Shown here: positions 1-64,000 of the stretch, one piece after another
How positions within the stretch are numbered: position 1 is the stretch's first letter
How the letters are laid out: each line of letters begins with the position of its first letter
Source of the DNA: Lysobacteraceae bacterium PS02340
GTDB taxonomy: Bacteria; Pseudomonadota; Gammaproteobacteria; Xanthomonadales; Xanthomonadaceae
Direction of reading: 5' to 3'
Assembly: GCA_029959605.1 (NCBI GenBank)
Contig: JASCOC010000009.1
Location: 62,001 to 126,000 of the forward strand
Length of the DNA stretch: 64,000 bases
The notes under the pieces: generated by a model
The model's input: the letters and a program-made list of their open reading frames with translations, nothing else
What the model was told of the DNA's origin: nothing
Database searches by the model: none
Made by a program: the position numbers and the translations under genes

Positions 1-476
1 CCTTCGACGCTGCGCTCGTCGCGGGCGACTACGCCAGCCTCGCGCGCACCTGGCGCGATGGCGACGTGGTGACGCTCGATCTGCCGATGTCGCCGCGCGT
101 GCATCGCCGCAGCTACCGCAACGTCCAGATCTCGCGTGCCCCCGACGGCAGCCCGGTGCGCCAGCAGGTGCTGCATTACGCCTGGATCGCGTTCGGGCGG
201 GGTCCGCTGGCGTATGCGACCGGACTGATCGACGGCTACAAGACATCGGAGATCGTGCGTCTGCCCGACGACGATGCGCAGATCCGTCTGGAGACGCTGC
301 CGCCGCAGGGCGATGCGCCGGCCGTCGGCCTGCGCCTGCATCTCGACGATCGTGCGCCGATCGATTTCGCGCCGTACTACGGCCTCGGCTCGCGCGCCGA
401 CCGCATCTGGCGGCTGACCTGGCTGGGCCTGGCGCCGCAGGGCGGCGTGGACAGCGGAGATTGCGGAGCGCTTTGA
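1..476 (+). CDS. C-terminal part of a GH127/DUF1680-like glycosidase (5' end outside window)
   Basis: The reading frame is open from base 3 at the window edge to TGA at 474-476, so the N-terminus is missing. The visible ~157 residues include a TWRDGDVV...LDLPM segment, a FGRGPLAYA segment and an APYYG...WRLTW ending. This order (W-x-GD, LPM, RGPL-Y, PYY, TW) is what I know from the C-terminal beta domain of DUF1680/GH127 beta-L-arabinofuranosidase-like proteins, which remove arabinose from plant-type glycans. The catalytic part is not in the window, so the substrate cannot be judged. An unrelated carbohydrate-active protein is possible. Confidence 0.5.
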   Translation, partial: FDAALVAGDYASLARTWRDGDVVTLDLPMSPRVHRRSYRNVQISRAPDGSPVRQQVLHYAWIAFGRGPLAYATGLIDGYKTSEIVRLPDDDAQIRLETLPPQGDAPAVGLRLHLDDRAPIDFAPYYGLGSRADRIWRLTWLGLAPQGGVDSGDCGAL

Positions 477-602
477 GATGATGCCCGTGCGCAAGCAAGT
501 TTCTGTGGCGCGAGAACATAGACAGGACGGATGGGTTGCGATGCCGGGCTTGCGCAGACTGCGCGCGGGCACCGCCGCAGCTTGGGAAGGATGTCGGACG
601 AC

Positions 603-1793
603 ATGACGGGTTCCATCTTCGACAGTGGTCGCAGCGGGCCGCCGGGGCCGCTGAGCGGCGTGCGCGTGCTGGATCTCAGCGCGTACATCGCCGGTCCCTA
701 CGGGTGCGCGCTGCTCGCCGACCAGGGCGCCGACGTGATCAAGGTCGAGCCGCCGGATGGCGACAACCTGCGCAACTATCCGTCGACGCTCGCCGACGAA
801 AGCCGTGCGTTTCTCGGCGTGAACCGCAGCAAGCGCGGCGTCACCCTGAACCTGAAGGACGACGACGATCTCGCCGTGCTCTATCGCCTGGTGCGCGAGG
901 CCGACGTGCTGGTGCACAACTTCCGTCCCGGCGTGCCGGAACGGCTGGCGATCGATTTCCCCACGCTGTCGGCGCTGAATCCGCGGCTGATCTATTGCGC
1001 GGTCACCGGTTACGGCGAAACCGGTCCGCTGAAGGACAAGGCCGGCTACGACCAGGTGCTGCAGACGATGACCGGCATGTGCACGCTGCAGGGCAAGCGC
1101 GGTGGCGCACCGGAGATCATCTACGGCTCGGTGGTCGACTACTACGCGGCCGCATTGCTCGCCGCCGGCGTGTCGTCCGCGCTGTTCGAGCGCGAGCGCA
1201 GCGGCGAAGGCCAGTTCGTCGGCGTGTCGCTGTTGCGCAGCGCGCTGACCATGCAGTCCGCGCGTATGGTCTGGGCCGAAGGCGAGGCGCTCGACATCGG
1301 CCGCGACATGCGCTCGGGCGGCGTGACCGGCCTGCATCCCACGCGCGAGGGCTGGCTGTACGTGTCGGCCAACACGCCGCGGTTCTGGCAGGCGCTGTGC
1401 GCGCTGACCGGTCTCGATGCGCTGGCCGCCGATCCGCGCTACGACAGCGTGCGCAAGCGTGCCGCGCATGCCGACGAAATCCTGCCGCAGCTGCACGCGG
1501 CGCTGGCCACGCGCGACGCACTGGACTGGGAAGCACGTTTCGGCGACGCGGTGCCCTGCGCGGCCGCGCGCGCGGTCGAGGACATGTTCGAACACCCGCA
1601 GGTGCTGGCCGAGGAGATCGTGGCGACCATCGACCACCCGCGCCTGGGCAGCTATCGCGGCGTCTCGCGGCCGATCCGCTTCGGCCGCACGCCGGGACCC
1701 GCCCCGTTCGCCGCGCCCGGGCTCGGCGAGCACTCGGACGCGATCAGGGTGGCCCTCGACGACGCCGGGCGCGACAATGACGGGCCCGCCTGA
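603..1793 (+). CDS. CaiB/BaiF (type III) CoA-transferase family protein
   Basis: A 396-residue protein of the family III CoA-transferases, which move CoA between acyl-CoA and a free acid through an aspartyl-CoA thioester. Near the N-terminus it has GVRVLDLSAYIAGP and ADQGADVIKVEPP, the family's usual opening, then GVNRSKRG and NFRPG. The probable catalytic Asp is residue 179 in GSVVDYYAA. The start is uncertain: ATG at 591 directly abuts the GGGAAGG at 584-590, leaving no spacing, so ATG at 603 is preferred. An in-frame start at 531 adds 24 residues unlike the family. It is followed after 33 bases by transaldolase. The substrate cannot be read from sequence. Confidence 0.88.
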   Translation: MTGSIFDSGRSGPPGPLSGVRVLDLSAYIAGPYGCALLADQGADVIKVEPPDGDNLRNYPSTLADESRAFLGVNRSKRGVTLNLKDDDDLAVLYRLVREADVLVHNFRPGVPERLAIDFPTLSALNPRLIYCAVTGYGETGPLKDKAGYDQVLQTMTGMCTLQGKRGGAPEIIYGSVVDYYAAALLAAGVSSALFERERSGEGQFVGVSLLRSALTMQSARMVWAEGEALDIGRDMRSGGVTGLHPTREGWLYVSANTPRFWQALCALTGLDALAADPRYDSVRKRAAHADEILPQLHAALATRDALDWEARFGDAVPCAAARAVEDMFEHPQVLAEEIVATIDHPRLGSYRGVSRPIRFGRTPGPAPFAAPGLGEHSDAIRVALDDAGRDNDGPA

Positions 1794-1826
1794 CACGCGG
1801 CGCGCGTCCCGAACCCCGAGGTGTCC

Positions 1827-2801
1827 ATGTCCGCTGCAACATCCGCGTCCAAACTCGAACAGCTGCGCGAGCTCTCCGTGGTCGTCGCCGACACCGGCGA
1901 TGCCGACGCCATCGCCCGCCTGAAGCCGGTCGACTGCACCACCAACCCGACGCTGGTGCGCAAGGCGCTGGACCTGCCGATCTACGCCGATCTCGTCGAG
2001 CGCGAGCTCGAACGCGCCGGGGATCTCGACGGCGACATCGACACCGTCGCGCGCAAGGTCGTCGATCGCCTGACGATCGGCGTGGGCCGCAAGCTCGCCG
2101 GTCTGGTGCCGGGTCGCGTGTCGACCGAGGTCGATGCCGATCTGTCGTTCGACACCGAGGCGACGATCGCCAAGGCGCGCCAGTTCATCGAGATGTACCA
2201 GGATGCCGGCGTGCAGCGCGAGCGCGTGCTGATCAAGATCGCCGCGACCTGGGAAGGCATCCGCGCCGCGCGCGAGCTGCAGCGCGAGGACATCGACTGC
2301 AACCTCACGCTGATCTTCAACCGCACCCAGGCCATCGCCTGCGCGGAGGCCGGCGTGTTCCTGATCTCGCCGTTCGTCGGCCGCATCCTCGACTGGCACG
2401 TCGCGCGCGGCGACACGCCGACGACCATCGACGACGATCCGGGCGTGCGCTTCGTGCGCGACGTCTACACCGAGTTCAAGCGTCGCGGTTCGCCGACGGT
2501 GGTCATGGGCGCGTCGTTCCGCTCGACGGCGCAGATCGAGGCGCTGGCCGGTTGCGACCGTCTGACGATCTCGCCGGACCTGCTGGAAAAGCTCGACGCC
2601 GAGCATGGCGAGCTGCCGCGCAAGCTCGACGCGGACGAGGGTGACGGCGAGATCGCACCGCCTGTCGATGCCGCGCGCTATGCCGCCGACCTCGCTGCCG
2701 ATCCGATGGCGACCGAGAAGCTGCGCGACGGCATCGCCGCGTTCGCCAAGGATCTGGACGCACTGCGGGCGACCATCGCCCAGCGCCTGCAGGCCCGCTG
2801 A
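1827..2801 (+). CDS. tal: Transaldolase (TalB type)
   Basis: A 324-residue transaldolase of the pentose phosphate pathway. It moves a dihydroxyacetone unit between sedoheptulose 7-phosphate and glyceraldehyde 3-phosphate in the cytoplasm. It follows E. coli TalB closely throughout: VVADTGD with the acid/base Asp (D22), TTNP, LVPGR.STEVDA, the Schiff-base Lys (K137) in [11 protein letters not shown], the NLTLIF active-site strand, and [10 protein letters not shown]. That last segment keeps the Phe expected of transaldolase rather than fructose-6-phosphate aldolase. ATG at 1827 is preferred over GTG at 1821 because GAGGTG lies just upstream. The stop is followed after one base by the phosphatase start. 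Confidence 0.96.
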
Positions 2802-2802
2802 C

Positions 2803-3669
2803 ATGCGCCCGCGTGTGCGGGACGGCGTGCGCGTCGCCGCGTGCGGCGCGCTGCTGTCGATGCTGGTCGCCTGCGCGCTGCCCGCGCGCGAGGGGTCCGC
2901 GCCCGGCACGGCCGTGGTCGTGCCGGAAAGCCGGCCCGGGTTCACGATCGGCTATCTCGACGCGCCTGCGTTCGACAGCCGCGCGCTGCTGCCGGCGCCG
3001 CCCGCGCCGGGTTCGGCTGCGCAGGCGCACGACGATGCGATCGCCACGCGCAGTCTCGCGCTGCACGACACCGCGCGCTGGCGTCAGGCCACGGTCGATG
3101 CCGATCTGACGTTCCCGGCCGCCGAGCCGCTGTTCGCCTGCGCGCTCGGTGTCGAGATCAGCGCCGACCGCACCCCGCATCTCGTGCGCCTGCTGCGACG
3201 CAGCCTCGCCGATGCGTCAAATGCCGGTCGCGCGGCGAAGGATCACTGGCAGCGCGGCCGTCCCTTCGTGCGCAACGCCGCACCGGTGTGCACGCCCGAA
3301 GACGTTGAGCGGCTGACGACCAGTGCCTCGTATCCGTCGGGCCACACCGCGATCGGCTGGGCGTGGACGCTGGCGCTGGTCGAACTCGCCCCCGAACGCA
3401 GCGACGCATTGCTGCAACGCGGTCGCGCGTTCGGTGAGAGCCGGCTGGTCTGCAACGTGCACTGGCTTAGCGACATCGTCGAAGGCGAACGCGTCGGCGC
3501 GGCCACCTTCGCGCGCCTGCAGGCATCGCCCGCGTTCCGCGCCGACCTCGCCGCCGCACGCACCGAGATCGCCGCGCAGCGCGCAGCAGGCGCGACGCCC
3601 GCGCATTGCGATACCGAAACCATCGGCCTGCGGCAGTCGCCGATCCCCGCCGCGGACGACCGCGACTGA
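2803..3669 (+). CDS. Class A acid phosphatase (PhoN/PAP2 type), predicted lipoprotein
   Basis: A 288-residue non-specific acid phosphatase of the vanadate-haloperoxidase fold. All three parts of the PAP2 signature are present: K-x6-RP at residues 146-154, PSGH at 178-181 and SR-x5-H-x3-D at 213-224. The N-terminus is a signal peptide ending in a lipobox (LVAC, Cys24), so the enzyme is probably anchored to a membrane and faces the periplasm. ATG at 2803 lies one base after the transaldolase stop, so the two are probably co-transcribed. It likely releases inorganic phosphate from extracytoplasmic phosphomonoesters; its substrate range is not visible. Confidence 0.92.
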   Translation: MRPRVRDGVRVAACGALLSMLVACALPAREGSAPGTAVVVPESRPGFTIGYLDAPAFDSRALLPAPPAPGSAAQAHDDAIATRSLALHDTARWRQATVDADLTFPAAEPLFACALGVEISADRTPHLVRLLRRSLADASNAGRAAKDHWQRGRPFVRNAAPVCTPEDVERLTTSASYPSGHTAIGWAWTLALVELAPERSDALLQRGRAFGESRLVCNVHWLSDIVEGERVGAATFARLQASPAFRADLAAARTEIAAQRAAGATPAHCDTETIGLRQSPIPAADDRD

Positions 3670-3671
3670 CC

Positions 3672-3845
3672 GTGTCGAACCTATCCGATCCCGACCCGCG
3701 CCCGCAGCCGCCCGAAGCGCCGCTGCCCAGCGATTGCTGTGACAGCGGCTGCGCCGTCTGCGTGCACGACACCTACAACGAAGAGCTCCAGTACTACCGC
3801 GAGCAGCTCAAGGCGTGGCGCGCGCGGCATCCGGGCGAAGACTGA
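3672..3845 (+). CDS. Small Cys-rich protein with oxidoreductase-like (PF09791-type) motif
   Basis: A 57-residue protein beginning with GTG two bases after the phosphatase stop. A proline-rich start (PDPRPQPPEAPLP) is followed by a tight cysteine cluster, CCDSGCAVCVHD.Y.EEL, and a charged C-terminus. Pro-rich lead, CC-x2-GC-x2-C-V-x-D-x-Y-x-EEL is the pattern I associate with the oxidoreductase-like N-terminal domain found alone in many proteobacteria; its biochemical role is not established. The four closely spaced cysteines suggest metal or redox binding, which is inference. Confidence 0.75.
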   Translation: MSNLSDPDPRPQPPEAPLPSDCCDSGCAVCVHDTYNEELQYYREQLKAWRARHPGED

Positions 3846-3861
3846 TCGCGCTGTACCGGTT

Positions 3862-5262
3862 TCAGTCGAGCCAGCGCAGCGCTGCAATGCGCGGACGCAG
3901 CCAGCGGTCGAACACGCACACGACGATCATCGACATCGCGAGCAGGGGCAACAGCAATGCCGTCGCGAGGATCAGGCCGAGCAGCACGCGTGTCGGTGCA
4001 GGGCGCGCGGTCCGTGGCGCGCCGAGACGTCCGGCGGGTCTCCGGCGCCACCACATCGCCAGGCCGCTGATCGCCAGACCCACGACACCGATGCACGCGG
4101 CCAGCATCACGAGCTGGTTCGCGCGGCCGAAGTAGTTGCCCATGTGCAGTTGCACGCCCAGTTCGATCGCCTGCGCCACGCGGCCGTAGTCGGCGAAGCC
4201 GGCACTGACCAGTAGCGCGCCGTCGCGATCGAAGTGATAGGTGATCTGCCCCTGCGGACGATCCGGATAGGTGTAGGCCATCAGCGCGCCGCGCGTGTCG
4301 GCGGGCAGGAACACGCGCAGATCGTCCTGCGTGCCTGCGCTCCGCACGTGCGCGATCGCGCGTTCCAGTCCATTTGGCGTCCATGCGCGCGCCGCACCGG
4401 CCTGCGGGCCCGGTGCGCCGTGATGGCCGTGATGCGCGTCCGGCGAGACCGGTGGCAGGGGCGCCTGCTGCAGCGTCCACGGCACATCGTTGAAGTCGCT
4501 GCCGACCGTCGGCGCATCGACCGCGGCGTAGCGCCGATACACCGGCGGATAGCCTTCGCCGATCAGTTCCGCGCCGCCGCGGATCCAGCCGCCCCAGAAT
4601 GCCGCCCACGGCAGACCGGTAAAGATCAGGAACAGCACCAGCAGCGCGACCCACAAACCGACCGCGGTGTGCAGCGACTTCCAGAACGCACGCCCGCGCG
4701 CCCGCAGGTCCGGCAGCAATGCACGCCATGCGCGGCGGCCGTCGCGTGGCCAACCGAGATACAGCCCGGACACGATCAGCAGCACCGCCCAACACGCGGC
4801 GAGTTCCATCACGTAGCGGCCGAAGGTGCCGAGCATCAGCGAGCCGTGCAGTCGGTCCGCGATGCCGACCAGCGTGCGCGCCGGCACCAGCGTCCCGAGC
4901 AGCGCGCCGCTGCCGGGATCGACGAATGCGACGCGCGTGTGGTCATCCGCCGTCGCCAGATGCACGCGCGCGCTGCGCGCGTGATCGCTGGGCACATCGA
5001 TGCGCGTCGCTGTCGCGCCATCGACGCCGGCTTCGGCGGTGTCGATCATCGCCGCGAGCGCGACGCGCTCCGACCAGGGCGCGGGCGCGAAGCGGAGTTC
5101 CGGATAGAGCGCGTCGTCGAGTTCGTCATTGAACAGATACACCGCGCCGGTCATCGCGAGGATGACCAGGAACGGTGCGACGAACAGGCCGGCGTAGAGA
5201 TGCCAGCGCCAGAACAGCCGGTAGCGATCGCCGGCATCTGCAGACTTCGGAAGACGGGCCAT
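3862..5262 (-). CDS. PepSY-associated transmembrane protein (putative siderophore/iron reductase)
   Basis: A 466-residue integral membrane protein. It opens with RLFWRWHLYAGLFVAPFLVILAMTG, the typical first helix of PepSY-TM proteins with a haem-ligand-like His, has further long hydrophobic helices (for example AVLLIVSGLYLGWP and WVALLVLFLIFTG), and repeats an HxGN-type segment (QLHMGNYFGRAN) before the last helices. A His-rich stretch (HHGHHG) lies near residues 277-282. Proteins of this family next to siderophore receptors are thought to reduce ferric iron at the inner membrane. Its ATG is 2 bases after the TonB receptor stop, so it is the last gene of that operon. Confidence 0.85.
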   Translation of the reverse strand: MARLPKSADAGDRYRLFWRWHLYAGLFVAPFLVILAMTGAVYLFNDELDDALYPELRFAPAPWSERVALAAMIDTAEAGVDGATATRIDVPSDHARSARVHLATADDHTRVAFVDPGSGALLGTLVPARTLVGIADRLHGSLMLGTFGRYVMELAACWAVLLIVSGLYLGWPRDGRRAWRALLPDLRARGRAFWKSLHTAVGLWVALLVLFLIFTGLPWAAFWGGWIRGGAELIGEGYPPVYRRYAAVDAPTVGSDFNDVPWTLQQAPLPPVSPDAHHGHHGAPGPQAGAARAWTPNGLERAIAHVRSAGTQDDLRVFLPADTRGALMAYTYPDRPQGQITYHFDRDGALLVSAGFADYGRVAQAIELGVQLHMGNYFGRANQLVMLAACIGVVGLAISGLAMWWRRRPAGRLGAPRTARPAPTRVLLGLILATALLLPLLAMSMIVVCVFDRWLRPRIAALRWLD

Positions 5263-5264
5263 CG

Positions 5265-7496
5265 TCAGAACCGCGTGCGCAGGGTCATCTCGACGCTGCG
5301 CGGCGCGCCGAGATAGACGTGGGTGGCCGGGTAGCCGGAGTACTCGCCGTACAGCGCGTCGCCGAGATTGCGTACGCGCAGCGCCAGTGAAGTGCGGCGC
5401 CAGTCGTAACTCGCCCAGGCATCGAACGTGGTGCGGCCGCGGACGTAGATGGTGTTCGCGGTGTCGGTATAGAAACCGCCGACGTGATGGCCGCTGGCGC
5501 CGATCGACACGGGCACGCCCGCGAACCGGTAGGTGCCTGCGAGCGTCGCGGTGCCATTGGGCACATTGCTTGGACGGTTGCCACGACGGTCCACGCCACC
5601 GGCTTCGATCAGCTCGTCGAAACGCGCGCGTCCCCATGTGGCCGATGACTCCAGGCGCAGGCCGCGCGTGGCCTGCAGATCCGCCGACAGTTCCAGCCCC
5701 TGCGACGACTGGCGTCCGCCCTGCACGCTGATCGACGGATTCGCCGGATCGCGGGTCAGGATGTCGTCGCGCTCGATCCTGTACGCGGCCGCGGTCAGCG
5801 ACAGGCGCTCGTTCCAGGCATCGGCCTTGATGCCGATCTCGGCGGACGTCGCGTCGGTGAGATCGAAGATGCCCGACGCGGTCTGGATCGTGAGCAGGCT
5901 CGACACCGGGCTGGCCGCGGTGGAGAACTGGCCGTAGAGCTGCACGTCGTCGCGCAGATCGAACACACTGCCCACGCGCCACGACAGCGGCGAATAACGC
6001 GGCGAGAAAGCGGTCGTCGCACCGGTGATGCGGTTGTCGATGCTGCGCTCGAGATCGATCCGCTCGTAACGCAGGCCGCCGACCAGCAGCCAGCGTGGCG
6101 TGAGATTGAATGCGTTCTCGACGAATACCGCGCGCGTGCGCAGATCGGTGCGGAACAATTGATCGCTGGTGTACACCGGCGAATCCGCACCGGGAAACAC
6201 GCCCACATCCGGATCGACCGGCGTGACCGGCGTCGTGCTGCCGCTCTGGCGCGGATTGACGAAATCGGTGCCGTTGAGCTCGACGCCTGCGGTGAACCGG
6301 TTGCGACGCCCCGCGAACGGCCCGTCATGGGACAGCGCCAGACGCTCGTTCCAGAACCGGTGATCGTGGAACACACGTTGCGCGCCACGCGCGTACAGGC
6401 CGGTGCCGCGGTCGTAGAGCCAGTCGTCGGAATAGACGAAGTCGCGATCCGCCCGGTACCAGGCCAGATCGTTGCGCAGTTGCCATTCGGGCGAGAGATC
6501 GATCGCCACGTTCCAGCGCAGCAGATCGCTGCGTGCGCCGGTGTACGCGCCGATCGGGTTGTAGTTGACGTGGCGCGTGGCCGCGTCGATCACCAGTCCG
6601 TTCGCACTGCGCACCACACGCGACGGTGCGATGGCGTCCTCGATTGCCACCATCGGCGAGCCCTGGTAGGTGCCGGTGCTGTCGTCCTCGGCGTGTTGCC
6701 AGGACAGCAGCATCGACAGCGCGTCGTGTGGCGTCCACGCAAGGCTGGTCGACAGCGTCGACATCTCGACCCGGTTGTGTGCGATGTCGTAGAGGCTGTC
6801 GGAGCGCAGGCCACTGGCATCGAATCGCAGCGCCAGCGTGTCCGACAGCGGCTGGTTGATGCCGAACCCCGCGCGGCGGGTATCGAAGCTGCCGACGCCG
6901 AACATGGCGTCGATCACCTGCGCGTCCGTGTCCGGCCGACGTGAGACCAGATTGATCGCGCCGCCCATCGTGCCCTCGCCGTAGAGCACCGACGCCGGTC
7001 CGCGCAGGACTTCAACGCGCTCCAGTCCCCAGGTGTCGACATCGCGGGTGACGAAGGTGGACGCGCCGATGCGCACGCCGTCGTGCAGTACCGAGATGGT
7101 GTTGCCGCTGAAGCCGCGCAACGTCACCACCGCCGGATTGCCGGGCACGTTGCCGACCATCGCGCCATCGGCCAGTTGGAAGACTTCGCGGGTGGTGCGC
7201 GCGCCCTTGCGGGCGATCGCCTCGCGGTCGATCACCTGCAGTGATGCAGGTGTTTCACGTTGCGACAGGCCGAGCCGGCTGCCGGTCTCCTGCGGCGCGT
7301 CGCGCGTGCGCAGGCGCTGGCCTTGCACCTGCAGGGTGTCGAGTGTGGTTGCCTGACGTGCGGCGTCAGTCGACGACTGGGCGAATGCCGGCGCCGCCAC
7401 TGCGGTGGCGATCAGGCTGGCGAGCAGGGAGACCGCGGGCGGTGTGCGGAACAGGGAGTCGGCCGGCGCAGGCCGGGTGATTGCGGAACGGAACAT
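5265..7496 (-). CDS. TonB-dependent siderophore receptor
   Basis: A 743-residue outer-membrane receptor. A signal peptide ends near APAFAQ, followed by a plug domain (RETPASLQVIDREAI, TLRGFSGNTISVLHDGVR, VEVLRGPASVLYGEGTMGG, INLVSRRP) and a 22-strand-type barrel ending in the usual aromatic residue (TLRTRF). The LRGPASVLYGEG box is the classic mark of ferric-siderophore receptors. I chose ATG at 7496 because it gives a well-formed signal peptide; no convincing ribosome binding site is visible. It lies between a DUF2946 gene and a PepSY-TM gene on the same strand, which fits iron (or copper) acquisition. I see no clear Fur box. Confidence 0.93.
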   Translation of the reverse strand: MFRSAITRPAPADSLFRTPPAVSLLASLIATAVAAPAFAQSSTDAARQATTLDTLQVQGQRLRTRDAPQETGSRLGLSQRETPASLQVIDREAIARKGARTTREVFQLADGAMVGNVPGNPAVVTLRGFSGNTISVLHDGVRIGASTFVTRDVDTWGLERVEVLRGPASVLYGEGTMGGAINLVSRRPDTDAQVIDAMFGVGSFDTRRAGFGINQPLSDTLALRFDASGLRSDSLYDIAHNRVEMSTLSTSLAWTPHDALSMLLSWQHAEDDSTGTYQGSPMVAIEDAIAPSRVVRSANGLVIDAATRHVNYNPIGAYTGARSDLLRWNVAIDLSPEWQLRNDLAWYRADRDFVYSDDWLYDRGTGLYARGAQRVFHDHRFWNERLALSHDGPFAGRRNRFTAGVELNGTDFVNPRQSGSTTPVTPVDPDVGVFPGADSPVYTSDQLFRTDLRTRAVFVENAFNLTPRWLLVGGLRYERIDLERSIDNRITGATTAFSPRYSPLSWRVGSVFDLRDDVQLYGQFSTAASPVSSLLTIQTASGIFDLTDATSAEIGIKADAWNERLSLTAAAYRIERDDILTRDPANPSISVQGGRQSSQGLELSADLQATRGLRLESSATWGRARFDELIEAGGVDRRGNRPSNVPNGTATLAGTYRFAGVPVSIGASGHHVGGFYTDTANTIYVRGRTTFDAWASYDWRRTSLALRVRNLGDALYGEYSGYPATHVYLGAPRSVEMTLRTRF

Positions 7497-7608
7497 GTGG
7501 GCATCCAGTGCGGGTGCGGCGCGGTATGGACACGCGCGCACGGGCGAGACCACGCACGCGCGGTCATCGCAGGAAAAATGGCGACCGGAGCGGTCGCCGC
7601 AGCTCAGC

Positions 7609-8013
7609 TCAGGCCGCGAGCGGTGGGCCGCGTGAGCCGAGTCCGCAGGGATGGCGTTCGACCCGCCGGAAGGCATGTACGACGCGCACGCGCTGCGGCA
7701 CATGCAGCAGGCGCGCGATCGCACACCACAACACTGCCAGCAGCGCGGTGGCGAGCAGCGGGCAGTAGCCGCAGTCCTGCATGTCGACATGCGCCGACGG
7801 CGCCGGGCGCGGTGCATCGTCGAGCAGGCTGTGGGGATCGACGATGCTGATCAGCTTGTCGCTGCCCATCGTGCACATCTCCATAAGGATCATGCGCGGC
7901 GCGCCGTCGTGCGCATGCGCGATGCGTCCGATCGACGGCAGCAACGCGAGCAGCAGCACGGCCGTCAGCGACAGCCAGGCGAATGCGTGCTGAAACCGGT
8001 GGCCGGCGATCAT
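7609..8013 (-). CDS. DUF2946-type small membrane protein
   Basis: A 134-residue protein with an N-terminal hydrophobic segment (AWLSLTAVLLLALLPSIG) followed by HAHDG. A central ME-C-T and DCGYCPLLA motif precedes a second hydrophobic segment (ALLAVLWCAIARLLHVP). A membrane helix, a cysteine/histidine stretch with CxxCP and a second helix is the DUF2946 pattern, usually seen beside TonB receptors for metals, especially copper. It begins the three-gene cassette read toward lower coordinates, 112 bases before the receptor. Its exact role is unknown; metal sensing or handling is inference. Confidence 0.75.
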   Translation of the reverse strand: MIAGHRFQHAFAWLSLTAVLLLALLPSIGRIAHAHDGAPRMILMEMCTMGSDKLISIVDPHSLLDDAPRPAPSAHVDMQDCGYCPLLATALLAVLWCAIARLLHVPQRVRVVHAFRRVERHPCGLGSRGPPLAA

Positions 8014-8128
8014 CGGAACAGTCTATTCGGGCCTGCACGCAACAAGACGACGATGCGCGCGCCGCAGGCCGCGACCGATCGTCGCACCCCAAACCTGACG
8101 CGCAAGCCGGTGCGACGTGTGCAGGCGA

Positions 8129-8482
8129 TCAGCCGGTCGTGCCTGGCCGGCTGCCGCCCCGCACCCACGCGAAATCGATCAGACCCTTTGGCACGCATTC
8201 CCGCACTGGCGTATGCGGCGCAAGCAGAAATTCCGCACGCGTGCGGAAGAGTCCCGCATGCACGCGCACGATCGCCACGCCGGATGCCACGCCGGTGATC
8301 GTCGAATGCGACGACGAAAACTGCAGGAAAGGCTGCGCCAGCACCGCGTCGACGAGCGCCGAGAGCGGTGCCGTATCGGGCAACGGCACCGCCAGCGTCA
8401 GCGGGTTCATCTGGTCGTCCGCCGAGCACACCGCCTCGCGTGTGACCGTGATCGTCTGCAGCGGAGGGTCGTGTGCGGTCAT
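8129..8482 (-). CDS. Hypothetical protein downstream of metQ
   Basis: A 117-residue protein starting at ATG 17 bases after the metQ stop, so it is the probable fourth gene of the methionine-uptake operon. It has no signal peptide or membrane helix. The middle (ALVDAVLAQPFLQFSSSHSTITG) looks like a small soluble alpha/beta domain, and the N-terminus is polar with a Cys (REAVCSADDQMNP). I do not recognise a family. Codon use matches its neighbours, and the short gap to metQ argues for a real gene. Confidence 0.6.
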   Translation of the reverse strand: MTAHDPPLQTITVTREAVCSADDQMNPLTLAVPLPDTAPLSALVDAVLAQPFLQFSSSHSTITGVASGVAIVRVHAGLFRTRAEFLLAPHTPVRECVPKGLIDFAWVRGGSRPGTTG

Positions 8483-8499
8483 GGGTGCGCTGCGGTCGA

Positions 8500-9303
8500 T
8501 CAGAACGCCGGAATCACCGCGTCGCGGTACTTCGTCTGGATGAAGCTGCGCACGTCCTCGCTGGTCAGCGCAGCGATCAGCTTCTGCACGCGCGGGTCGT
8601 CCTTCTTGTCGGGGCGGCCGACGAGGAAGTTCACGTACGGCGAATCCTTGCCTTCGATCGCCAGCGCGTCCTTGCCGGGATCGAGACCGGCGTCGAGCGC
8701 GTAGTTGGTGTTGATCAGCGCGAGGTCCACCTGGTCGAGCACACGCGGCAGCATCGCGGCGTCGAGTTCGCGGAACTTGAGGTGCTTCGGGTTCGCGGTG
8801 ATGTCGCGCAGCGTGGCCAGCGCGTCGTCCGGATCCTTGAGCGTGATCACGCCACTGTGGTGCAGCAGGATCAGCGCGCGGCTGTTGTTGCTCGGGTCGT
8901 TCGGGATCACGACGTCGGCGCCTTCGGGCACCGCGTCGAGCGAGGTATAGCGACGCGAGTACGCGCCGAAGGGTTCTATGTGCACGCCGGCGAGCGTCGT
9001 CAGATCGGTGCCACGGTCGCGGTTGTACGCGTCGAGGTAGGGCTCGGTCTGGAAGTAGTTGACGTCGATCTGGCCCTGCACGACCTGGTCGTTGGGCTGC
9101 ACGTAGTCGTTGAAGATGCGCACCTGCAGATCGATGCCGTCCTTGGCCAGCAGCGGTTTCACCACTTCGAGAATCTCGGCGTGCGGCACTGCCGTCGCGG
9201 CGATCGTCAGGCGTTCGCCATCCGCGCCGGAGCCGGCACCGCCGCAACCAGCGAGGGCGGACAGCAGCAGGGCGGCAGTGGCGAGTCGGGGCAGCAGGGC
9301 CAT
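8500..9303 (-). CDS. metQ: MetQ methionine-binding lipoprotein
   Basis: A 267-residue substrate-binding protein of the D/L-methionine ABC importer. The signal peptide ends in a lipobox (LAGC, Cys20). The mature part follows the NlpA/MetQ family: VPHAEILEVVKP, NDYVQPNDQVVQGQIDVNYFQ, HIEPFGAYS, VVIPNDPSNNSRAL, and the late Asn (ALINTNYA) that contacts the ligand. The metI stop lies 242 bases upstream, with a long inverted repeat in the gap. No dedicated promoter is visible in that gap, so it is probably expressed from the metN promoter. Confidence 0.96.
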   Translation of the reverse strand: MALLPRLATAALLLSALAGCGGAGSGADGERLTIAATAVPHAEILEVVKPLLAKDGIDLQVRIFNDYVQPNDQVVQGQIDVNYFQTEPYLDAYNRDRGTDLTTLAGVHIEPFGAYSRRYTSLDAVPEGADVVIPNDPSNNSRALILLHHSGVITLKDPDDALATLRDITANPKHLKFRELDAAMLPRVLDQVDLALINTNYALDAGLDPGKDALAIEGKDSPYVNFLVGRPDKKDDPRVQKLIAALTSEDVRSFIQTKYRDAVIPAF

Positions 9304-9426
9304 GTCGGATCCGGTCGAGCGAGGGGCCGACCAGTATCGGGGTCTGCGCGTGGGGATCGAGTGCGGGGGTGGAAATCAGTGTGTGGTGTGGCGGCTCACG
9401 TTGAGGCGTGATGTTTGCAGGATTCC

Positions 9427-9516
9427 CGTCATTCCGACGAAAGCCGGAATCCAGCGGCTTGTGCGTTTCGCTGGGAGGCCCGAAGACACTGGATTCCGGC
9501 TTTCGCCGGAATGACG
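9427..9516. repeat. 28-bp inverted repeat (REP-like palindromic element) between metI and metQ
   Basis: The left arm is 9427-9454 (starts cgtcattccg, ends ccggaatccag) and the right arm 9489-9516. The arms are reverse complements at 27 of 28 positions, around a 34-base loop. Dispersed copies of the cgtcattccggcgaaagccgg type are typical of xanthomonad intergenic repeats. The element would form a strong hairpin in the metNIQ transcript between the permease and the binding protein. Confidence 0.85.
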
Positions 9517-9545
9517 TGATAGGGGGGCGGGATCCGACCGAAGCC

Positions 9546-10223
9546 CTACCGCCGCGTGAACCGCGCCACCAGCCGGTCGCCGACCATCTGCAGCACCTGC
9601 ACCATCACCAGCAGCGCGACGACGGTGACTACCGCGACATCGGTGCGCGAGCGCAGGTAGCCGTCGCGATACGCCAGGTCGCCCAGACCACCGGACCCGA
9701 TCGCACCGCCCATCGCAGTGAAGCCGATCAGCGCGATCGTCGTTACCGTCGCGCCGGCAATCAGGCCCGGCAGCGCTTCGGGCAACAGCACGCGGGTGAC
9801 CAACTGGCGCGTGGTCGCGCCCATCGCGAGGCTGGCTTCGACGACGCCCCGGTCGATCTCGCGCAATGCGGTTTCGACCAGACGTGCGTAGAACGGCGCG
9901 GCGCCGACGACCAGCGGCAGGATCGCGCCGCGCACGCCGAGCGAGGTGCCCATCGCTTTGAGCGTGATCGGAATCAGCACGATCATCAGGATGATGAAAG
10001 GCACCGAGCGCAGCAGGTTCACCACCAGCGACAGGCCGCCGTAGAGCACCGGACGCGCGTGCAGCTGGCGCGGGCCGGTGAGGTAGAGCAGCACGCCGAG
10101 CGGCAGGCCGATCAGCAGGGTCAGCGGCAGCGAGCCTGCCAGCATCAGCAGCGTGTCGACCGTGGCCTGGCCGATCTCGACCCACTTGCCGGCGTCGACG
10201 TTGGGCAGCAGCGGTGTGCTCAT
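9546..10223 (-). CDS. metI: MetI methionine ABC transporter permease
   Basis: A 225-residue inner-membrane permease with about five helices (for example [54 protein letters not shown]). The EAA-like coupling loop [25 protein letters not shown] is present and contacts the MetN ATPase. Its length is normal for MetI. ATG at 10223 overlaps the metN stop by four bases (ATGA), so translation is probably coupled. The SBP gene metQ follows after the inverted repeat. Confidence 0.96.
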
Positions 10224-11227
10224 CGCGGCAGCTCCTGCACGTGCACGCCGGCGTCGGCGAAGCTGCGCGCGGCGGCGTCGAAGCGGTCGCCGGTCACCGC
10301 CAGCGTCAACTGGCCGTAGGGCAGGCGTTTGATGCGGTCGATGCGGCCCGACAGGATCGTGTAGTCGATGCCGGTCTCGCGCGCGACGCGCCCGAGCAAC
10401 GGTTGCCAGGTCGCATCGCCGGTGAAGGTCAGGCGCAGCAGACGGCCTTCGACATGCGCGATGTCGTCGTGCTGCGCGTCCTCGTCGACGTCCTCGGATT
10501 CGGCGACGAAGCGCCGCGTCGTCGGATGCTGCGGATGCAGGAACACGTCGGCCACCGGGCCGCTCTCGACCAGATGCCCGGCATCGAGCACCGCGACGCG
10601 GTCGCAGACCCGGCGCACGACGTCCATCTCGTGGGTGATCAGCACGATGGTGAGGCCGAGTTCGCGGTTGATGCCGTCCAGCAGCTGCAGCACCGAGGCC
10701 GTGGTCTGCGGATCGAGCGCGCTGGTCGCCTCGTCGCAGAGCAGGATTTTGGGCTCGGTCGCAAGTGCACGCGCCACGCCGACACGCTGTTTCTGCCCGC
10801 CCGAGAGCTGGGCCGGGTACTTGTCGCGATGCGCTTCGAGTCCGACGCGCACCAGCAGCGCTTGTGCGCGCGCGTGCGCCTGCGTCTTCGACACGCCGGC
10901 CAGGCGCAGCGGAAACGCGATGTTGTCGATGACGGTCTTGGCCGACAGCAGATTGAAGTGCTGGAAGATCATGCCCACGCGCCGGCGCAAGCCGCGCAGG
11001 CCATCGCCGTCGAGCGTGTCCAGGCGCTGGCCGTCGACGGTCAGACGTCCGCCGCTCGGCGTTTCGAGGCCGTTGATCAGCCGCAGCAGCGTGGATTTAC
11101 CCGCGCCCGAATGGCCGACGATGCCGAACACCTCGCCGGCCTCGATCGTGAGATCGAGCGGATGCAGGGCGACGGCCTCGCGTCCGGCGGCGGAAAACGA
11201 CTTGTGGATGCCTTCGAAACGGATCAC
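10220..11227 (-). CDS. metN: MetN methionine ABC transporter ATP-binding protein
   Basis: A 335-residue ATPase that powers methionine import. It has Walker A GHSGAGKS at residues 38-45, the ABC signature LSGGQ at 141-145, Walker [13 protein letters not shown] at 161-172 and the H-loop in LITHEMD. The last ~75 residues form the C-terminal NIL domain that in MetN senses methionine and inhibits transport when the cytoplasm is replete. An acidic linker ([13 protein letters not shown]) joins the two. It is the first gene of metNIQ, divergent from the aldolase gene. I see no SAM riboswitch in the short upstream gap. Confidence 0.96.
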
Positions 11228-11402
11228 GGCGACAGGGCTGGCGGGCGGCCGGGCAGCCTAGCAGGGCGACGTGTCCGCAGCGTTCCGGCCGCAAGGTTTC
11301 AGCATCCCGGCAGCGGCGTTCCGGGCGCGTGGGGGCGTCGTCGGGAGCGGGGCGGTATCATCGCGGGCCCGGGTCTCCACCGATCGCACAGGACTTACGC
11401 AC

Positions 11403-12296
11403 GTGGCCGTGAATCAGGAACAGCTGGACAGGATCAAGTCGGGTCAGGGCTTCATCGCCGCCCTCGACCAGAGCGGCGGCAGCACGCCCAAGGCGCTCAA
11501 GCTCTACGGCATCGAGGAAACCGAGTACGCGAACGACGCGGAAATGTTCGGCCTCGTCCACGCGATGCGCACCCGCATCGTCACCAGCCCCGCCTTCAGC
11601 GGCGAGCGCGTGTTCGGCGCCATCCTGTTCGAGCGCACGCTCGACGATGCGTTCGAAGGCCAGGGCGCCGCGGAATACCTGTGGAAGACCAAGGGCGTCG
11701 TGCCGTTCCTGAAGATCGACAAGGGTCTGGAAGACGAAGTCAACGGCGTGCAGCTGCTCAAGCCGATCCCGGGCCTGTCGGACCTGCTCGCGCGCGCCAA
11801 GGCCAAGGGCGTGTTCGGCACCAAGGAACGCTCGGTCATCAAGCAGAACAATGCCGCAGGCATCGCCGCGGTGCTCGACCAGCAGTTCGAACTGGGCCAG
11901 CAGGTGCTCGACGCCGGCCTGGTGCCGATCATCGAACCGGAAGTCGACATCAACTCGGCCGACAAGGCCGACATCGAGACCACGCTGAAGCAGGGCCTGC
12001 TCGAGCGCCTCGACAAGGTGGCGCCGTCGACGCCGGTGATCCTCAAGCTCACGCTGCCGGAAGTCGACGGTTTCTTCCAGGCACTGGTCGAGCACCCGAG
12101 CGTGCTGAAGGTCGTCGCGCTGTCGGGCGGTTACGCACGCGACGATGCGAATGCGCGTCTGGCGAAGAACCCCGGCGTCGTCGCCAGCTTCAGCCGCGCG
12201 CTGACCGAAGGTCTGAGCGCGAAGCAGAGCGACGAGGACTTCAACGCCTCGCTCGACAAGGCGATCGAGTCGATCTACCGCGCATCGGTTGCCTGA
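11403..12296 (+). CDS. Class I fructose-bisphosphate aldolase (Schiff-base type)
   Basis: A 297-residue glycolytic aldolase that cleaves fructose 1,6-bisphosphate using a lysine rather than a metal. It follows the bacterial class I (Staphylococcus Fda-like) family: FIAALDQSGGSTPKAL, VHAMRTRI, GAILFERTLD, VPFLKIDKGL, GTKERSVI, IIEPEVDI. The Schiff-base Lys is expected at residue 215 in VILKLTLPEVDG. The start is GTG at 11403 with AGGA nine bases upstream; GTG at 11409 is a weaker alternative. A perfect GC hairpin follows the stop by 25 bases. The gene is monocistronic and divergent from metN. Confidence 0.92.
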   Translation: MAVNQEQLDRIKSGQGFIAALDQSGGSTPKALKLYGIEETEYANDAEMFGLVHAMRTRIVTSPAFSGERVFGAILFERTLDDAFEGQGAAEYLWKTKGVVPFLKIDKGLEDEVNGVQLLKPIPGLSDLLARAKAKGVFGTKERSVIKQNNAAGIAAVLDQQFELGQQVLDAGLVPIIEPEVDINSADKADIETTLKQGLLERLDKVAPSTPVILKLTLPEVDGFFQALVEHPSVLKVVALSGGYARDDANARLAKNPGVVASFSRALTEGLSAKQSDEDFNASLDKAIESIYRASVA

Positions 12297-12609
12297 TCCG
12301 TCGAAGCGGGTATCGCATGAAGGCCGGCGCCTCTGCGCCGGCCGTTTGGGTTGTGGGGCACGCACGCCGTGCGGCCGTCCATTCCATTCGCCCGGACGCG
12401 CTGGATCAGTGCTGCGTGAAGCGGGCGGCGCGGCCGCGTGAACACTTCTGCCCCGGATGTTAGGAAGCGGTTTGTTCGGACGCGTGTGTTCGCGACAACC
12501 CCGACGACCAGATAAACACCGTCGGCACGAAGCCACCGATTACACCCCGGCTTGCGCGATGCGGTCATACGGTTCGATCCACCGAGGCAGACGCCTGGAG
12601 GATCATCCG
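12297..12609. other. Intergenic stretch after aldolase gene
   Basis: Besides the hairpin at 12322-12343 I see no gene here. Short open frames on both strands have no ribosome binding site and are compositionally like shadows. A weak 6-bp inverted repeat (ccgacg / cgtcgg) lies near 12500. The stretch ends with the ribosome binding site of the 58-residue candidate gene. Confidence 0.5.
12322..12343 (+). terminator. GC-rich hairpin after aldolase gene, likely terminator
   Basis: A perfect 9-bp stem (ggccggcgc / gcgccggcc) with a 4-base loop, followed by gtttggg. The T tract is short, so termination efficiency is uncertain. Confidence 0.55.
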
Positions 12610-12786
12610 ATGTCACAGCCGACATTCGTCACCCATTACATGGTGCGCCGACCGAAGGCCGGCAATTCCGAATCTTCGCGTCCGCGCGAGGCCCGTATCG
12701 GGCGCGGTGCGCGCGATGGGGTCGATCTGCATGCGCAGGCGCCTTCGCGTCTCCGCTACCCGTCTGCGGTCCGCCGCGCGAGCTGA
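12610..12786 (+). CDS. Candidate small basic protein, 58 residues
   Basis: ATG at 12610 is preceded by GGAGGA at 12597-12602 with a spacing of 7, which is near ideal and is the main reason to call a gene. The product begins MSQPTFVTHYMVRRPKAG and is rich in Arg and Ser, with no membrane segment. I recognise no family. It could be a genuine small protein or a chance frame behind a purine-rich sequence; the Arg-rich composition is what high-GC noise also gives. Confidence 0.35.
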   Translation: MSQPTFVTHYMVRRPKAGNSESSRPREARIGRGARDGVDLHAQAPSRLRYPSAVRRAS

Positions 12787-12952
12787 CGCGCCGGGGATAA
12801 GCGGTGTGCTGTAGGGCTTGTGCCTCCAGGTGAGGTATGCCGACCGTGGTGCGCAGCGGCCAGTCGTCTATGCAGATCGCCACGTCACGCACAGGCGGTG
12901 ATACCGACGCTTGCTATGGTACCGGCTCCCTCGTCGCCACACGGACCGTCCG

Positions 12953-13744
12953 ATGAAAGCCGCCCTTGCCCTGTTCGCCCTGCTCCCGGGTCTTGCATTC
13001 GCACAGGCGCGCGAGGCGCGTCCCGGCCCGCCCGCACAGCCGCCGGGCTGGTCGCTCGGCGTGGCCGTCGCCGCGGCCGACAGTCCGTACGTGGGTGAAG
13101 GCGCGCGCGTGCTGCCGTTCCCCACCTTCGCCTATGAGGGCGAGCGCCTGTTCCTGCGCGGCATTGCCGGCGGTGTCCATCTCGTCGATACCGATGCGTT
13201 TCAGCTCGACGGCCTGGTGTCCGCGCGTCTCGACGGTTTCGACATCGACGATCTCAGCGCGTCCGGTCTCGCCGGCAACGGCCTCGACGCACGCCTGCTC
13301 GACGACCGCGACCATGGTCTCGACGCCGGCATCGGCGCGTCGTGGTCCGGTACGTTCGGCCGCGTGCGCGTGCATGCGCTGGCCGATGTCACCGACACCA
13401 GCGGCGGCCACGAATTCGGCGTGGAATACACCTACATGCTGCGCTCGGGTGCGTGGACCATCCTGCCCAGCGCTGGCGTGCGCTGGATGTCGGAAGACCT
13501 GACCGGCTACTACTTCGGCACGCTGGATTCGGAAGTCGCGCGCGGCGTCGCCCGCTACACGCCGGGCTCGGCCGTCGTGCCTTCGGTCAGCGTCGCTGCG
13601 ACGCGTCCGCTGGGCGAGCGCTGGAGTTTCATCGGTGGCGTCAGCTACCGCGTGTTGCCGGACGAACTCACCGACAGCCCGCTGCTCGAACGCGATGCGA
13701 ACGGCATCCCCTCGCTGTTCGGTGGGGTCAGCTACCGCTTCTGA
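12953..13744 (+). CDS. MipA/OmpV family outer-membrane protein
   Basis: A 263-residue protein with a clear signal peptide (ALALFALLPGLAFAQ) and a beta-rich body of alternating hydrophobic strands ending in GGVSYRF, the terminal Phe typical of barrel insertion. Segments such as WSLGVAVAAADSPYVGEGARVLPFPTF, Y.GT..SEVARGV..YTPGSAVVPSVSV and LGERWSFIGGVSYRVLP match the MipA/OmpV (scaffolding/porin) family. ATG at 12953 is preferred because the in-frame extension to 12911 lacks a signal peptide. The transported or bound partner is unknown. The gene stands alone. Confidence 0.88.
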   Translation: MKAALALFALLPGLAFAQAREARPGPPAQPPGWSLGVAVAAADSPYVGEGARVLPFPTFAYEGERLFLRGIAGGVHLVDTDAFQLDGLVSARLDGFDIDDLSASGLAGNGLDARLLDDRDHGLDAGIGASWSGTFGRVRVHALADVTDTSGGHEFGVEYTYMLRSGAWTILPSAGVRWMSEDLTGYYFGTLDSEVARGVARYTPGSAVVPSVSVAATRPLGERWSFIGGVSYRVLPDELTDSPLLERDANGIPSLFGGVSYRF

Positions 13745-13985
13745 AATCAGGGAGCACCGACGCCGTGCCGTCGTGCGCTGGCGCGGGCGTGCATTGGAAA
13801 GATGCATGGGACGTGGCAGCTGCGAGCTGGATGCGCCGCTGTACACGTCTCCGGGCGCACCTGACTGCGCGATCGCTTCGCTGCGTTCGACATCCGCTCA
13901 GCATGAATGCCCGGGCCACGCGCGCGCTTCACGATCCGGCGATTAGCGTCCGCGCATTGGCTGCATGGCGTAGAGGAGGCCAGTC

Positions 13986-14138
13986 ATGTCCGAGCAGACA
14001 CTTGCGACGAAGACGTCCGGTCTTCGAGATCCATACCCGTACCCGCCGCTACCGCCACCGCAGCCCGAACATGTCTGGCAGCCGCGGGAACTGAAAGACG
14101 AATGCTTTCCCGCGCCGGGGCAGCACCTCGTCGGTTGA
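13986..14138 (+). CDS. Candidate proline-rich small protein, 50 residues
   Basis: ATG at 13986 is preceded by AGGAGG at 13974-13979 with spacing 6, the best ribosome binding site in this part of the window. The frame ends with TGA at 14136-14138. The product starts MSEQTLATKTSGLRDP, continues with YPYPPLPPPQPEHVWQP, and ends ELKDECFPAPGQHLVG; it has one Cys and no helix. The aromatic/proline run resembles SH3- or WW-type ligand sequences but no function follows from that. It lies between mipA and the convergent mntR. Confidence 0.5.
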   Translation: MSEQTLATKTSGLRDPYPYPPLPPPQPEHVWQPRELKDECFPAPGQHLVG

Positions 14139-14174
14139 AACATGCACCGCCTCGGCCATGCCTGAGGCCGATGC

Positions 14175-14642
14175 TCAGCCGCTCACCTTGCCGACGAACG
14201 CCTCGAAGACCGCCAGCGTTTCCGGGCTCACGTGATGTTCGATGCCTTCGGCATCGCGACGCGCGATGTCGGGTGGTACGCCGAGGGCGACGAGGAAGGA
14301 TTCGACGGTCTGGTGCCGCACGCGACTGGCGCGGGCGAGGGTTTCGCCGGCGTCGGTCAGGAACGCGCCGCGATACGGTTTCTGCAGCACCAGTCCGTCG
14401 CGCACCAGGCGCTGCAGCGTGCGGGCAACGGTGGGCTGGGCGACGCCGAGACGTTCGGCGATGTCGACCTGGCGCGCGCGGCCCGTCGTGGCCAGCAGGT
14501 CGGAAATCAGTTCGACGTAGTCCTCCACCAGTTCGGCGCGTCGCGCTTCGCGTACCTGGCGAAAGTTCTCCACGTGCACCTGCGCATCGGGCAGGCCGGC
14601 GTCGCGCGCGGCCTGGGCGGCGGCGGTCTTTCGAGCGGTCAT
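14175..14642 (-). CDS. mntR: Manganese-responsive transcriptional regulator MntR (DtxR family)
   Basis: A 155-residue iron/manganese-dependent repressor. The N-terminal winged helix-turn-helix is clear ([30 protein letters not shown]), preceded by [14 protein letters not shown] with an Asp/Glu that helps bind metal. The dimerisation/metal domain has [35 protein letters not shown], including the Glu-His-His cluster expected in MntR. The ~25-residue N-terminal extension is usual for proteobacterial MntR. The regulated transporter (such as MntH) is not in the window. The ATG start is supported by family length. Confidence 0.93.
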
Positions 14643-14694
14643 GGCAGAAGTCCCGAGGACACCGTGCGTAGTGTCGCCGATCGCGTGGCGCGGC

Positions 14695-14790
14695 TCAGCG
14701 CTTCGGGCCCCGCCACGCGCGCACCGCCGCGTAGAGGATGCCCAGGCTCACGCCCAAGCCGATCCATTGCAGCAGCGTCAGTTCGCTCAT
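14695..14790 (-). CDS. 31-residue single-helix membrane protein, translationally coupled to the thioesterase gene
   Basis: ATG at 14790 overlaps the thioesterase stop in an ATGA arrangement, the usual sign of translational coupling, which supports it as real despite its size. The product is one membrane helix ([18 protein letters not shown]) framed by MSELT and a basic tail (RAWRGPKR), so the N-terminus should face outward and the C-terminus the cytoplasm by the positive-inside rule. I do not recognise a family. It ends the nrd-flavodoxin-thioredoxin-thioesterase gene train. Confidence 0.6.
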
Positions 14791-15200
14791 GCCGCGCCGT
14801 CTGCTTTCGTGGGCAACTGCGCGACCTGCGCCGGGCGTCCGCGCGAATCGAGCGCGATCATCACGAAGCGGCCGCGCGTGCACAGTTCGCGATCGCCGCT
14901 GAGCAGGTCTTCGGCGATCAGCTCCACTTCCACCTGCATCGACGTGCGGCCCACTTCGACCACGCGCGCGATCGTCTCGACCAGTTGGCCCTGCTTGATC
15001 GGCAGCTTGAAATCGACCTGCTCCGAGCGCGCGGTCACCACCGTGCGGCGCGAGTAGCGCGAGGCGGCGATGAAGGCGGCCTTGTCCATCCACGCCAGCG
15101 CGGTGCCGCCGAACAGCGTGCCCAGATGGTTGGTGTGATCGGGGAACACGATCTCCAGCATGCGGGCTTCGGTCTTGGGCGTGTCGGCCAGCGGCGCCAT
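14787..15200 (-). CDS. Acyl-CoA thioesterase, hotdog fold (YciA/BFIT type)
   Basis: A 137-residue cytoplasmic thioesterase. The opening MLEIVFPDHTNHLGTLFGGTALAWMDKAAFIAA is the hotdog catalytic region, with N-H-x-G and G-G-x-x-L-x-W-M-D. The later VDFKLPIKQGQLVETIARVVEVGRTSMQVEVEL is the second signature. It hydrolyses acyl-CoA to free acid and CoA; chain preference is not visible. The ATG overlaps the thioredoxin-like stop by one base (TGATG on the minus strand), so it is co-translated with the redox genes. Confidence 0.93.
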   Translation of the reverse strand: MAPLADTPKTEARMLEIVFPDHTNHLGTLFGGTALAWMDKAAFIAASRYSRRTVVTARSEQVDFKLPIKQGQLVETIARVVEVGRTSMQVEVELIAEDLLSGDRELCTRGRFVMIALDSRGRPAQVAQLPTKADGAA

Positions 15201-15544
15201 CAAGACGCGTCCGCCGTGGCGAGATGCAGACCCACGGCCTGCGCAATCTGCCCGGGTGCCTGGAAGCCCGGCAGGCGCGCCGCCTCGGCGCCGTCCTTGA
15301 ACAGCGCCAGCGTCGGCGTCTGGCGCAGGCCGAGATCGCGGAAGAAGTCTTCGCCGATCACTTCCATCTTCACCTTCAGCAGCGCGACGCCGGCGGCGTC
15401 CTCGCTCGCGGCGAACTTCGCCAGCGACATGTCGAGCATCTTGCAGCCCGGACAATCGTCCTTGTAGTAATCGACGAGCAGGCGCGGATGCGCGGCAAGG
15501 GCGGCGGCGTAGTCGTCAGGCGTGGTGGCGTGGAGCGTCTGCAT
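15200..15544 (-). CDS. Thioredoxin-family protein
   Basis: A 114-residue thioredoxin-fold protein with redox motif CPGC at residues 31-34 in YYKDDCPGCKMLDMS, followed by a cis-Pro loop (LRQTPTLALFKDG) and a terminal helix (GQIAQAVG). CPGC differs from the usual CGPC and suggests a more reducing specialised partner. It overlaps the flavodoxin end by 29 bases and the thioesterase start by one, inside the ribonucleotide reductase block, so a role in re-reducing NrdA or a related factor is plausible but inferred. Confidence 0.9.
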   Translation of the reverse strand: MQTLHATTPDDYAAALAAHPRLLVDYYKDDCPGCKMLDMSLAKFAASEDAAGVALLKVKMEVIGEDFFRDLGLRQTPTLALFKDGAEAARLPGFQAPGQIAQAVGLHLATADAS

Positions 15545-16010
15545 GGGGGATGTTCTCGAACGGTGTTTCAGTGATGGCCAGAATAGTGTCGGTCCAGCGT
15601 TGGATCTTGGTGGCGTCGTGTTCGCCGTGGGGCATCTGTTCGATCTCAAGCCGCGGGTACGTCGTGCCGAAGAACGCGGCCATGCGCCGGGCAGCACCGC
15701 AGTAGTGTTCCTCGCCCCACTGCGTCTCGCCGGTGCCGAACACCGCGACATGTTCCGGCTTGCCGACCGCGGTGACGAGGTCCTCGATGAAACGCTTCAT
15801 CTCCGGCGGCGTGCGCCCGGCGTTGATGCTCCAGCTGCCGAGCACGTAGAGATCATGCTCGGCGCTGTCGGGGCAGACCTTGGCCAGCGTCTGGATGTCG
15901 GCATCGATCCAGGTGACGACATGGCCCAGTGCCTCGCACCGCGCACAGATCGCACGCGCGACATCGCGGGTGTTGCCGCTGAGCGATGTGTGGGCGAGGA
16001 GGATGCGCAA
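15516..16010 (-). CDS. Flavodoxin
   Basis: A 164-residue FMN-binding electron carrier. LLAHTSLSGNT near the N-terminus is the phosphate-binding loop, VLGSWSINAGRTPPEMK and VFGTGETQWGEEHYCGAARRM are the isoalloxazine loops. No ATG or GTG start is available: the best choice is TTG at 16010, giving MRILLAHTSLSGNT; TTG at 16022 is an alternative, and neither has a good ribosome binding site. The AT-richer inserted gene ends 84 bases upstream, so the original start may have been lost. Position behind nrdAB suggests it feeds electrons to ribonucleotide reductase (radical regeneration), by inference. Confidence 0.88.
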   Translation of the reverse strand: MRILLAHTSLSGNTRDVARAICARCEALGHVVTWIDADIQTLAKVCPDSAEHDLYVLGSWSINAGRTPPEMKRFIEDLVTAVGKPEHVAVFGTGETQWGEEHYCGAARRMAAFFGTTYPRLEIEQMPHGEHDATKIQRWTDTILAITETPFENIPHADAPRHHA

Positions 16011-16093
16011 GGTACAACTCAATTGTCGGCTGCAAGAGGAAGCTGCTTGGTACAGAGAGGAGAATATTTAGCGAGCGGTTGCTCAAATCAAAC

Positions 16094-16939
16094 TTAGAAA
16101 TCTGGGGTGGTCTTCTGCATCTTTTGACCATCCGTGCGCTTGTTCCATGATTCAAGGACGAACAAGCAGAGCGTATGTGCGGAATGGATAGCGAGGTGAG
16201 CGTGCCGCGGCTCAAGCTTGTATGCCGGCTTCCCAGCTCCGTGCGCAGAACTTGCGTGTGTTCTGAGCGCGCCTATACCTTTTACTACCGCGATTAGACC
16301 ACTCAGGATCTGCTGCAGATCCTGATCTTCGATTTTGCTCGGATCGATTCCAAGATGCTTGCGGACAACATTCCAGACAGATTGCAAATCCTGCTTTGCG
16401 GGCATATCGAGTCCGTCGTCCTCGATGATGATTTTGCACGTGGACTCAAGGATGTTGCTTGCAGCTGACACGGCTTCTCTAGGAGACGATGTTGCGTTGT
16501 GAACAGCGCGATCGAACTCAATATTTATCGACTCGAGATCTCGATCGCGGATGAACTCTGCAAGTGCCCGCGTGGGGGCAGCCAATGCGGGGACAACTCT
16601 TCCGCCCTTCACGTACTGGAGGTTGCACTCCGTAAGCGTGCGAATGAGCTTTTCGCGCCCCGGAATCAAGCCGGCCTGACAGTCGTTGTGAGGGTCCACA
16701 ATCGATTCCAGCCAGCTCTCTACGATGCGCCCAAGAACTCGGAGCGGATCTACGGAAGTTTCGAGATTTGTGCGGCGCAGCCAAGCAAGCGCTTTTACGT
16801 GCTTGCTTCCGTCAGGCGGCTCCCCAGGTGCACCCGCATATATAAACAGACTGTCGAGAGACGCATGAGTCTCTCGCTCTGCCGCTAGGTCGGCGGTCAC
16901 CGCGAGGACAGCTGCAGGGATGTCCGTGCGCATGGTCAT
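16094..16939 (-). CDS. Abortive-infection-like protein with Abi_C-type C-terminal domain
   Basis: A 281-residue soluble protein. The C-terminal half has the Abi_C (PF14355-type) pattern: a helix with SAASNILESTCKIIIEDDGLDMP, then KQDLQSVWNVVRKHLGID, ILSGLIAVVKGIGALRTHASSAHG, and KLEPRHAHLAIHSAHTLCLFVLESW. The R-T-H-x-S-x-A-H-G and R-H-A-x-L-A segments are highly conserved in that family, which is linked to phage defence. The N-terminal half is less distinctive. Base composition is much lower in G+C than its neighbours: the line 16321-16380 has 29 G/C of 60, against 37 of 60 in nrdB at 17161-17220. ATG at 16939 lies 9 bases after the nrdB stop with no clear ribosome binding site; ATG at 16933 is an alternative. 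Horizontal acquisition into the nrd operon is likely. Its mechanism is unknown. Confidence 0.85.
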   Translation of the reverse strand: MTMRTDIPAAVLAVTADLAAERETHASLDSLFIYAGAPGEPPDGSKHVKALAWLRRTNLETSVDPLRVLGRIVESWLESIVDPHNDCQAGLIPGREKLIRTLTECNLQYVKGGRVVPALAAPTRALAEFIRDRDLESINIEFDRAVHNATSSPREAVSAASNILESTCKIIIEDDGLDMPAKQDLQSVWNVVRKHLGIDPSKIEDQDLQQILSGLIAVVKGIGALRTHASSAHGAGKPAYKLEPRHAHLAIHSAHTLCLFVLESWNKRTDGQKMQKTTPDF

Positions 16940-16948
16940 GACAACCGA

Positions 16949-17998
16949 TTAAAGATCGTCGAACCCGTTATCCGAATTCGTCTTCTTGTACGACGCATTC
17001 CGCATCTCGAAAAAGTCGGTCTTGGTCTCGGTGAAGTTGTCGGCGTAGGCCTTGATCCACGGCATCACGTTGTCGGTGGTGTCGGAATACAGCTTCTCGA
17101 TGCCGAGCATGCCGGCCATCTTGTTGGCGCGGTACTTCACGTAGCGGACCATCTCGTCGACGTCGATGCCGTCGATGCCGTCGAGTACCTCACTCGTCCA
17201 GCGGGTTTCCAGTTCGATCGCGTGTTCGAACGCGTCGTGCACGTACTGGGTGAGCTGGTCGCCCTGCAGGGTCTGGTTCTCGCCGACGATGGCGCGGATC
17301 AGTTCGCTGATGAACTTGCTGTGCGCCAGTTCGTCGCGGTTGATGAAGCTGATGATCTTGCCGGTGCCGGTCATCCGGTTCTGGCGGACCAGGTTGTAGA
17401 AGTACGCGAAGCCGGAATAGAAGTTGATGCCTTCGAGGATCGACGACTGCACCAGCGAGCGGATCAGCGTTTCGGCCGAGCGTTCGCGCATGAAGTCGTT
17501 GTACGAATCCATGATCGGCTGGTTGCGCGCGATGATCGTGGGATGCGTGCGCGCGAGTTCGAACACGCGGTTCTGGTCGGCGAGGCCGGCGATCGAGGCC
17601 AGCACGTAGCTGTAGCTCTCGTTGTGGATCACTTCCTGCTGGCCGATGATCGCGGCGTTCGCATGCGCGGCCGGGTCGGTGATGTACTCGGCGACGTTGT
17701 AGATGTAGCGCGTCTGCGGCGAATCCAGCGTGGCCAGCAGGCCGATGATCGAATCGTAGGCGTTCTTCTCGCGCGCCGAGAGCTCGCCATACTGCTTGGC
17801 GTCGCCCTTCATGTCGACCTCGTCCGGAATCCAGAAGTTGGTCGAGAGTTCCTTGTAGGCGCGATAGAACGACGGATACGGAATGTCGTTCCAGTTGAGG
17901 ATGCCGCTGGTCTGGCCGTTGATGATGCCGGTGGAGCGGTTGGGGTGACGCGGCTCGAGGATCTTGATGCGGTCGAGCGGGGTAGCAGTGGCGGCCAT
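16949..17998 (-). CDS. nrdB: Ribonucleotide reductase class I beta subunit
   Basis: A 349-residue radical-generating subunit. The di-iron ligands fit the family: D62 (FWIPDEVD), E122 and H125 (QQEVIHNESY), then Glu in SSILEGINFYSG and Glu/His in NRDELAHSKF. The radical tyrosine expected seven residues after the first Glu is present (Y129), so this is a tyrosyl-radical enzyme. The C-terminal tail (NSDNGFDDL) that docks on NrdA is intact. ATG at 17998 is preferred over the longer frame to 18049. It lies 178 bases after nrdA on the same strand, with an inverted repeat between. Confidence 0.96.
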   Translation of the reverse strand: MAATATPLDRIKILEPRHPNRSTGIINGQTSGILNWNDIPYPSFYRAYKELSTNFWIPDEVDMKGDAKQYGELSAREKNAYDSIIGLLATLDSPQTRYIYNVAEYITDPAAHANAAIIGQQEVIHNESYSYVLASIAGLADQNRVFELARTHPTIIARNQPIMDSYNDFMRERSAETLIRSLVQSSILEGINFYSGFAYFYNLVRQNRMTGTGKIISFINRDELAHSKFISELIRAIVGENQTLQGDQLTQYVHDAFEHAIELETRWTSEVLDGIDGIDVDEMVRYVKYRANKMAGMLGIEKLYSDTTDNVMPWIKAYADNFTETKTDFFEMRNASYKKTNSDNGFDDL

Positions 17999-18132
17999 GT
18001 GTGTCTTGTCTCGGAATTCGGTGTCGCGCCCCGAATCACGATGCGGCACGACGAATCAATCTGGAGGAAAGCCCCTCTGAGTCAGGGGGGCGCGCCAAGG
18101 GCGCGGGGGTCTGGGTGTTGGTAATGCAGGGT

Positions 18133-18157
18133 CCACGGTTCGCAACGCGAACCGTGG
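18133..18157. repeat. Perfect 11-bp inverted repeat between nrdA and nrdB
   Basis: Arms ccacggttcgc (18133-18143) and gcgaaccgtgg (18147-18157) pair perfectly around a 3-base loop. No T tract follows on either strand, so it is not a classic terminator. It could be an mRNA stability or processing hairpin setting the NrdA:NrdB ratio, or a protein site. Confidence 0.75.
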
Positions 18158-18176
18158 AAGCGAAGCGCGAATGCGC

Positions 18177-20681
18177 TTAGCTACTGCACCACTCGCACTC
18201 GGCGATATCGATGTCGTTCGAACGCACGTAGTACGTGGTCTTCATGCCGAGATTCCACGCGGTCATGTGCAGGTCGAGCAGGGTGCGGGCGGGGATGGTG
18301 CTGGGCACGTAGAAGTTGAAGCTGATCGCCTGGTCGACGTGGCGCTGGCGACGCGCGTTCTGGCGCACCGATGCGAACTGGTCGACCTTGTAGGCGCCCT
18401 TCTCGTAGTAGGGCCAGGTTTCGAGCGACAGGCCGGGGGCTGCGACCGGACGACGGTAGTCCTTCTTCTCTTCGTAATAGAACGCGGAGTAGATCGGATC
18501 GATCGACGCGGTGGAGCCGGCGATCTGCGCGGTGGACATGTTCGGGGCGACCGCCATCAGCCAGCCGTTGCGCATGCCGTTGACGCCGACCTGCGCAGCC
18601 AGATCCATCCACTCGGGCGAGTTGTAGCTGCGGTCGCTGAAGTAGGCGCCGGTGTGCCAGTCGCTGCCGGCGAACACCGGGTAGGCGCCCTTTTCCTTCG
18701 CGAGTTCCATGCTGGCCTGCACGGTCAGGAAGTTGATGCGCTCGTACAGCGAATCACTGAAGTCCTCGGCCTGCGCGTCGTTCCACTGGATGCCCTTCTG
18801 CGCCAGCAGGTGATGCCAGCCGAAGGTGCCCAGACCGATCGCGCGGTACTTCTGGTTGGTGATCGTGGCCTGCGGCACGGGCAGCTGGTTGAGATCGATC
18901 ACGTTGTCGAGCATGCGCACCTGGATCGGGATCAGACGCTCGAGCACGTCGGTGATCAGATCGCTCTGGCCGGCCTGCGGCATGACCGCGCGGCCCAGGT
19001 TCACCGACGACAGGTTGCAGACGACGAAGTCGCCGGCCTGCTTGGTGGTGACGATCTGATTGCCGGAGATGATCTCCTGCATCATCTTCGTCGGGCTCAT
19101 GTTCTGCAGGATCTCGGTGCAGAGATTCGACGAGTACACGCGGCCGACGTGCTTGTTCGGGTTCTTCCGGTTCACTTCGTCGCGGTAGAACATGAAGGGG
19201 TTGCCGGTCTCGAGCTGGCTCACCATCACGCGCTTGAAGATGTCGATCGCCTTGACGGTCTTGCGCGAGATGCGCTCGTCGGCCACGACTTCCTCGTACT
19301 TGCGGCGGAAGCTGCCGTTCGGGTCACCCTTCTTCTCGTCGAAGAAATCCTGCAGGTGCCAGCCCTTGATCTTGTGGACCTCGTGCGGGTCGAACAGGTA
19401 CCAGTCGCCGCGACGCTCGACGGCTTCCATGAAGATGTCGGGGATGCAGATCGAGGTGAACACGTCGTGCGCGCGCAGGCGCTGGTCGCCGTTGTTGAGG
19501 CGCAGGTCGAGGAAGTTCTCGATGTCGCGGTGCCAGATGTCGAGGTAGACCGCGACCGCGCCCTTGCGCTGGCCCAGCTGGTCCACCGACACGGCGGTGT
19601 TGTTGAGCTGCTTGATCCACGGCACCACGCCGCCGGAAGAATTCGGCACGCCGCGGATCGCCGAACCGCTGGAACGCACGTAGCCCATGTACGCGCCCAC
19701 GCCGCCGCCGCCCTTGGAGACGCGGGCGATGTCGGTGTTGGAGTCGTAGATGCCCTGCAGCGAATCGTCGACGGTGTCGATGAAGCACGACGACAGCTGG
19801 CCGCCGACCTTGCCGGCGTTCTGCAGCGTCGGCGTCGCGACGGTCATGTACAGGTTCGACAGTGCCCAGTAGGCCTCGCCGACGAGCTGCATGCGGCGCT
19901 CGCGGCCGCCCTTGGTCTCGTTCTGCATCAGGTACAGGGCGATGGTCAGCCAGCGCTCCTGCGGCAGCTCGAACACGGCGCGCGAGGTGTCGGTGGCGAG
20001 ATAGCGCGTGGCCAGCAGGTACAGGCCGTTGTAGGCGAACAGCTTGTCGCGCTCGGGCTCGATCATGCGGCCGGCTTCCTGCAGCTCTTCCTTGGAATAG
20101 GCGCGCAGGATGTCGTTCGAGTAGATGTTGCGATCGGCCAGCGATTCCTGCAGGCCGACGTAGGAGCCGTACTTCTGCTCGGCGTCGTAGAAGCGGTTGC
20201 GGCTGGCGCGCTTGTACAGGCGGTGCAGGTACAGGCGGGCGGCGAAGAATTCCCACTCCGGCGCGGTGACATCGACGCGGGCTTCGGCCTCGCGGATCAG
20301 ATGGTCGACCAGGTCGTCGGCGTTGACCGCGTCCTTGCGCTCGACGAAGCCGAACACGCTGCGCTTGTAGTCGACGATGTCGAGCTGCGGGAACTCGGCG
20401 TGCGTACGGTCGATGCTGCGCTCCAGGCGCGCACGGTCGTACGGAATGCGGCGGTTGCCGGCTTCCTTGGTGATCCAGTTGGAGACGCCGGCCTCGGCGT
20501 CGAAGACTTCTGCAATTGCGGTGTTCATGGCGGCACTCGGGGGTGGCGGCACCACGTCGTCGGGTTCGACGGCGGGCGGCGCAACGGAAATGGGGGATGT
20601 GGCAGGTGCGGTAACGGTGTCGGCTGTGGCGTCTGCGGCGGCGGCCGGGGTCTCGGTCGCGACGGTCTCGTGGCTGGTCAT
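18177..20681 (-). CDS. nrdA: Ribonucleotide reductase class I alpha subunit
   Basis: An 834-residue catalytic subunit that reduces ribonucleoside diphosphates. Active-site pieces are visible: the first redox Cys in GGQLSSCFIDT, the thiyl-radical loop NLCTEI (Asn-Cys-Glu), the partner Cys in VVCNLSSVNLG, and the C-terminal shuttle pair CEWCSS. Residues ~65-160 (VSNWITKEAGNRRIPYDRARLERSI...) resemble an ATP-cone but I cannot say whether it is functional. The first ~50 residues are a low-complexity Ala/Pro-rich extension. ATG at 20681 has AGAGGA upstream; an ATG at 20528 would drop the extension but has no ribosome binding site. A cobalamin riboswitch precedes it. Confidence 0.96.
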   Translation of the reverse strand: MTSHETVATETPAAAADATADTVTAPATSPISVAPPAVEPDDVVPPPPSAAMNTAIAEVFDAEAGVSNWITKEAGNRRIPYDRARLERSIDRTHAEFPQLDIVDYKRSVFGFVERKDAVNADDLVDHLIREAEARVDVTAPEWEFFAARLYLHRLYKRASRNRFYDAEQKYGSYVGLQESLADRNIYSNDILRAYSKEELQEAGRMIEPERDKLFAYNGLYLLATRYLATDTSRAVFELPQERWLTIALYLMQNETKGGRERRMQLVGEAYWALSNLYMTVATPTLQNAGKVGGQLSSCFIDTVDDSLQGIYDSNTDIARVSKGGGGVGAYMGYVRSSGSAIRGVPNSSGGVVPWIKQLNNTAVSVDQLGQRKGAVAVYLDIWHRDIENFLDLRLNNGDQRLRAHDVFTSICIPDIFMEAVERRGDWYLFDPHEVHKIKGWHLQDFFDEKKGDPNGSFRRKYEEVVADERISRKTVKAIDIFKRVMVSQLETGNPFMFYRDEVNRKNPNKHVGRVYSSNLCTEILQNMSPTKMMQEIISGNQIVTTKQAGDFVVCNLSSVNLGRAVMPQAGQSDLITDVLERLIPIQVRMLDNVIDLNQLPVPQATITNQKYRAIGLGTFGWHHLLAQKGIQWNDAQAEDFSDSLYERINFLTVQASMELAKEKGAYPVFAGSDWHTGAYFSDRSYNSPEWMDLAAQVGVNGMRNGWLMAVAPNMSTAQIAGSTASIDPIYSAFYYEEKKDYRRPVAAPGLSLETWPYYEKGAYKVDQFASVRQNARRQRHVDQAISFNFYVPSTIPARTLLDLHMTAWNLGMKTTYYVRSNDIDIAECEWCSS

Positions 20682-20883
20682 GCGTCCTCTCTGTGTCCAG
20701 TGCATTCGCGCACACGACCGGCCCACCCACGTCGGGTCCGGCGGCCTTGGAGTGTTCCGAGGGTGATCGGGCGGCGTCGCAGGGATCGCGATCGGGCGCA
20801 CAGCGCCATCGCCCCCACTCCGCAAACCCGCCCCCCACGGGACGTCCGCAGCCGGCACCGCGCGTTGTGCTGTCCACGCGGCT
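20682..20883 (-). other. nrdA leader between riboswitch and start codon
   Basis: About 200 bases with no gene. It should contain the expression platform of the riboswitch. I do not see a U-tract terminator, so control may act at the ribosome binding site (GAGAGGA just before the ATG) or by Rho. Confidence 0.5.
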
Positions 20884-21035
20884 GTCGGCAGGTCTTCGGA
20901 CTCATGGGCACGAAGGCAGCGCCTTCTCCTCCCCCGCCGCTTCCCGGATCGCTCCAGTGCTGTTGGCGGGTTCGTTCCCAATTACCGCTGCGGGGCAGTG
21001 CCGGAGTGGCGCGAGGCGTCACCGGCTTCCCGTTT
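20884..21035 (-). promoter_or_regulatory. Cobalamin (B12) riboswitch in the nrdA leader
   Basis: Read on the minus strand, the conserved pieces occur in order: GGGAAGCCGGTG, CACTGCCCCGC, GGTAATTGGGAA, GCACTGGAGCGA, CCGGGAAG, GAAGGCGCTGCC, ATGAGTCC and the B12 box GAGTCCGAAGACCTGCC (complement at 20884-20903). The order and spacing are those of the cobalamin riboswitch (RF00174). It sits 33 bases after a likely transcription start and about 200 before nrdA. Adenosyl- or other cobalamin binding should repress the class I reductase. Confidence 0.93.
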
Positions 21036-21074
21036 TAATCCACAGCCCTTGGGGGGCGCGGAACCGACGGACCC

Positions 21075-21103
21075 AAGATAGTGGGGTGTGTCGGCAGCGT
21101 CAA
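21075..21103 (-). promoter_or_regulatory. Sigma-70 promoter of the nrdA operon
   Basis: On the minus strand TTGACG (-35, complement at 21098-21103) and TATCTT (-10, 21075-21080) are separated by 17 bases. This is a 5/6 and a 4/6 match at ideal spacing, directly upstream of the riboswitch. Confidence 0.7.
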
Positions 21104-21231
21104 CGCTAAATGTAGTGAAGATGCGGCAGGCCGCGTCCTGATGGGAATCGTGGTTCGTCAAGCCCTTCGTGCGGGCCGCCGGATGCAGATCGGGGTGCGG
21201 AGGGCAAGCCCTTCGGGGTGTTTTTCTTGAT

Positions 21232-21352
21232 CCTTCCCCCTTCGGGGGAAGGTGCCCGAAGGGCGGCTGAGGGCGCTCCTGAACGTCCCTGTGGAGCCCC
21301 GGCCCTCACCCGACGCGCTTCGCGTGTCGACCTCTCCCAAAGGGAGAAGTGC
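21232..21352. repeat. Dispersed intergenic repeat with hairpins
   Basis: Starts with ccttccccc-ttc-gggggaagg (21232-21252, 9-bp perfect stem), followed by gtgcccgaagggcgg...gagggcgc and ending ctctcccaaagggagaag. This wording (ccttccccc, tgcccgaagggcgg, gccctcac, cctctccc) is typical of xanthomonad intergenic repeats. The rest of 21036-21475 holds the nrdA promoter on the minus strand and no recognisable gene. Confidence 0.7.
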
Positions 21353-21475
21353 TCACGGCCTGCCTGCCCGGGCGCCACCTCGTCAAAACCCGAACCCCGC
21401 CACACACCCTGCACGATTTCCGGCGCACGCTGCGGCGAGCGCGGCCAGCCCGGCCGGCACATCCGGAGGTGCCCC

Positions 21476-22270
21476 ATGTCCGTCATCCGCCGCAGCGCGC
21501 TGGCCGCTGCCACGCTGTCGCTGTCCGCCCTGCTCGCGCCGTCGCTAGTGGCCGCGCAGGACCCCGCCCCCGGGCTGGGCGATCTGCAGGGTCTCGCCGA
21601 CCGCACCGCGTCGCGCACGCTGGGCGCGCGCGGCTACGTCCGCCAGTCGGGGTCCGGCGACTACGGCAGTTGGTGGAACGCGCGCGACCGGCGCTGCGTG
21701 ATGGTGCGCAGCGACGGCGGGCGCGTCGTCTCGGTGGTCACCACCCCGGCGCCCGATTGCGGACAGCAGGCCGGCGACGCGCCGCGCGAGGGCATGAGCG
21801 ACGGCACCAAGGCGGCCGTGGCCGCGGCGGCGATCCTCGGCATCGCCGCGCTCGCGCACCGCGCGCATCACCACGACGACGGCGACCACGACGACGATCC
21901 GCGCCGCGAGGCCGATTACGAGCGCGGCTACCGCGATGCCCTGCACGGTTACCGGGCCGATTCCGACCGCGGCGCCTACAGCGACGGCTACGGCGCCGGC
22001 ATGCGTGAGCGTTCGGCGCAGGTGCCGTGGCAGTCGGGCAATACGGGTAACTCGGGCGGCAGCCGGCTCGACGATCTGGTCGGCGCGCGTGCGGCCGGTG
22101 CAGACACCGAGCTGCGCGCGCGCGGCTTCGTCGATCGCGACGCCCAGCAGCGCGATGGCCGCTCCGTCGTGACCTGGTGGAACGCGCGCTCGCGCGAGTG
22201 CGTGCACGTGGCGACCGGCAACGGCCGCATCGAATCGATCCGCGGCGTCGACGCGTCCAACTGCCGCTGA
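21476..22270 (+). CDS. Secreted protein with duplicated ~50-residue module
   Basis: A 264-residue protein with a signal peptide (ALAAATLSLSALLAPSLVAAQ). It carries two copies of one module: residues ~40-95 (ASRTLGARGYVRQSG...WWNARDRRCVMV...GRVVSV....DC) and ~205-264 (LRARGFVDRDAQ...TWWNARSRECVHV..GNGRIESI...NC). Each copy has W-W-N-A-R, then R-x-C, and a final Cys, suggesting one disulphide per module. Between them are a hydrophobic Ala helix (KAAVAAAAILGIAALAHRAHHH), a His/Asp-rich stretch (HHHDDGDHDDD, possible metal binding) and a Gly/Tyr-rich YERGYRDAL..Y region. GGAGG six bases before ATG 21476 fixes the start. No function is known to me. Confidence 0.8.
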   Translation: MSVIRRSALAAATLSLSALLAPSLVAAQDPAPGLGDLQGLADRTASRTLGARGYVRQSGSGDYGSWWNARDRRCVMVRSDGGRVVSVVTTPAPDCGQQAGDAPREGMSDGTKAAVAAAAILGIAALAHRAHHHDDGDHDDDPRREADYERGYRDALHGYRADSDRGAYSDGYGAGMRERSAQVPWQSGNTGNSGGSRLDDLVGARAAGADTELRARGFVDRDAQQRDGRSVVTWWNARSRECVHVATGNGRIESIRGVDASNCR

Positions 22271-22283
22271 CGCGGCGCCCGGA

Positions 22284-24755
22284 TCAGGCGCTTTCGGGCG
22301 CCGGCGGTGGCGGCGGATAGATCGTCGCCGCCGCATGCGCCAGGCCGATGCCGCGCGCGAGCAGGGCGTCGTAGAGGCGGCCGACGAGGGCGCTGCGGAT
22401 CGTGCCGGCATCCTCGTACTCGTGGGTCCAGGCGCGCACGACGAACTCCATCGCCACGCTGCCCAGGCCATCGAACAGCACCACCGGCGCGGGCGTGGAC
22501 GCGACGCCCGGCGTGGCCGCGGCGACCTCCGCCAGCACCGCTTCCACATCGCCCGGCGTACTGCCGTAGGCGACGCCGATGCGCACCTCCAGCCGGCGGC
22601 TGCGGTCGCGCAGGGTCCAGTTGACCAGCTGCTGCGAGATCAGCTGGCCGTTGGGCACGACGACGTTCGCGCCGTCGAAGGTCGCGACGCGCGTCGCGCG
22701 CATGCCGATGTCGACCACGCGCCCCGTCGTGCCGCCCACCTCGACCACGTCCCCGGGCTGGAACGGGCGCTCGAAGATCAGCACCAGGCCGGACACGAAG
22801 TTGTTCACCACGTTCTGCAGGCCGAGGCCCACGCCGACGCCCAGCGCGCCGAGCACGAAGGTCAGCTGGCTGGCCTTGAAGCCGGCCGCCGACAGCGCGC
22901 CGACCAGGCCCAGCATCAGCACCGCGTAGTAGCTCAGCGCGGCGACGCTGTTGGCGACGCCGTGCGGCAGCGACATCCGCGGCAGCACTTCGCCGTCGAG
23001 GATCAGGCGCACCGTCTTCGCCAGCCAGAAGGCGACGATCACCGTCAGCACGAACAGCAGCACGTGGCCCAGGCTCAGGCGCAGATCGCCCAGCGCCCAG
23101 CTGTAGCCCAGCAGCGCCGACAGCGAGGCGTGCACCGGCGACAGCACGCGGAAGCGGTCGAGCGCGTAGACGATCCAGCCGACGATCGCCGCGACCGTCA
23201 GCAGGTGCAGCAGCATCTGCACCGCGGGGCCGGCGTGATCGCGCGCCAGCCGGAAGCGCGACACGCCCGGCCGCTTGAGCAGCAGCTGGATCCACGTCGC
23301 GACGACGGTCAGGCCGGCGCCGAGCAGCAGCGCGAAATACAGGCTGTCGATGACGCCGCCGGTCAGAGTTTCGGCCAGCGACACGTTGCCGACGACATTG
23401 GCCACCAGCGAAACCGCCAGCAGACACGCACCCACCACAACTGCTGCGCGCAGCACCTGGCCGATGCGTCCGGTGTGCGCGGCGTGGTGGTGGCGATGCG
23501 CGCGCCACAGCAGCCAGCCGGCCGCGACCAGGCCGATACAGGTCAGGCCGAGCATGTACAGGCGATAGGCGGAGGCGCTCGACAGGAACACGAAGCCCAG
23601 CCGCAGCAGCAGGAACAGCGCGCTGGCGACGTACGGCGCCATGCCCAGCAGGCGCCGCCGCGACGCCGGCAGCAGGCGCAGCACCGGCACCACTGCGGCG
23701 AACAGCGCGAGCTGGTGGGTCAGCATCGGCGCGTCGGGCTGGAACGCGAAGACGCCGATCACCACCAGCAGCAACCAGCACGAGATCGGACGCGACAGCA
23801 CGGTCGCTTCGGTATGGCTGATCTCGCCGGCCTTGATCGGCCTGCGACTGCGCCAGGCCAGCCACAGCAGCAGCGGCAGCGAACAGACCAGCAGCGTCTG
23901 CAAGGCGCGCAGGCCGCTGATCGCATCGCCCTGGGCGTACTCGGCGGCGAAGCGCGACTCGATCTCCAGACCGCTGCGGATCACGTCACCGGTGCCGGCC
24001 GTCGGCGCCACGCCTGCGGCGTCCAGACGCCACAGCGGCGCCGCGTCGCGCCGCAGCAGGCTGACGTCGTAGGCGGCCATCGCATCGTCCACGCGGCTGC
24101 GCGCGGTCGCGATGCCGGCGTCCACCGCGTTGCCGCGACGACCCAGCGCGATCAGTCGCGCCAGCGGGTCGGACAGCGCGGTTTCGGCCTGGGCCAGTTC
24201 GATGACCACTTCGTCCACGCGCTGGCGCAGCGCGGCCGGCAGTTCCTGGCTGGCCGCGGCCGTGGTTTCCCAGGCGGCGCGGCGCGCGGCCAGCCCGGCG
24301 GCATCGCCGGCCTGGTGCTGGGTGGTCTGGCGCAGGTCGGCCTGCCATTGCGCGAGGCGCCGGGCCTGGAAGCTCCAGTGCCGCGACAGGCTTTCGAGCC
24401 GCGGGATCGGCAGCGTGCGCATCTCGGCCGAGGTGAACCGCCAGAACGGGTCTTCGACCGAGGCTTCGATCGCCGCGAGCCGTCGGGCGTAGGCATCGGC
24501 AGGCGATGCGGTGCCCGCTTCGGTGGCAGCGGCCTGGATGCGTTCGGCCAGGCGCTGGTCGACATCGGCCTGCGCGGGAATGTCGGCGACATCGACCGCG
24601 GCGGTCGCAGTGGCAGCCGCGGCATCGGCCGGTGCCGGCGCCGGCGCCGTGGTCATCGCGGCGGCGCCGGCCAGCAACGGCGCGCGCGCGGCGAGCGGCT
24701 GTGCCAGCGCGAGGGTCGCCAACAACACACATGCAACGTGGAAAACGACACGCAT
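22284..24755 (-). CDS. Large MscS-family mechanosensitive channel
   Basis: An 823-residue channel. A signal peptide (VACVLLATLALAQPLAAR) leads into a periplasmic helical region (~residues 60-270), then about ten transmembrane helices, and the MscS core near residues 590-800. The core has GLVGALSAAGFKASQLTFVLGALGVGVGLGLQNVVNNFVSGLVLIFERPFQPGD, the pore helix and first beta turn, then GTTGRVVDIGMRATRV and VPNGQL. This multi-helix form resembles MscK/DUF3772-type channels that open on osmotic downshift. It is convergent with the duplicated-module gene and is probably a single-gene unit. Confidence 0.93.
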   Translation of the reverse strand: MRVVFHVACVLLATLALAQPLAARAPLLAGAAAMTTAPAPAPADAAAATATAAVDVADIPAQADVDQRLAERIQAAATEAGTASPADAYARRLAAIEASVEDPFWRFTSAEMRTLPIPRLESLSRHWSFQARRLAQWQADLRQTTQHQAGDAAGLAARRAAWETTAAASQELPAALRQRVDEVVIELAQAETALSDPLARLIALGRRGNAVDAGIATARSRVDDAMAAYDVSLLRRDAAPLWRLDAAGVAPTAGTGDVIRSGLEIESRFAAEYAQGDAISGLRALQTLLVCSLPLLLWLAWRSRRPIKAGEISHTEATVLSRPISCWLLLVVIGVFAFQPDAPMLTHQLALFAAVVPVLRLLPASRRRLLGMAPYVASALFLLLRLGFVFLSSASAYRLYMLGLTCIGLVAAGWLLWRAHRHHHAAHTGRIGQVLRAAVVVGACLLAVSLVANVVGNVSLAETLTGGVIDSLYFALLLGAGLTVVATWIQLLLKRPGVSRFRLARDHAGPAVQMLLHLLTVAAIVGWIVYALDRFRVLSPVHASLSALLGYSWALGDLRLSLGHVLLFVLTVIVAFWLAKTVRLILDGEVLPRMSLPHGVANSVAALSYYAVLMLGLVGALSAAGFKASQLTFVLGALGVGVGLGLQNVVNNFVSGLVLIFERPFQPGDVVEVGGTTGRVVDIGMRATRVATFDGANVVVPNGQLISQQLVNWTLRDRSRRLEVRIGVAYGSTPGDVEAVLAEVAAATPGVASTPAPVVLFDGLGSVAMEFVVRAWTHEYEDAGTIRSALVGRLYDALLARGIGLAHAAATIYPPPPPAPESA

Positions 24756-24821
24756 GACGCACCCGGAAAGCAGCCGGCGGATGTCCGCATGCTACCTGCC
24801 GCGTCGTCGACTGCGCGGGCG

Positions 24822-25841
24822 TCAGCGCGCCGCGGCGGCCGCCTCCGATGCGACCGGTCGCGCGATGCGTGTCGCGACGCGCCAGGCCTGCCAGTCGGGG
24901 GCGGGTTCGGGAAGCGGCTGGCCGTCGGCGATCAGCCGTCGCAGATCGACCACCGCGTGCTGCGGCGCCAGCGCGGCGAGCAGGGCGAAGCCGAAATCGC
25001 GCAGCACGCGCGCCGGATGCAGCAGCAGCCACGTGGTGCACGACGGCAGCAGATCGGCTTCGATCGGCGGCACCACCAGATCGTCGCGCGGATCGAGCGC
25101 CATCTCCGCGACGATGCCGATGCCCAGGCCCGCGCGGGTATAGGCCTGGATCAGATCGCCATCGCGCGCCGTCACCGCGACGTCGGCCCGCAGCCCGCGC
25201 TGCGCGAACGCGCGCTGTAGTGACGAGTCCGCGAGCTGGCTCGACGCGTAGCTCACCAGCCGCCGTCCGGTCAGATCGTCGAGCCGCAGCGGGCGTTGCA
25301 GCTGCGACAGCGGATGTCCGACCGGCACCACCACGCGGCGAGGCCAGCGGTACAGGGGGACGGCGATGCAACCGGCCGGCGGCGCGCCGGTGCCGCTGAG
25401 CAGGGCGAGATCCACGTGGCCGTCGATCAGTGCCTGCAGGCCGTCGGCGTCATCGCCGGGCACGACGTGCACCGCGACCTCGGGCCAGTCGCGCTCCAGC
25501 GCCTGCAGTGCCGGCGGCAATGCGTGCCGCGCCTGCGTGTGCGTGGTGGCGATGCGCAGCACGCCGTGGCGTTCGCGGCGCAGGTTGTCCGACAGCGCCT
25601 GGATGTTGGCCGCCTCCGCCAGCAGCCGGCGCGCATGCGACAGCACCTGCGCGCCCGCTTCGGTCAGGCCGGTCAGTGCACGCGCGCGGCGCACGAACAG
25701 GGTCATGCCGAGCGCGGCTTCCAGCTGCGCAAGTTGCTTCGACACGCCCGACTGCGTGGCGTGCAGCCGCTGCGCGGCGAGGGTCACGTTGTGGCCGCAG
25801 TCGACGATCGCGATGAAGCTGCGCAGCTGGGTCAGGGTCAT
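24822..25841 (-). CDS. LysR-type regulator, CysB-like
   Basis: A 339-residue regulator. The N-terminal helix-turn-helix (LRSFIAIVDCGHNVTLAAQRLHATQSGVSKQLAQLEAALG) is of the CysB/Cbl kind, with S-G-V-S-K-Q in the recognition helix. The effector domain keeps the CysB layout (LRIATTHTQARHALPPAL, LALLSGTG, GIGIVAEMAL). In CysB relatives the effector is a sulphur metabolite, but no sulphur genes are adjacent, so the regulon is unknown. ATG at 25841 matches the family length; the upstream frame to 25997 is not conserved-looking. A 13-base palindrome (ccacactgtgtgg, 25933-25945) lies ~90 bases upstream and could be an operator. Confidence 0.9.
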   Translation of the reverse strand: MTLTQLRSFIAIVDCGHNVTLAAQRLHATQSGVSKQLAQLEAALGMTLFVRRARALTGLTEAGAQVLSHARRLLAEAANIQALSDNLRRERHGVLRIATTHTQARHALPPALQALERDWPEVAVHVVPGDDADGLQALIDGHVDLALLSGTGAPPAGCIAVPLYRWPRRVVVPVGHPLSQLQRPLRLDDLTGRRLVSYASSQLADSSLQRAFAQRGLRADVAVTARDGDLIQAYTRAGLGIGIVAEMALDPRDDLVVPPIEADLLPSCTTWLLLHPARVLRDFGFALLAALAPQHAVVDLRRLIADGQPLPEPAPDWQAWRVATRIARPVASEAAAAAR

Positions 25842-26170
25842 GCCGGTGGACCGGCGACGAAGCGTGAGGAGGGGCGCGTGTGCATACGTCCGATCCTCGC
25901 CCGGATGCGGCGGCGACATGTTCCATGCGGGACCACACTGTGTGGACTCGGATGGGACGACGTCTTCAGGTGCTCGCTTAGGGCTGATCAATGTCACGCT
26001 CCCGGCTCTGTCCGATCACGCAGGACGCTGCCCGTCACTTGCGGCTCAGCGACCAACTCGATTCCCGTCATTCCGGCTTGATCAGACATACGTCTGTTGA
26101 AATTCGCCGGGACGACGGGTTTCCGTGTTCGCGCAGAAGTCCTCGCACTCTGCCGACAGGCGGCGTCACC
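25842..26170. other. Intergenic region between cysB-like and M14 peptidase genes
   Basis: Holds the upstream region of the cysB-like gene, including the palindrome ccacactgtgtgg at 25933-25945, and a degenerate hairpin (arms cccgtcattccggc near 26064 and gccgggacgacggg near 26106, 12 of 14 paired). The hairpin resembles the metI-metQ repeat and lies about 50 bases beyond the M14 peptidase stop, where it may help end transcription. No gene is seen. Confidence 0.5.
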
Positions 26171-28753
26171 TCACCGCCGCGGCGGCGCTGGGCTGAGCTG
26201 GTGGGCAAAAAACAACGCATTGACCAGCATGCGTTCGGTGCCGAGCCAGTACTTGCGGTGCGCCGGATCGTCGGCGAACAGCACCACGTTGCCGCTGCCC
26301 ACGCGCGCGACCTGTGCCCAGACGGTGCCAGCCAGCGCGGCGCGCAGGTCGGCACCGAGATAACCGTTGACCAGCGGGTCGTCATCGATGCGCACGACGT
26401 TGGAGAACGCGTCGGGCAAGGGCGCAAGCGTCACGTCGGTCTCCTTGTGCACGAAGCCCGCGCGCTGCGGCACGCCGAAGGCCAGCGGATGCGTGGTGTC
26501 GACGTCGACCGAGACCAGATTGCCGGCGCTGCGCTGCTCGGCAAGCGTGTCGCGGCGCGATGCGAAGTCGAGACGTTCCGTCGACGCCGGTGCGTCCTTC
26601 GCCGCAGGTGCGGGCGCGGCGCCGGTCAGGCCCTTGGCCTGCGCCCAGCGTGCGGCGCTGCCGAAGGTCACCAGCGAGCCACCGGCCTCGACCCAGCGCT
26701 TGAGCGCGGCGACGGTGGGCTCGGGCAGATCGTCGTAACGGCCGCCGGCCAGCACGATGCTGGTGTAGCTGCCGAGCGGTACGCGACCGAGCTGCGCGGG
26801 ATCGAGTCGCGTCGCCGGGTAGTGCAGGCGTTCGCTGAGCGCGAACCAGGTCGAGCCGATCTCGGTCGCGTTGACACCTTCGCCCATGACCAGCGCGATC
26901 GCAGGCTTGCGCACTGGGCGGATGCCGTCGCTGCCCAGATCGATACCGGACACGCTCTGTCCGCTGGCGAGGCCGTGGGCGACCACGCCCGCGTCGCGCG
27001 CGGCCGTGTCGACCGCCGTGCGCAGGGATGCCGAATCCAGCATCTGCCCGGCCACCGGAATCACCAGCGTGCCTTCGCCGAATGCGGTCTCGCCGGCTGC
27101 GGTGCGCGTGGTGAACGGCGAGAACGCGGTACGCACGCGCACGTTCCGGGTGAGCAGGTCGGCGAGCGCGCGCTGCGCGCCGAGATCGCGCCAGTCGATC
27201 GCCCAGGCGTACGCGGTGTCGCCGAGCGCGCCGGTGTCGAGCGCAGGCACCTCGGTGACCGCGGCGCCCAGACGCGGCGCGCGACGCAGGCGATCGTTGC
27301 GCAGACCGTAGGCATGCGCGATCGCATACGAGGTACTGCCGTAGACGCCGCCGCCGGTCTCCGGCGTCTCCTCGAAGATCGAATGCACCAGACGGAACTG
27401 CGGCTGCGCGGCCGGCACCACCCAGGCGCTGCCGGGAGAATAGGTACGACCGTCTACGGCCAGCGACGCATCGAGCGCATGCACCTGGATGCGATGGGTC
27501 AGCAGCAGGTCGAGCAGACGTCGCGACGTGGTCGCATCCGCCGGATCGCCGAAGACATAGGCCGAGTACGTATTGCGCCGGCCCTGGTCACGCGCCGAGC
27601 GGAAGAAATCCTTCTGCAGCTGGAACAGGCCCGCGTGTTCTTCGACCGCGCCGCGGATCGTCGCCAGGCCCACGGCCAGCTGGTTGCGGATCGTGAAGCG
27701 GAATTCCAGCGGGCCGTTCGCGGTGTCCTGCACCAGACCGCGCGAGCTGGCCTGCTCGACGGTCACGCCGACGCCGCCGTGAAAATCCGGATAGGTGGAG
27801 CCGTAGACCGGCGAGAAGTTGTCGAAGTTTTCCTTCGTGTAGTAGAGCGAACCGAGGCTGTCGAGCGCCTGCGCGTGATAGCGCGCGAGCGTGACGTTCC
27901 AGTCGTAGGAAGCCTGCGGCAGCAGCGGGCTGTGCATGCTGCTCGGCGAGGGTTCGAAGTAGTAGGTGCTGCCCGATCCCATTTCGTGGAAATCGATCTG
28001 GATGTTCGGCAGCCACGCATGGAACACGTCGAGCTTGGCGCGCGTCTCGCGCTGGCTCACCGCCAGCCAGTCGCGGTTGAGATCGGTGAAGTAGTGATTG
28101 CTGCGACCGTTGGGGAACGGCTCGACGTGTTCCTTGTCGAGCGGATCGGCGATCGCCGGATTCGACTTCCACGCGTTGTGCCAGTTCGCCGCGCGGTCGC
28201 GGCCGTCGGGGTTCTGCGCCGGATCGATCAGCACGATCGCGTTGTCGAGCCAGCGCGTGACGTCGGGATCCTTGCTCGCCGCGAGATGCCAGGCCGTCAG
28301 CAGCATCGCTTCGCCGCTCGAGGTCTCGTTGCCGTGCACGCTGTAGTACAGACCGACGACGACCGGCACCTGCGCCGGATCGACGGCCGGCGCATCGGGA
28401 TCGGCCAGCGTCGCGTGCGCGACGCGCAGTTGTTCCCGGCGCGCGTGGTTCGCCGGTGACGTCACCAGAACGCTGAGCAGCGGACGTTCTTCGTAGCTGC
28501 GGCCGATCTCCTCGACATGCACGCGGTCCGACAGCCGCTCGAGCTCGCGCAGGTAATCGACGATGCGGTCGTGTCGCGTGTAATGCGTGCCGATCGGATA
28601 GCCGAGGAACTGCTCGGGCGTCGGAATCGCGGGGTCGTGCGAATCCGGCGCGGCATCGGGGAAGTAGTACGCGGTCTGCGCGGCGACCGGCAGGGCGAAA
28701 CAGGCGAGTGCGAGCAGCAGCACGCGCGCGGCGTGGCGGATGGATACGGACAT
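26171..28753 (-). CDS. M14-family zinc carboxypeptidase, secreted
   Basis: An 860-residue metallopeptidase. A signal peptide (VLLLALACFALPVAAQ) precedes the M14 domain. Zinc ligands are expected at H140 and E143 (VHGNE) and H256 (DFHEMGS). The NPDGRDR and NRDW segments are usual for the family. The C-terminal half (from ~residue 500) has a ThuA/gamma-glutamyl-hydrolase-like look (VMGEGVNATEIGSTWFALSER, IVLAGGRYDDLPEPTVAALKRWVEAGGSLVTFG). ATG 28753 has GGGAAA upstream; 28765 is an alternative. It follows a TonB receptor gene by ~100 bases, so the pair may degrade and import peptides (inference). Confidence 0.9.
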   Translation of the reverse strand: MSVSIRHAARVLLLALACFALPVAAQTAYYFPDAAPDSHDPAIPTPEQFLGYPIGTHYTRHDRIVDYLRELERLSDRVHVEEIGRSYEERPLLSVLVTSPANHARREQLRVAHATLADPDAPAVDPAQVPVVVGLYYSVHGNETSSGEAMLLTAWHLAASKDPDVTRWLDNAIVLIDPAQNPDGRDRAANWHNAWKSNPAIADPLDKEHVEPFPNGRSNHYFTDLNRDWLAVSQRETRAKLDVFHAWLPNIQIDFHEMGSGSTYYFEPSPSSMHSPLLPQASYDWNVTLARYHAQALDSLGSLYYTKENFDNFSPVYGSTYPDFHGGVGVTVEQASSRGLVQDTANGPLEFRFTIRNQLAVGLATIRGAVEEHAGLFQLQKDFFRSARDQGRRNTYSAYVFGDPADATTSRRLLDLLLTHRIQVHALDASLAVDGRTYSPGSAWVVPAAQPQFRLVHSIFEETPETGGGVYGSTSYAIAHAYGLRNDRLRRAPRLGAAVTEVPALDTGALGDTAYAWAIDWRDLGAQRALADLLTRNVRVRTAFSPFTTRTAAGETAFGEGTLVIPVAGQMLDSASLRTAVDTAARDAGVVAHGLASGQSVSGIDLGSDGIRPVRKPAIALVMGEGVNATEIGSTWFALSERLHYPATRLDPAQLGRVPLGSYTSIVLAGGRYDDLPEPTVAALKRWVEAGGSLVTFGSAARWAQAKGLTGAAPAPAAKDAPASTERLDFASRRDTLAEQRSAGNLVSVDVDTTHPLAFGVPQRAGFVHKETDVTLAPLPDAFSNVVRIDDDPLVNGYLGADLRAALAGTVWAQVARVGSGNVVLFADDPAHRKYWLGTERMLVNALFFAHQLSPAPPRR

Positions 28754-28854
28754 CGGGTTTCCCATCGTCGATGCCCGCGTGCGACGGCGCTGGAGAGGAC
28801 GCCACCGCACGCAGGCGGATGAAACGGAGTGGCGCGGAGCCGCGCCTCGCAGCG

Positions 28855-31485
28855 TCAGAACCGGTAGTCGAATCCGACCTGGAAATACCGCCCACGCAGG
28901 TCGTACTGGCTGAAGTCATACGGCGCGCGAATCCCGGGGAACGACGCGTCGTGCGGCGGTTCTTCATCGAGGAGGTTGTCGACCTTTGCGTACAGCGTCA
29001 GGCCTTCGATGCCCGACCAGCCGGCGTAGAGATCGAGTTGGTCGTAGGCATCGACGCGCGACTGCACCGCGGTTGCCGCGACGCTCGCCTTCTGGTCGTA
29101 GCCGCCGGTGCGGTACCAGGTCAGCGCGGTCTCGAAATCGCCGGTCGACCAGCCGAAGCGCGAGGTCAGCTTGTTGCGCGGCAGCGACGGGCCGAGATTG
29201 CTGCCGGCGTAATCGACCAGCGGACCACCGACGACCTGCGGACGGCTGTAGTCGAGCACGTGGGTGTAGACACTTGCGATCTTGAAGTCGCCGGCGCCCG
29301 TGCGGAAGGTCTGGTTGAACTCCGCGTCCAGGCCGGAGGTCTTGAGCGCGGTGAGGTTCTGGTAGCGGTTGTAGACCGCGACCAGCTTGCCGCGCGCATC
29401 GCGGATCACGTCGCTCGGATCGTTGTTCTGCACGATCGTCGTCGAATTGTTGGTGCCGATCAGGTTGTCAAGTTCGATGCGGTACCAGTCCAGCGACAGG
29501 CTGGTGTCGGCCCAGGGCGAGACGACGAAACCGACGTTGTAGGACTTCGTGCGCTCGGGATCGAGTTCGGTATTGCCGACGGTGAAGAACGTCGGGCTCT
29601 GGCGCGAGCCGGCGATGTCGGGGTCATACGGATCGACGACGCTGCCGTAGGAGATGTTGGTCGAGGCCGAGTTCTCTGACAGCGACGGCGCACGGAAGCC
29701 GCGCGACGCCGAGGCGCGCACCAGCAGGGTGTCGAGCGCCTGCCAGCGGAGTCCGGCCTTGGGCGAGAACGCGCTGCCGAAATCGCTGTAGTCGTCGCCG
29801 CGGCCGGCGAGCTGCAGGTCCAGGCCCTTGACGATCGGCACGTTGAACTCGGCATAGAGCGCAGCGACGTCACGCTCGCCATCGACCGCGGCGATCGCGG
29901 GACGCACCTGCAGGCCCGCATCGATCTGCCAGGGATTGCGCGAGGTCAGCGATTCGGTGCGCGCCTCGATGCCGGCTGCAAACCCGACCGGACCGGCCGG
30001 CAGCTCGAACAGGTCACCGTTGAACTTGAAGTCGAATCCGTGCAGCGACGACTGCGCCTCGCGCACCGTCGACAGACGGATCGCATCGAGCACCGCCGGC
30101 GCGGTCGCACCCGGCTCGTGCAGGTTCAACGAGCCATCGGCCAGCGACTGCGCCAGCGGCCAGCGGTTGGCGAAGCCGCCGGCGACGGTTTCCTCTTCGG
30201 TGCTCTTGGCGAAGAAGCCGGTGAATTCCCAGTCGAAGCGTTCGCCGCGGCCGCGTGCGCCGCCGAGGATGCGGAAGGAATCGGAGCGGTTGGTCTTCAG
30301 CGACTGGCCGAGATCGAAGAACGTGTATTCGATCTGCGTCGGCACGCCGTAAGGGTTGTAGGGATTGCCGGCCGGCAGCAGGTTCGACACCGGCTCGGCG
30401 AGGCCGGTCTGCGCGTTGAGCGCGAAGCGGCCGCCTTCGAGGGTGAAGTAGGGGCTGGAGCCGAAGATCGACGCGCCGCGGATCCGGCTGACCAGCGCTT
30501 CGCCGAACAGGTCGACGTCGTCGGTCAGGCGGACGGTGCCGTTGAGATACGCCTGATAACGCTCGGTCGATGGAATCAGCGTGGTGTAGGGCGCGAGATT
30601 GATCGCGCAGGTGTCGCCGGCGAGGCCGTCGATCGGCGCGCTCGGCGTCAGCGTCATGCCTTCGGGGCAGTTGCCCGCGGCGTCGAGGAACGGCACCGAG
30701 CGGCCGCCGACGAGGAAGCGCGCGCCCTTGGCCGACCAGCCGTTCCAGCGCCCGCCGGGCAGATCACTGTAGATGCCGGACGCGGTGAGATCGCGCTGGT
30801 TCTGGTCGAGGCGTTCGCGGTCGTAGGCCTCGACGCTGACCAGCAGGTTGTAGCCGTCGGTGTCGAGATCGCCGATGCCGCCGACCAGTCGCGCGCGACG
30901 CGTGTCGAGGCCGCCTTCGTCCGACGTGCCGACACTGCCGCCGACTTCCAGGCCCTGGAAATTCTGCCGGGTGATGATGTTGACCACGCCTGCGACCGCG
31001 TCGGAACCGTAGACCGCCGACGCGCCGTCCTTGAGCACCTCGATGCGTTCGACCGCGACCAGCGGCAGCGCGTTGAGATTGACGAAGGTGTCCGACAGGC
31101 CGCCGGCCGGGAAGCCGTAGTTCGCCAGGCGCCGGCCGTTGAGCAGCACCAGCGTGTTCTTCTGCGACAGCCCGCGCAGGCCGATGCCCGCCGAGCCCGA
31201 CGCCCAGCCGCTGTTGCTGGTCTCGTTGGTCGCGTTGCCGGTGTTGGCCGAGATCGAGCGCAGCACGTCGGCGACGGTGACTTTGCCCGAGGTCGCGAGC
31301 TCTTCGGCGTCGATGACCTGCACCGGATTGCTGCCCTCGGCTTCCGCGCGGCGGATGTTGGAGCCGGTCACCGTGACCGTGTTGAGCGTGCGCGCCTCGC
31401 CGGTGGCCGGCGTTTGCGCCGACACCGCAGCGGGGACGACGAGGGCCGCCAGAACGGCGGCGGCGAGACGCGAGGATCGTGGCAT
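28855..31485 (-). CDS. TonB-dependent receptor
   Basis: An 876-residue outer-membrane receptor. It has a signal peptide (AAAVLAALVVPAAVSAQ), the TonB-box region TLNTVTVTGSNIRRAEAEGSNPVQVI, a plug with NTLVLLNGRRLANYG and VERIEVLKDGASAVYGSDAVAGVVNIITR, and a long barrel ending FQVGFDYRF. GSNIRRAE..NPVQ with VLLNGRRLA is typical of the large xanthomonad group whose ligands are peptides or sugars rather than siderophores. ATG at 31485 gives the best signal peptide; the frame extends 14 residues upstream. It is paired with the M14 peptidase downstream. Confidence 0.93.
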   Translation of the reverse strand: MPRSSRLAAAVLAALVVPAAVSAQTPATGEARTLNTVTVTGSNIRRAEAEGSNPVQVIDAEELATSGKVTVADVLRSISANTGNATNETSNSGWASGSAGIGLRGLSQKNTLVLLNGRRLANYGFPAGGLSDTFVNLNALPLVAVERIEVLKDGASAVYGSDAVAGVVNIITRQNFQGLEVGGSVGTSDEGGLDTRRARLVGGIGDLDTDGYNLLVSVEAYDRERLDQNQRDLTASGIYSDLPGGRWNGWSAKGARFLVGGRSVPFLDAAGNCPEGMTLTPSAPIDGLAGDTCAINLAPYTTLIPSTERYQAYLNGTVRLTDDVDLFGEALVSRIRGASIFGSSPYFTLEGGRFALNAQTGLAEPVSNLLPAGNPYNPYGVPTQIEYTFFDLGQSLKTNRSDSFRILGGARGRGERFDWEFTGFFAKSTEEETVAGGFANRWPLAQSLADGSLNLHEPGATAPAVLDAIRLSTVREAQSSLHGFDFKFNGDLFELPAGPVGFAAGIEARTESLTSRNPWQIDAGLQVRPAIAAVDGERDVAALYAEFNVPIVKGLDLQLAGRGDDYSDFGSAFSPKAGLRWQALDTLLVRASASRGFRAPSLSENSASTNISYGSVVDPYDPDIAGSRQSPTFFTVGNTELDPERTKSYNVGFVVSPWADTSLSLDWYRIELDNLIGTNNSTTIVQNNDPSDVIRDARGKLVAVYNRYQNLTALKTSGLDAEFNQTFRTGAGDFKIASVYTHVLDYSRPQVVGGPLVDYAGSNLGPSLPRNKLTSRFGWSTGDFETALTWYRTGGYDQKASVAATAVQSRVDAYDQLDLYAGWSGIEGLTLYAKVDNLLDEEPPHDASFPGIRAPYDFSQYDLRGRYFQVGFDYRF

Positions 31486-31680
31486 TTGCTGCACCGCAAT
31501 AAGTCCGTGGGGCAGGCAGTACGCCACGGGCGCGACGCGTCAAAAAATGGTGATGTGGACTTGCGTCAGTCCGATCCGGACTGTCGACCGTTCGACGCCT
31601 GCGGCGGCGAAGGCCGTCGAACCGCGCTGTGACCGCATCGCTGCGTCCGTGCAGCGATCGCCTGCGGACGGTTCGGCATG

Positions 31681-31700
31681 TCCGGATCGTTCGATCCGGA
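31681..31700. repeat. 20-base palindrome between TonB receptor and zapE genes
   Basis: tccggatcg-tt-cgatccgga is a perfect 9-bp inverted repeat with a 2-base centre, 78 bases beyond the zapE stop and 196 before the TonB receptor start. A second perfect repeat (cagtccg-atc-cggactg) is at 31567-31583. They could be a terminator of zapE or operator sites for the receptor operon. No T tract is present. Confidence 0.6.
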
Positions 31701-31777
31701 TGGACGGATGCGTGCGGCGGATCTCCCGGCAGCACGGGTTCGAGGTGCGATCCGCGCGACGCTTGCGCGGTTTCGAC

Positions 31778-32971
31778 TCAGCCGCGGTGTTCGCGGGCCA
31801 GGTATTCGGCGCTGCGCATCTCGATCAGGCGCGAAGCGGTGCGCTCGAACGCGCCGGTCAGGCGTTCGCCCGAGTACAGCGCCGGCGGTTCGGCGGCGGC
31901 GGTGCAGACCAGATTGACGTGGCGGTCGTAGAGCTCGTCGATCAGGGTGACGAAGCGGCGCGCGGCGTCGTCGCGGGTGGCGTCCATGTGCGGGATGCCG
32001 CCGAGCAGCACGGTGTGGAACTCGGTCGCGACCTGGATGTAGTCGCTCGCGCCGCGCGGGCCTTCGCACAGCGCGTCGAAATCGAACCACGCCATGCCCG
32101 GCGTGCGCGCACGCACGCAGATGCGGCGGCCGTCGATCTCGACGCCTGCATCGCGGTGTTCGTCGTCGCCGCCGAGCTCGTGCCAGCGCGTGTCGAGCCA
32201 GGCGTCGGAGTCCGCATCGAGCGGCGCGCGGTAGACCGGCGACCGCGTCAGTGCGCGCATGCGGTAGTCGGTGTCGCTCTCCAGATACACCACATGGGTG
32301 TGGCGCTGGATCAGCTCGATGGCCGGCATGAACCGCGCGCGCTGCAGGCCGTCCTTGTAGAGATCCTGGGGATCGACGTTGGAACTGGTCACCAGCACGA
32401 TGCCGTTGGCGAACATGCGGTCGAGCAGCCGCGCGAGCAGCATCGCATCACCGATGTCGCTGACGAAGAACTCGTCGAGCACCAGCACGCGCAGGCCCGC
32501 ATCGCGCCAGCCGCGCACGATCGCCGCGAGCGGATCGCGCTCGCCGCTGTGCGCGCGCAACGATTCGTGGACCTCGCGCATGAAGCGGTGGAAATGGGTG
32601 CGGCGCTTGCGGCCGAGTTTCGGATCGGGCGTCGCGTGACGCGCGGGATCCTTCATCGGCGGTGCGGGCGTCGCATCCTCCGCCGGCGTGGGGCGCATCG
32701 ACTGCAGGGGCAACCCGTCGTGGAACAGATCGATCATGAAGGTCTTGCCGCGACCCACGCCGCCCCACAGATACAGGCCGGCCGGCACATCGGGCGCGTC
32801 GCTGCCGCCGAACAGACGGCCGAGCATGCCGCGTCGCGCAGGCGGCTCGATCAGTGCGGCGTGCAGACGGTCGAGTTCGACGAGTGCCGGCTGCTGCGCG
32901 GGATCGGATTGCCAGTCGCCGCGTGCGACACCGGCGGCGTAGCGTTCGGAGGGTGTCGGCAGTGCGCTCAT
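31778..32971 (-). CDS. zapE: ZapE/AFG1-family cell-division ATPase
   Basis: A 397-residue P-loop ATPase. Walker A is GGVGRGKT at residues 70-77 and Walker B VLVLDEFF at 162-169, followed by DIGDAMLLARLLDRMF and TSSNVDP.DLYKDGLQRARF, which are family hallmarks. ZapE associates with the FtsZ ring and destabilises FtsZ polymers in E. coli. Between the P-loop region and HFHRFMREVH there is a ~35-residue Pro/Lys-rich insertion that the shorter family members lack. ATG 32971 is preferred by family alignment. The alpha/beta hydrolase gene lies 46 bases upstream. Confidence 0.93.
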   Translation of the reverse strand: MSALPTPSERYAAGVARGDWQSDPAQQPALVELDRLHAALIEPPARRGMLGRLFGGSDAPDVPAGLYLWGGVGRGKTFMIDLFHDGLPLQSMRPTPAEDATPAPPMKDPARHATPDPKLGRKRRTHFHRFMREVHESLRAHSGERDPLAAIVRGWRDAGLRVLVLDEFFVSDIGDAMLLARLLDRMFANGIVLVTSSNVDPQDLYKDGLQRARFMPAIELIQRHTHVVYLESDTDYRMRALTRSPVYRAPLDADSDAWLDTRWHELGGDDEHRDAGVEIDGRRICVRARTPGMAWFDFDALCEGPRGASDYIQVATEFHTVLLGGIPHMDATRDDAARRFVTLIDELYDRHVNLVCTAAAEPPALYSGERLTGAFERTASRLIEMRSAEYLAREHRG

Positions 32972-33017
32972 GCGCAGCGCGTCCGGCGCGCCTGCGCCCG
33001 GAGCGGCCACGCGCGCA

Positions 33018-33686
33018 TCAACCCGCGGCCTGCGGCAGGTGCGGTGTGGCCCAGTGCCGCACCACGCCGCGCAGATCGATCATGCGGCGGTGGAAGAAGT
33101 GGCTGGTCTCGGGCATGCGCACGAGTTCGGCCTGCGCGCCGCTGTCGTCGAGCCAGTCGTAGACGGCCTGCGGGTCGACGATCTCGTCGGCCTCGCCCTG
33201 GATCACCAGCCACGGGCACGTCGGCAGCACGATCGACTCGAAATCCCAGCGCCCGGCCGGCGGCGCGACCGAGATCAGCACGTCGGGCTGCAGCGCATCT
33301 GCCGCGCGCAGCGACACGTAGGCGCCGAAGCTGAAACCGGCCAGCCACAGCGCATGGCCGGGCCGCTCGCGACGGACCCATTCGACGACCGCGGTGAGAT
33401 CGTCGATCTCGCCGATGCCGTCGTCGTAGGTGCCATCGGACGTACCGGTGCCACGGAAGTTGAAACGCACCGTCGCCGCGCCGAGTTCGCGCAGCGTGCG
33501 CGCGACCATCGTGACGACCTTGTTGTGCATCGTGCCGCCCTCGGTGGGCAGCGGATGGCAGACCACGGCGACGAACGGCAACGCCGCGACATCGGCATCG
33601 GGCAGATCGATCGCGGCTTCGAGGTCGCCGGCGGGACCGGACAGCACCAGCGGCCCGGATTGCGTGGGGAACGTGGGGGACGTCAT
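33018..33686 (-). CDS. Alpha/beta hydrolase
   Basis: A 222-residue serine hydrolase. The nucleophile elbow GFSFG puts the Ser at residue 119. VVCHPLPTEGGTMHNKVVTMVARTL and VRFNFRGTGTSDGTYDDGIGE are characteristic of the small DUF-type (YfhR/dienelactone-like) hydrolases. The acid is probably in QGEADEIVDP and the base in ETSHFFH. It is cytoplasmic; the substrate is unknown. It lies upstream of zapE on the same strand and is probably co-transcribed. Confidence 0.9.
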   Translation of the reverse strand: MTSPTFPTQSGPLVLSGPAGDLEAAIDLPDADVAALPFVAVVCHPLPTEGGTMHNKVVTMVARTLRELGAATVRFNFRGTGTSDGTYDDGIGEIDDLTAVVEWVRRERPGHALWLAGFSFGAYVSLRAADALQPDVLISVAPPAGRWDFESIVLPTCPWLVIQGEADEIVDPQAVYDWLDDSGAQAELVRMPETSHFFHRRMIDLRGVVRHWATPHLPQAAG

Positions 33687-33755
33687 GCGCCCATGATACC
33701 GGGGCGGTTGCGATGGGGCTGTCTGAGCCCTCCCCGCAAGCGGACGGGCTCGAGC

Positions 33756-35468
33756 TCAGCGTCCGCGCAGCCGCAATCCCACCACCAGCGGGTCGTGATC
33801 CGAACTGCGCCACGGGCCCGCCGCTTCGCGTTCGCGGGTATCGACCGGTTCGTCCGCGTTGCTGTGCCATTTTGCCGCGCCGGCCACGCGTGCGGCGAGG
33901 GACGGGCCGAGCAGCAGGTGGTCGAGGCGACCGGCCTGGCCGTCGAAGACGAAGCTGTAGTGCGTGTCGCCGTCGCCGCCGGCGAACGGGTCGCGCCAGC
34001 CGGCGTCGGTGAACACGCGCACCGGGTCTTCCATCGCATACGCGTTGAAATCGCCGACCACGGCGACGCGATCGCCGGTGCGGGTCGGCGCGGTGGCCAG
34101 CCAGTCGCGCAGGCGCTGCGCTGACTCGACGCGGGCCGCGTTCCAGCAGGCCTGGCCGTCGCGCTGATCCAGATTCAGGCCGTCGGCTTCGCCGCAGCCC
34201 TTGGACTTGAAGTGCACGGCGACGACGCTGAAATCCAGACCGTCCGCGCGACCGTTGCGCAGCGGCACGAAGGCCTGCGCCAGCGGTACGCGGCTGAGTT
34301 CGGCGAACGGGCCGCCTTCGAGCATCGCCGGCCGGCCCTTCGGACGTACACGCGCGCTGCGGTAGATCAGGCCGACGCGGATCGCGTTCGTGCCCGGACC
34401 CTTGCCGGCATCGATGAAGCGCCAGTCGTGCGCCGGGCCTTCGGCATTGAGCGCGTCGACCAGCATCGCGATGCTCGAACGCGCGTCGTAGCCGTCGTTC
34501 TCCAGTTCCATCAGCGCGGCGACATCGACGTCGAGCGCTGCGATCGTCGCGACCAGGCCTTCGAGCTGGCGCGTCAGTTCCTCGGGCGTGCGCGCGCCGC
34601 GCGGGGTCGGAAAGCCGCCGCCTTGGCCGTCGCCGTTGAACAGGTTCTGCAGATTGAACGCGGCGATGCGCACGTCGCCCCCGACTACCGGCGCCTCGGG
34701 ACGCGAGGCCGGCTGCGGCTGCAACGGCGCGGTGAGCTGCAGACGCCAGGCACCGTGGCGATGGTCCACCACGCCTTCGACGCCGGTCAGCACGCTGCCG
34801 CTGCGCAGGGCTTGCGCCGTTTCGGGCAGGTACCAGAGCCGGCCGTCAGCCGTCGCCTCTTCGCGGCCGTCGTCGAGCAGCACGCGGCGACGCGCATTGT
34901 CGGACGCGACGCGCGCGGCATCGGCGCCGGGGCGTGCGATCTCGGTCGGCGTGAACAGCCGGCCGTCGAAACTCGCCGCCAGCGTGCCGCGCCGCGCGCG
35001 CTCGTGCTGGCCGGTCAGCGTCAGCGGCGCTTCGATGCGCACCCACGTGCCGGCCAGCGCCGACCAGTCCGCCGGCGGCGCGTCGAGCACGCGCGGCGCG
35101 ATCGCCGGCGCCGGTATCGGCAGCACATCCACGCGCTGGCCCGTCATGCGCACGACGTCGCCGTCGTCGCGCAGGCCGAGCGCGCGCACGTGTGCGCCCA
35201 CGGCGGGCAGCGGGAGACCGGCCGGCACCTGCACGAACACCGCGTCGGGCGTCGTCGCATCGCCGTCGCCGGCGTCCTGCACGAAGAAGCCACCCAGACC
35301 CTCGAAGCGCGCGGTCACGCGGCCTTCGATCTGCGCAGGTCCCGCCATCGGCACGCGGTGCAGTTCGCCGATGGCGATGGTGGCGCTGGCGGGCGCGGGT
35401 GCCGGCGCGGTGGACTGGCAGGCGGCGAGCAGCGCGACGGCGAGCAGGGCAGCGGTCGGTCGGAACAT
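33756..35468 (-). CDS. ExeM/NucH-like extracellular endonuclease/exonuclease/phosphatase, lipoprotein
   Basis: A 570-residue surface-directed nuclease. The signal peptide ends in a lipobox (LLAAC). Residues ~30-240 form an OB-like N-terminal domain (QIEGRVTARFEGLGGFFVQD, TGQRVDVLP). The EEP domain follows: IAAFNLQNLFN, ALMELENDGYD, GLIYRSARVR, FSVVAVHFKSKG, VVGDFNAYAMEDP, and the catalytic SSDHDPLVVGL at the end. Relatives are secreted DNases used in DNA scavenging or biofilm turnover. GGAG six bases before ATG 35468 supports the start. It stands alone. Confidence 0.92.
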   Translation of the reverse strand: MFRPTAALLAVALLAACQSTAPAPAPASATIAIGELHRVPMAGPAQIEGRVTARFEGLGGFFVQDAGDGDATTPDAVFVQVPAGLPLPAVGAHVRALGLRDDGDVVRMTGQRVDVLPIPAPAIAPRVLDAPPADWSALAGTWVRIEAPLTLTGQHERARRGTLAASFDGRLFTPTEIARPGADAARVASDNARRRVLLDDGREEATADGRLWYLPETAQALRSGSVLTGVEGVVDHRHGAWRLQLTAPLQPQPASRPEAPVVGGDVRIAAFNLQNLFNGDGQGGGFPTPRGARTPEELTRQLEGLVATIAALDVDVAALMELENDGYDARSSIAMLVDALNAEGPAHDWRFIDAGKGPGTNAIRVGLIYRSARVRPKGRPAMLEGGPFAELSRVPLAQAFVPLRNGRADGLDFSVVAVHFKSKGCGEADGLNLDQRDGQACWNAARVESAQRLRDWLATAPTRTGDRVAVVGDFNAYAMEDPVRVFTDAGWRDPFAGGDGDTHYSFVFDGQAGRLDHLLLGPSLAARVAGAAKWHSNADEPVDTREREAAGPWRSSDHDPLVVGLRLRGR

Positions 35469-35552
35469 CGGAACTCCAGCGGCCACGACAGGCCGGATGC
35501 GACGACGCCGCCCGGAGGCGGCGTCTGGGACGGGCAACATACCCGGCACGCG

Positions 35553-36068
35553 TTACTTGAGGTTGTCGACCATCCAGTCGACCGCGGCGTGCATCTGCTC
35601 GTCGTTGAGCGCCGGATTGCCGCCGCGCGGCGGCATCACGCCGGCAGCGCCGGTGAAGCCTTCGATCGAGTGGCGGTACAGCGTCTCGGTGCCCTGGGCG
35701 ATGCGGGCATCCCAGTGCTGGTGATCGAGCGTCGGCGCGCCACCGGCGCCCGAGGTGTGGCAGCCCGCGCACAGGTTCTGGTAGATCACCGAGCCGTCGG
35801 TGGTACCGCCATAGGCGACCTGCGCAGCAGCGGCGGCTGCGGCAGCAGCAGTGGCCGCTGCCTGCGACGCGGCGCCGGTTGCGCCCGCGTAGACCGCGCC
35901 GACCGGCGCGATGCGCGCCTCGGTGCGCTTGGCGACGTTCGGCGGCACATCCGTGGGCAGCGAGTTGTGCAGATACCAGGCCCCCACCATCAGGCCCAGC
36001 GTCACGATGGTCAGAAAGCCCAACACCATCGAGAAGCGCTTGAGGAATTCGAGATCGTAATTACGCAC
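35553..36068 (-). CDS. Membrane-anchored c-type cytochrome (c5-like)
   Basis: A 171-residue monohaem cytochrome. An N-terminal anchor helix (FSMVLGFLTIVTLGLMVGAWYL) is followed by an Ala-rich linker (~residues 60-85) and a class I haem domain with CAGCH at residues 100-104 and the Met ligand in GVMPPRGG at 145. It faces the periplasm and probably shuttles electrons in aerobic respiration, possibly to the aa3 oxidase encoded 10 kb away. The poly-Ala linker is unusually long, which may let the haem domain reach a partner. Confidence 0.93.
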   Translation of the reverse strand: MRNYDLEFLKRFSMVLGFLTIVTLGLMVGAWYLHNSLPTDVPPNVAKRTEARIAPVGAVYAGATGAASQAAATAAAAAAAAAQVAYGGTTDGSVIYQNLCAGCHTSGAGGAPTLDHQHWDARIAQGTETLYRHSIEGFTGAAGVMPPRGGNPALNDEQMHAAVDWMVDNLK

Positions 36069-36168
36069 GAAGCACCCTTGGCGACATGGCCCGCGGCCAC
36101 AGCTGCGCCCGAGTATACGGGCAGGTTTTCAAGAATGCTGCGTCCGGCCGGCAGGCCCGCGCAACGCC

Positions 36169-37854
36169 TCACATCCCCGCGTAGTTCGGACCACCACCGC
36201 CCTGCGGCGCGACCCAGACGATGTTCTGGGTGGGATCCTTGATGTCGCAGGTCTTGCAGTGCACGCAGTTCTGCGCGTTGATCCGCAGGAACGGGCCATC
36301 CGGACCGTCGAGAAATTCGTAGACCGCGGCCGGGCAGTAGCGCGCTTCGGGTCCGGCGTAGGTCGCCAGGTTCACGTCGACCGGCACCGAGGCGTTCTTC
36401 AACGTCAGATGCGCCGGCTGGTCCTCGTCGTGGTTGGTGCTCGACAGGTACACCGAACTCAGGCGGTCGAAGGTCAGCGCGCCGTCGGGCTTCGGGTACT
36501 CGATCTTCGTGTGCTGCGCGGCGGGCTCGAGACACGCGTGATCGGGCTTGTCGCGGTGGATCGTCCACGGCGGCACGCGCATGCCGAGCTTGGGCAGCAG
36601 CCACTGCTCGATGCCGGTCATCAGCGTCGCGGTGGTGCGGCCCTTCTTGAACCACTGTTTGAAGTTCTTCGACTGCGACAGCTCGGCGTGCAGCCAGCTG
36701 GCTTCGAACGCGACCGGGTATGCAGCCAGTTCGTCGCCACTTCGGTTCTCGCCGAGCGCGGCGAACGCGGCCTCGGCGGCGAGCATGCCGGTCTTGATCG
36801 CCGCGTGGCTGCCCTTGATGCGGCTGGCGTTGAGCGTGCCGGCCTCGCAGCCGACGAAGGCGCCGCCCGGGAACACGAGCTTCGGGATCGACAGCAGACC
36901 GCCGGCCGTGATCGAGCGCGCGCCGTAGCCGATGCGCTTGCCGCCTTCGAGATACTTGCGGATCGCCGGATGCGTCTTGAAGCGCTGGAATTCCTCGAAC
37001 GGGCTCAGCCACGGGTTGCGGTAGTCGAGGCCGACCACCAGGCCGATCGCGACCTTGCCGTCTTCGGCGTGATACAGGAACGAGCCGCCGTAGGTGTCGT
37101 CGGTCAACGGCCAGCCGGCCGTGTGCACCACCAGGCCCGGCTCGTGCCTGGCCGGATCGACCTGCCACAGCTCCTTGATGCCGAGGCCGTAGCTCTGCGG
37201 ATCGCGGCCGGCGTCCAGCGCGAACTTCGCGATCAGCTCGCGGCCGAGCTGGCCGCGCGAGCCTTCGGCGAAGATCGTGTACTTCGCGAGCAGCTCCATG
37301 CCGAGCTGGAATTCGGCCGTCGGCTGTCCGTCCTTGCCGATGCCGAGGTTGCCGGTCGCGACGCCGCGCACGTGGCCGTCCTCGGCATACAGCACTTCGG
37401 CGGCCGCGAAGCCGGGGAAGATCTCCACGCCCAGCGCTTCGGCCTGCGTGGCCAGCCAGCGCACCAGGGCGCCGAGGCTGATGATGTAGTTGCCGTGGTT
37501 CTTGAAGCAGTCGGGCAGGAAGAAATCCGGCGTGGACTTCTGGCCGCTCTCGTCGAGGAACAGGAATTCGTCGCGGGTGACCGCCTGCTTCAGCGGCGCG
37601 CCTTTCTCTTTCCAGTCCGGAATCAGTTCGGTCAGCGCACGCGGGTCGATGATCGCGCCCGACAGGATGTGCGCGCCCGGCTCGGAGCCCTTCTCCAGCA
37701 CGCAGACCGACACCTCGCGGCCCGCTTCGGCAGCCAGCTGCTTGAGCCGGATCGCAGTCGCCAGCCCGCCGGGGCCTGCGCCCACGACGACGACGTCGTA
37801 CTCCATCGATTCGCGTGGGCCGTGGGTGTCGAGCAGTGCCTGGGGAGTGGTCAT
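36169..37854 (-). CDS. Electron transfer flavoprotein-ubiquinone oxidoreductase
   Basis: A 561-residue FAD/4Fe-4S membrane-associated enzyme that passes electrons from ETF (acyl-CoA and amino-acid dehydrogenation) to ubiquinone. An N-terminal FAD fold (VVVVGAGPGGLATAIRLKQL) is followed by GAHILSGAIIDPRAL and LPDCFKNHGNYIISLG. The C-terminal cluster domain has the Cys set in RYCPAAVYE and NCVHCKTCDIKDPTQNI. Length and motifs match mitochondrial and bacterial ETF-QO. The etfAB genes are not in the window. The next gene on the strand, cytochrome c, lies 100 bases downstream. Confidence 0.96.
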   Translation of the reverse strand: MTTPQALLDTHGPRESMEYDVVVVGAGPGGLATAIRLKQLAAEAGREVSVCVLEKGSEPGAHILSGAIIDPRALTELIPDWKEKGAPLKQAVTRDEFLFLDESGQKSTPDFFLPDCFKNHGNYIISLGALVRWLATQAEALGVEIFPGFAAAEVLYAEDGHVRGVATGNLGIGKDGQPTAEFQLGMELLAKYTIFAEGSRGQLGRELIAKFALDAGRDPQSYGLGIKELWQVDPARHEPGLVVHTAGWPLTDDTYGGSFLYHAEDGKVAIGLVVGLDYRNPWLSPFEEFQRFKTHPAIRKYLEGGKRIGYGARSITAGGLLSIPKLVFPGGAFVGCEAGTLNASRIKGSHAAIKTGMLAAEAAFAALGENRSGDELAAYPVAFEASWLHAELSQSKNFKQWFKKGRTTATLMTGIEQWLLPKLGMRVPPWTIHRDKPDHACLEPAAQHTKIEYPKPDGALTFDRLSSVYLSSTNHDEDQPAHLTLKNASVPVDVNLATYAGPEARYCPAAVYEFLDGPDGPFLRINAQNCVHCKTCDIKDPTQNIVWVAPQGGGGPNYAGM

Positions 37855-37976
37855 CGTTGCCTTGGGCGGTGTGCCTGGGTGGCGGCGCGTGGGGCCAGCT
37901 TCGCAGCCGGCACGCGATGGCCGCGTGGGCCGGCGAGTGTAACGCGGTGCCCCGGCGGGGCCGCGTCGTGCAGGGT

Positions 37977-38300
37977 TCAGCGCGGCCGCGCGGGCAGCGG
38001 AAACGGCGTGACCACGGCCTCGCCGGTCGACGCGTCGCGGATCGCCGACGGGCCCTTCTTCTCGACTTCCTCCACGCGCAGCACGCTCTGCATCGGCAGG
38101 TGCAGCGTGCGCGTGCCGGCGAACTCGTCACGCAGTCGTTCCTCGGTCGGATCGACGACGAGGCCATCGTGGACGTCGAACACGAGATCGGAGACTTCGA
38201 CGAACCCCCACAGCCGGCCGCTCTCGACCTGCCGCGCATACAGCGCGTAGACCTTGCCGTGGCTGAGGAACGTGACCCTGTAGAGCGTCTTGCCTGTCAT
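37977..38300 (-). CDS. DUF1820 family protein
   Basis: A 107-residue soluble protein beginning MTGKTLYRVTFLSHGKVYALYARQV and continuing WGFVEVSDLVFD.....VDPTEERLRDEF and LHLPMQSVLRVEEVEKKGPSAI, the whole-length pattern of the gammaproteobacterial DUF1820 family. No biochemical function is established. It is likely cytoplasmic. The rhomboid gene is 23 bases upstream on the same strand, so they probably form a pair. Confidence 0.85.
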   Translation of the reverse strand: MTGKTLYRVTFLSHGKVYALYARQVESGRLWGFVEVSDLVFDVHDGLVVDPTEERLRDEFAGTRTLHLPMQSVLRVEEVEKKGPSAIRDASTGEAVVTPFPLPARPR

Positions 38301-38323
38301 GCGCCGATTATAGAGCGCCGCTC

Positions 38324-39022
38324 TCAATAGCCCTTGAGCCGCCGTAGCCGCTGGCCGATGGCGTGCCGCGAGATCAGCGCGAAGACCACGCCGAACAGGA
38401 AGCCGGCCAGATGCGCGGTCCAGGCCACGGCGCCGAACGCCGGGCCGATGTAGGCGAAGATCACCTGCAGCACCGCCCACACGCCGATCAGCAGCGACGC
38501 TGGCGCGCGCACGAATTCGAGGAACAGGCCCAGCGGCACCACCACACCCAGCCGCGCGCGCGGGAACAGCGCGAGATACGCACCGATCAACGCCGAGACC
38601 GCGCCACTCGCGCCGATGATCAGCCGGTCGGGCGCGCCGATCGCCAGCACTGCCGACAGGTTCGCCAGCGCGCCGCCAACGAGGAAGAGCACCAGCAGCC
38701 GCCACGCGCCCATCAGGCGTTCGGCCGGCAGGCCGAAGATCAGCAGGAACACCAGGTTGCCGAGCAGGTGCGCCCAGTCCGCATGCAGGAACAGCGCGGT
38801 CACCAGGCGCAGCCACGGCCCGGCGTCGAGCCAGTTCACCAGCGTGCCGTCGGTTCCCACGGGCCCGCCGTACAGCGCGCCCCAGTCGAGCAGCAGCGTG
38901 TAGTGCTCGTTGGCCGAACGCGTGCTCGCCCACAGGAACGCCAGCCACAGCAGCGCGCACAGCATCGGCACCGCCCAGCGGAAGGGGGTGCGCGCATGCC
39001 GGTTTGGGATCGAGACGAACAT
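38324..39022 (-). CDS. Rhomboid-family intramembrane serine protease
   Basis: A 232-residue protein with six to seven helices. The catalytic Ser is S139 in GASGAVSALIGA and the His is H204 in WTAHLAGFLFG. The HLLGNLVFLLIFG segment supplies the oxyanion Asn/His. It cleaves membrane proteins within the bilayer; the substrate is unknown. The L1-loop region (W.....TLVNWLDAGPWLRLVTALFLHADWAH) fits the family. ATG 39022 starts just before the first helix; the frame extends to 39118 without a ribosome binding site. It is divergent from fadL. Confidence 0.92.
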   Translation of the reverse strand: MFVSIPNRHARTPFRWAVPMLCALLWLAFLWASTRSANEHYTLLLDWGALYGGPVGTDGTLVNWLDAGPWLRLVTALFLHADWAHLLGNLVFLLIFGLPAERLMGAWRLLVLFLVGGALANLSAVLAIGAPDRLIIGASGAVSALIGAYLALFPRARLGVVVPLGLFLEFVRAPASLLIGVWAVLQVIFAYIGPAFGAVAWTAHLAGFLFGVVFALISRHAIGQRLRRLKGY

Positions 39023-39104
39023 CGGGCGACCATTGTCGAGGGCCGTCGCAGGGCCGGTAAAGCGGACGGGAAAACAGGTCCCGCGAATGCCGCATCGCAG
39101 CAAG

Positions 39105-39132
39105 TTTTCCACACGCAATCGTACGGTATAGT
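39105..39132 (+). promoter_or_regulatory. Candidate promoter for fadL
   Basis: ttttcc (39105-39110) and tatagt (39127-39132) with a 16-base spacer, about 115 bases before the fadL start. The -10 is good and the -35 weak. The leader would include cgggagag, the likely ribosome binding region. Confidence 0.4.
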
Positions 39133-39248
39133 GCGCCCGCTACGCGCGTTCGGGAGGGGAATTCCGACAGGTGGTGGCGGACGGAGGGGGACCCGTCCAC
39201 GCCAGGCGCAGCATCACCACAACACCTGTTCGGGAGAGAACACGACAC

Positions 39249-40595
39249 ATGGCTACCACCCCCCGCTACACGCGCAACACCGTCCTCGCCGTCGGCATCG
39301 CCGCCGCGCTGGCGCTCGCAGGCCAAGCCAATGCAGCCGGCTTCCAGCTCAAGGAAAACAGCGTCAAGTCGCAGGGCAGCGCCTTCGCCGGCACCGCCGC
39401 CAAGACCGGCGACAGCTCGGTCGTGACCAACAACCCGGCGGTGATGACCCAGTTCACCGGCACCACGGTGCAGGCCGACCTGACCGTCATCGACCTCAAC
39501 TACGAGTTCCAAGGCAGTGGCACCGACGCGCTCGGCCGTCCGCTCACGGGCAGCAACGGCGGCAACGCCGGCGACGTGACCCCGATCCCGGCGCTGTCGG
39601 TCGTGCACAAGCTCGACAACGGCGTCGCGCTCGGCGCGATGATCAGCGCGCCGTTCGGTCTGAAGACCGAATACGACGCGGGCTGGGTCGGCCGTTACGC
39701 CGCACAGACTTCGGACGTGAAGATCGTCGACCTGACCCTGTCGGGCGCGATCGACATCACCGACCGCTTCTCGGTGGGCCTGGGCGTCATCGCCTCGCGC
39801 GCCGACGTCACGCTGTCGAAGGCCGTGGACTTCGGTTCGCTGCTGTTCGCCAACCCGCAGACCCGTCCGCTGCCGTTCGCGCGTCCGCAGGCCGCCGACG
39901 GCCTGGCCGAAGTGCAGGGCGACGACAACGGCTTCGGCTACATCCTCGGCGCGAACCTGCGTCCGACCGACAACCTGTCGATCGGCGTCAGCTACCGCTC
40001 CGAGATCGACTACGAGCTGGAAGGCACCGCCGACTGGACCGTGCCGGGCAACGTCAGCGCCGTGTTCAGCGCCAACCCGTCCACCCGTCCGCTGTTCCAG
40101 GACGGCGCGGTCACCGCCGAGCTGACCACCCCGTCGATCCTCAACGTCGGCGCCGCCTGGCAGGTCACCGATGCCCTGCAGCTGTCGGCCACGTACGCCC
40201 GGACCGACTGGTCCTCGCTGCGCGAAGTCCGCATCCAGTTCGACAACCCGGATCCGGATTCGGTCGAGCCCTTCGAGTGGAAGGACACGTACTTCGCCGC
40301 CGTCGGCGCCGAGTTCAAGCTCAACGACAGCTGGAAGCTGCGTGGCGGCGTCGCGTACGACGAAACTCCGACCAGCCTCGAGCACCGCACTCCGCGTCTG
40401 CCCGATGCGAACCGCATCTTCTACTCGGTCGGTGCGACCTGGGCGATGAGCGACGCGTTCGACGTCAACTTCGCGTACACGCACATCGCACCGCGCGATC
40501 CGAAGATCGACACCACCAGCGGCGGCAGCCGCGTGGCCGGCAACTTCGACGGCGACGCCAACCTGTTCGGCGTGTCGGCGCAGTACCGCTTCTGA
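39249..40595 (+). CDS. FadL/OmpP1/TodX-type outer-membrane transporter
   Basis: A 448-residue barrel for long-chain fatty acids or hydrophobic compounds. The signal peptide ends AGQANA, and the mature N-terminus AGFQLKENSVKSQGSAFAG....DSSVVTNNPAVMTQF is the FadL hatch domain with the NPA sequence. The C-terminus LFGVSAQYRF ends in Phe. Start ATG 39249 has GGGAG 12 bases upstream. It may feed beta-oxidation, whose electrons reach the quinone pool through the ETF-QO encoded nearby. A strong terminator follows immediately. Confidence 0.94.
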   Translation: MATTPRYTRNTVLAVGIAAALALAGQANAAGFQLKENSVKSQGSAFAGTAAKTGDSSVVTNNPAVMTQFTGTTVQADLTVIDLNYEFQGSGTDALGRPLTGSNGGNAGDVTPIPALSVVHKLDNGVALGAMISAPFGLKTEYDAGWVGRYAAQTSDVKIVDLTLSGAIDITDRFSVGLGVIASRADVTLSKAVDFGSLLFANPQTRPLPFARPQAADGLAEVQGDDNGFGYILGANLRPTDNLSIGVSYRSEIDYELEGTADWTVPGNVSAVFSANPSTRPLFQDGAVTAELTTPSILNVGAAWQVTDALQLSATYARTDWSSLREVRIQFDNPDPDSVEPFEWKDTYFAAVGAEFKLNDSWKLRGGVAYDETPTSLEHRTPRLPDANRIFYSVGATWAMSDAFDVNFAYTHIAPRDPKIDTTSGGSRVAGNFDGDANLFGVSAQYRF

Positions 40596-40615
40596 TCCAC
40601 GCGACATCGTGACAA

Positions 40616-40645
40616 GAAAAAGCCCCGCTCCGGCGGGGCTTTTTC
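40616..40645 (+). terminator. Rho-independent terminator of fadL
   Basis: Perfect 8-bp stem agccccgc-tccg-gcggggct with A run upstream and five or more T downstream (stem 40621-40640). It can act on both strands. Confidence 0.92.
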
Positions 40646-40737
40646 GTTGTGGGAGCGCGCTCGCGCGCAAAGGGCGTTCCCGCGCCGGCCGGATCGCGCG
40701 TTGCGAAAATCCTTACCTGGCACCGTCGGCGTCGCTG

Positions 40738-41652
40738 TTACGCGAACCGCCCCAGCACCCACGCCCACGCCGGCAACGTCACCAGCGACAGCAGGATCCC
40801 GTAACCGACCAGTGCTGCCGCGAGCCGCGGCGCCAGTCCCTGCGCGATCGCCAGCGCCGCGGCGGTGATCATGCTCGGCATCGCCGACTCCAGCACGTTC
40901 GCCTGCAGCATCGTTCCGGACATGCCGAACAGCAGCGACAGCGGCAGCGCAATCGCCGGCATCACCAGCAGTTTCAGCACCAGCCCGGCCGCCAGCGGAC
41001 GGATCTCGTCGCGTGGCATGCGCAGCTGGATCGACAGCCCGACCGCCAGCATCACCAGCGGCAGCAGCGCGCCGGCCAGATTCTCCAGCGCCGAGGCGAT
41101 CCAGGCCGGCGGCGCGGCCGGCATCAGGGTCAGGCCGAACGCGAGCGCCCACACCGGCGGAAACCGCACGATGCGCCGCGCGATGTCGTGCCAGCCCGGC
41201 GGCGTGTCGCCGCTGTAGCGCGCGAGGATCGTCAGGCCGAACGTCGACAGCAGCACGAAGGTGCCGAACTGGTCGTAGACCACCGCGTAGGCCACCGCGT
41301 CCTCCCCGAGCAGCGCCGCGACCATCGGATAGCCGATGAAACTGCTGTTGCACAGCGCCACGCACAGCAGCAGTACCGCGGTCTCGTCGCGCCGGAACTT
41401 CAGCCAGCGCGCCAGCGGCAGCACCAGCGCGAGCGTCGCGACCGCGAGCAGCCACGGCGTCGCCGCGACGCCGAGCAGCGTCGCATCGAAGGCCAGCTTC
41501 GGCACGTGCACCAGCACCGCGGCCGGCAGACACACATACAGCACGACGAGGTTGAGCACCTCGGCGGCATTGGCCGGCATCACCTGCAAGCGGGCGAACA
41601 GCATGCCCAGCGCGAGCATCGCCAGGATCAGGGCAAAGGCGTCGAAGGCCAT
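40738..41652 (-). CDS. AEC (auxin efflux carrier) family transporter
   Basis: A 304-residue membrane protein of about ten helices in two inverted halves, as in the AEC/malonate permease family. Landmarks are LNLVVLYVCLPAAVLVHV, LLLCVALCNSSFIGYPMVAALLG (the N-x-x-F-x-G-x-P crossover), and LQANVLESAMPSMITAAALA in the second half. Bacterial members export or import organic acids such as malonate or malate; the substrate here is unknown. It is the next gene after putA on the same strand but 277 bases away with a hairpin between, so it may have its own promoter. Confidence 0.88.
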   Translation of the reverse strand: MAFDAFALILAMLALGMLFARLQVMPANAAEVLNLVVLYVCLPAAVLVHVPKLAFDATLLGVAATPWLLAVATLALVLPLARWLKFRRDETAVLLLCVALCNSSFIGYPMVAALLGEDAVAYAVVYDQFGTFVLLSTFGLTILARYSGDTPPGWHDIARRIVRFPPVWALAFGLTLMPAAPPAWIASALENLAGALLPLVMLAVGLSIQLRMPRDEIRPLAAGLVLKLLVMPAIALPLSLLFGMSGTMLQANVLESAMPSMITAAALAIAQGLAPRLAAALVGYGILLSLVTLPAWAWVLGRFA

Positions 41653-41730
41653 CGGGGCCGGAGGTGACGTGGGGAACGCAGGATCTTAGCGGGCATATGC
41701 GAACGTGTCGGCCTCGCAACGCGCTTCAAG

Positions 41731-41753
41731 CCCCTCTCCCTCCGGGAGAGGGG
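41731..41753. repeat. Hairpin repeat between putA and the AEC gene
   Basis: cccctctccc-tcc-gggagagggg is a perfect 10-bp stem, followed by ttggggtgagggc, the usual continuation of a dispersed xanthomonad intergenic repeat. No T tract is present. It may stabilise or end the putA transcript. The rest of 41653-41928 shows no gene. Confidence 0.7.
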
Positions 41754-41928
41754 TTGGGGTGAGGGCCGCTCGCGATCAGAGCATTCTGCTGATCAGGAGA
41801 TTTCACTCAGCGAGCAGCATTCCGGCCGAATGAATCGCGGCGAACTATCTGCCACGACCAAAGCGCCGCTGATCGCCGAAGCGCAGCGGGCACTCGTCAT
41901 CGCGCGCGGCATGCCGCGCAAGCCGCGA

Positions 41929-44900
41929 TTACTCGCCGAGCGTCAGCAGCGACGCATTGCCACCCGCCGCCGTGGTGTTGATGGTCACGGTCTTTTCGGT
42001 GGTGAAGCGCGGCAGGTAGTGCGAGCCGCCGGCCTTGGGGCCGGTGCCCGACAGGCGCTGGCCACCGAAGGGCTGCACGCCGACGACCGCGCCGATCTGG
42101 TTGCGGTTGACGTAGACGTTGCCGACGCGGGCGCGCGCGCTGATCTTCTCGACGGTCTCGTCGATGCGCGAGTGGATGCCGAGCGTCAGGCCGTAGCCGG
42201 TGTTGTTGATCGCATCGATCACGGCGTCGAGCTGGTCGGCCTTCCAGCGGATCACGTGCAGCGCCGGGCCGAAGTTCTCGCGCTGCAGCTGGGTCAGCGA
42301 CTGCAGTTCCCACGCGCGCGGCGCGAAGAAGGTGCCGTGGGCGACCTCGGGGCCGACCGGCGTGGTCGCGATCAGGCGCGCTTCGCTGGCCATGCGCTCG
42401 GCGTGCGCGTCGAGCATGCGCAGCGCGTCGGCATCGATCACCGGGCCGACGTCGGTCGACAGCAGCGCGGGGTCACCGACGGTGAGTTCCTGCATCGCGC
42501 CGGCGAGCATGCCGATCACCTTGTCGGCGATGTCGTCCTGCACGAACAGCACGCGCGCGGCCGAGCAGCGCTGGCCGGCCGAGGTGAACGCAGAACCCAG
42601 TGCGTCCTTGACCAGCTGTTCGGGCAGCGCCGAGGAGTCGGCGATCAGCGCGTTCTGGCCGCCGGTCTCGGCGATCAGCGTGCCGATCGCGCCGTCGCGC
42701 GCGGCGAGCGCGCGGTTGATCGCCAGTGCGGTCGCATTGGAGCCGGTGAACACGACGCCGGCGACGCGCGGATCGGCGGTGAGCGCCGCGCCGACGCTGG
42801 CGCCATCGCCGGGCACGTACTGCAGCACGTGCGCCGGCACGCCGGCTTCGTGCAGCAGCTTGACCGCAGCGTGGCCGACCAGCGTGGTCTGCTCGGCGGC
42901 CTTGGCGATCACGGTATTGCCCGCGGCGAGGGCGGCGGCGATCTGGCCGGCGAAGATCGCCAGCGGGAAGTTCCACGGGCTGATGCACACGAACACGCCG
43001 CGGCCGGAGAGCTGCAGGCTGTTGGACTCGCCGGTCGGGCCGGGCAGCGCCTCGACGACGAACAGGCGGCGCGCCTCAGAGGCGTAGTAGCGCAGGAAAT
43101 CCACCGCTTCGCGGACTTCGGCCACGCCGTCGGGGATCGTCTTGCCGGCTTCGCGCGTGCACATCGCGATGTAGTCGGGCGTGCGCGCTTCCAGCAGGTC
43201 GGCGGCGTGCTCGAGGATCGCCGCGCGCGAGGCGGCCGGCACGGCGTTCCAGTCCGCGTGCGCGTCGGTCGCATTGCGCAGCGCCTGCTCGACGGTCGCG
43301 CCGTCGGCGGCCTGCCACTGGCCCACGCGCACGCGGCGGTCGGCGGGGCTGGTGACCTCGACGGTCGCGCCGGCGCTGGTCGCACCCGGCACCAGCGGGC
43401 CCGCGGTCCACGGACCGGTCGCGGCCTGGATCTGCGCGGCCAGTGTGGCGAGCTGTGCGTCGTTGGCGAGGTTGACGCCCATGGAATTGCTCCTGTCTTG
43501 GAACTGGCTGCGGAAGAGATCGACCGGCAGCGGAATGCGGGGATGGGGAATGGATTCGAAACCGGCGACGACTTCGACCGGGTCGCGGATCAGGTCGTCG
43601 ATCGCGACGTCCTCGTCGCTGATGCGGTTGACGAAGCTGGAGTTGGCGCCGTTCTCGAGCAGGCGACGCACCAGATACGGCAGCAGGTCCTCGTGCGAAC
43701 CGACCGGCGCATACACGCGGCACGGCACGTCGAGACGATCAGCCGGGATCACCTCGGCATACAGGTCGTCGCCCATGCCGTGCAGCTTCTGGAATTCGTA
43801 GGGCTTCGCGCCGGTGCCGTTGCGCAGCGTCATCCCCAGCCGGTGCACCGCCGCGATCGTATGCGCGTTGTGCGTGGCGAACATCGGATAGATCGCATCG
43901 GTCGCCGACAGCAGGCGGCGCGCGTTGGCGAGGTAGCTGACGTCGGTGTTGGGCTTGCGCGTGAACACCGGGTAGCCCGGATGGCCTTCGACCTGGGCGC
44001 GCTTGACCTCGCTGTCCCAGTACGCGCCTTTGACCAGGCGCACCGGAATGCGGCGGCCGTGCGCGCGGGCGAGGGCTGCGATCCAGTCGATCACGAACGG
44101 CGCGCGCTTCTGGTAGGCCTGCACGACGATGCCGAAGCCGTGCCAGCCGGCCAGCGAGGCATCGGTGAGTGCGGTTTCGATGACGTCGAGCGACAGCTCC
44201 AGGCGATCGGCTTCCTCGGCGTCGACGGTCAGGCCGATGCGGTAGCCCTTCGCGCGCTGGGCGAGATCGCGCAGGCGCGGCGCGAGTTCGGCGAGGACGC
44301 GGTCATGCTTGGCGTGTTCGTAGCGCGGATGCAGCGCGGACAGCTTGACCGAGATCGACGGCGCGGTGATTTCGTCCTCGAACGGGCCGGTGCGGCCGAT
44401 CGCATCGATCGCATCGCGGTAGGCCTTCAGATACCGGTCTGCGTCGTGCTGGGTCAGCGCGGCCTCGCCGAGCATGTCGAACGAATAGCGATACGCCGCG
44501 TTGTCGCCCTTGCGCGAGCGCGTCAGCGCTTCGCCGATCGTGCGGCCCATGACGAACTGGTGGCCCATGATCCGCATCGCCTGGCGCACCGCGAGGCGGA
44601 TCACCGGCTCGCCCACGCGGCCGATCAGGCGCTGGAAGGCGTTGTGCACGTTGCGCTTGGTGTCGTCGGCCAGATCGACCAGACGCCCGGTCAGCATCAG
44701 GCCCCAGGTCGAGGCATTGACCAGCACCGAATCGGACTGGCCCATGTGCTTGCGCCAGTTGGCTTCGCCCAGCTTGTCGCGGATCAGCGCATCGGCAGTG
44801 TCTTCGTCCGGAATGCGCAGCAGCGCTTCGGCCACGCACATCAGCAGCACGCCTTCCTCGCTGCCGAGGTCGTACTGCTGCATGAAGGCTTCGATCGCGC

Positions 44901-45105
44901 CGCGGTCCTGTGCGCGCAGGCGCACGCGGCGGACCAGATCGGCGGCGGTGGCCTGGATCGCGGCGCGGTCGGCGTCGGGCTGGCGTGCTTCGGCCAGCAG
45001 CGCGTGCACGCGTTCGGTTTCATCGCCGGTCCAGGCGGCGGTGATCGCGTCGCGCTGCGGCTGAAGGGAGGCCGCAGGCGCGGCGGGCGACGGACTGGCG
45101 TTCAA
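41929..45105 (-). CDS. putA: Bifunctional proline dehydrogenase / P5C dehydrogenase (PutA, type A)
   Basis: A 1058-residue enzyme that oxidises proline to glutamate in two steps, passing electrons to quinone through FAD and then to NAD. The PRODH barrel spans ~100-480 (FEDEITAPSISVKLSALHPRYE, VRLVKGAYWDSEVKRAQ, FATHNAHTIAA). The aldehyde dehydrogenase half spans ~540-1050 (CISPWNFPLAIFAGQIAAALAAGN, IAETGGQNALIADSSAL, catalytic Cys847 in AGQRCSAARVL). It lacks the N-terminal ribbon-helix-helix domain of the 1300-residue E. coli PutA, so it should not repress its own gene. It is probably monocistronic. Confidence 0.97.
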   Translation of the reverse strand: MNASPSPAAPAASLQPQRDAITAAWTGDETERVHALLAEARQPDADRAAIQATAADLVRRVRLRAQDRGAIEAFMQQYDLGSEEGVLLMCVAEALLRIPDEDTADALIRDKLGEANWRKHMGQSDSVLVNASTWGLMLTGRLVDLADDTKRNVHNAFQRLIGRVGEPVIRLAVRQAMRIMGHQFVMGRTIGEALTRSRKGDNAAYRYSFDMLGEAALTQHDADRYLKAYRDAIDAIGRTGPFEDEITAPSISVKLSALHPRYEHAKHDRVLAELAPRLRDLAQRAKGYRIGLTVDAEEADRLELSLDVIETALTDASLAGWHGFGIVVQAYQKRAPFVIDWIAALARAHGRRIPVRLVKGAYWDSEVKRAQVEGHPGYPVFTRKPNTDVSYLANARRLLSATDAIYPMFATHNAHTIAAVHRLGMTLRNGTGAKPYEFQKLHGMGDDLYAEVIPADRLDVPCRVYAPVGSHEDLLPYLVRRLLENGANSSFVNRISDEDVAIDDLIRDPVEVVAGFESIPHPRIPLPVDLFRSQFQDRSNSMGVNLANDAQLATLAAQIQAATGPWTAGPLVPGATSAGATVEVTSPADRRVRVGQWQAADGATVEQALRNATDAHADWNAVPAASRAAILEHAADLLEARTPDYIAMCTREAGKTIPDGVAEVREAVDFLRYYASEARRLFVVEALPGPTGESNSLQLSGRGVFVCISPWNFPLAIFAGQIAAALAAGNTVIAKAAEQTTLVGHAAVKLLHEAGVPAHVLQYVPGDGASVGAALTADPRVAGVVFTGSNATALAINRALAARDGAIGTLIAETGGQNALIADSSALPEQLVKDALGSAFTSAGQRCSAARVLFVQDDIADKVIGMLAGAMQELTVGDPALLSTDVGPVIDADALRMLDAHAERMASEARLIATTPVGPEVAHGTFFAPRAWELQSLTQLQRENFGPALHVIRWKADQLDAVIDAINNTGYGLTLGIHSRIDETVEKISARARVGNVYVNRNQIGAVVGVQPFGGQRLSGTGPKAGGSHYLPRFTTEKTVTINTTAAGGNASLLTLGE

Positions 45106-45196
45106 GGCGTGACGACCGGCAGAGACAGAAGCGGAATTCTAGCCTGCCGGCCGGCTCCATCACTGTGCGAAACACGCCCGGAAACGGGCGTCGTGT

Positions 45197-45823
45197 TCAG
45201 GCGATGACGGGCGCGTCGTAGGTCCGCATCGCGAAGCGCACGCGCGCATGGGTGGCGGCCAGTGCGGTCAACGGCTGCAGCAGCCGCGGCATGCAGGCCG
45301 CCAGCTCGACCATCGCCGCGCCGTGCGCCGCCGGCAGCGTGCCCGCGCGCGGGTGCCAGTGGCCACCGCAGAAGGTCTCCAGCGTCACGCTTTCGATCAT
45401 CGGCGCGTCGCCGTGCGGCTGCCGCCATTCGATCAACAGGCCGTTGCCGCGCGCGGTGCCGCTGCGGTCGAGCGGATCGAGATACAGCCGCGTGCGATGC
45501 AGGCCGATCACCGATTCGGCCACGGCCAGGCACTGGGCGGCGGCGTCGGCGAAGCTGCCCTCCAGCACGTCGGGCAGGCGCACGCGCGGGCCATGCTCGC
45601 CATGCCGCCGCGCACCGGCGCCGAGGATGTCGTCGGCGGTGAAGCTGCCGCCGTGGCCGTCGGCATCGCGCAGGTCCAGCCGCAAGCGCTGGCGCGTGGG
45701 CAGCAGGCCCCCGAAACCCCGGCGCGTGGCCGTGTTCGAGGCCGGCAGGGCGCGCAGGGTCTGCGAGCGGCGCACACCGCCATCGACGGACATCGGCGGA
45801 GAAACGGGAGAACGGTGGGCCAT
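45197..45823 (-). CDS. Hypothetical protein upstream of putA
   Basis: A 208-residue protein starting at ATG 45823. It is soluble, with a polar N-terminus (SVDGGVRRSQTLRALP) and a more ordered C-terminal half: LEGSFADAAAQCLAVAESVIGL, LIEWRQP..DAPMIESVTLETFCGGHWHP, HGAAMVELAACMPRLLQPLTALAATHARV. The Cys-Gly-Gly-His-Trp-His stretch could bind metal. I do not recognise a family. It precedes putA by 91 bases on the same strand, so co-transcription is possible. Confidence 0.6.
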   Translation of the reverse strand: MAHRSPVSPPMSVDGGVRRSQTLRALPASNTATRRGFGGLLPTRQRLRLDLRDADGHGGSFTADDILGAGARRHGEHGPRVRLPDVLEGSFADAAAQCLAVAESVIGLHRTRLYLDPLDRSGTARGNGLLIEWRQPHGDAPMIESVTLETFCGGHWHPRAGTLPAAHGAAMVELAACMPRLLQPLTALAATHARVRFAMRTYDAPVIA

Positions 45824-46056
45824 GGGGGTATCCTCGGGCTGCGTAAGACAGGCTATAGCCCGCGTCGGCGCCTCTCGACACCCGGGCCGACCCGAGGGGT
45901 CGCAGCGGTTGCGGCAGCGCGGCTTGCCCCTGTAGAACGCCGACAGCTACCATTCATGCGTTATTCGCAGCACGCCGCCGCTCCTGCGATATCTCCCGGC
46001 ACCCATTGCCGGGCGAGGACGGACGCGTTCCCGCCAGCACCAAGGCCAGCTCAGGT

Positions 46057-47043
46057 ATGGGGTCCGATGTGAAGCAAGGCGCTTGTTCCAACAGGTACGC
46101 GTCCAGACTGTGGATGGGGGGCGCTGCCGCGCTTCTGGCATCGACGAACGTTCTGGCGCAGTCCGCAGACCCCAAGCCGTGGCAGCTCAACATGGGCCGC
46201 GGTGTCACGACCTCCGCCCAGCACGCCTACGACGCGCACATGCTCGCGCTGTGGGTCTGCGTGGTGATCGGCGTGCTGGTGTTCGGTGCGATGGCGGTGG
46301 CGATGTTCCGCTTCCGCAAGTCGCGCGGGGTCACCGCGGCGCAGTTCACCCACAACACCACCGCCGAAGTCATCTGGACCGTCGTCCCGATCGTCATCCT
46401 GGTGCTGATGGCGGTGCCGGCCACGCAGAAGCTGATCGCGATGTACGACACCCGCGACGCGACGATGACCGTCAAGGTCACCGGCGTGCAGTGGATGTGG
46501 AAGTACGAGTACATGGGCGAGGACGTCACGCTGACCAGCCGCCTCGACCGCGAGAGCGACCGCCTGCGCCAGAGCCGCGACACCACGCGCGCCGAGCTCG
46601 ACGCGCACGGCCATTACCTGCTCGACGTCGACAACCAGCTGGTGCTGCCGACCAACACCAAGATCCGCTTCGTCGTGACCGCCGACGACGTGATCCATTC
46701 CTGGTGGGTGCCGGCCTTCGGCTGGAAGCAGGACGCGATCCCGGGCCTGGTCAACGAGGCCTGGACCGAGATCCTCGAGCCGGGCGTCTACCGCGGCCAG
46801 TGCGCGGAGCTGTGCGGCAAGGACCACGGCTTCATGCCGATCGTCGTGCGCGCGGTGTCGCCGGAGGAGTTCGACACCTGGCTCGCCGCCGAGAAGGCCA
46901 AGAACGCGCCGGCCATCCCGACGCCGGGCGAACCCGGCCCCGCCGACGCCGCACCCGCACCGTCGCCTGACGCCGCGCCTGCCGAGGCCGCCGCCTCCGC
47001 CACGCAGTCCCCGTCCGCCCCTGCCGCGCCCGCGGCCGGCTGA
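46057..47043 (+). CDS. coxB: Cytochrome c oxidase subunit II
   Basis: A 328-residue subunit with the CuA electron entry site. An N-terminal export signal (GGAAALLASTNVLAQ) and two helices (LWVCVVIGVLVFGAMAVAMF, IWTVVPIVILVLMAVPATQ) precede the periplasmic cupredoxin. VTGVQWMWKYEY is the aromatic electron path, and CuA ligands lie in VIHSWWVP and QCAELCGKDHGFMP. A Pro/Ala/Ser-rich tail (last ~40 residues) follows. The start may be ATG 46057 or GTG 46069 (GGGG at -10). Weak promoter elements (ttgccc 45924, taccat 45948, 18-base spacer) are upstream. It is the first gene of the cox operon. Confidence 0.94.
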   Translation: MGSDVKQGACSNRYASRLWMGGAAALLASTNVLAQSADPKPWQLNMGRGVTTSAQHAYDAHMLALWVCVVIGVLVFGAMAVAMFRFRKSRGVTAAQFTHNTTAEVIWTVVPIVILVLMAVPATQKLIAMYDTRDATMTVKVTGVQWMWKYEYMGEDVTLTSRLDRESDRLRQSRDTTRAELDAHGHYLLDVDNQLVLPTNTKIRFVVTADDVIHSWWVPAFGWKQDAIPGLVNEAWTEILEPGVYRGQCAELCGKDHGFMPIVVRAVSPEEFDTWLAAEKAKNAPAIPTPGEPGPADAAPAPSPDAAPAEAAASATQSPSAPAAPAAG

Positions 47044-47063
47044 TCGATCGAGGCACACCGCAC

Positions 47064-48689
47064 ATGTCGACGACGCACCCCGCCACCGCTGACGCGCACC
47101 ACGACGATCACCACGCCCATCCGCAGGGGTTCGTCCAGCGCTGGTTCTTCTCCACGAACCACAAGGACATCGGCACGCTGTATCTGCTGTTCTCCTTCAT
47201 GATGTTCGTCATCGGCGCGGCGATGAGCGTGATCATCCGCACCGAGCTCGCCGCACCGGGCCTGCAGCACGTCAGCCCGACGTTCTTCAACCAGATGACC
47301 ACCATGCACGCGCTGGTGATGATCTTCGGCGGCGTGATGCCGGCCTTCGTGGGCCTGGCGAACTGGATGATTCCGCTGCAGATCGGCGCGCCGGACATGG
47401 CGCTGCCGCGCATGAACAACTGGTCGTTCTGGATCCTGCCGTTCGCGTTCACGCTGCTGCTGATGACGCTGTTCCTGCCCGGCGGTGGCCCGGCCGGTGG
47501 CTGGACGCTGTATCCGCCGCTGTCGCTGCAGGGCGGCAGCAGCGTGTCGCTGACGATCTTCGCCATCCACATGATGGGCATCAGCTCGATCATGGGCGCG
47601 ATCAACGTCATCGCGACCATCCTCAACATGCGCGCCCCGGGCGTGGACCTGTTGAAGATGCCGATCTTCTGCTGGACCTGGCTGATCACCGCGTTCCTGC
47701 TGATCGCGGTGATGCCGGTGCTGGCCGGCGCGGTCACGATGCTGCTGACCGACAAGTTCTTCATGACCTCGTTCTTCAACGCGGCCGGCGGCGGCGACCC
47801 GGTGATGTACCAGCACATCTTCTGGTTCTTCGGGCATCCCGAGGTCTACATCATGATCCTGCCGGCGTTCGGCGTGGTCTCGGAAATCCTGCCGACGTTC
47901 TCGCGCAAGCCGCTGTTCGGCTACCAGGCGATGGTCTACGCGACCGCGTCGATCGCGTTCTTGAGCTTCATCGTGTGGGCGCACCACATGTTCACCGTCG
48001 GCATGCCGCTCGGCGGCGAGATCTACTTCATGTTCGCGACGATGCTGATCGCGATTCCGACCGGCGTGAAGGTGTTCAACTGGGTGTCGACGATGTGGCG
48101 CGGCGCGATGACGTTCGAGGCGCCGATGCTGTGGGCGATCGCGTTCGTGATCCTGTTCACCATCGGCGGCTTCTCGGGCCTGATGCTCGCGATCGTGCCG
48201 GCCGACTTCCAGTACCACGACACCTATTTCGTCGTCGCGCACTTCCACTACGTGCTGGTGACCGGCGCGCTGTTCTCGATCATCGCGGCCACGTACTACT
48301 GGTGGCCCAAGTGGACCGGGCGCATGTACAGCGAGTTCTGGGCGAAGGTGCATTTCTGGTGGACGATCATCTTCGTCAACCTGCTGTTCTTCCCGCAGCA
48401 CTTCCTCGGCCTGGCCGGCATGCCGCGCCGCATTCCCGACTACAACGTCGTGTTCGCGGACTGGAACCTGATCAGCTCGATCGGCGCGTTCGGCATGTTC
48501 GCCACGCCCTTCATGATGTTCGCGATCCTGCTGCACTCGAAGCTGCGCGGCGCGCCCGCCGCGGCGCGGTCGTGGGAAGGCGCGCGCGGTCTGGAGTGGA
48601 CGGTGCCGTCGCCGGCCCCGCACCACACCTTCGCCAAGCCGCCGGTGATCAAGCCGGGCGATCTGGCCCACGACGACATCAGCCACTGA
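47064..48689 (+). CDS. coxA: Cytochrome c oxidase subunit I (aa3 type)
   Basis: A 541-residue haem-copper catalytic subunit with 12 helices. Haem a His lies in TTMHALVMIFGG, the CuB His and cross-linked Tyr in WFFGHPEVYIMILPAFG, the two CuB His in WAHHMFTVG, and haem a3/a His in HDTYFVVAHFHYVL. GHPEVY and the D-channel residues (NWM near 95-100) mark it as an A-type, proton-pumping oxidase. It follows coxB by 20 bases, and its stop shares one base with the next small gene (TGATG). Confidence 0.97.
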   Translation: MSTTHPATADAHHDDHHAHPQGFVQRWFFSTNHKDIGTLYLLFSFMMFVIGAAMSVIIRTELAAPGLQHVSPTFFNQMTTMHALVMIFGGVMPAFVGLANWMIPLQIGAPDMALPRMNNWSFWILPFAFTLLLMTLFLPGGGPAGGWTLYPPLSLQGGSSVSLTIFAIHMMGISSIMGAINVIATILNMRAPGVDLLKMPIFCWTWLITAFLLIAVMPVLAGAVTMLLTDKFFMTSFFNAAGGGDPVMYQHIFWFFGHPEVYIMILPAFGVVSEILPTFSRKPLFGYQAMVYATASIAFLSFIVWAHHMFTVGMPLGGEIYFMFATMLIAIPTGVKVFNWVSTMWRGAMTFEAPMLWAIAFVILFTIGGFSGLMLAIVPADFQYHDTYFVVAHFHYVLVTGALFSIIAATYYWWPKWTGRMYSEFWAKVHFWWTIIFVNLLFFPQHFLGLAGMPRRIPDYNVVFADWNLISSIGAFGMFATPFMMFAILLHSKLRGAPAAARSWEGARGLEWTVPSPAPHHTFAKPPVIKPGDLAHDDISH

Positions 48690-48832
48690 TGCAGCTCGCG
48701 ATGACCACGCCCGATCCCGGTTCCGATCTCGCTGCCCGTCGCCGCCGCGCGCGGCGCACCGCGGTGGTCGTCGGCGCGATCGCGGCACTGGTCTACATCG
48801 GTTTCATCGCGCGCGGCGTGCTGCTGTCATGA
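48689..48832 (+). CDS. 47-residue single-helix protein between coxA and ctaG
   Basis: ATG at 48689 overlaps the coxA stop (TGATG), and its TGA at 48830-48832 overlaps the ctaG start (ATGA), so it is coupled on both sides and almost certainly translated. The product has a basic N-terminus (DLAARRRRARRT) and one helix (AVVVGAIAALVYIGFIARGVLL), so the N-terminus should be cytoplasmic. Small helix proteins at this site are common in proteobacterial cox operons, and a role in oxidase assembly is inferred from position. I cannot name a family with confidence. Confidence 0.8.
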   Translation: MQLAMTTPDPGSDLAARRRRARRTAVVVGAIAALVYIGFIARGVLLS

Positions 48833-49455
48833 GCGACGACATGCAGCCCACGGACGCGCGCACCGACACCCGGCCGAAGTCGAAGACATTCGGCATCGGC
48901 AAGCTGGTCGGCGTGTCGATCGCCGCATTCGCGTTCACGTTCTCGCTGGTGCCGCTGTACCGCATCGCCTGCGAGAAGGTGTTCGGCATCCGGCTCGAGA
49001 ACAGCGCGGTCGCCGCGCCGGCGACGAGCGCGACGCCGGCCGAGCGCTGGGTCACGGTCGAGTTCGACGCGACGGTGAACTCGCATCTGCCGTGGTCCTT
49101 CCGCCCCAACGACACCCGCATGCGCGTGCGCGTCGGCGAGCAGTACGAGACCACGTACTACGCGCACAACGACAGCGTCGCGGCCGTCGTCGGCAGCGCC
49201 ACGCCGTCGGTGGCACCGGCGCGCGCGTCGGGATTTTTCCAGAAGACCGAGTGCTTCTGTTTCACCGCGCAGACCCTGCAGGCCGGTGAGACGCGCGACA
49301 TGCCGGTGCGTTTCATCATCGACCCGTCGTTGCCGAAGGACGTCAACACGGTCACGCTGAGCTACACCTTCTTCAAGAACGATGTCCTCACCTCGCGTCT
49401 GACCGCCCACGCGGCGCCGGTACGCAACAGTCCCGGTGTGGCCGCGGCGCCCTGA
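48829..49455 (+). CDS. ctaG: Cytochrome c oxidase assembly protein CtaG/Cox11
   Basis: A 208-residue copper chaperone that delivers CuB to subunit I. One N-terminal helix (LVGVSIAAFAFTFSLVPLY) anchors an immunoglobulin-like periplasmic domain. The copper-binding CFCF motif is C142/C144 in KTECFCFTAQTL. VEFDATVNSHLPWSFRP and FIIDPSLPKDVNTVTLSYTFF are family signatures. It overlaps the upstream 47-residue gene by four bases and is followed by coxC after 49 bases. Confidence 0.96.
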   Translation: MSDDMQPTDARTDTRPKSKTFGIGKLVGVSIAAFAFTFSLVPLYRIACEKVFGIRLENSAVAAPATSATPAERWVTVEFDATVNSHLPWSFRPNDTRMRVRVGEQYETTYYAHNDSVAAVVGSATPSVAPARASGFFQKTECFCFTAQTLQAGETRDMPVRFIIDPSLPKDVNTVTLSYTFFKNDVLTSRLTAHAAPVRNSPGVAAAP

Positions 49456-49504
49456 GCCCGCACCGCACTTTCCCGAACCACGCATCGACGATCCGGACAC
49501 CGCC

Positions 49505-50386
49505 ATGGCCCACGCCAAGCCCGAGCAGGACCCCGACCTCTATTTCGTGCCCCACGACAGCAAGTGGCCGGTGTTCGCCTCGGTGGCGCTGTTCGTCACG
49601 ATGCTGGGCCTGGCCAGCTGGTTCAACGAACACACCTGGGGCCGGCCGATGTTCTTCGTCGGCATCGCGGTGCTGGCGCTGATCCTGTTCAAGTGGTTCG
49701 CCGACGTGGTGCTCGAATCGGTGTCGGGCTACTACAACAAGCAGGTCGACCTGTCGTTCCGCATGGGGATGGTGTGGTTCATCTTCTCGGAAATCATGTT
49801 CTTCGCCGCGTTCTTCGGCGCGCTGTTCTACGCGCGCACGCTGTCGCTGCCGTGGCTGGGCGGCGAAGGCTCGGGCGCGATGACCAATGCGGTGCTGTGG
49901 GACGGCTACAGCGCGGCATGGCCGTCGGCCGGCCCAGGCGATGTCGGCGGCGCGTTCCAGACGATTCCGGCCTGGGGTCTGCCGCTGCTCAACACGCTGA
50001 TCCTGCTGGCGTCGGGCATCACCATCACCATCGCCCACCACGCGCTGCGCGCCGCGCACCGCACCCAGCTGCTGGTATTCCTCGGCGCGACGATCCTGCT
50101 CGGCTGCGTGTTCCTGTTCTTCCAGATCGAGGAATACGTCCACGCCTATCGCGATCTGAACCTGACGATGGGCTCGGGCATCTACGGCTCGACGTTCTTC
50201 ATGCTCACCGGCTTCCACGGCGCGCACGTGACGCTCGGCACGATCATGCTGATCGTGATCTGGCTGCGCTGCTATCGCGGCCACTTCACCAAGGAGAACC
50301 ACTTCGCGTTCGAAGCGGTCGCCTGGTACTGGCACTTCGTGGACGTGGTCTGGCTGATCCTGTTCCTGTTCGTCTACGTCGTCTGA
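49505..50386 (+). CDS. coxC: Cytochrome c oxidase subunit III
   Basis: A 293-residue seven-helix subunit. YFVPHDSKWPVFASVALFVTMLG opens the protein; MVWFIFSEIMFFAAFFGALFYAR carries the conserved Glu; TGFHGAHVTLGTIMLIVIWLR and FEAVAWYWHFVDVVWLILFLFVYV close it. It stabilises subunit I and helps proton uptake. ATG 49505 gives the usual MAHA... start; the 23-residue upstream extension is not conserved. A GC hairpin (50401-50424) follows, and the next gene is on the opposite strand. Confidence 0.96.
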   Translation: MAHAKPEQDPDLYFVPHDSKWPVFASVALFVTMLGLASWFNEHTWGRPMFFVGIAVLALILFKWFADVVLESVSGYYNKQVDLSFRMGMVWFIFSEIMFFAAFFGALFYARTLSLPWLGGEGSGAMTNAVLWDGYSAAWPSAGPGDVGGAFQTIPAWGLPLLNTLILLASGITITIAHHALRAAHRTQLLVFLGATILLGCVFLFFQIEEYVHAYRDLNLTMGSGIYGSTFFMLTGFHGAHVTLGTIMLIVIWLRCYRGHFTKENHFAFEAVAWYWHFVDVVWLILFLFVYVV

Positions 50387-50400
50387 CGACGCGTCGACGC

Positions 50401-50424
50401 CGGGCGGCGCATCGCTGCCGCCCG
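50401..50424. terminator. Bidirectional hairpin between coxC and the twin-helix gene
   Basis: cgggcggc (50401-50408) pairs with gccgcccg (50417-50424) around an 8-base loop, between convergent genes. No strong T tract follows, so termination may be partial. Confidence 0.5.
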
Positions 50425-50440
50425 CTTCCCACTTCCGGCC

Positions 50441-50665
50441 TCAGCCGTAAACGCCATGCGGCTTGATCCAGCCCATCCAGATCGCCAGCAGCACCAGCAG
50501 GATCAGTCCGACCGACAGGCCGATGCGGCGCGTGAGCGCCTTCACCGTGCGGTCGGTCGTGCCCTTGTCGGTCATCATGTAGTACAGCGCGCTGCCCAGG
50601 TTCCACAGGATCAGCAGCACGAAGGCGATGATCAGCAGCAACTTCAGCGAATCGTTCATCACCAT
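50441..50665 (-). CDS. Twin transmembrane protein (DUF2909 type)
   Basis: A 74-residue protein with two helices (LLLIIAFVLLILWNLGSALYYM and IGLSVGLILLVLLAIWMGWI) joined by a charged loop (MTDKGTTDRTVKALTRR) and ending PHG. This is the pattern of the small DUF2909 proteins found inside proteobacterial cox clusters on the opposite strand. GGAG six bases before ATG 50665 supports the start. Its function is unknown; oxidase assembly or stability is inferred from conserved location. Confidence 0.85.
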   Translation of the reverse strand: MVMNDSLKLLLIIAFVLLILWNLGSALYYMMTDKGTTDRTVKALTRRIGLSVGLILLVLLAIWMGWIKPHGVYG

Positions 50666-50724
50666 CGCAGGCTCCGGAACACTGGGTGTGTGCGCCGATT
50701 ATTGCAGCACGCGGAGCGCCGCGC

Positions 50725-51459
50725 GTGAGTCTGCGCCGGACCCGCATCATCGGCTGGACGCTGGCGGTGCTGGCGATCGCGGCCTTCGTGTCGCTGGGCC
50801 AGTGGCAGCTGTCGCGGATGGGCCAGAAGCAGACGATGCTCGACGCCGTCGCGGTGACGCTCGAGGCCCGCACGCCCGTGTCGCTGTCGGCCGCCGGCGA
50901 CGTCGCACGCGCCCGTGACTACGACTGGAGCGCAGGCCGCGGCCGTTTCGTCGACCGTCCGGCCTTCGTGCTCGACAACCAGATCCAGGCCGGCGTGCCC
51001 GGCCTGCGCGTGTATCGCCTGTTCGCGCCCGACGACGCGCCGCCGCTGCTGGTCGATCTCGGCTGGACCGCGCTCGTCGACCGCACGACGCGCCTGCCCG
51101 ACGCCGCCATCGTGCGCGGCGACGGTCTGCTCGGTCGCGATTTCGAGCTGCGCGGCCTGCTCGCACCGCCGCCGTCGCCCGGCCTCGCGCTCGGCCCGGC
51201 GCTCACGCCGGGCGAGGCGGTGCTGATGACCCGCATCGACATCCCCGCGATCGCCGCCGAAACCGGTGTGCCGGCCTTGCCACCGCGCGTGCTGCGGCTC
51301 GATCCGGCGCTCGACATCGGCTACCTCCGCGATCTCGACGTCCTGCCCAACACGCTCACGCCCGACAAGCACCTCGGCTACGCGGTGCAGTGGTTCGGGC
51401 TGGCCCTCGCGGTGCTCGTCATCGCCCTCGTGCTCACGTTCCGGACCCGCCGCCGATGA
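50725..51459 (+). CDS. SURF1-family cytochrome oxidase assembly protein
   Basis: A 244-residue protein with two terminal helices (GWTLAVLAIAAFVSLGQWQLSRM at the start, WFGLALAVLVIALVLTF at the end) and a periplasmic domain between. G-Q-W-Q-L-x-R, V-x-G-R-F, FVLDNQIQAGVPGLRVYRLF and LLVDLGW are the SURF1 signatures. It assists haem A insertion into subunit I. GTG at 50725 with GGAG upstream is preferred over the frame start at 50686. Its stop overlaps the next ATG (ATGA). Confidence 0.93.
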   Translation: MSLRRTRIIGWTLAVLAIAAFVSLGQWQLSRMGQKQTMLDAVAVTLEARTPVSLSAAGDVARARDYDWSAGRGRFVDRPAFVLDNQIQAGVPGLRVYRLFAPDDAPPLLVDLGWTALVDRTTRLPDAAIVRGDGLLGRDFELRGLLAPPPSPGLALGPALTPGEAVLMTRIDIPAIAAETGVPALPPRVLRLDPALDIGYLRDLDVLPNTLTPDKHLGYAVQWFGLALAVLVIALVLTFRTRRR

Positions 51460-52052
51460 ATCCGTCTCCCGCGCACACGCTGCCGCCCGCGCAGCGCAAC
51501 CGCAATCGAATGCTGCTGGTGCTGATCGTGGTGCTGTTCCTCGGCAGCGCCGTCGTCGCCGGCGCGCTGCGGTTCTCGGGCTGGCGGCCGTCGGGCATGC
51601 AGAACAAGGGCGAGCTGCTCGATCCGCCGGGTGACCTGCGCACGCATCCGCTGCACCTGATCGACGGCGGCAGCTACGACTGGCGCCCGGCCGAGCGGCG
51701 CTGGCGCATCCTCGTCGCGCCGCCGCGCGATTGCGCGCAGACCTGCGTCGAACTGTCGCGGCAGCTGGATCTGGTGTGGCAGCTGTTCGGCCGCAATGCC
51801 GATCACGTCGACATCCTGTGGGCGGGCGCGGTACCCGAAGGCGCGATCCGCAATCCGGCGTGGCGGCTCGTCGAAGCTGACCCGGCGCTGCGTGCGACAT
51901 TACCGCGCGTCGACGGCGGGCCCGGCGAGGCGGACAATGGGGTCCCCGCCTATGTCGTGGACCCCAACGGGTTCGTCATCCTGCGCTACGCCCCGGGCTT
52001 CGATCCGGGCGACCTGCGCAGCGACATGGCCAAGCTGCTGAAACTCAAGTGA
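51456..52052 (+). CDS. Membrane-anchored thioredoxin-like protein in the cox cluster
   Basis: A 198-residue protein with one N-terminal helix (NRMLLVLIVVLFLGSAVVAGALRFSGW) and a periplasmic domain. The PPRDCAQTCVELSRQLDLVWQLFGR segment, with a C-x3-C pair, and the ending YVVDPNGFVILRYAPGFDPGDLRSDMAKLLK resemble the SCO/thioredoxin fold. The SCO copper His is not obvious, so copper delivery is uncertain. It is translationally coupled to SURF1 (ATGA) and to ctaA (TGATG). Assembly of the oxidase is inferred from context. Confidence 0.8.
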   Translation: MNPSPAHTLPPAQRNRNRMLLVLIVVLFLGSAVVAGALRFSGWRPSGMQNKGELLDPPGDLRTHPLHLIDGGSYDWRPAERRWRILVAPPRDCAQTCVELSRQLDLVWQLFGRNADHVDILWAGAVPEGAIRNPAWRLVEADPALRATLPRVDGGPGEADNGVPAYVVDPNGFVILRYAPGFDPGDLRSDMAKLLKLK

Positions 52053-53251
52053 TGACCCACACGCCTCCCGCGCGCGCGACGTCGTTCCGTCCGTCGACCC
52101 ACAAGCATTTCCACCGCATCGCCTGGCTCGCCGCCGCGCTGACGCTGTGCGTGATCGTGTTCGGCGCGTTCGTGCGCCTGTCGGATGCCGGCCTCAGCTG
52201 TCCCGACTGGCCCACCTGCTACGGGCGCGCCGCATGGCCGCAGGCGGCCAGCGAGGTCGTCGACCACGCTGCGAGCGCGATCCGCGAGTTCGAATCGCAC
52301 AAGGCCTGGCGCGAGCAGGTGCACCGCCATCTGGCCGCATCGCTGGGCGTGCTGGTGCTCGGTCTCGCGCTGCTGGCCGCGCGCCGGCGCCCCTTCGGCA
52401 TGCTGCAGATCATCGGCGCCTCGGCGCTGGTCGCGCTCGCGATTCCGCTGTACATGCAGGGCCACGTGATGGCCGCGCTGGGCATCGCCGCGCTCGGCGA
52501 GGCGTTGCTGCTGATCGCGGCCTTACGCTGGTCGAACATCGATCTCGCGCGCGCCGCGGCGCTGACGCTGGCGGTGGTGATCTTCCAGGCGCTGCTCGGC
52601 AAATGGACGGTCACCATGCTGCTCAAGCCGGTGATCGTCATGGGCCATCTGCTCGGCGGCATGCTGACGTTCTCGCTGCTGCTGTGGATGGCGTGGCGCG
52701 CGACGGTGCAGCCGATCGTGCTGGTCGATGCGCCGACGCTGCGGCGCTGGACGCTCGGCGCGATCGGTCTGGTCGGCGTGCAGATCGCACTCGGCGGCTG
52801 GGTCAGCGCGAACTACGCGGCGCTCGCCTGCGGCGCGGGCGGCTGGGTGACCGATGCGCACCATTACGTCGATTTCCCGAAGTGCGTCGGCGAATGGTGG
52901 CCGCAGGCCGATTTCCGCGAAGGCTTCGTGCTGTGGCGCGGCGTCGGCGTGGATTACGAAGGCGGCGTGCTCGACGGCGCGGCGCGCGTGGCGATCCAGC
53001 TCGCGCACCGGGTCATGGCGATCGCGGTGTTCGCGTACCTGATCGCATTCGCCGCGCGTCTGCTGCGCACGCCGGGCCTGCGCGGCTGGGCGGTCGCGCT
53101 CGCGCTGCTGACATGCGCGCAGGTCGCGCTGGGCATCCTCAACGTCAAGCTCGCCCTGCCGCTGCCGGTCGCAGTGATGCACAACGGCGGCGCCGCGCTG
53201 CTGCTGTTCGTGCTGGTGTCGCTGCTCGCGCGCCTGAAGCGCCCGGACTGA
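52052..53251 (+). CDS. ctaA: Haem A synthase CtaA/COX15
   Basis: A 399-residue eight-helix enzyme that oxidises the C8 methyl of haem O to make haem A. Family markers are [22 protein letters not shown] (Cys pair and conserved Asp/Arg), [27 protein letters not shown] (haem His), [34 protein letters not shown], and [24 protein letters not shown] (haem His). It is the type with the cysteine-containing loop. ATG 52052 overlaps the upstream stop; GTG 52049 is one codon earlier. ctaB follows by one base. Confidence 0.96.
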
Positions 53252-53252
53252 C

Positions 53253-54185
53253 ATGGCGATCCAGGCACGCGACTACTGGGCGCTGACCAAACCCCGCGTG
53301 GTGGCGCTGATCGTGTTCACCGCGCTGGTCGGCATGTTCCTCGCCGTACCCGGCCTGCCGCCGTGGAAAGAAACGGTGTTCGGCCTGCTCGGCATCTGGC
53401 TGGCGGCGGCATCGGCGGCGGCGATCAACCATCTGATCGACCAGCGCATCGACAAGGTCATGGCGCGCACCGCGCATCGGCCGCTCGCGACCGGCGCGCT
53501 GCGCCCGGTGCAGGTGCTGGTGTTCGCGCTGGCGCTGGGTGCGCTGTCGATGGCGATCCTGGTGCTGCTGGTCAACGTGCTGACCGCTGCGTTGACCTTC
53601 GCCTCGCTGATCGGCTATGCGGTGATCTACACCGGCTGGCTCAAGCGCGCGACGCCGCAAAACATCGTCATCGGCGGCATCGCCGGCGCGGCGCCGCCGC
53701 TGCTGGGCTGGGCCGCGGTGACCAACATGCAGGGCCAGTGGGACTGGGCGCACGCGCTGCTGCTGGTGCTGATCATCTTCGTGTGGACGCCGCCGCATTT
53801 CTGGGCGCTGGCGATCTTCCGCCGCGAGGATTACGCGCGCGCGTTGGTGCCGATGCTGCCGGTCACGCACGGCGTGGCGTACACGCGCTGGCAGATCCTG
53901 ATCTACAGCGTGCTGCTGGTCGTGATCACCCTGTTGCCGGTCGCGATCGGCATGAGCGGCGTGTTCTATCTGGGCGGCGCCGTCGTGCTGGGCCTGGTGT
54001 TTCTCTGGTACGCGTGGCGGCTGCTCGATCCGCCGGACGAGTTCTTCGCGATGCGGATGTTCAACTATTCCGTCGTGTACCTGATGGCGCTGTTCGCGTT
54101 CCTGCTGGTCGACCACTGGCTGTTGCCGTGGTTGCCGGGCGCCGGCGCTGCGGCGGGCGGACTGGATTTCCAGCGCATCCACTGA
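53253..54185 (+). CDS. ctaB: Protoheme IX farnesyltransferase (haem O synthase)
   Basis: A 310-residue UbiA-family enzyme with nine helices that attaches farnesyl to haem [21 protein letters not shown] opens the protein. The prenyl-phosphate/Mg site is [25 protein letters not shown], with the Asp pair spaced four apart. [41 protein letters not shown] and [18 protein letters not shown] are the other signatures. It supplies haem O to CtaA, the product of the upstream gene, and closes the cox cluster. Confidence 0.97.
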
Positions 54186-54236
54186 CGACCGCCGCGTCCG
54201 CTCCGGCGGGCGCAGGGCCCGCCGGCGCAGTGGACA

Positions 54237-54332
54237 TCAGGACTTCTTCGCGGCCTTCTCGGCCCGCTTTTCCTTCAGGGTCTTGACCGGCTTCTTCTTG
54301 GTCTCTTTCTTCTTGTCGAGGCTCTTGGCCAT
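54237..54332 (-). CDS. 31-residue lysine-rich protein
   Basis: ATG at 54332 has GGAG seven bases upstream, and the frame ends with TGA at 54237-54239. The product starts MAKSLDKKKETKKKP and continues with LKEKRAEKAAKKS; it is nearly half Lys. It has no membrane segment and should be a basic helix or disordered chain able to bind nucleic acid or ribosomes. I do not know a named family. It converges with ctaB, whose stop lies 51 bases away. Codon choice (AAG for almost every Lys) fits the host. Confidence 0.65.
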   Translation of the reverse strand: MAKSLDKKKETKKKPVKTLKEKRAEKAAKKS

Positions 54333-54569
54333 CGTCGCGCTCCGCTGGGATCTCTGGGGCGGCGACGGAATCGGGTTCCGTGCCGGGGTCTGATCCGGCA
54401 TGCAGCCGCCGGATCACGACGCATCCTACGCCGAGTCGCTCGATGCGCACATCGCGAGTCTCGTCGATGCGCGTGTTCCGAGGCGCTGAGTGTCATGGGC
54501 CTGCAAAGCGCGTGCGTGCGCCGGTCGCTGCAGCCGGCGCCGGCATGCAGCGACATCTGGATCCGGAGA
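54333..54569. other. Intergenic stretch with a 9-bp inverted repeat
   Basis: tgatccggc (54391-54399) and gccggatca (54408-54416) pair perfectly around 8 bases, about 150 bases beyond the lipoprotein stop and 60 before the Lys-rich gene. No gene is seen. It may end the upstream transcript or regulate the small gene. Confidence 0.5.
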
Positions 54570-55205
54570 TCAGCCGCCCGCGATCACGGTCGAGGTCGGC
54601 GTGGCCTGCAGGCAGGCGTCCGGGTCGCCGTCGAGACCGGCCGGCATCTCGCAGGCGCGCGGTTCGAAATCGAGCGTGGCCTGCCAGCCGGCCTTGGTGT
54701 TCGGCGTCAGCGCGACCTGCACGTCGACGTCGCGGATGGTCACGCGCGCGGTCTGCTGCGCATCGTTGCGTGCGGCCCAACCATCGAGCGTGTGGGCGAG
54801 GGCGGGGTCGAGCAGGCGGTTGGCTTCGAGCAGCTGGCGGGTCTGCGCCAGCGCATCGGGGTGGTCGAGCGCGCCGCCGCCGGGCTGGATGTGCACGCCG
54901 ACCAGCAGGCCGCCCTGCTGCTTGAAGGCGACGCGATCGGCCGGCACGACGATCTGCTGGCCATTGGGCAGGCGCAGGGTGACGTCGCGCGACTGGCTGA
55001 TCGTGTGTTCGGCGGCCAGGGTGCCGTCTTTCTGCGGCCAGGCCAGATCGACCTGTTCGGCGACCGGGGCGGCGAGATCGATGTGCAGCGGTTTGGCGGG
55101 CGCGGGCGGGGTGTCGATCCTGGCGCAGGCGCCGAGCAGCAGCGCAGCGGAAAGCACGAGACCGGCGCCGAGGCGGGCGGAAGGGAGGCGGGTGGATCGG
55201 ATCAT
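54570..55205 (-). CDS. Hypothetical lipoprotein downstream of dnaG
   Basis: A 211-residue predicted lipoprotein: a signal peptide ending in LLLGAC with the modified Cys, then ARIDTPPAPAKPLHIDLAAPVAEQVDLAWPQ. The body is polar with alternating strands (VTLRLPNGQQIVVPADRV, GGLLVGVHIQPGG, ARVTIRDVDVQVALTP) and two late cysteines (RACEMP, DACLQA) that could form a disulphide. I recognise no family. It lies where rpoD would be expected after dnaG. A LacI-type operator-like palindrome lies about 180 bases upstream. Confidence 0.7.
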   Translation of the reverse strand: MIRSTRLPSARLGAGLVLSAALLLGACARIDTPPAPAKPLHIDLAAPVAEQVDLAWPQKDGTLAAEHTISQSRDVTLRLPNGQQIVVPADRVAFKQQGGLLVGVHIQPGGGALDHPDALAQTRQLLEANRLLDPALAHTLDGWAARNDAQQTARVTIRDVDVQVALTPNTKAGWQATLDFEPRACEMPAGLDGDPDACLQATPTSTVIAGG

Positions 55206-55383
55206 GGTGACGACCTGTCGGGGAAGGAAAAGGACGGGGCACCGCGCCGGACCCGTCTACGCGGACTCGGCGGACACTCGGTGCTGGACGGACAGGTCGC
55301 CCTGACGCAGCTGCGCCATATCGACCGGTCGATCCCCCTGACGGGATCAGACCAGCGCGAAGGTTAAGGAATCGTCACCGGGA

Positions 55384-55414
55384 TGTAAGCGCTATGTATC
55401 TGAAAACGCTTACA
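55384..55414. promoter_or_regulatory. LacI-family operator-like palindrome
   Basis: TGTAAGCG (55384-55391) and CGCTTACA (55407-55414) are perfect inverted arms 15 bases apart, and the right part (TGAAAACGCTTACA, 55401-55414) fits the TGNAANCGNTNNCA cre-type consensus of LacI-family regulators. It sits between the dnaG stop and the lipoprotein gene in an AT-richer patch. It could instead be a hairpin ending dnaG. Confidence 0.45.
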
Positions 55415-55422
55415 TTTCCCTG

Positions 55423-57150
55423 TCAGCGGGCGCGCTGCAGCAGCAGTTCCCGCAATGCCTGCTTGCCGACGGCGTCTAGCGTGCCCTCGCGCTGCTGGCC
55501 CAGCAGGTCGTCGATGCGCTGCTGCAGCACCTGGCGGTCGAGTTGCGCGATGGCGTCGCGCAGCTCCTGTTCCCAGGACGCCTCGTCGCCGGCGAGATCC
55601 TGGGTCGCGAGCTTGCGCAACGCCGGCGCTTCCTCGCGTTCCTCGAACTGTGACAGCAGCACGCCCGTGGTGATGTCCGGGCGCACGCTGCCGATGGCGA
55701 TCAGCTCGGTCAGCAGCTCGATGCCCGGCTGGCGCAGCGCGACGAAGGGATAGGGCGGTGGCAGCTGCGCGGCCAGGCCGGGTTTCTGCAGCAGCAGGGC
55801 GATCGCGTGGCGCACCACGCTGCGCTTGGGCGGCGGCGCACCGCGACCGCCGCGCAGCATGCGGCTGGGCGCCGGCTGTTGTGCAGGCGAGGCGCCGCCG
55901 AGACCGGTGAGCTCGCTGAGGCGCTGGCGCATCAGATCGGCGAAAGCGCCGTCGGGAATCTGCGCCAGCATCGGCTTGGCGCGTTCGGCCAGTCGCGCCT
56001 TGCCGTCCAGCGTCGACAGATTGATGCCGTCGCCCAAGGTGTCGAAGAAGAACGTCGACAGCGGCGTCGCCTGCGTCAGCCGCGCCTCGAAACCGGGCGC
56101 GCCTTCGGTGCGCACGATGGTGTCGGGATCCTCGCCATCGGGCAGGAACAGGAAGAAGGCCTGGCGGCCGTCGCGCATGCGTGGCAGCACCGACTCCATC
56201 GCGCGCGTCGCGGCGCGGCGGCCGGCGGCATCGCCGTCGAAGCAGAAGAACACGTCGGGCGCATTGCGGAACAGCAGCTCGGCGTGGTCCGGCGTCGTCG
56301 CAGTGCCCAGGGTCGCGACCGCCTGCGGCACGCCGAACTGGAACAGCGAGACCACGTCCATGTAGCCCTCGACCACGACCAGCCGCTCGATCTTCTGGTT
56401 GGACTGGCGCACCTGCCACAGGCCGTAGAGTTCGCGGCCCTTGTGGAACAGCGGCGTCTCGGGCGAGTTGAGGTACTTGGGCGAATCCTCGGGCTTGAGC
56501 ACGCGGCCGCCGAACGCGATCACGCGGCCGCGGCGGTCGTGGATCGGGAAGATCACCCGGTCGCGGAACTTGTCGTAGCTGTGGCCGCGATCGTTCTTCG
56601 ACAGCAGGCCTACCTTCTCCAGCACCGCGATGCGGCGCGCGTCGTCCTTGCCCAGCGCGTCCTTCAATGCCGAGAAGCCGTCGGGCGCGTAGCCGATCGC
56701 GAACTGCTCGCGGATCGAGGCATCGACGCCGCGGCCGTCGAGATAACTGCGCGCGGTGTCGTTGCCGGCGAGTTCGCGGACGAAGAAGCGCGAGGCGGCA
56801 TCGAGCGCGTCGTACATCGGCGCGCTGTCGGGACGCGCCTCGCGCTGCTGGGTGTCGCGAGGGATTTCCATGCCCGCGCGCTTGGCCAGTTCGTCGACCG
56901 CATCGAGAAATTCGAGGCGGTCGTAATTCATCAGGAAGCTGATCGCGGTGCCGTGCGCGCCGCAGCCGAAGCAGTGATAGAACTGCTTGGTCGGCGACAC
57001 GGTGAAGCTCGCCGAGCGCTCGTCATGGAACGGGCAGCGCGACGAATATTCCTTGCCCTGCCGCTTCAGCGGCACGCGCGCGTTGATCACCTCGACGATG
57101 TCGGTGCGCGCGAGCAGATCGTCGATGAACGCGTCGGGGATGCGGGCCAT
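55423..57150 (-). CDS. dnaG: DNA primase
   Basis: A 575-residue primase that makes RNA primers at the replication fork. The CHC2 zinc finger is C39, H42, C60 and C63 (SRCPFHDE, FYHCFGCGAHG). The RNA polymerase core has YDKFRDRVIFPIHDRRGRVIAFGGRVL; the TOPRIM metals lie in VVVEGYMDVVSLFQFG and FCFDGDAAGRRAA. The C-terminal DnaB-binding region spans ~430-575. Length is normal. ATG 57150 gives MARIPDAFIDDLLARTDIVEVI, the typical start. It lies 135 bases downstream of yihY on the same strand. Confidence 0.97.
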   Translation of the reverse strand: MARIPDAFIDDLLARTDIVEVINARVPLKRQGKEYSSRCPFHDERSASFTVSPTKQFYHCFGCGAHGTAISFLMNYDRLEFLDAVDELAKRAGMEIPRDTQQREARPDSAPMYDALDAASRFFVRELAGNDTARSYLDGRGVDASIREQFAIGYAPDGFSALKDALGKDDARRIAVLEKVGLLSKNDRGHSYDKFRDRVIFPIHDRRGRVIAFGGRVLKPEDSPKYLNSPETPLFHKGRELYGLWQVRQSNQKIERLVVVEGYMDVVSLFQFGVPQAVATLGTATTPDHAELLFRNAPDVFFCFDGDAAGRRAATRAMESVLPRMRDGRQAFFLFLPDGEDPDTIVRTEGAPGFEARLTQATPLSTFFFDTLGDGINLSTLDGKARLAERAKPMLAQIPDGAFADLMRQRLSELTGLGGASPAQQPAPSRMLRGGRGAPPPKRSVVRHAIALLLQKPGLAAQLPPPYPFVALRQPGIELLTELIAIGSVRPDITTGVLLSQFEEREEAPALRKLATQDLAGDEASWEQELRDAIAQLDRQVLQQRIDDLLGQQREGTLDAVGKQALRELLLQRAR

Positions 57151-57285
57151 CAGCGCCCCTCGTGCAGGCAGGTGCGCGCGACCGCAGGGCAGGCGCGGGG
57201 CAGGCGGGACAGGGTGGGGGCGACGCGGATCATGCGGACGCTAGGATGCCACGCGCGGCGCGGATCGCCGCATCCGGTACGTCTT

Positions 57286-58269
57286 TCAGACCGCGGGCGG
57301 TGGCCCCTTCGCCAGCGCGGCCGCCTGGCGCTCGGCGCGCTTCTGCAGGGCGCGATCGACCGAGCTGCGGCGCACGCGTTCGTCGATGACCGCGGTGATC
57401 AGCGCGCCGACGAAGAAGATCGTGGCCGCGTAGTACATCCAGACCAGCAGGATCACCAGCGTGCCGAACGAGCCGTAGGCGCTGCCGGGTGCGGCGTGGG
57501 TCATGTAGATGCCGATGCCCCAGCGCCCGACGACGAACAGCACGGACGTCACCACGCCGCCGAACAGGGCCTGGCGCCAGCGCACCCGGCGGTCGGGCAG
57601 GTAGTGGTAGAGCACGGCGAACGCGAACGAATACAGCACCAGCATCAGGGTGTTGCCGACCAGCGGCAGGATCGACGGTACGTTGGCGAAGATGAACTCC
57701 ACCGCCGTCGTCAAAAGCGTCGACACCAGCACCAGGAAGCCGAGCGCGAACACCACGCCGGCCGAGAACACGCGCTTGCGCAGGAACACCATCAGGCCGC
57801 CCGGCAGGCGGTCGCCGTCGGTGCGGAAGATCAGGTTCAACGTGCCCTGCAGCTGGGCGAACACGACCGTCGCACCGACGAACAGCAGCAGCGTGCTCCA
57901 CAGGCCGGCGAGCGAGCCGATGTCGGGTTGCTCGGTGGCGTTCTGGATCACGGTGCCGGCGACATCGCGTGCGCCGTCGCCCGCGAGCGCGCCGATCTGC
58001 GCGAGCAGCGCTTCCTGCGCGGAGGGATACAGCGACGCGGTGATCCACAGCACCAGCACCAGCATCGGCGCCAGCGAGATCAGCGTGTAGAACGACAGCG
58101 ACGCGGCCTGGGTCAGCAGGTCGGCATCGACGAAGCGTTTGACCAGTGCCGCCGGCAGACTTTCTTCGAAGCGGGTGACGCCCTTGTCGACGCGTGTGCG
58201 CAGACGACCCCAGCGGGTGTGGCGCACGGGTGCATCGGTATCCGGGGTGTCCTGTGGCGACGTGCGCAT
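57286..58269 (-). CDS. YihY/BrkB-family membrane protein
   Basis: A 327-residue protein with six helices. QAASLSFYTLISLAPMLVLVLWI is the family's first-helix signature, followed by LWSTLLLFVGATVVFAQLQGTLNLIF, FALGFLVLVSTLLTTAVEFIFANVPSILPLVGNTLMLVLYSFAFAVLYHYLPDRRVRW and YGSFGTLVILLVWMYYAATIFFVGALITAV. The family was once labelled ribonuclease BN but is a probable transporter or envelope protein of unknown substrate. ATG 58269 is preferred; 58314 is an alternative. It lies between the yqeY-GNAT pair and dnaG. Confidence 0.9.
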   Translation of the reverse strand: MRTSPQDTPDTDAPVRHTRWGRLRTRVDKGVTRFEESLPAALVKRFVDADLLTQAASLSFYTLISLAPMLVLVLWITASLYPSAQEALLAQIGALAGDGARDVAGTVIQNATEQPDIGSLAGLWSTLLLFVGATVVFAQLQGTLNLIFRTDGDRLPGGLMVFLRKRVFSAGVVFALGFLVLVSTLLTTAVEFIFANVPSILPLVGNTLMLVLYSFAFAVLYHYLPDRRVRWRQALFGGVVTSVLFVVGRWGIGIYMTHAAPGSAYGSFGTLVILLVWMYYAATIFFVGALITAVIDERVRRSSVDRALQKRAERQAAALAKGPPPAV

Positions 58270-58374
58270 GCGTGGCGATTCTTGAAAGCCGACGTGTGGA
58301 GCGCGTGCATCCACTGCGGCGTTGCCGTCACCTTATGCACGCGCGCGTAGCAGCGCGTGAAGCATCGGGCGATT

Positions 58375-58872
58375 TCAGCGCGTCGTGTTCGCGAGCGCGT
58401 GCAGCGCATCGCCTTCGACGCGCTGCACGGTCCAACCGTCCTGCGGCTGCGCACCGAGTGCACGATAGAAGCCGATTGCCGGCGCATTCCAGTCGAGCAC
58501 GGTCCACTCGAAACGTCCGCAGCCGCGCGCGACCGCGAGCGCGGCGAGATGGCGCATCAGCTGCGCACCGATGCCGTGACCGCGATACGCGGGCCTCACG
58601 AACAGATCTTCCAGATACAGGCCGCGGCGGCCGAGGAAGGTCGAGAACGTGTGGAAGAACAGCGCGAAGCCGGCGGGCGCACCGTCCACTTCGGCGATCA
58701 AGACTTCGGCCGCGGGCGCGTCCCCGAACAGCGAGGCGGCGAGCGTCGCCTCGTCGGCCACGACGGCGTCGGACAGGCGCTCGTACTCCGCCAGCTCGCG
58801 GATCAGCGCGAGCACCAGCGGCACGTCATCGGGACGTGCCGGGCGCAGAACGGTGCCGGCGACGGCGGTCAT
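58375..58872 (-). CDS. GNAT-family N-acetyltransferase
   Basis: A 165-residue acetyl-CoA-dependent acyltransferase. LRPARPDDVPLVLALIRELAEYERLSD is the usual N-terminal part, and the acetyl-CoA loop is V.PAYRGHGIGAQLMRHLA. LEDLFVRPAYRG and RFEWTVLDWNAPAIGFYRALGAQP resemble diamine (spermidine/spermine-type) acetyltransferases. The true substrate is unknown. Its ATG overlaps the yqeY stop by four bases (ATGA), so it is translated together with YqeY. Confidence 0.92.
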   Translation of the reverse strand: MTAVAGTVLRPARPDDVPLVLALIRELAEYERLSDAVVADEATLAASLFGDAPAAEVLIAEVDGAPAGFALFFHTFSTFLGRRGLYLEDLFVRPAYRGHGIGAQLMRHLAALAVARGCGRFEWTVLDWNAPAIGFYRALGAQPQDGWTVQRVEGDALHALANTTR

Positions 58873-59315
58873 CCGCCCAGCGACTGCTTCACCAGGCGCG
58901 AGACCACGCCCATGTCGGCCTTGCCGGCCAGCATCGGCTTGAGCACGCCCATCAGCTTGCCGATGTCGGCCGGGCTGGCGGCGCCGGTTTCGGCCTTGGC
59001 ACTGGCGATCGCGGCCAGGATCTCGTCTTCGCCGAGCTTTTCTGGCAGATAGCGCTCGATGACGACGATCTCCTCGCGCTCGACCTGGGCCAGGTCCTCG
59101 CGGCTGGCGGCCTCGTACTGGCTCACCGAGTCGCGGCGCTGCTTGACCATCTTCTCGAGCACGGCCAGCACGGCGGCGTCGTCGAGTTCGATGCGCTCGT
59201 CGACTTCGCGCTGCTTGATCGCGGCCAGCATCAGGCGGATCACGCCGAGCGCGTGCTTGTCGCCGCCCTTCATCGCGGCCTTCATGTCTTCGGTGAGTTG
59301 CTGCTTCAGGGTCAT
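58869..59315 (-). CDS. YqeY (GatB/YqeY domain) protein
   Basis: A 148-residue protein, LKQQLTEDMKAAMKGGDKHALGVIRLMLAAIKQREVD at the start and ERYLPEKLGEDEI with GKLMGVLKPMLAGKADMGVVSRLVKQSL at the end, the full YqeY pattern. The domain resembles the tail of the GatB amidotransferase subunit and is thought to touch tRNA; its cellular job is unclear. It typically follows rpsU, as here, after a terminator-like hairpin that should lower its expression relative to S21. ATG 59315 is preferred over 59333. Confidence 0.93.
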   Translation of the reverse strand: MTLKQQLTEDMKAAMKGGDKHALGVIRLMLAAIKQREVDERIELDDAAVLAVLEKMVKQRRDSVSQYEAASREDLAQVEREEIVVIERYLPEKLGEDEILAAIASAKAETGAASPADIGKLMGVLKPMLAGKADMGVVSRLVKQSLGG

Positions 59316-59380
59316 GGCGGGCTCCGGGTGCAACGGGTGCGGGATGCGCCGGAACCGGACCGGTCCGCGGCGGAGACGAC

Positions 59381-59415
59381 AAAAAGCCGGCGGCGCAAGG
59401 CGCTGCCGGCTTTTT
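59381..59415. terminator. Terminator after rpsU
   Basis: aaaaagccggc (59381-59391) pairs with gccggcttttt (59405-59415), an 11-bp stem with A and T runs on both sides, so it can act on both strands. On the minus strand it lies ~45 bases after the rpsU stop and separates rpsU from yqeY-GNAT-yihY-dnaG. Confidence 0.9.
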
Positions 59416-59459
59416 GCATCATCGAACGGTCGAACCGGAGAGACCCCGGCCCGGGCCGA

Positions 59460-59675
59460 TCAATACAGGCGCTGGCGCTTGGTGACGTCGCGCGACACGC
59501 GACGCGACTGGCGCTTCACGGCAGCAGCTGCCTTGCGCTTGCGCTCCTGGGTCGGCTTCTCGTAAAACTCGCGCTTGCGGGTTTCAGCGAGCACACCGGC
59601 CTTCTCGCAGGTGCGCTTGAAACGACGCAGCGCAAACTCGAAGGGCTCGTTTTCGCGGACTTTGACGCTTGGCAT
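59460..59675 (-). CDS. rpsU: 30S ribosomal protein bS21
   Basis: A 71-residue protein of the small subunit: [19 protein letters not shown] and [18 protein letters not shown], followed by a basic tail ([24 protein letters not shown]) that fits S21 exactly. It lies next to the 3' end of 16S rRNA and helps mRNA recognition. It is the first gene of the macromolecular-synthesis transcript, with its own promoter ~95 bases upstream and a terminator behind it. Confidence 0.98.
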
Positions 59676-59769
59676 GGAATCTCCGGGGATCTGATCGTCC
59701 GGTCCTGACGGCCGGTTCGAATCGAATTTCGAATGCGATATCACCGGGCTCAGGCCCGGCGAGCCGCGT

Positions 59770-59799
59770 ATCATAGCCGTCCCCCGCCGCGGTGTGCAA
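59770..59799 (-). promoter_or_regulatory. Sigma-70 promoter of rpsU
   Basis: On the minus strand TTGCAC (-35, complement 59794-59799) and TATGAT (-10, 59770-59775) are 18 bases apart. The transcript would start near 59763, with a ~88-base leader that includes a hairpin ccgggc-tcag-gcccgg (59744-59759). Confidence 0.65.
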
Positions 59800-59858
59800 G
59801 CCGTGGGGCCGCCGCGCCCGGCGCGGCCTTCCGTTCCGCTTCGAAGGCAGTCCCCCCG

Positions 59859-60893
59859 ATGAAAGTCCTCGGTATCGAAACCTCCTGCGACGAAACCGGC
59901 GTCGCCGTGTACGACACCGCGATCGGCGGTGCCGACGGCCTGCGCGCGCATGCGGTCTACAGCCAGATCGCGCTGCACGCCGAGTACGGCGGCGTGGTGC
60001 CCGAGCTCGCCAGCCGCGACCACGTGCGCAAGCTGCTGCCGCTGGTGCGGCAGACGCTGGACGAGGCGGGGCTGTCGACCGACGACATCGACGGCGTGGC
60101 CTATACCGCCGGTCCGGGCCTGGTGGGCGCGCTGCTGGTCGGCGCCGGCGTCGCGCGCGCGCTGGCCTGGGGCCTCGACGTGCCGGCGATCGGCGTGCAT
60201 CACATGGAAGGCCATCTGCTGGCGCCGCTGATGGAAGACGATCCTCCGGCCGCGCCCTTCGTCGCGTTGCTGGTGTCGGGCGGACACACGCAGCTGGTCG
60301 CGGTCGACGCGATCGGCCGCTACCGCCTGCTCGGCGAGACGCTCGACGACGCCGCGGGCGAGGCGTTCGACAAGACCGCAAAGATGATGGGCCTGCCGTA
60401 TCCGGGCGGCCCGCAGCTGGCGGCGCTGGCGGAACACGGCACGCCCGGCATATTCAAGTTTCCGCGGCCGATGACGACGCGCCCGGGTCTGGATTTCAGT
60501 TTCAGCGGACTCAAGACCCAGGTGCTGCTGGCCTGGCAGGCCAGCGACCAGACGGACACGACGAAAGCCGACATCGCCCGCGGTTTCGAGGATGCGGTGG
60601 TCGACACGCTGGCGATCAAGTCCGCACGCGCGCTGGATGCCACGGGCTTCGACACACTGATCGTCGCCGGCGGCGTCGGCGCGAACACCCGGTTGCGCGA
60701 GAAGCTGCGGAGCGACGCGCAGCGTCGCGGTGGTCGCGTCTGTTTCCCGCGTCCGGCGTTGTGCACCGACAACGGCGCGATGATCGCCTTCGCCGGCGCG
60801 CTGCGCCTCGAAGCCGGCCAGCACGGCGATGCCGCAGTGCACGTGGTGCCGCGCTGGGACATGGCGACGTTGCCGCCGCTCACTGCGGCGTGA
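59859..60893 (+). CDS. tsaD: tRNA N6-adenosine threonylcarbamoyltransferase TsaD
   Basis: A 344-residue enzyme that, with TsaB/TsaE, transfers threonylcarbamoyl to A37 of ANN-reading tRNAs. [19 protein letters not shown] is the ASKHA nucleotide fold start. H115 and H119 in [12 protein letters not shown] bind the metal. [30 protein letters not shown] and the late [11 protein letters not shown] and CTDNGAMIA motifs complete the family. The start ATG 59859 gives the usual length; the frame extends to 59733 without support. It is divergent from rpsU, as in many gammaproteobacteria. Confidence 0.97.
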
Positions 60894-61001
60894 TTGGTGA
60901 TCGGCGATTCGCGAGAGCTGCGTCGTCGCGCGCGTCGCGGGTGGCGGGCTTGAAGACTCGATAAGCTGTTGCTGTTCCGAATCACCCATCACGGCCTCCC
61001 A

Positions 61002-61358
61002 ATGGACAAAGTCTTCATCGAAGGCCTCGAGATCGAGGCGCTGATCGGCATCTACGACTGGGAACGGCGCATCCGCCAGCCGTTGGTGTTCGATGTCGAG
61101 ATGGCGTTCGACAACCGCGTGCCGGCGACCAGCGACGACATCCACGACACGTTGAACTACAAGGCCGTCAGCAAGCGGCTGATCGACTACGTGTCGGCGT
61201 CGGAATTCGGTCTGGTCGAGACGCTCGCCGAGCGCTGCGCGGCGATTGTGATCGAGGAGTTCAAGGTCGATTGGGTACGATTGAAGCTCAGCAAGCCGGG
61301 TGCAGTGCGTGGTGCACGCGCGGTCGGCGTCCATATCGAACGTACGCGCCGGACCTGA
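61002..61358 (+). CDS. folB: Dihydroneopterin aldolase
   Basis: A 118-residue folate-pathway enzyme that converts 7,8-dihydroneopterin to 6-hydroxymethyl-7,8-dihydropterin. [34 protein letters not shown] is the FolB opening, with the conserved Glu (E21) that anchors the pterin. [14 protein letters not shown] and [10 protein letters not shown] follow, with the catalytic Lys in [12 protein letters not shown]. Together with folK 1.4 kb downstream it forms a partial folate cluster. ATG 61002 matches the family start. Confidence 0.95.
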
Positions 61359-61414
61359 TGCAACGCGGGCCGGCGTAGCGCCTGTGTGGCGCGCGACCTG
61401 GAGATCCCCGCACG

Positions 61415-62737
61415 ATGCAGACACAACTCGAACAGCTCCGCGACGTTCTTGCGCCGTATCCCTGGGCCTATACCGTCACGGTGTTGTGCGTGGTGCTGCT
61501 GCTGGCGTGGCTCGCGAACTTCGTCACCAAGCGCATCCTGCTGCGCGGTCTGCGCAAACTGCTGATGAAGACGCCGCTGGGTGGCGCGGAACACGATCAC
61601 GAAGTACGGCTGCAGGTGATCCCCAGGCTCGCCAATGTGGTGCCGGCGCTGGTGATCGCGTGGGGTATCACCGTGGTGCCCGACCTGCCGCCCAGACTGG
61701 TCATGCTGGTCGAGCGCTTCTGTCAGGTGTTCGTGGTGCTGACGATCGCGCTGGCGGTGTCGAAGGCACTCGATGCGATCAATCGCGGTTACGAACGACG
61801 CCCGGAAGCGCAGAACAAGCCGATCAAGGGCTACTTCCAGGTCGTCAAGATCATCATGTTCGTGCTGGTCGGCATCTCGGTCGTCGCGACGCTGATCGGT
61901 GCGGAGTTCCTGCACATCATCACCGGCCTCGGCGCGATGACCGCGGTGCTGATGCTGATCTTCCAGGACACCATCCTGTCGCTGGTCGCCAGCGTGCAGA
62001 TCAGCAACGACGGCCGCGTGCGCGTCGGAGACTGGATCGAAATGCCCAGCCAGAACGCCGATGGCGACGTCATCGACATCGCGCTGCATACCGTCACGGT
62101 GCAGAACTTCGACCGCACCGTCACCACCGTGCCGACCAAGAAGCTGGTCAGCGACGCGTTCAAGAACTGGCGCCAGATGTCGGAAGGCGGCGGCCGCCGG
62201 ATCAAGCGCGCGCTGCACCTCGACCAGCACAGCGTGCGCTTTCTCGAAGCGTCGGAGATCGCGAAATTCCGCCGCTTCACCGTGCTCGACGCCTACCTCG
62301 ACCGCAAGGACCAGGAGCTGGCGGCGTGGAACGCGGATCTCGCCGAGCGTGGCGCGGAAGCGGTCAACCACCGCCGGGTCACGAATCTCGGGACCTTCCG
62401 CGCGTACATCGAACACTACCTGCGTCACCATCCCGGCATCCATCAGGAGTTCACGCTGCTGGTGCGTCAGCTCCAGCCCACCGAGGCGGGCCTGCCGCTG
62501 GAGATCTACGCCTTCACCAACAACACCGCGTGGGCTGTCTACGAAGGCATCCAGTCCGACATCTTCGATCACCTGCTGGCGATCCTGCCGGAGTTCGGTC
62601 TGCGCGTGTTCCAGTCCCAGAGCGATGGCGCCGTCGATGTGAATCTGCGTCAGTTGCAGGACGCGGACGAGACACCGGCGACCCCCGGTCCGCGGCCCCG
62701 GGCCGCCCCGCCGCTGCCTGCGCCCGACGCCGGCTGA
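61415..62737 (+). CDS. MscS-like mechanosensitive channel, YbdG type
   Basis: A 440-residue channel. It has helices at ~20-40 ([18 protein letters not shown]), ~75-95, ~100-125 and ~145-165, then the MscS pore and beta region: [41 protein letters not shown], the typical Q-D-x-I-x-S-x-V-A-x-V-Q of miniconductance (YbdG/MscM) channels, followed by [32 protein letters not shown]. The large C-terminal domain is conserved to the YbdG type. It releases small solutes on osmotic downshift. It sits between folB and folK and is probably co-transcribed. Confidence 0.95.
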
Positions 62738-62804
62738 GTCTCGCGCCACGCCTCGCGCGGATGCGGGGCAATCGGCGATCATGGCGCCCCCACCGGAGCG
62801 CGCC

Positions 62805-63308
62805 ATGCCCATCGCCCTGCTCAGCCTCGGCAGCAATGTCGATCCCGAGACCCATCTGCGCGCGGCGATCGCCGCGTTGCGGGCGCGCTTCGACGATGTG
62901 GTGGTCTCGGCGGTCTACCGCTTTCCGGCAGTCGGCTACACGGGGCCGGATTTCCTCAATGCCGCGGCGACGGTGCGCACCGATCTCGCGCCGGCCGCGT
63001 TGAACGACTGGCTGCACGCACTCGAGGACGCGCACGGACGCGATCGCAGCGGCCCGCGTTACAGCGACCGCACGCTCGACATCGACATCGTGCTGTTCGA
63101 CGACGCGGTGCTGAGCGGCGCCGGCAATCTCCGCATTCCGCGCGACGAACTGCGCCATGCCTTCGTGCTGCGACCCGCGGCGGAGATCGCGCCCGACTGG
63201 CCCCATCCCGTCGACGGCGCGCCGCTCGTGCAGCTGTGGGACGCGCACGCGGATCGCGACACGGTATTCGCGCGGGTGGATGGACTCGACGTGGACGCGC
63301 CCGGCTGA
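62805..63308 (+). CDS. folK: 2-amino-4-hydroxy-6-hydroxymethyldihydropteridine pyrophosphokinase
   Basis: A 167-residue HPPK that transfers pyrophosphate from ATP to the pterin product of FolB. ALLSLGSNVDPETHLRAAIAAL is the opening loop. VVSAVYRFPAVGYTGPDFLNAAATVRTD follows, and GRDRSGPRYSDRTLDIDIVLFDD is the family signature with the Mg-binding Asp pair. IPRDELRHAFVLRPAAEIAPDW closes the fold. GGAG six bases before ATG 62805 sets the start. Its stop overlaps the next ATG (TGATG). Confidence 0.95.
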   Translation: MPIALLSLGSNVDPETHLRAAIAALRARFDDVVVSAVYRFPAVGYTGPDFLNAAATVRTDLAPAALNDWLHALEDAHGRDRSGPRYSDRTLDIDIVLFDDAVLSGAGNLRIPRDELRHAFVLRPAAEIAPDWPHPVDGAPLVQLWDAHADRDTVFARVDGLDVDAPG

Positions 63309-64000
63309 TGGACGCGCCTGCGGGCCTGCGCATCCTCGGCACCGGCTGCCACCACCCGGCGCAGCGCGTGGCGTCGACGGTGTTCGATACGCGCCTGGGC
63401 CTCGCGCCGGGCAGCAGCGAAGCCGCGACGGGTGTCGCGATGCGCGGCGTCGCCGGCGATGACGAAACCGCCTCCCGGATGGCCGCCCGCGCCGCTGAAG
63501 CGGCCCTGCAGGCAGCCGGTATCGACGGCAGCGCGCTCGATGCGATCGTCTCGACCTGCGCCGTCATGGAGCAGCCGATTCCCTGCCAGGCCGCGCTGGT
63601 GCAACGCGCGCTGGGTCTTGGAGGCTCGGGCATTCCGGCCTTCGACATCAATGCGACCTGCCTGGGCTTTCTGGTCGCGCTGGATCTGATCGCGGCCTCG
63701 ATCGCGGCCGGCCGGTACCGGCGCGTGCTGGTCGTCGCGAGCGAAGTGCCGTCGCGCGGCCTGCGCGCCGACGATCCGGTGACCGCGCCGCTGTTCGGCG
63801 ATGGCGCCGCGGCGGTCGTGCTCGGCGCCGCGGCGCCTGATGAGAACTCGGCGCTGCTGGCCTGGCGCATGGAAACATTCGCCGACGGCGCCGACGCCTG
63901 CCGCATCCGCGGCGGCGGCACGCGCATTGCGCCCGGAGATCCGCGCCACGACGACCGCGATGCCTATCGGTTCGAGATGGACGGACCGGCGACGTTCCGC
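63308..64000 (+). CDS. Ketoacyl-ACP synthase III (FabH-like), N-terminal part
   Basis: The frame is open from ATG 63308 to the window edge, giving the first 231 residues, so the C-terminus is missing. LRILGTGCHHPAQRV is the FabH-like start, TGVAMRGVAGDDETASRMAARAAEAAL the dimer region, and the active-site Cys is C118 in FDINATCLGFLVALDLI, followed by LFGDGAAAVVLG. The His and Asn of the triad lie beyond the window. FabH starts fatty acid synthesis with acetyl-CoA; the missing canonical features and the folK neighbour leave room for an OleA-like or specialised condensing enzyme. It is translationally coupled to folK. Confidence 0.85.
   Translation, partial: MDAPAGLRILGTGCHHPAQRVASTVFDTRLGLAPGSSEAATGVAMRGVAGDDETASRMAARAAEAALQAAGIDGSALDAIVSTCAVMEQPIPCQAALVQRALGLGGSGIPAFDINATCLGFLVALDLIAASIAAGRYRRVLVVASEVPSRGLRADDPVTAPLFGDGAAAVVLGAAAPDENSALLAWRMETFADGADACRIRGGGTRIAPGDPRHDDRDAYRFEMDGPATFR

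What the first reader, a model, noticed from the sequence alone, without database searches (positions are those of the whole stretch)
16010..16948. Abortive-infection-like (Abi_C) gene inserted into the ribonucleotide reductase operon
A 281-residue Abi_C-type gene lies 9 bases behind nrdB and ahead of flavodoxin, on the same strand, with visibly lower G+C than both sides. As an nrdB passenger it would be expressed whenever the class I reductase is made and silenced by B12. Coupling a phage-defence protein to dNTP supply is biologically sensible because phages need dNTPs, and some defence systems act by depleting them. The link is seen in position and composition; the functional coupling is inference.
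Basis: partly seen in the sequence, partly recalled or inferred. Interest (0 to 1): 0.8.

Follow-up and report, generated by a model that had tools for sequence, protein, structure and literature searches.

The report
Swap slot for defence-like genes
Between two genes of an operon that makes DNA building blocks, related bacteria appear to exchange one foreign gene for another, often one that resembles anti-virus defence; the gene found here is a probable RNA-cutting abortive-infection protein.

Summary
In detail: a 281-aa Abi_C gene (PF14355, E 7.5e-21) lies 9 bp behind nrdB and before flavodoxin, same strand, in the lowest-GC stretch of the window; a cobalamin riboswitch precedes nrdA. The larger finding is an exchange slot. 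Of 96 nrdB-flavodoxin junctions read, 23 carry cargo: 15 of 38 in the window's genus, 8 of 17 in a second (probably Xanthomonas), 0 of 41 elsewhere. The 15 cargo types are co-directional; 9 of 15 match defence or candidate-defence profiles against 1 of 10 control genes. In the second genus 7 of 8 cargo genomes have a flavodoxin of the first genus's type; the foreign tract runs from the nrdB end into thioredoxin, as double homologous recombination would leave it. Two cargo families shared by both genera have close copies only here in 297 genomes. B12 control is not what makes the slot: riboswitch in 9 of 9 loci of the first genus, 0 of 11 of the second. Coupling to dNTP supply is untested. Abi_C is probably a HEPN RNase effector.

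The parts
16094..16939 (-). Abi_C / AbiJ-like gene, 281 aa (cargo)
16241..16264 (-). RTHASSAH = R-x6-H motif, residues 226-233, candidate HEPN active site
   Evidence: H233 in 7 of 7 rows, R226 in 6 of 7; motif definition from passages of PMC3710099
16940..16948 (-). 9-bp spacer between nrdB stop and cargo start; left border of the slot
16011..16093 (-). 83-bp spacer between cargo stop and flavodoxin TTG start; right border of the slot
16949..18049 (-). nrdB, class Ia reductase small subunit (true start may lie further in); proposed left recombination arm
18177..20681 (-). nrdA, large subunit (start taken at MTSHETV, 834 aa)
20870..21083 (-). cobalamin riboswitch RF00174
21075..21103 (-). sigma-70-like promoter match before the riboswitch (consensus only)
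15516..16010 (-). flavodoxin (164 aa from the TTG start); its homologue is of g1 type in 7 of 8 cargo genomes of genus g18
15200..15544 (-). thioredoxin-like gene (114 aa, named by eye from its CPGC motif); right end of the exchanged tract lies inside its homologue in g18
14787..15200 (-). 4HBT thioesterase, next gene (start taken at MAPLADTPK), outside the exchanged tract

Best explanation
The interval between nrdB and flavodoxin is a slot in the class Ia ribonucleotide reductase operon that is repeatedly filled and refilled with one foreign gene or a small gene pair. [quoted passage not shown] The cargo points the same way as the operon, so it is expressed as a passenger of nrdAB. Most cargo types resemble anti-phage genes. 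The occupant here, an Abi_C protein, most likely works as a HEPN-type RNase: a C-terminal helical HEPN domain with an R-x6-H active site behind an N-terminal region that may sense infection, cutting RNA and halting the infected cell. Shown here: presence, variability, co-direction, exchanged tract, Abi_C membership. Inferred: expression with nrdB, recombination as the route, RNase activity, phage defence.
For: 96 junctions compared: 15 of 38 in genus g1, 8 of 17 in g18, 0 of 41 in seven other genera carry cargo; 15 types, all on the nrd strand (one-sided p 3e-5 if types are independent), starting at position 10-83 after the nrdB stop. In 7 g18 cargo genomes the DNA identity to 3 g18 genomes without cargo is nrdA 95%, nrdB 95-96%, flavodoxin 66%, thioredoxin 81%, and to 8 g1 cargo genomes nrdA 84%, nrdB 88%, flavodoxin 88%, thioredoxin 80%; mean breakpoints lie between the nrdB end and cargo, and at about nt 120-180 of thioredoxin (6 of the 7). 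Flavodoxin tree: the 7 g18 cargo rows nest with 11 of the 15 g1 cargo rows; one g18 clade rejected, AU p 0.007. Close copies of the IrrE cargo (5 of 5 in 297 genomes, plus G011) and of the M04A cargo (3 of 3 in 297) lie at this site. PADLOC profile at E<=1e-4: 9 of 15 types against 1 of 10 window genes (Fisher p 0.016). A relative of the M04 pair sits inside a type I restriction gene set on a plasmid. Abi_C relatives: 178 plasmid records; one beside the integrase of a P2-like phage. Foldseek HEPN matches 1o3u and 2hsb, probability 0.99.
Against: G373 (g18) carries cargo of the G031 type but keeps the native g18 flavodoxin, and 4 of 15 g1 cargo genomes (G043, G012, G011, G022) have flavodoxins outside the 18-row cargo clade, whose support is only 84, so the flavodoxin does not always travel. 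6 of 15 cargo types have no PADLOC hit at 1e-4, and many hits are to part of a profile or to 'PDC' candidates; the 10 control genes are not accessory genes, so the contrast is weak. No excess similarity was seen in the nrdB 3' end, neither among g1 cargo genomes nor between g1 and g18 cargo genomes, so the left arm is inferred from the tract border. First capture of a new gene is not explained by homology at the flanks. The fold model is weak (mean pLDDT 61.5, under 50 at residues 231-237 where the motif histidine lies) and no Foldseek match reaches E 0.001; the HEPN matches rank 3 and 6 with E 0.26-0.32. The motif's R is missing in 1 of 7 rows.
Confidence: 0.75

Rival explanations
1. The site is simply tolerant of insertions: any gene may land behind nrdB because nothing is broken there, and the defence flavour reflects what mobile DNA usually carries. 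There is no functional link to the reductase. (Compatible with the recombination part of the best explanation, so the two odds do not exclude each other.)
For: 6 of 15 cargo types lack a PADLOC match at E<=1e-4; a dispersed repeat alone fills the site in 3 of 38 g1 genomes; two g18 genomes hold 578 bp without an evident gene.
Against: All 15 types point the same way. The nrdA-nrdB junction of 21 loci is 124-326 bp and holds no ORF of 50 aa or more in 20 of 21, one 57-aa ORF in G045. Close copies of two cargo families are confined to this site in 297 family genomes.
Confidence: 0.45
2. One reading: a phage-defence gene coupled to dNTP supply and to B12, made when the class I reductase is on and silenced by B12.
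For: Cobalamin riboswitch before nrdA in the window and 9 of 9 g1 loci; class II NrdJ elsewhere in the genome; no consensus minus-strand promoter or terminator between nrdB and the gene.
Against: g18 uses the same slot, with shared cargo, without the riboswitch, 0 of 11 loci. The empty g1 genome G018 has the same riboswitch. No Pfam hit above cut-off among the cargo proteins points to dNTP metabolism.
Confidence: 0.2
3. Cargo is placed by a site-specific mobile element (integron-like cassettes, or palindromic repeats seen before flavodoxin in some genomes).
For: One-gene, same-strand, low-GC cassettes recall integron cassettes (recalled); palindromes of the GGGTCAGAGTCG type, seen by eye, lie before flavodoxin in several filled and empty junctions.
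Against: No direct or inverted repeat longer than 9 bp joins the two borders in any of 22 cargo genomes (G373 not included), and the longest words differ from genome to genome; no recombinase among the cargo ORFs searched; the exchanged tract runs past the cargo end through flavodoxin into thioredoxin.
Confidence: 0.07
4. The flavodoxin, not the cargo, is what is selected: an exchanged reductase partner drags the neighbouring gene along.
For: In 7 of 8 cargo-bearing g18 genomes the flavodoxin and part of thioredoxin are of g1 type.
Against: Cargo differs among g18 genomes that share this flavodoxin type (4 types in 7 genomes); G373 has cargo with the native flavodoxin.
Confidence: 0.1

Closest known systems
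[quoted passage not shown] passages seen)
   Same: Fixed flanking genes, cargo turnover, no integrase, recombination at flanks.
   Different: Here the slot is inside the operon of a central enzyme, holds one gene or a small pair, co-directional in all 15 types, and the exchange crosses genera with a mapped tract.
Core defence hotspots of Pseudomonas aeruginosa (PMC10250203; passages seen)
   Same: Defence genes between conserved markers without one mobilising mechanism; the paper also suggests flank homology as a route.
   Different: cDHS1 ranges over 1-224 kb and such sites are occupied in essentially all isolates; here 0.3-1.9 kb, occupied in 23 of 96 junctions.
Abi_C / AbiJ abortive-infection proteins, HEPN superfamily (PMC3710099; passages seen)
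   Same: Abi_C domain above cut-off, AbiJ profile match, R-x6-H motif, C-terminal domain behind a variable N-terminal part.
   Different: N-terminal region unassigned here; lies as a passenger behind nrdB.
Defence-gene hotspots of P2-like prophages (recalled, not looked up)
   Same: A relative (48.8% identity) sits as a single gene beside the integrase of the Peduoviridae phage ESSI2_ev040.
   Different: That is a phage site; ours is a chromosomal operon.

Membership tests
Abi_C (PF14355) | Pfam gathering score | tested here: met
   74.5 bits against 24
HEPN RNase | R-x4-6-H motif | tested here: met
   R226-x6-H233; H in 7 of 7, R in 6 of 7 aligned rows
HEPN RNase | HEPN helical fold | tested here: inconclusive
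   Foldseek matches of highest probability are HEPN proteins 1o3u and 2hsb (TMt 0.58-0.59, prob 0.99, ranks 3 and 6) but E 0.26-0.32 on a model of mean pLDDT 61.5
HEPN RNase | RNase activity | not testable with these tools
   needs biochemistry
Abortive-infection defence | protection against phage | not testable with these tools
   needs phage challenge
Homologous-recombination hotspot | variable cargo between conserved flanks | tested here: met
   15 types in 23 of 96 junctions
Homologous-recombination hotspot | recombination at a flanking gene (phylogenetic incongruence) | tested here: met
   flavodoxin tree, AU p 0.007, mean breakpoints; exception G373
Homologous-recombination hotspot | no integrase in the interval | tested here: met
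   Pfam of the cargo ORFs of all 15 types; other small ORFs of the intervals not searched
Integron cassette array | shared recombination site at cassette ends | tested here: not met
   no border word over 9 bp within any of 22 cargo genomes; attC folds not modelled
Defence island / hotspot | cargo enriched in defence genes | tested here: inconclusive
   9 of 15 types against 1 of 10 control genes, p 0.016; weak control, candidate and partial profiles
B12-controlled passenger | cobalamin riboswitch upstream wherever the slot is used | tested here: not met
   9 of 9 g1, 0 of 11 g18 loci

The most novel reading that the evidence does not exclude
The nrdB-flavodoxin junction is a selected, operon-embedded defence slot: by riding on the mRNA of the aerobic reductase, short defence genes are expressed at once without a promoter of their own, escape silencing of foreign DNA, and are made exactly when dNTP supply, which phages need, is high; recombination at the two reductase genes lets cells of different genera trade them like cassettes, with the flavodoxin carried along.
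Probability: 0.25. Interest if true: 0.85.

Novelty: new variant of a known kind. Interest (0 to 1): 0.6.

Why it matters
Exchange hotspots are usually described as islands between core genes. A slot of one gene inside a reductase operon, with cargo co-directional in all 15 types and the traded tract mapped between two genera, offers a simple system for asking how bacteria trade defence genes without mobile elements, and a place to look for new ones: 6 of 15 cargo types have no PADLOC match at E<=1e-4.

Tried and rejected
Considered and rejected or downgraded: (a) a lone recent insertion: rejected, the site is recurrent. (b) B12 coupling as the reason for the slot: not met in g18. (c) Cassette ends, target duplications: no border repeats over 9 bp in 22 cargo genomes. 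(d) A palindrome or dispersed repeat as the cause: present in some empty and some filled sites; not pursued to a transposase. (e) Phage nrdB as a vehicle: the closest phage NrdB are Listeria phage records at 75-80% protein identity, which I judge too distant for homologous exchange; the 60 records listed of 3369 with a match are of Listeria, Bacillus and Lysinibacillus phages only. (f) IMG/VR scan with the Abi_C protein found no pattern match. (g) IrrE cargo in plasmids: no match. (h) Relatives of Abi_C in 8 of 199 genomes including the window's own: the nearest, G056 (70%), has no orthologous nrdB; G180 (59%, partial) lies beside two recombinase-like ORFs, recognised by eye; the others are 27-48% identical over part of the protein and their places were not examined. 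(i) Pfam hits below cut-off (PDDEXK_9, PBECR2, AAA_16 and others) are leads only. (j) G221's 83-aa ORF and G383's 54-aa ORF were not counted as cargo.

Cargo ORFs were chosen by eye as the first or longest ORF behind nrdB; in G012 longer ORFs on both strands inside a dispersed repeat were passed over. G011, G018 and G373 were kept out of the group means and shown there as rows of their own; G300 was left out.

Literature: search listings only; passages seen in PMC3710099, PMC10250203, PMC11680222, PMC5635113. None of what I saw describes the nrdB-flavodoxin slot; most subscription papers and all preprints lie outside the library.

Full report
OBSERVATION. ORF 16094-16939 (-) encodes 281 aa and starts 9 bp after the nrdB stop codon; the flavodoxin TTG start is at about 16010. 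Pfam gives Abi_C at 74.5 bits (cut-off 24) over residues 188-263, PADLOC gives AbiJ at 9.2e-16. The interval is the least G+C-rich part of the window: 0.546 against 0.686, and all 40 of 6316 sliding windows at or below the ORF's value lie here. A cobalamin riboswitch (103 bits) precedes nrdA, and a class II reductase is present on another contig (577 bits). In 15000-22000 the consensus scan shows no minus-strand terminator and only one minus-strand promoter-like site, before the riboswitch; such scans are weak evidence.

THE SAME JUNCTION IN RELATIVES. The nrdB protein was sought in 52 held genomes of the genus and in a sample of 297 of the family. 38 genus members hold the orthologue (84% identity or more); 71 of the 297 match at E<=1e-100, 13 of them in the genus and 58 outside it. 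The junction was read in all 38 plus these 58, 96 in all: 38 of genus g1, 17 of g18, 41 of seven other genera. In g1, 15 of 38 carry one or two foreign ORFs, 3 hold only about 430-460 bp of dispersed repeat, 20 have -10 to 184 bp. In g18, 7 of 17 carry a gene of 237 aa or more or a gene pair, and an eighth (G373) an intact 89-aa ORF 40% identical (E 2e-23) to the first ORF of G031; three more have 331-578 bp without a convincing gene and six have at most 189 bp. In the other 41 the gap is at most 264 bp and holds no ORF above 36 aa where it is 120 bp or longer. In a class-wide sample only the window's own genome, 1 of 274, had the orthologue, so the slot could not be followed further.

THE CARGO. 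There are 15 types, named by genome: Abi_C (G000); trypsin-like (G043); a 490-aa protein with weak nuclease similarity (G009); a DUF3800 plus 158-aa pair (G021, G392, G300); an ATPase-like protein below the Pfam cut-off (G045); 88 plus 223 aa (G031; the 88-aa part in G373; an 81-aa ORF resembling the 223-aa gene in G011); 326 aa (G047); DUF4238 (G001); Schlafen AlbA_2 (G022); 90 plus 156 aa (G012); IrrE/M78 peptidase (G048, G039, G011, G410, G114, G341); 201 aa (G035); 260 aa (G042); 237 aa (G267); 325 aa (G316). Six types pass a Pfam cut-off. Cargo intervals have G+C 0.46-0.55 in g1 against 0.63-0.69 for the flavodoxin. All 15 types lie on the nrd strand, one-sided p 3e-5 if types are independent, and start at position 10-83 after the nrdB stop. 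As a control junction, nrdA-nrdB is 124-326 bp in 21 loci, with no ORF of 50 aa or more in 20 of 21 and one of 57 aa in G045.

DEFENCE CONTENT. At E<=1e-4, 9 of 15 types match PADLOC profiles: AbiJ 9e-16, LmuA 4e-10 and RT-protease 9e-10, PDC-M36A 1e-16, PDC-M04A and M04B 1.6e-73 and 2.7e-65, PDC-S59 1.7e-28, DUF4238-Pers 1.8e-5, PDC-S19 1.9e-6, PDC-M14A 8.9e-8, capP 2.2e-17 with RmrA. Of 10 window genes used as control, 1 did, an ABC-transporter-like ATPase; Fisher one-sided p 0.016. Caveats: 'PDC' stands for phage defence candidates (recalled; the listing fits), several hits cover part of a profile, and the control genes are not accessory genes. Independent support: a relative of the M04 pair (66% identity for the first protein) lies between genes annotated as S and R subunits of a type I restriction system on a Phyllobacterium plasmid.

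HOW IT MOVES. In g18 cargo genomes nrdA and nrdB are native (95-96% DNA identity to g18 genomes without cargo, 84-88% to g1), but flavodoxin is 66% to the former and 88% to g1 cargo genomes (7 cargo and 3 empty g18 genomes, 8 g1 cargo genomes). Window means place the left border between the last 100 bp of nrdB (96% native against 93%) and the cargo, and the right border at about nt 120-180 of thioredoxin (6 of the 7 cargo genomes). In the flavodoxin tree of 96 rows the 7 g18 cargo rows nest with 11 of 15 g1 cargo rows in a clade of support 84; the other four g1 cargo rows (G043, G012, G011, G022) lie outside it. Holding all 17 g18 rows together is rejected, AU p 0.0073. Against a strict rule, G373 has cargo with a native flavodoxin, and no excess similarity is seen in the nrdB 3' end. 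Cargo DNA is 83-84% identical between the two genera for IrrE (81% for G011) and 82-83% for M04. Close copies of these two occur only at this site: IrrE 5 of 5 (the only other hit 37%) and M04A 3 of 3 (the two others 33-37%), each in 297 genomes; G011, not listed in that sample, is a sixth IrrE copy at the site. No border repeat over 9 bp was found in 22 cargo genomes. This is what double homologous recombination at flanking genes predicts, as Oliveira et al. proposed for hotspots without mobile elements (PMC5635113, passages). How a new gene first enters is not explained; Abi_C relatives on 178 plasmid records (best 61.5%) and beside the integrase of a Peduoviridae phage show that the pool is mobile.

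B12. The riboswitch precedes nrdA in the window and in 9 of 9 g1 loci, one of them empty, but in 0 of 11 g18 loci, 8 of which carry cargo. B12 control is therefore a property of the operon in one genus and not the basis of the slot. That g18 is Xanthomonas is inferred from the sX9 RNA found in 4 of its 11 loci; the window's family is taken as Lysobacteraceae from the title of the one named relative.

THE ABI_C PROTEIN. Its C-terminal domain has R226-x6-H233; the histidine is kept in 7 of 7 and the arginine in 6 of 7 aligned rows. AbiJ is placed in the HEPN superfamily, with spacers of 4 to 6 residues, in PMC3710099 (passages). The fold model is fair only for about residues 131-230 and 241-270, and poor (under 50) at 231-237, where the motif histidine lies; the matches of highest probability (0.99) are HEPN proteins 1o3u and 2hsb, at ranks 3 and 6 with E 0.26-0.32, and nothing reaches E 0.001. 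I take it as a probable HEPN RNase with an unassigned N-terminal part; RNA cleavage and phage defence are inferred from family.

VERDICT. Observation confirmed; interpretation partly supported. The kind (recombination hotspot between core genes) is known; an intra-operon, single-gene, co-directional slot in the reductase operon that trades across genera was not found in the papers searched.

Noticed in passing
window 16949-18049 and L168: This NrdB is about 75-76% identical to NrdB of Listeria phages of the P100 group; in the one read, LP-048, the order nrdA-nrdB-flavodoxin-(orf)-thioredoxin is the same as here. Four short unannotated Listeria phage records reach 79-80%. The orthologue was in 1 of 274 class genomes, the window's own.
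   Followed up: partly
G000:C81:10800-10997, outside the window (L164): A second Abi_C-domain protein in the same genome, over the family cut-off at 45.8 bits.
   Followed up: no
junctions of G046, G020, G038, G043, G022, G012: A dispersed repeat, 207-293 bp aligned in most pairs and 528 bp in one, 84-92% identical between genomes, sits at this site alone or behind cargo.
   Followed up: no
junctions of G047, G031, G009, G035, G022 (filled) and G024, G008 (empty): A palindrome with GGGTCAGAGTCG-type ends, seen by eye and degenerate in some, lies just before flavodoxin.
   Followed up: no
G009 and G011, between thioredoxin and 4HBT (L147, L145): A gap of 1.6-2.1 kb of normal G+C with an opposite-strand ORF of 373-377 aa; the other seven g1 loci in which 4HBT was found have no such gap.
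   Followed up: no
G068 and G401 junctions (L085, L093): 578 bp, 99% identical between the two, with no ORF above 40 aa inside it; begins, by eye, with a terminator-like GC hairpin.
   Followed up: no
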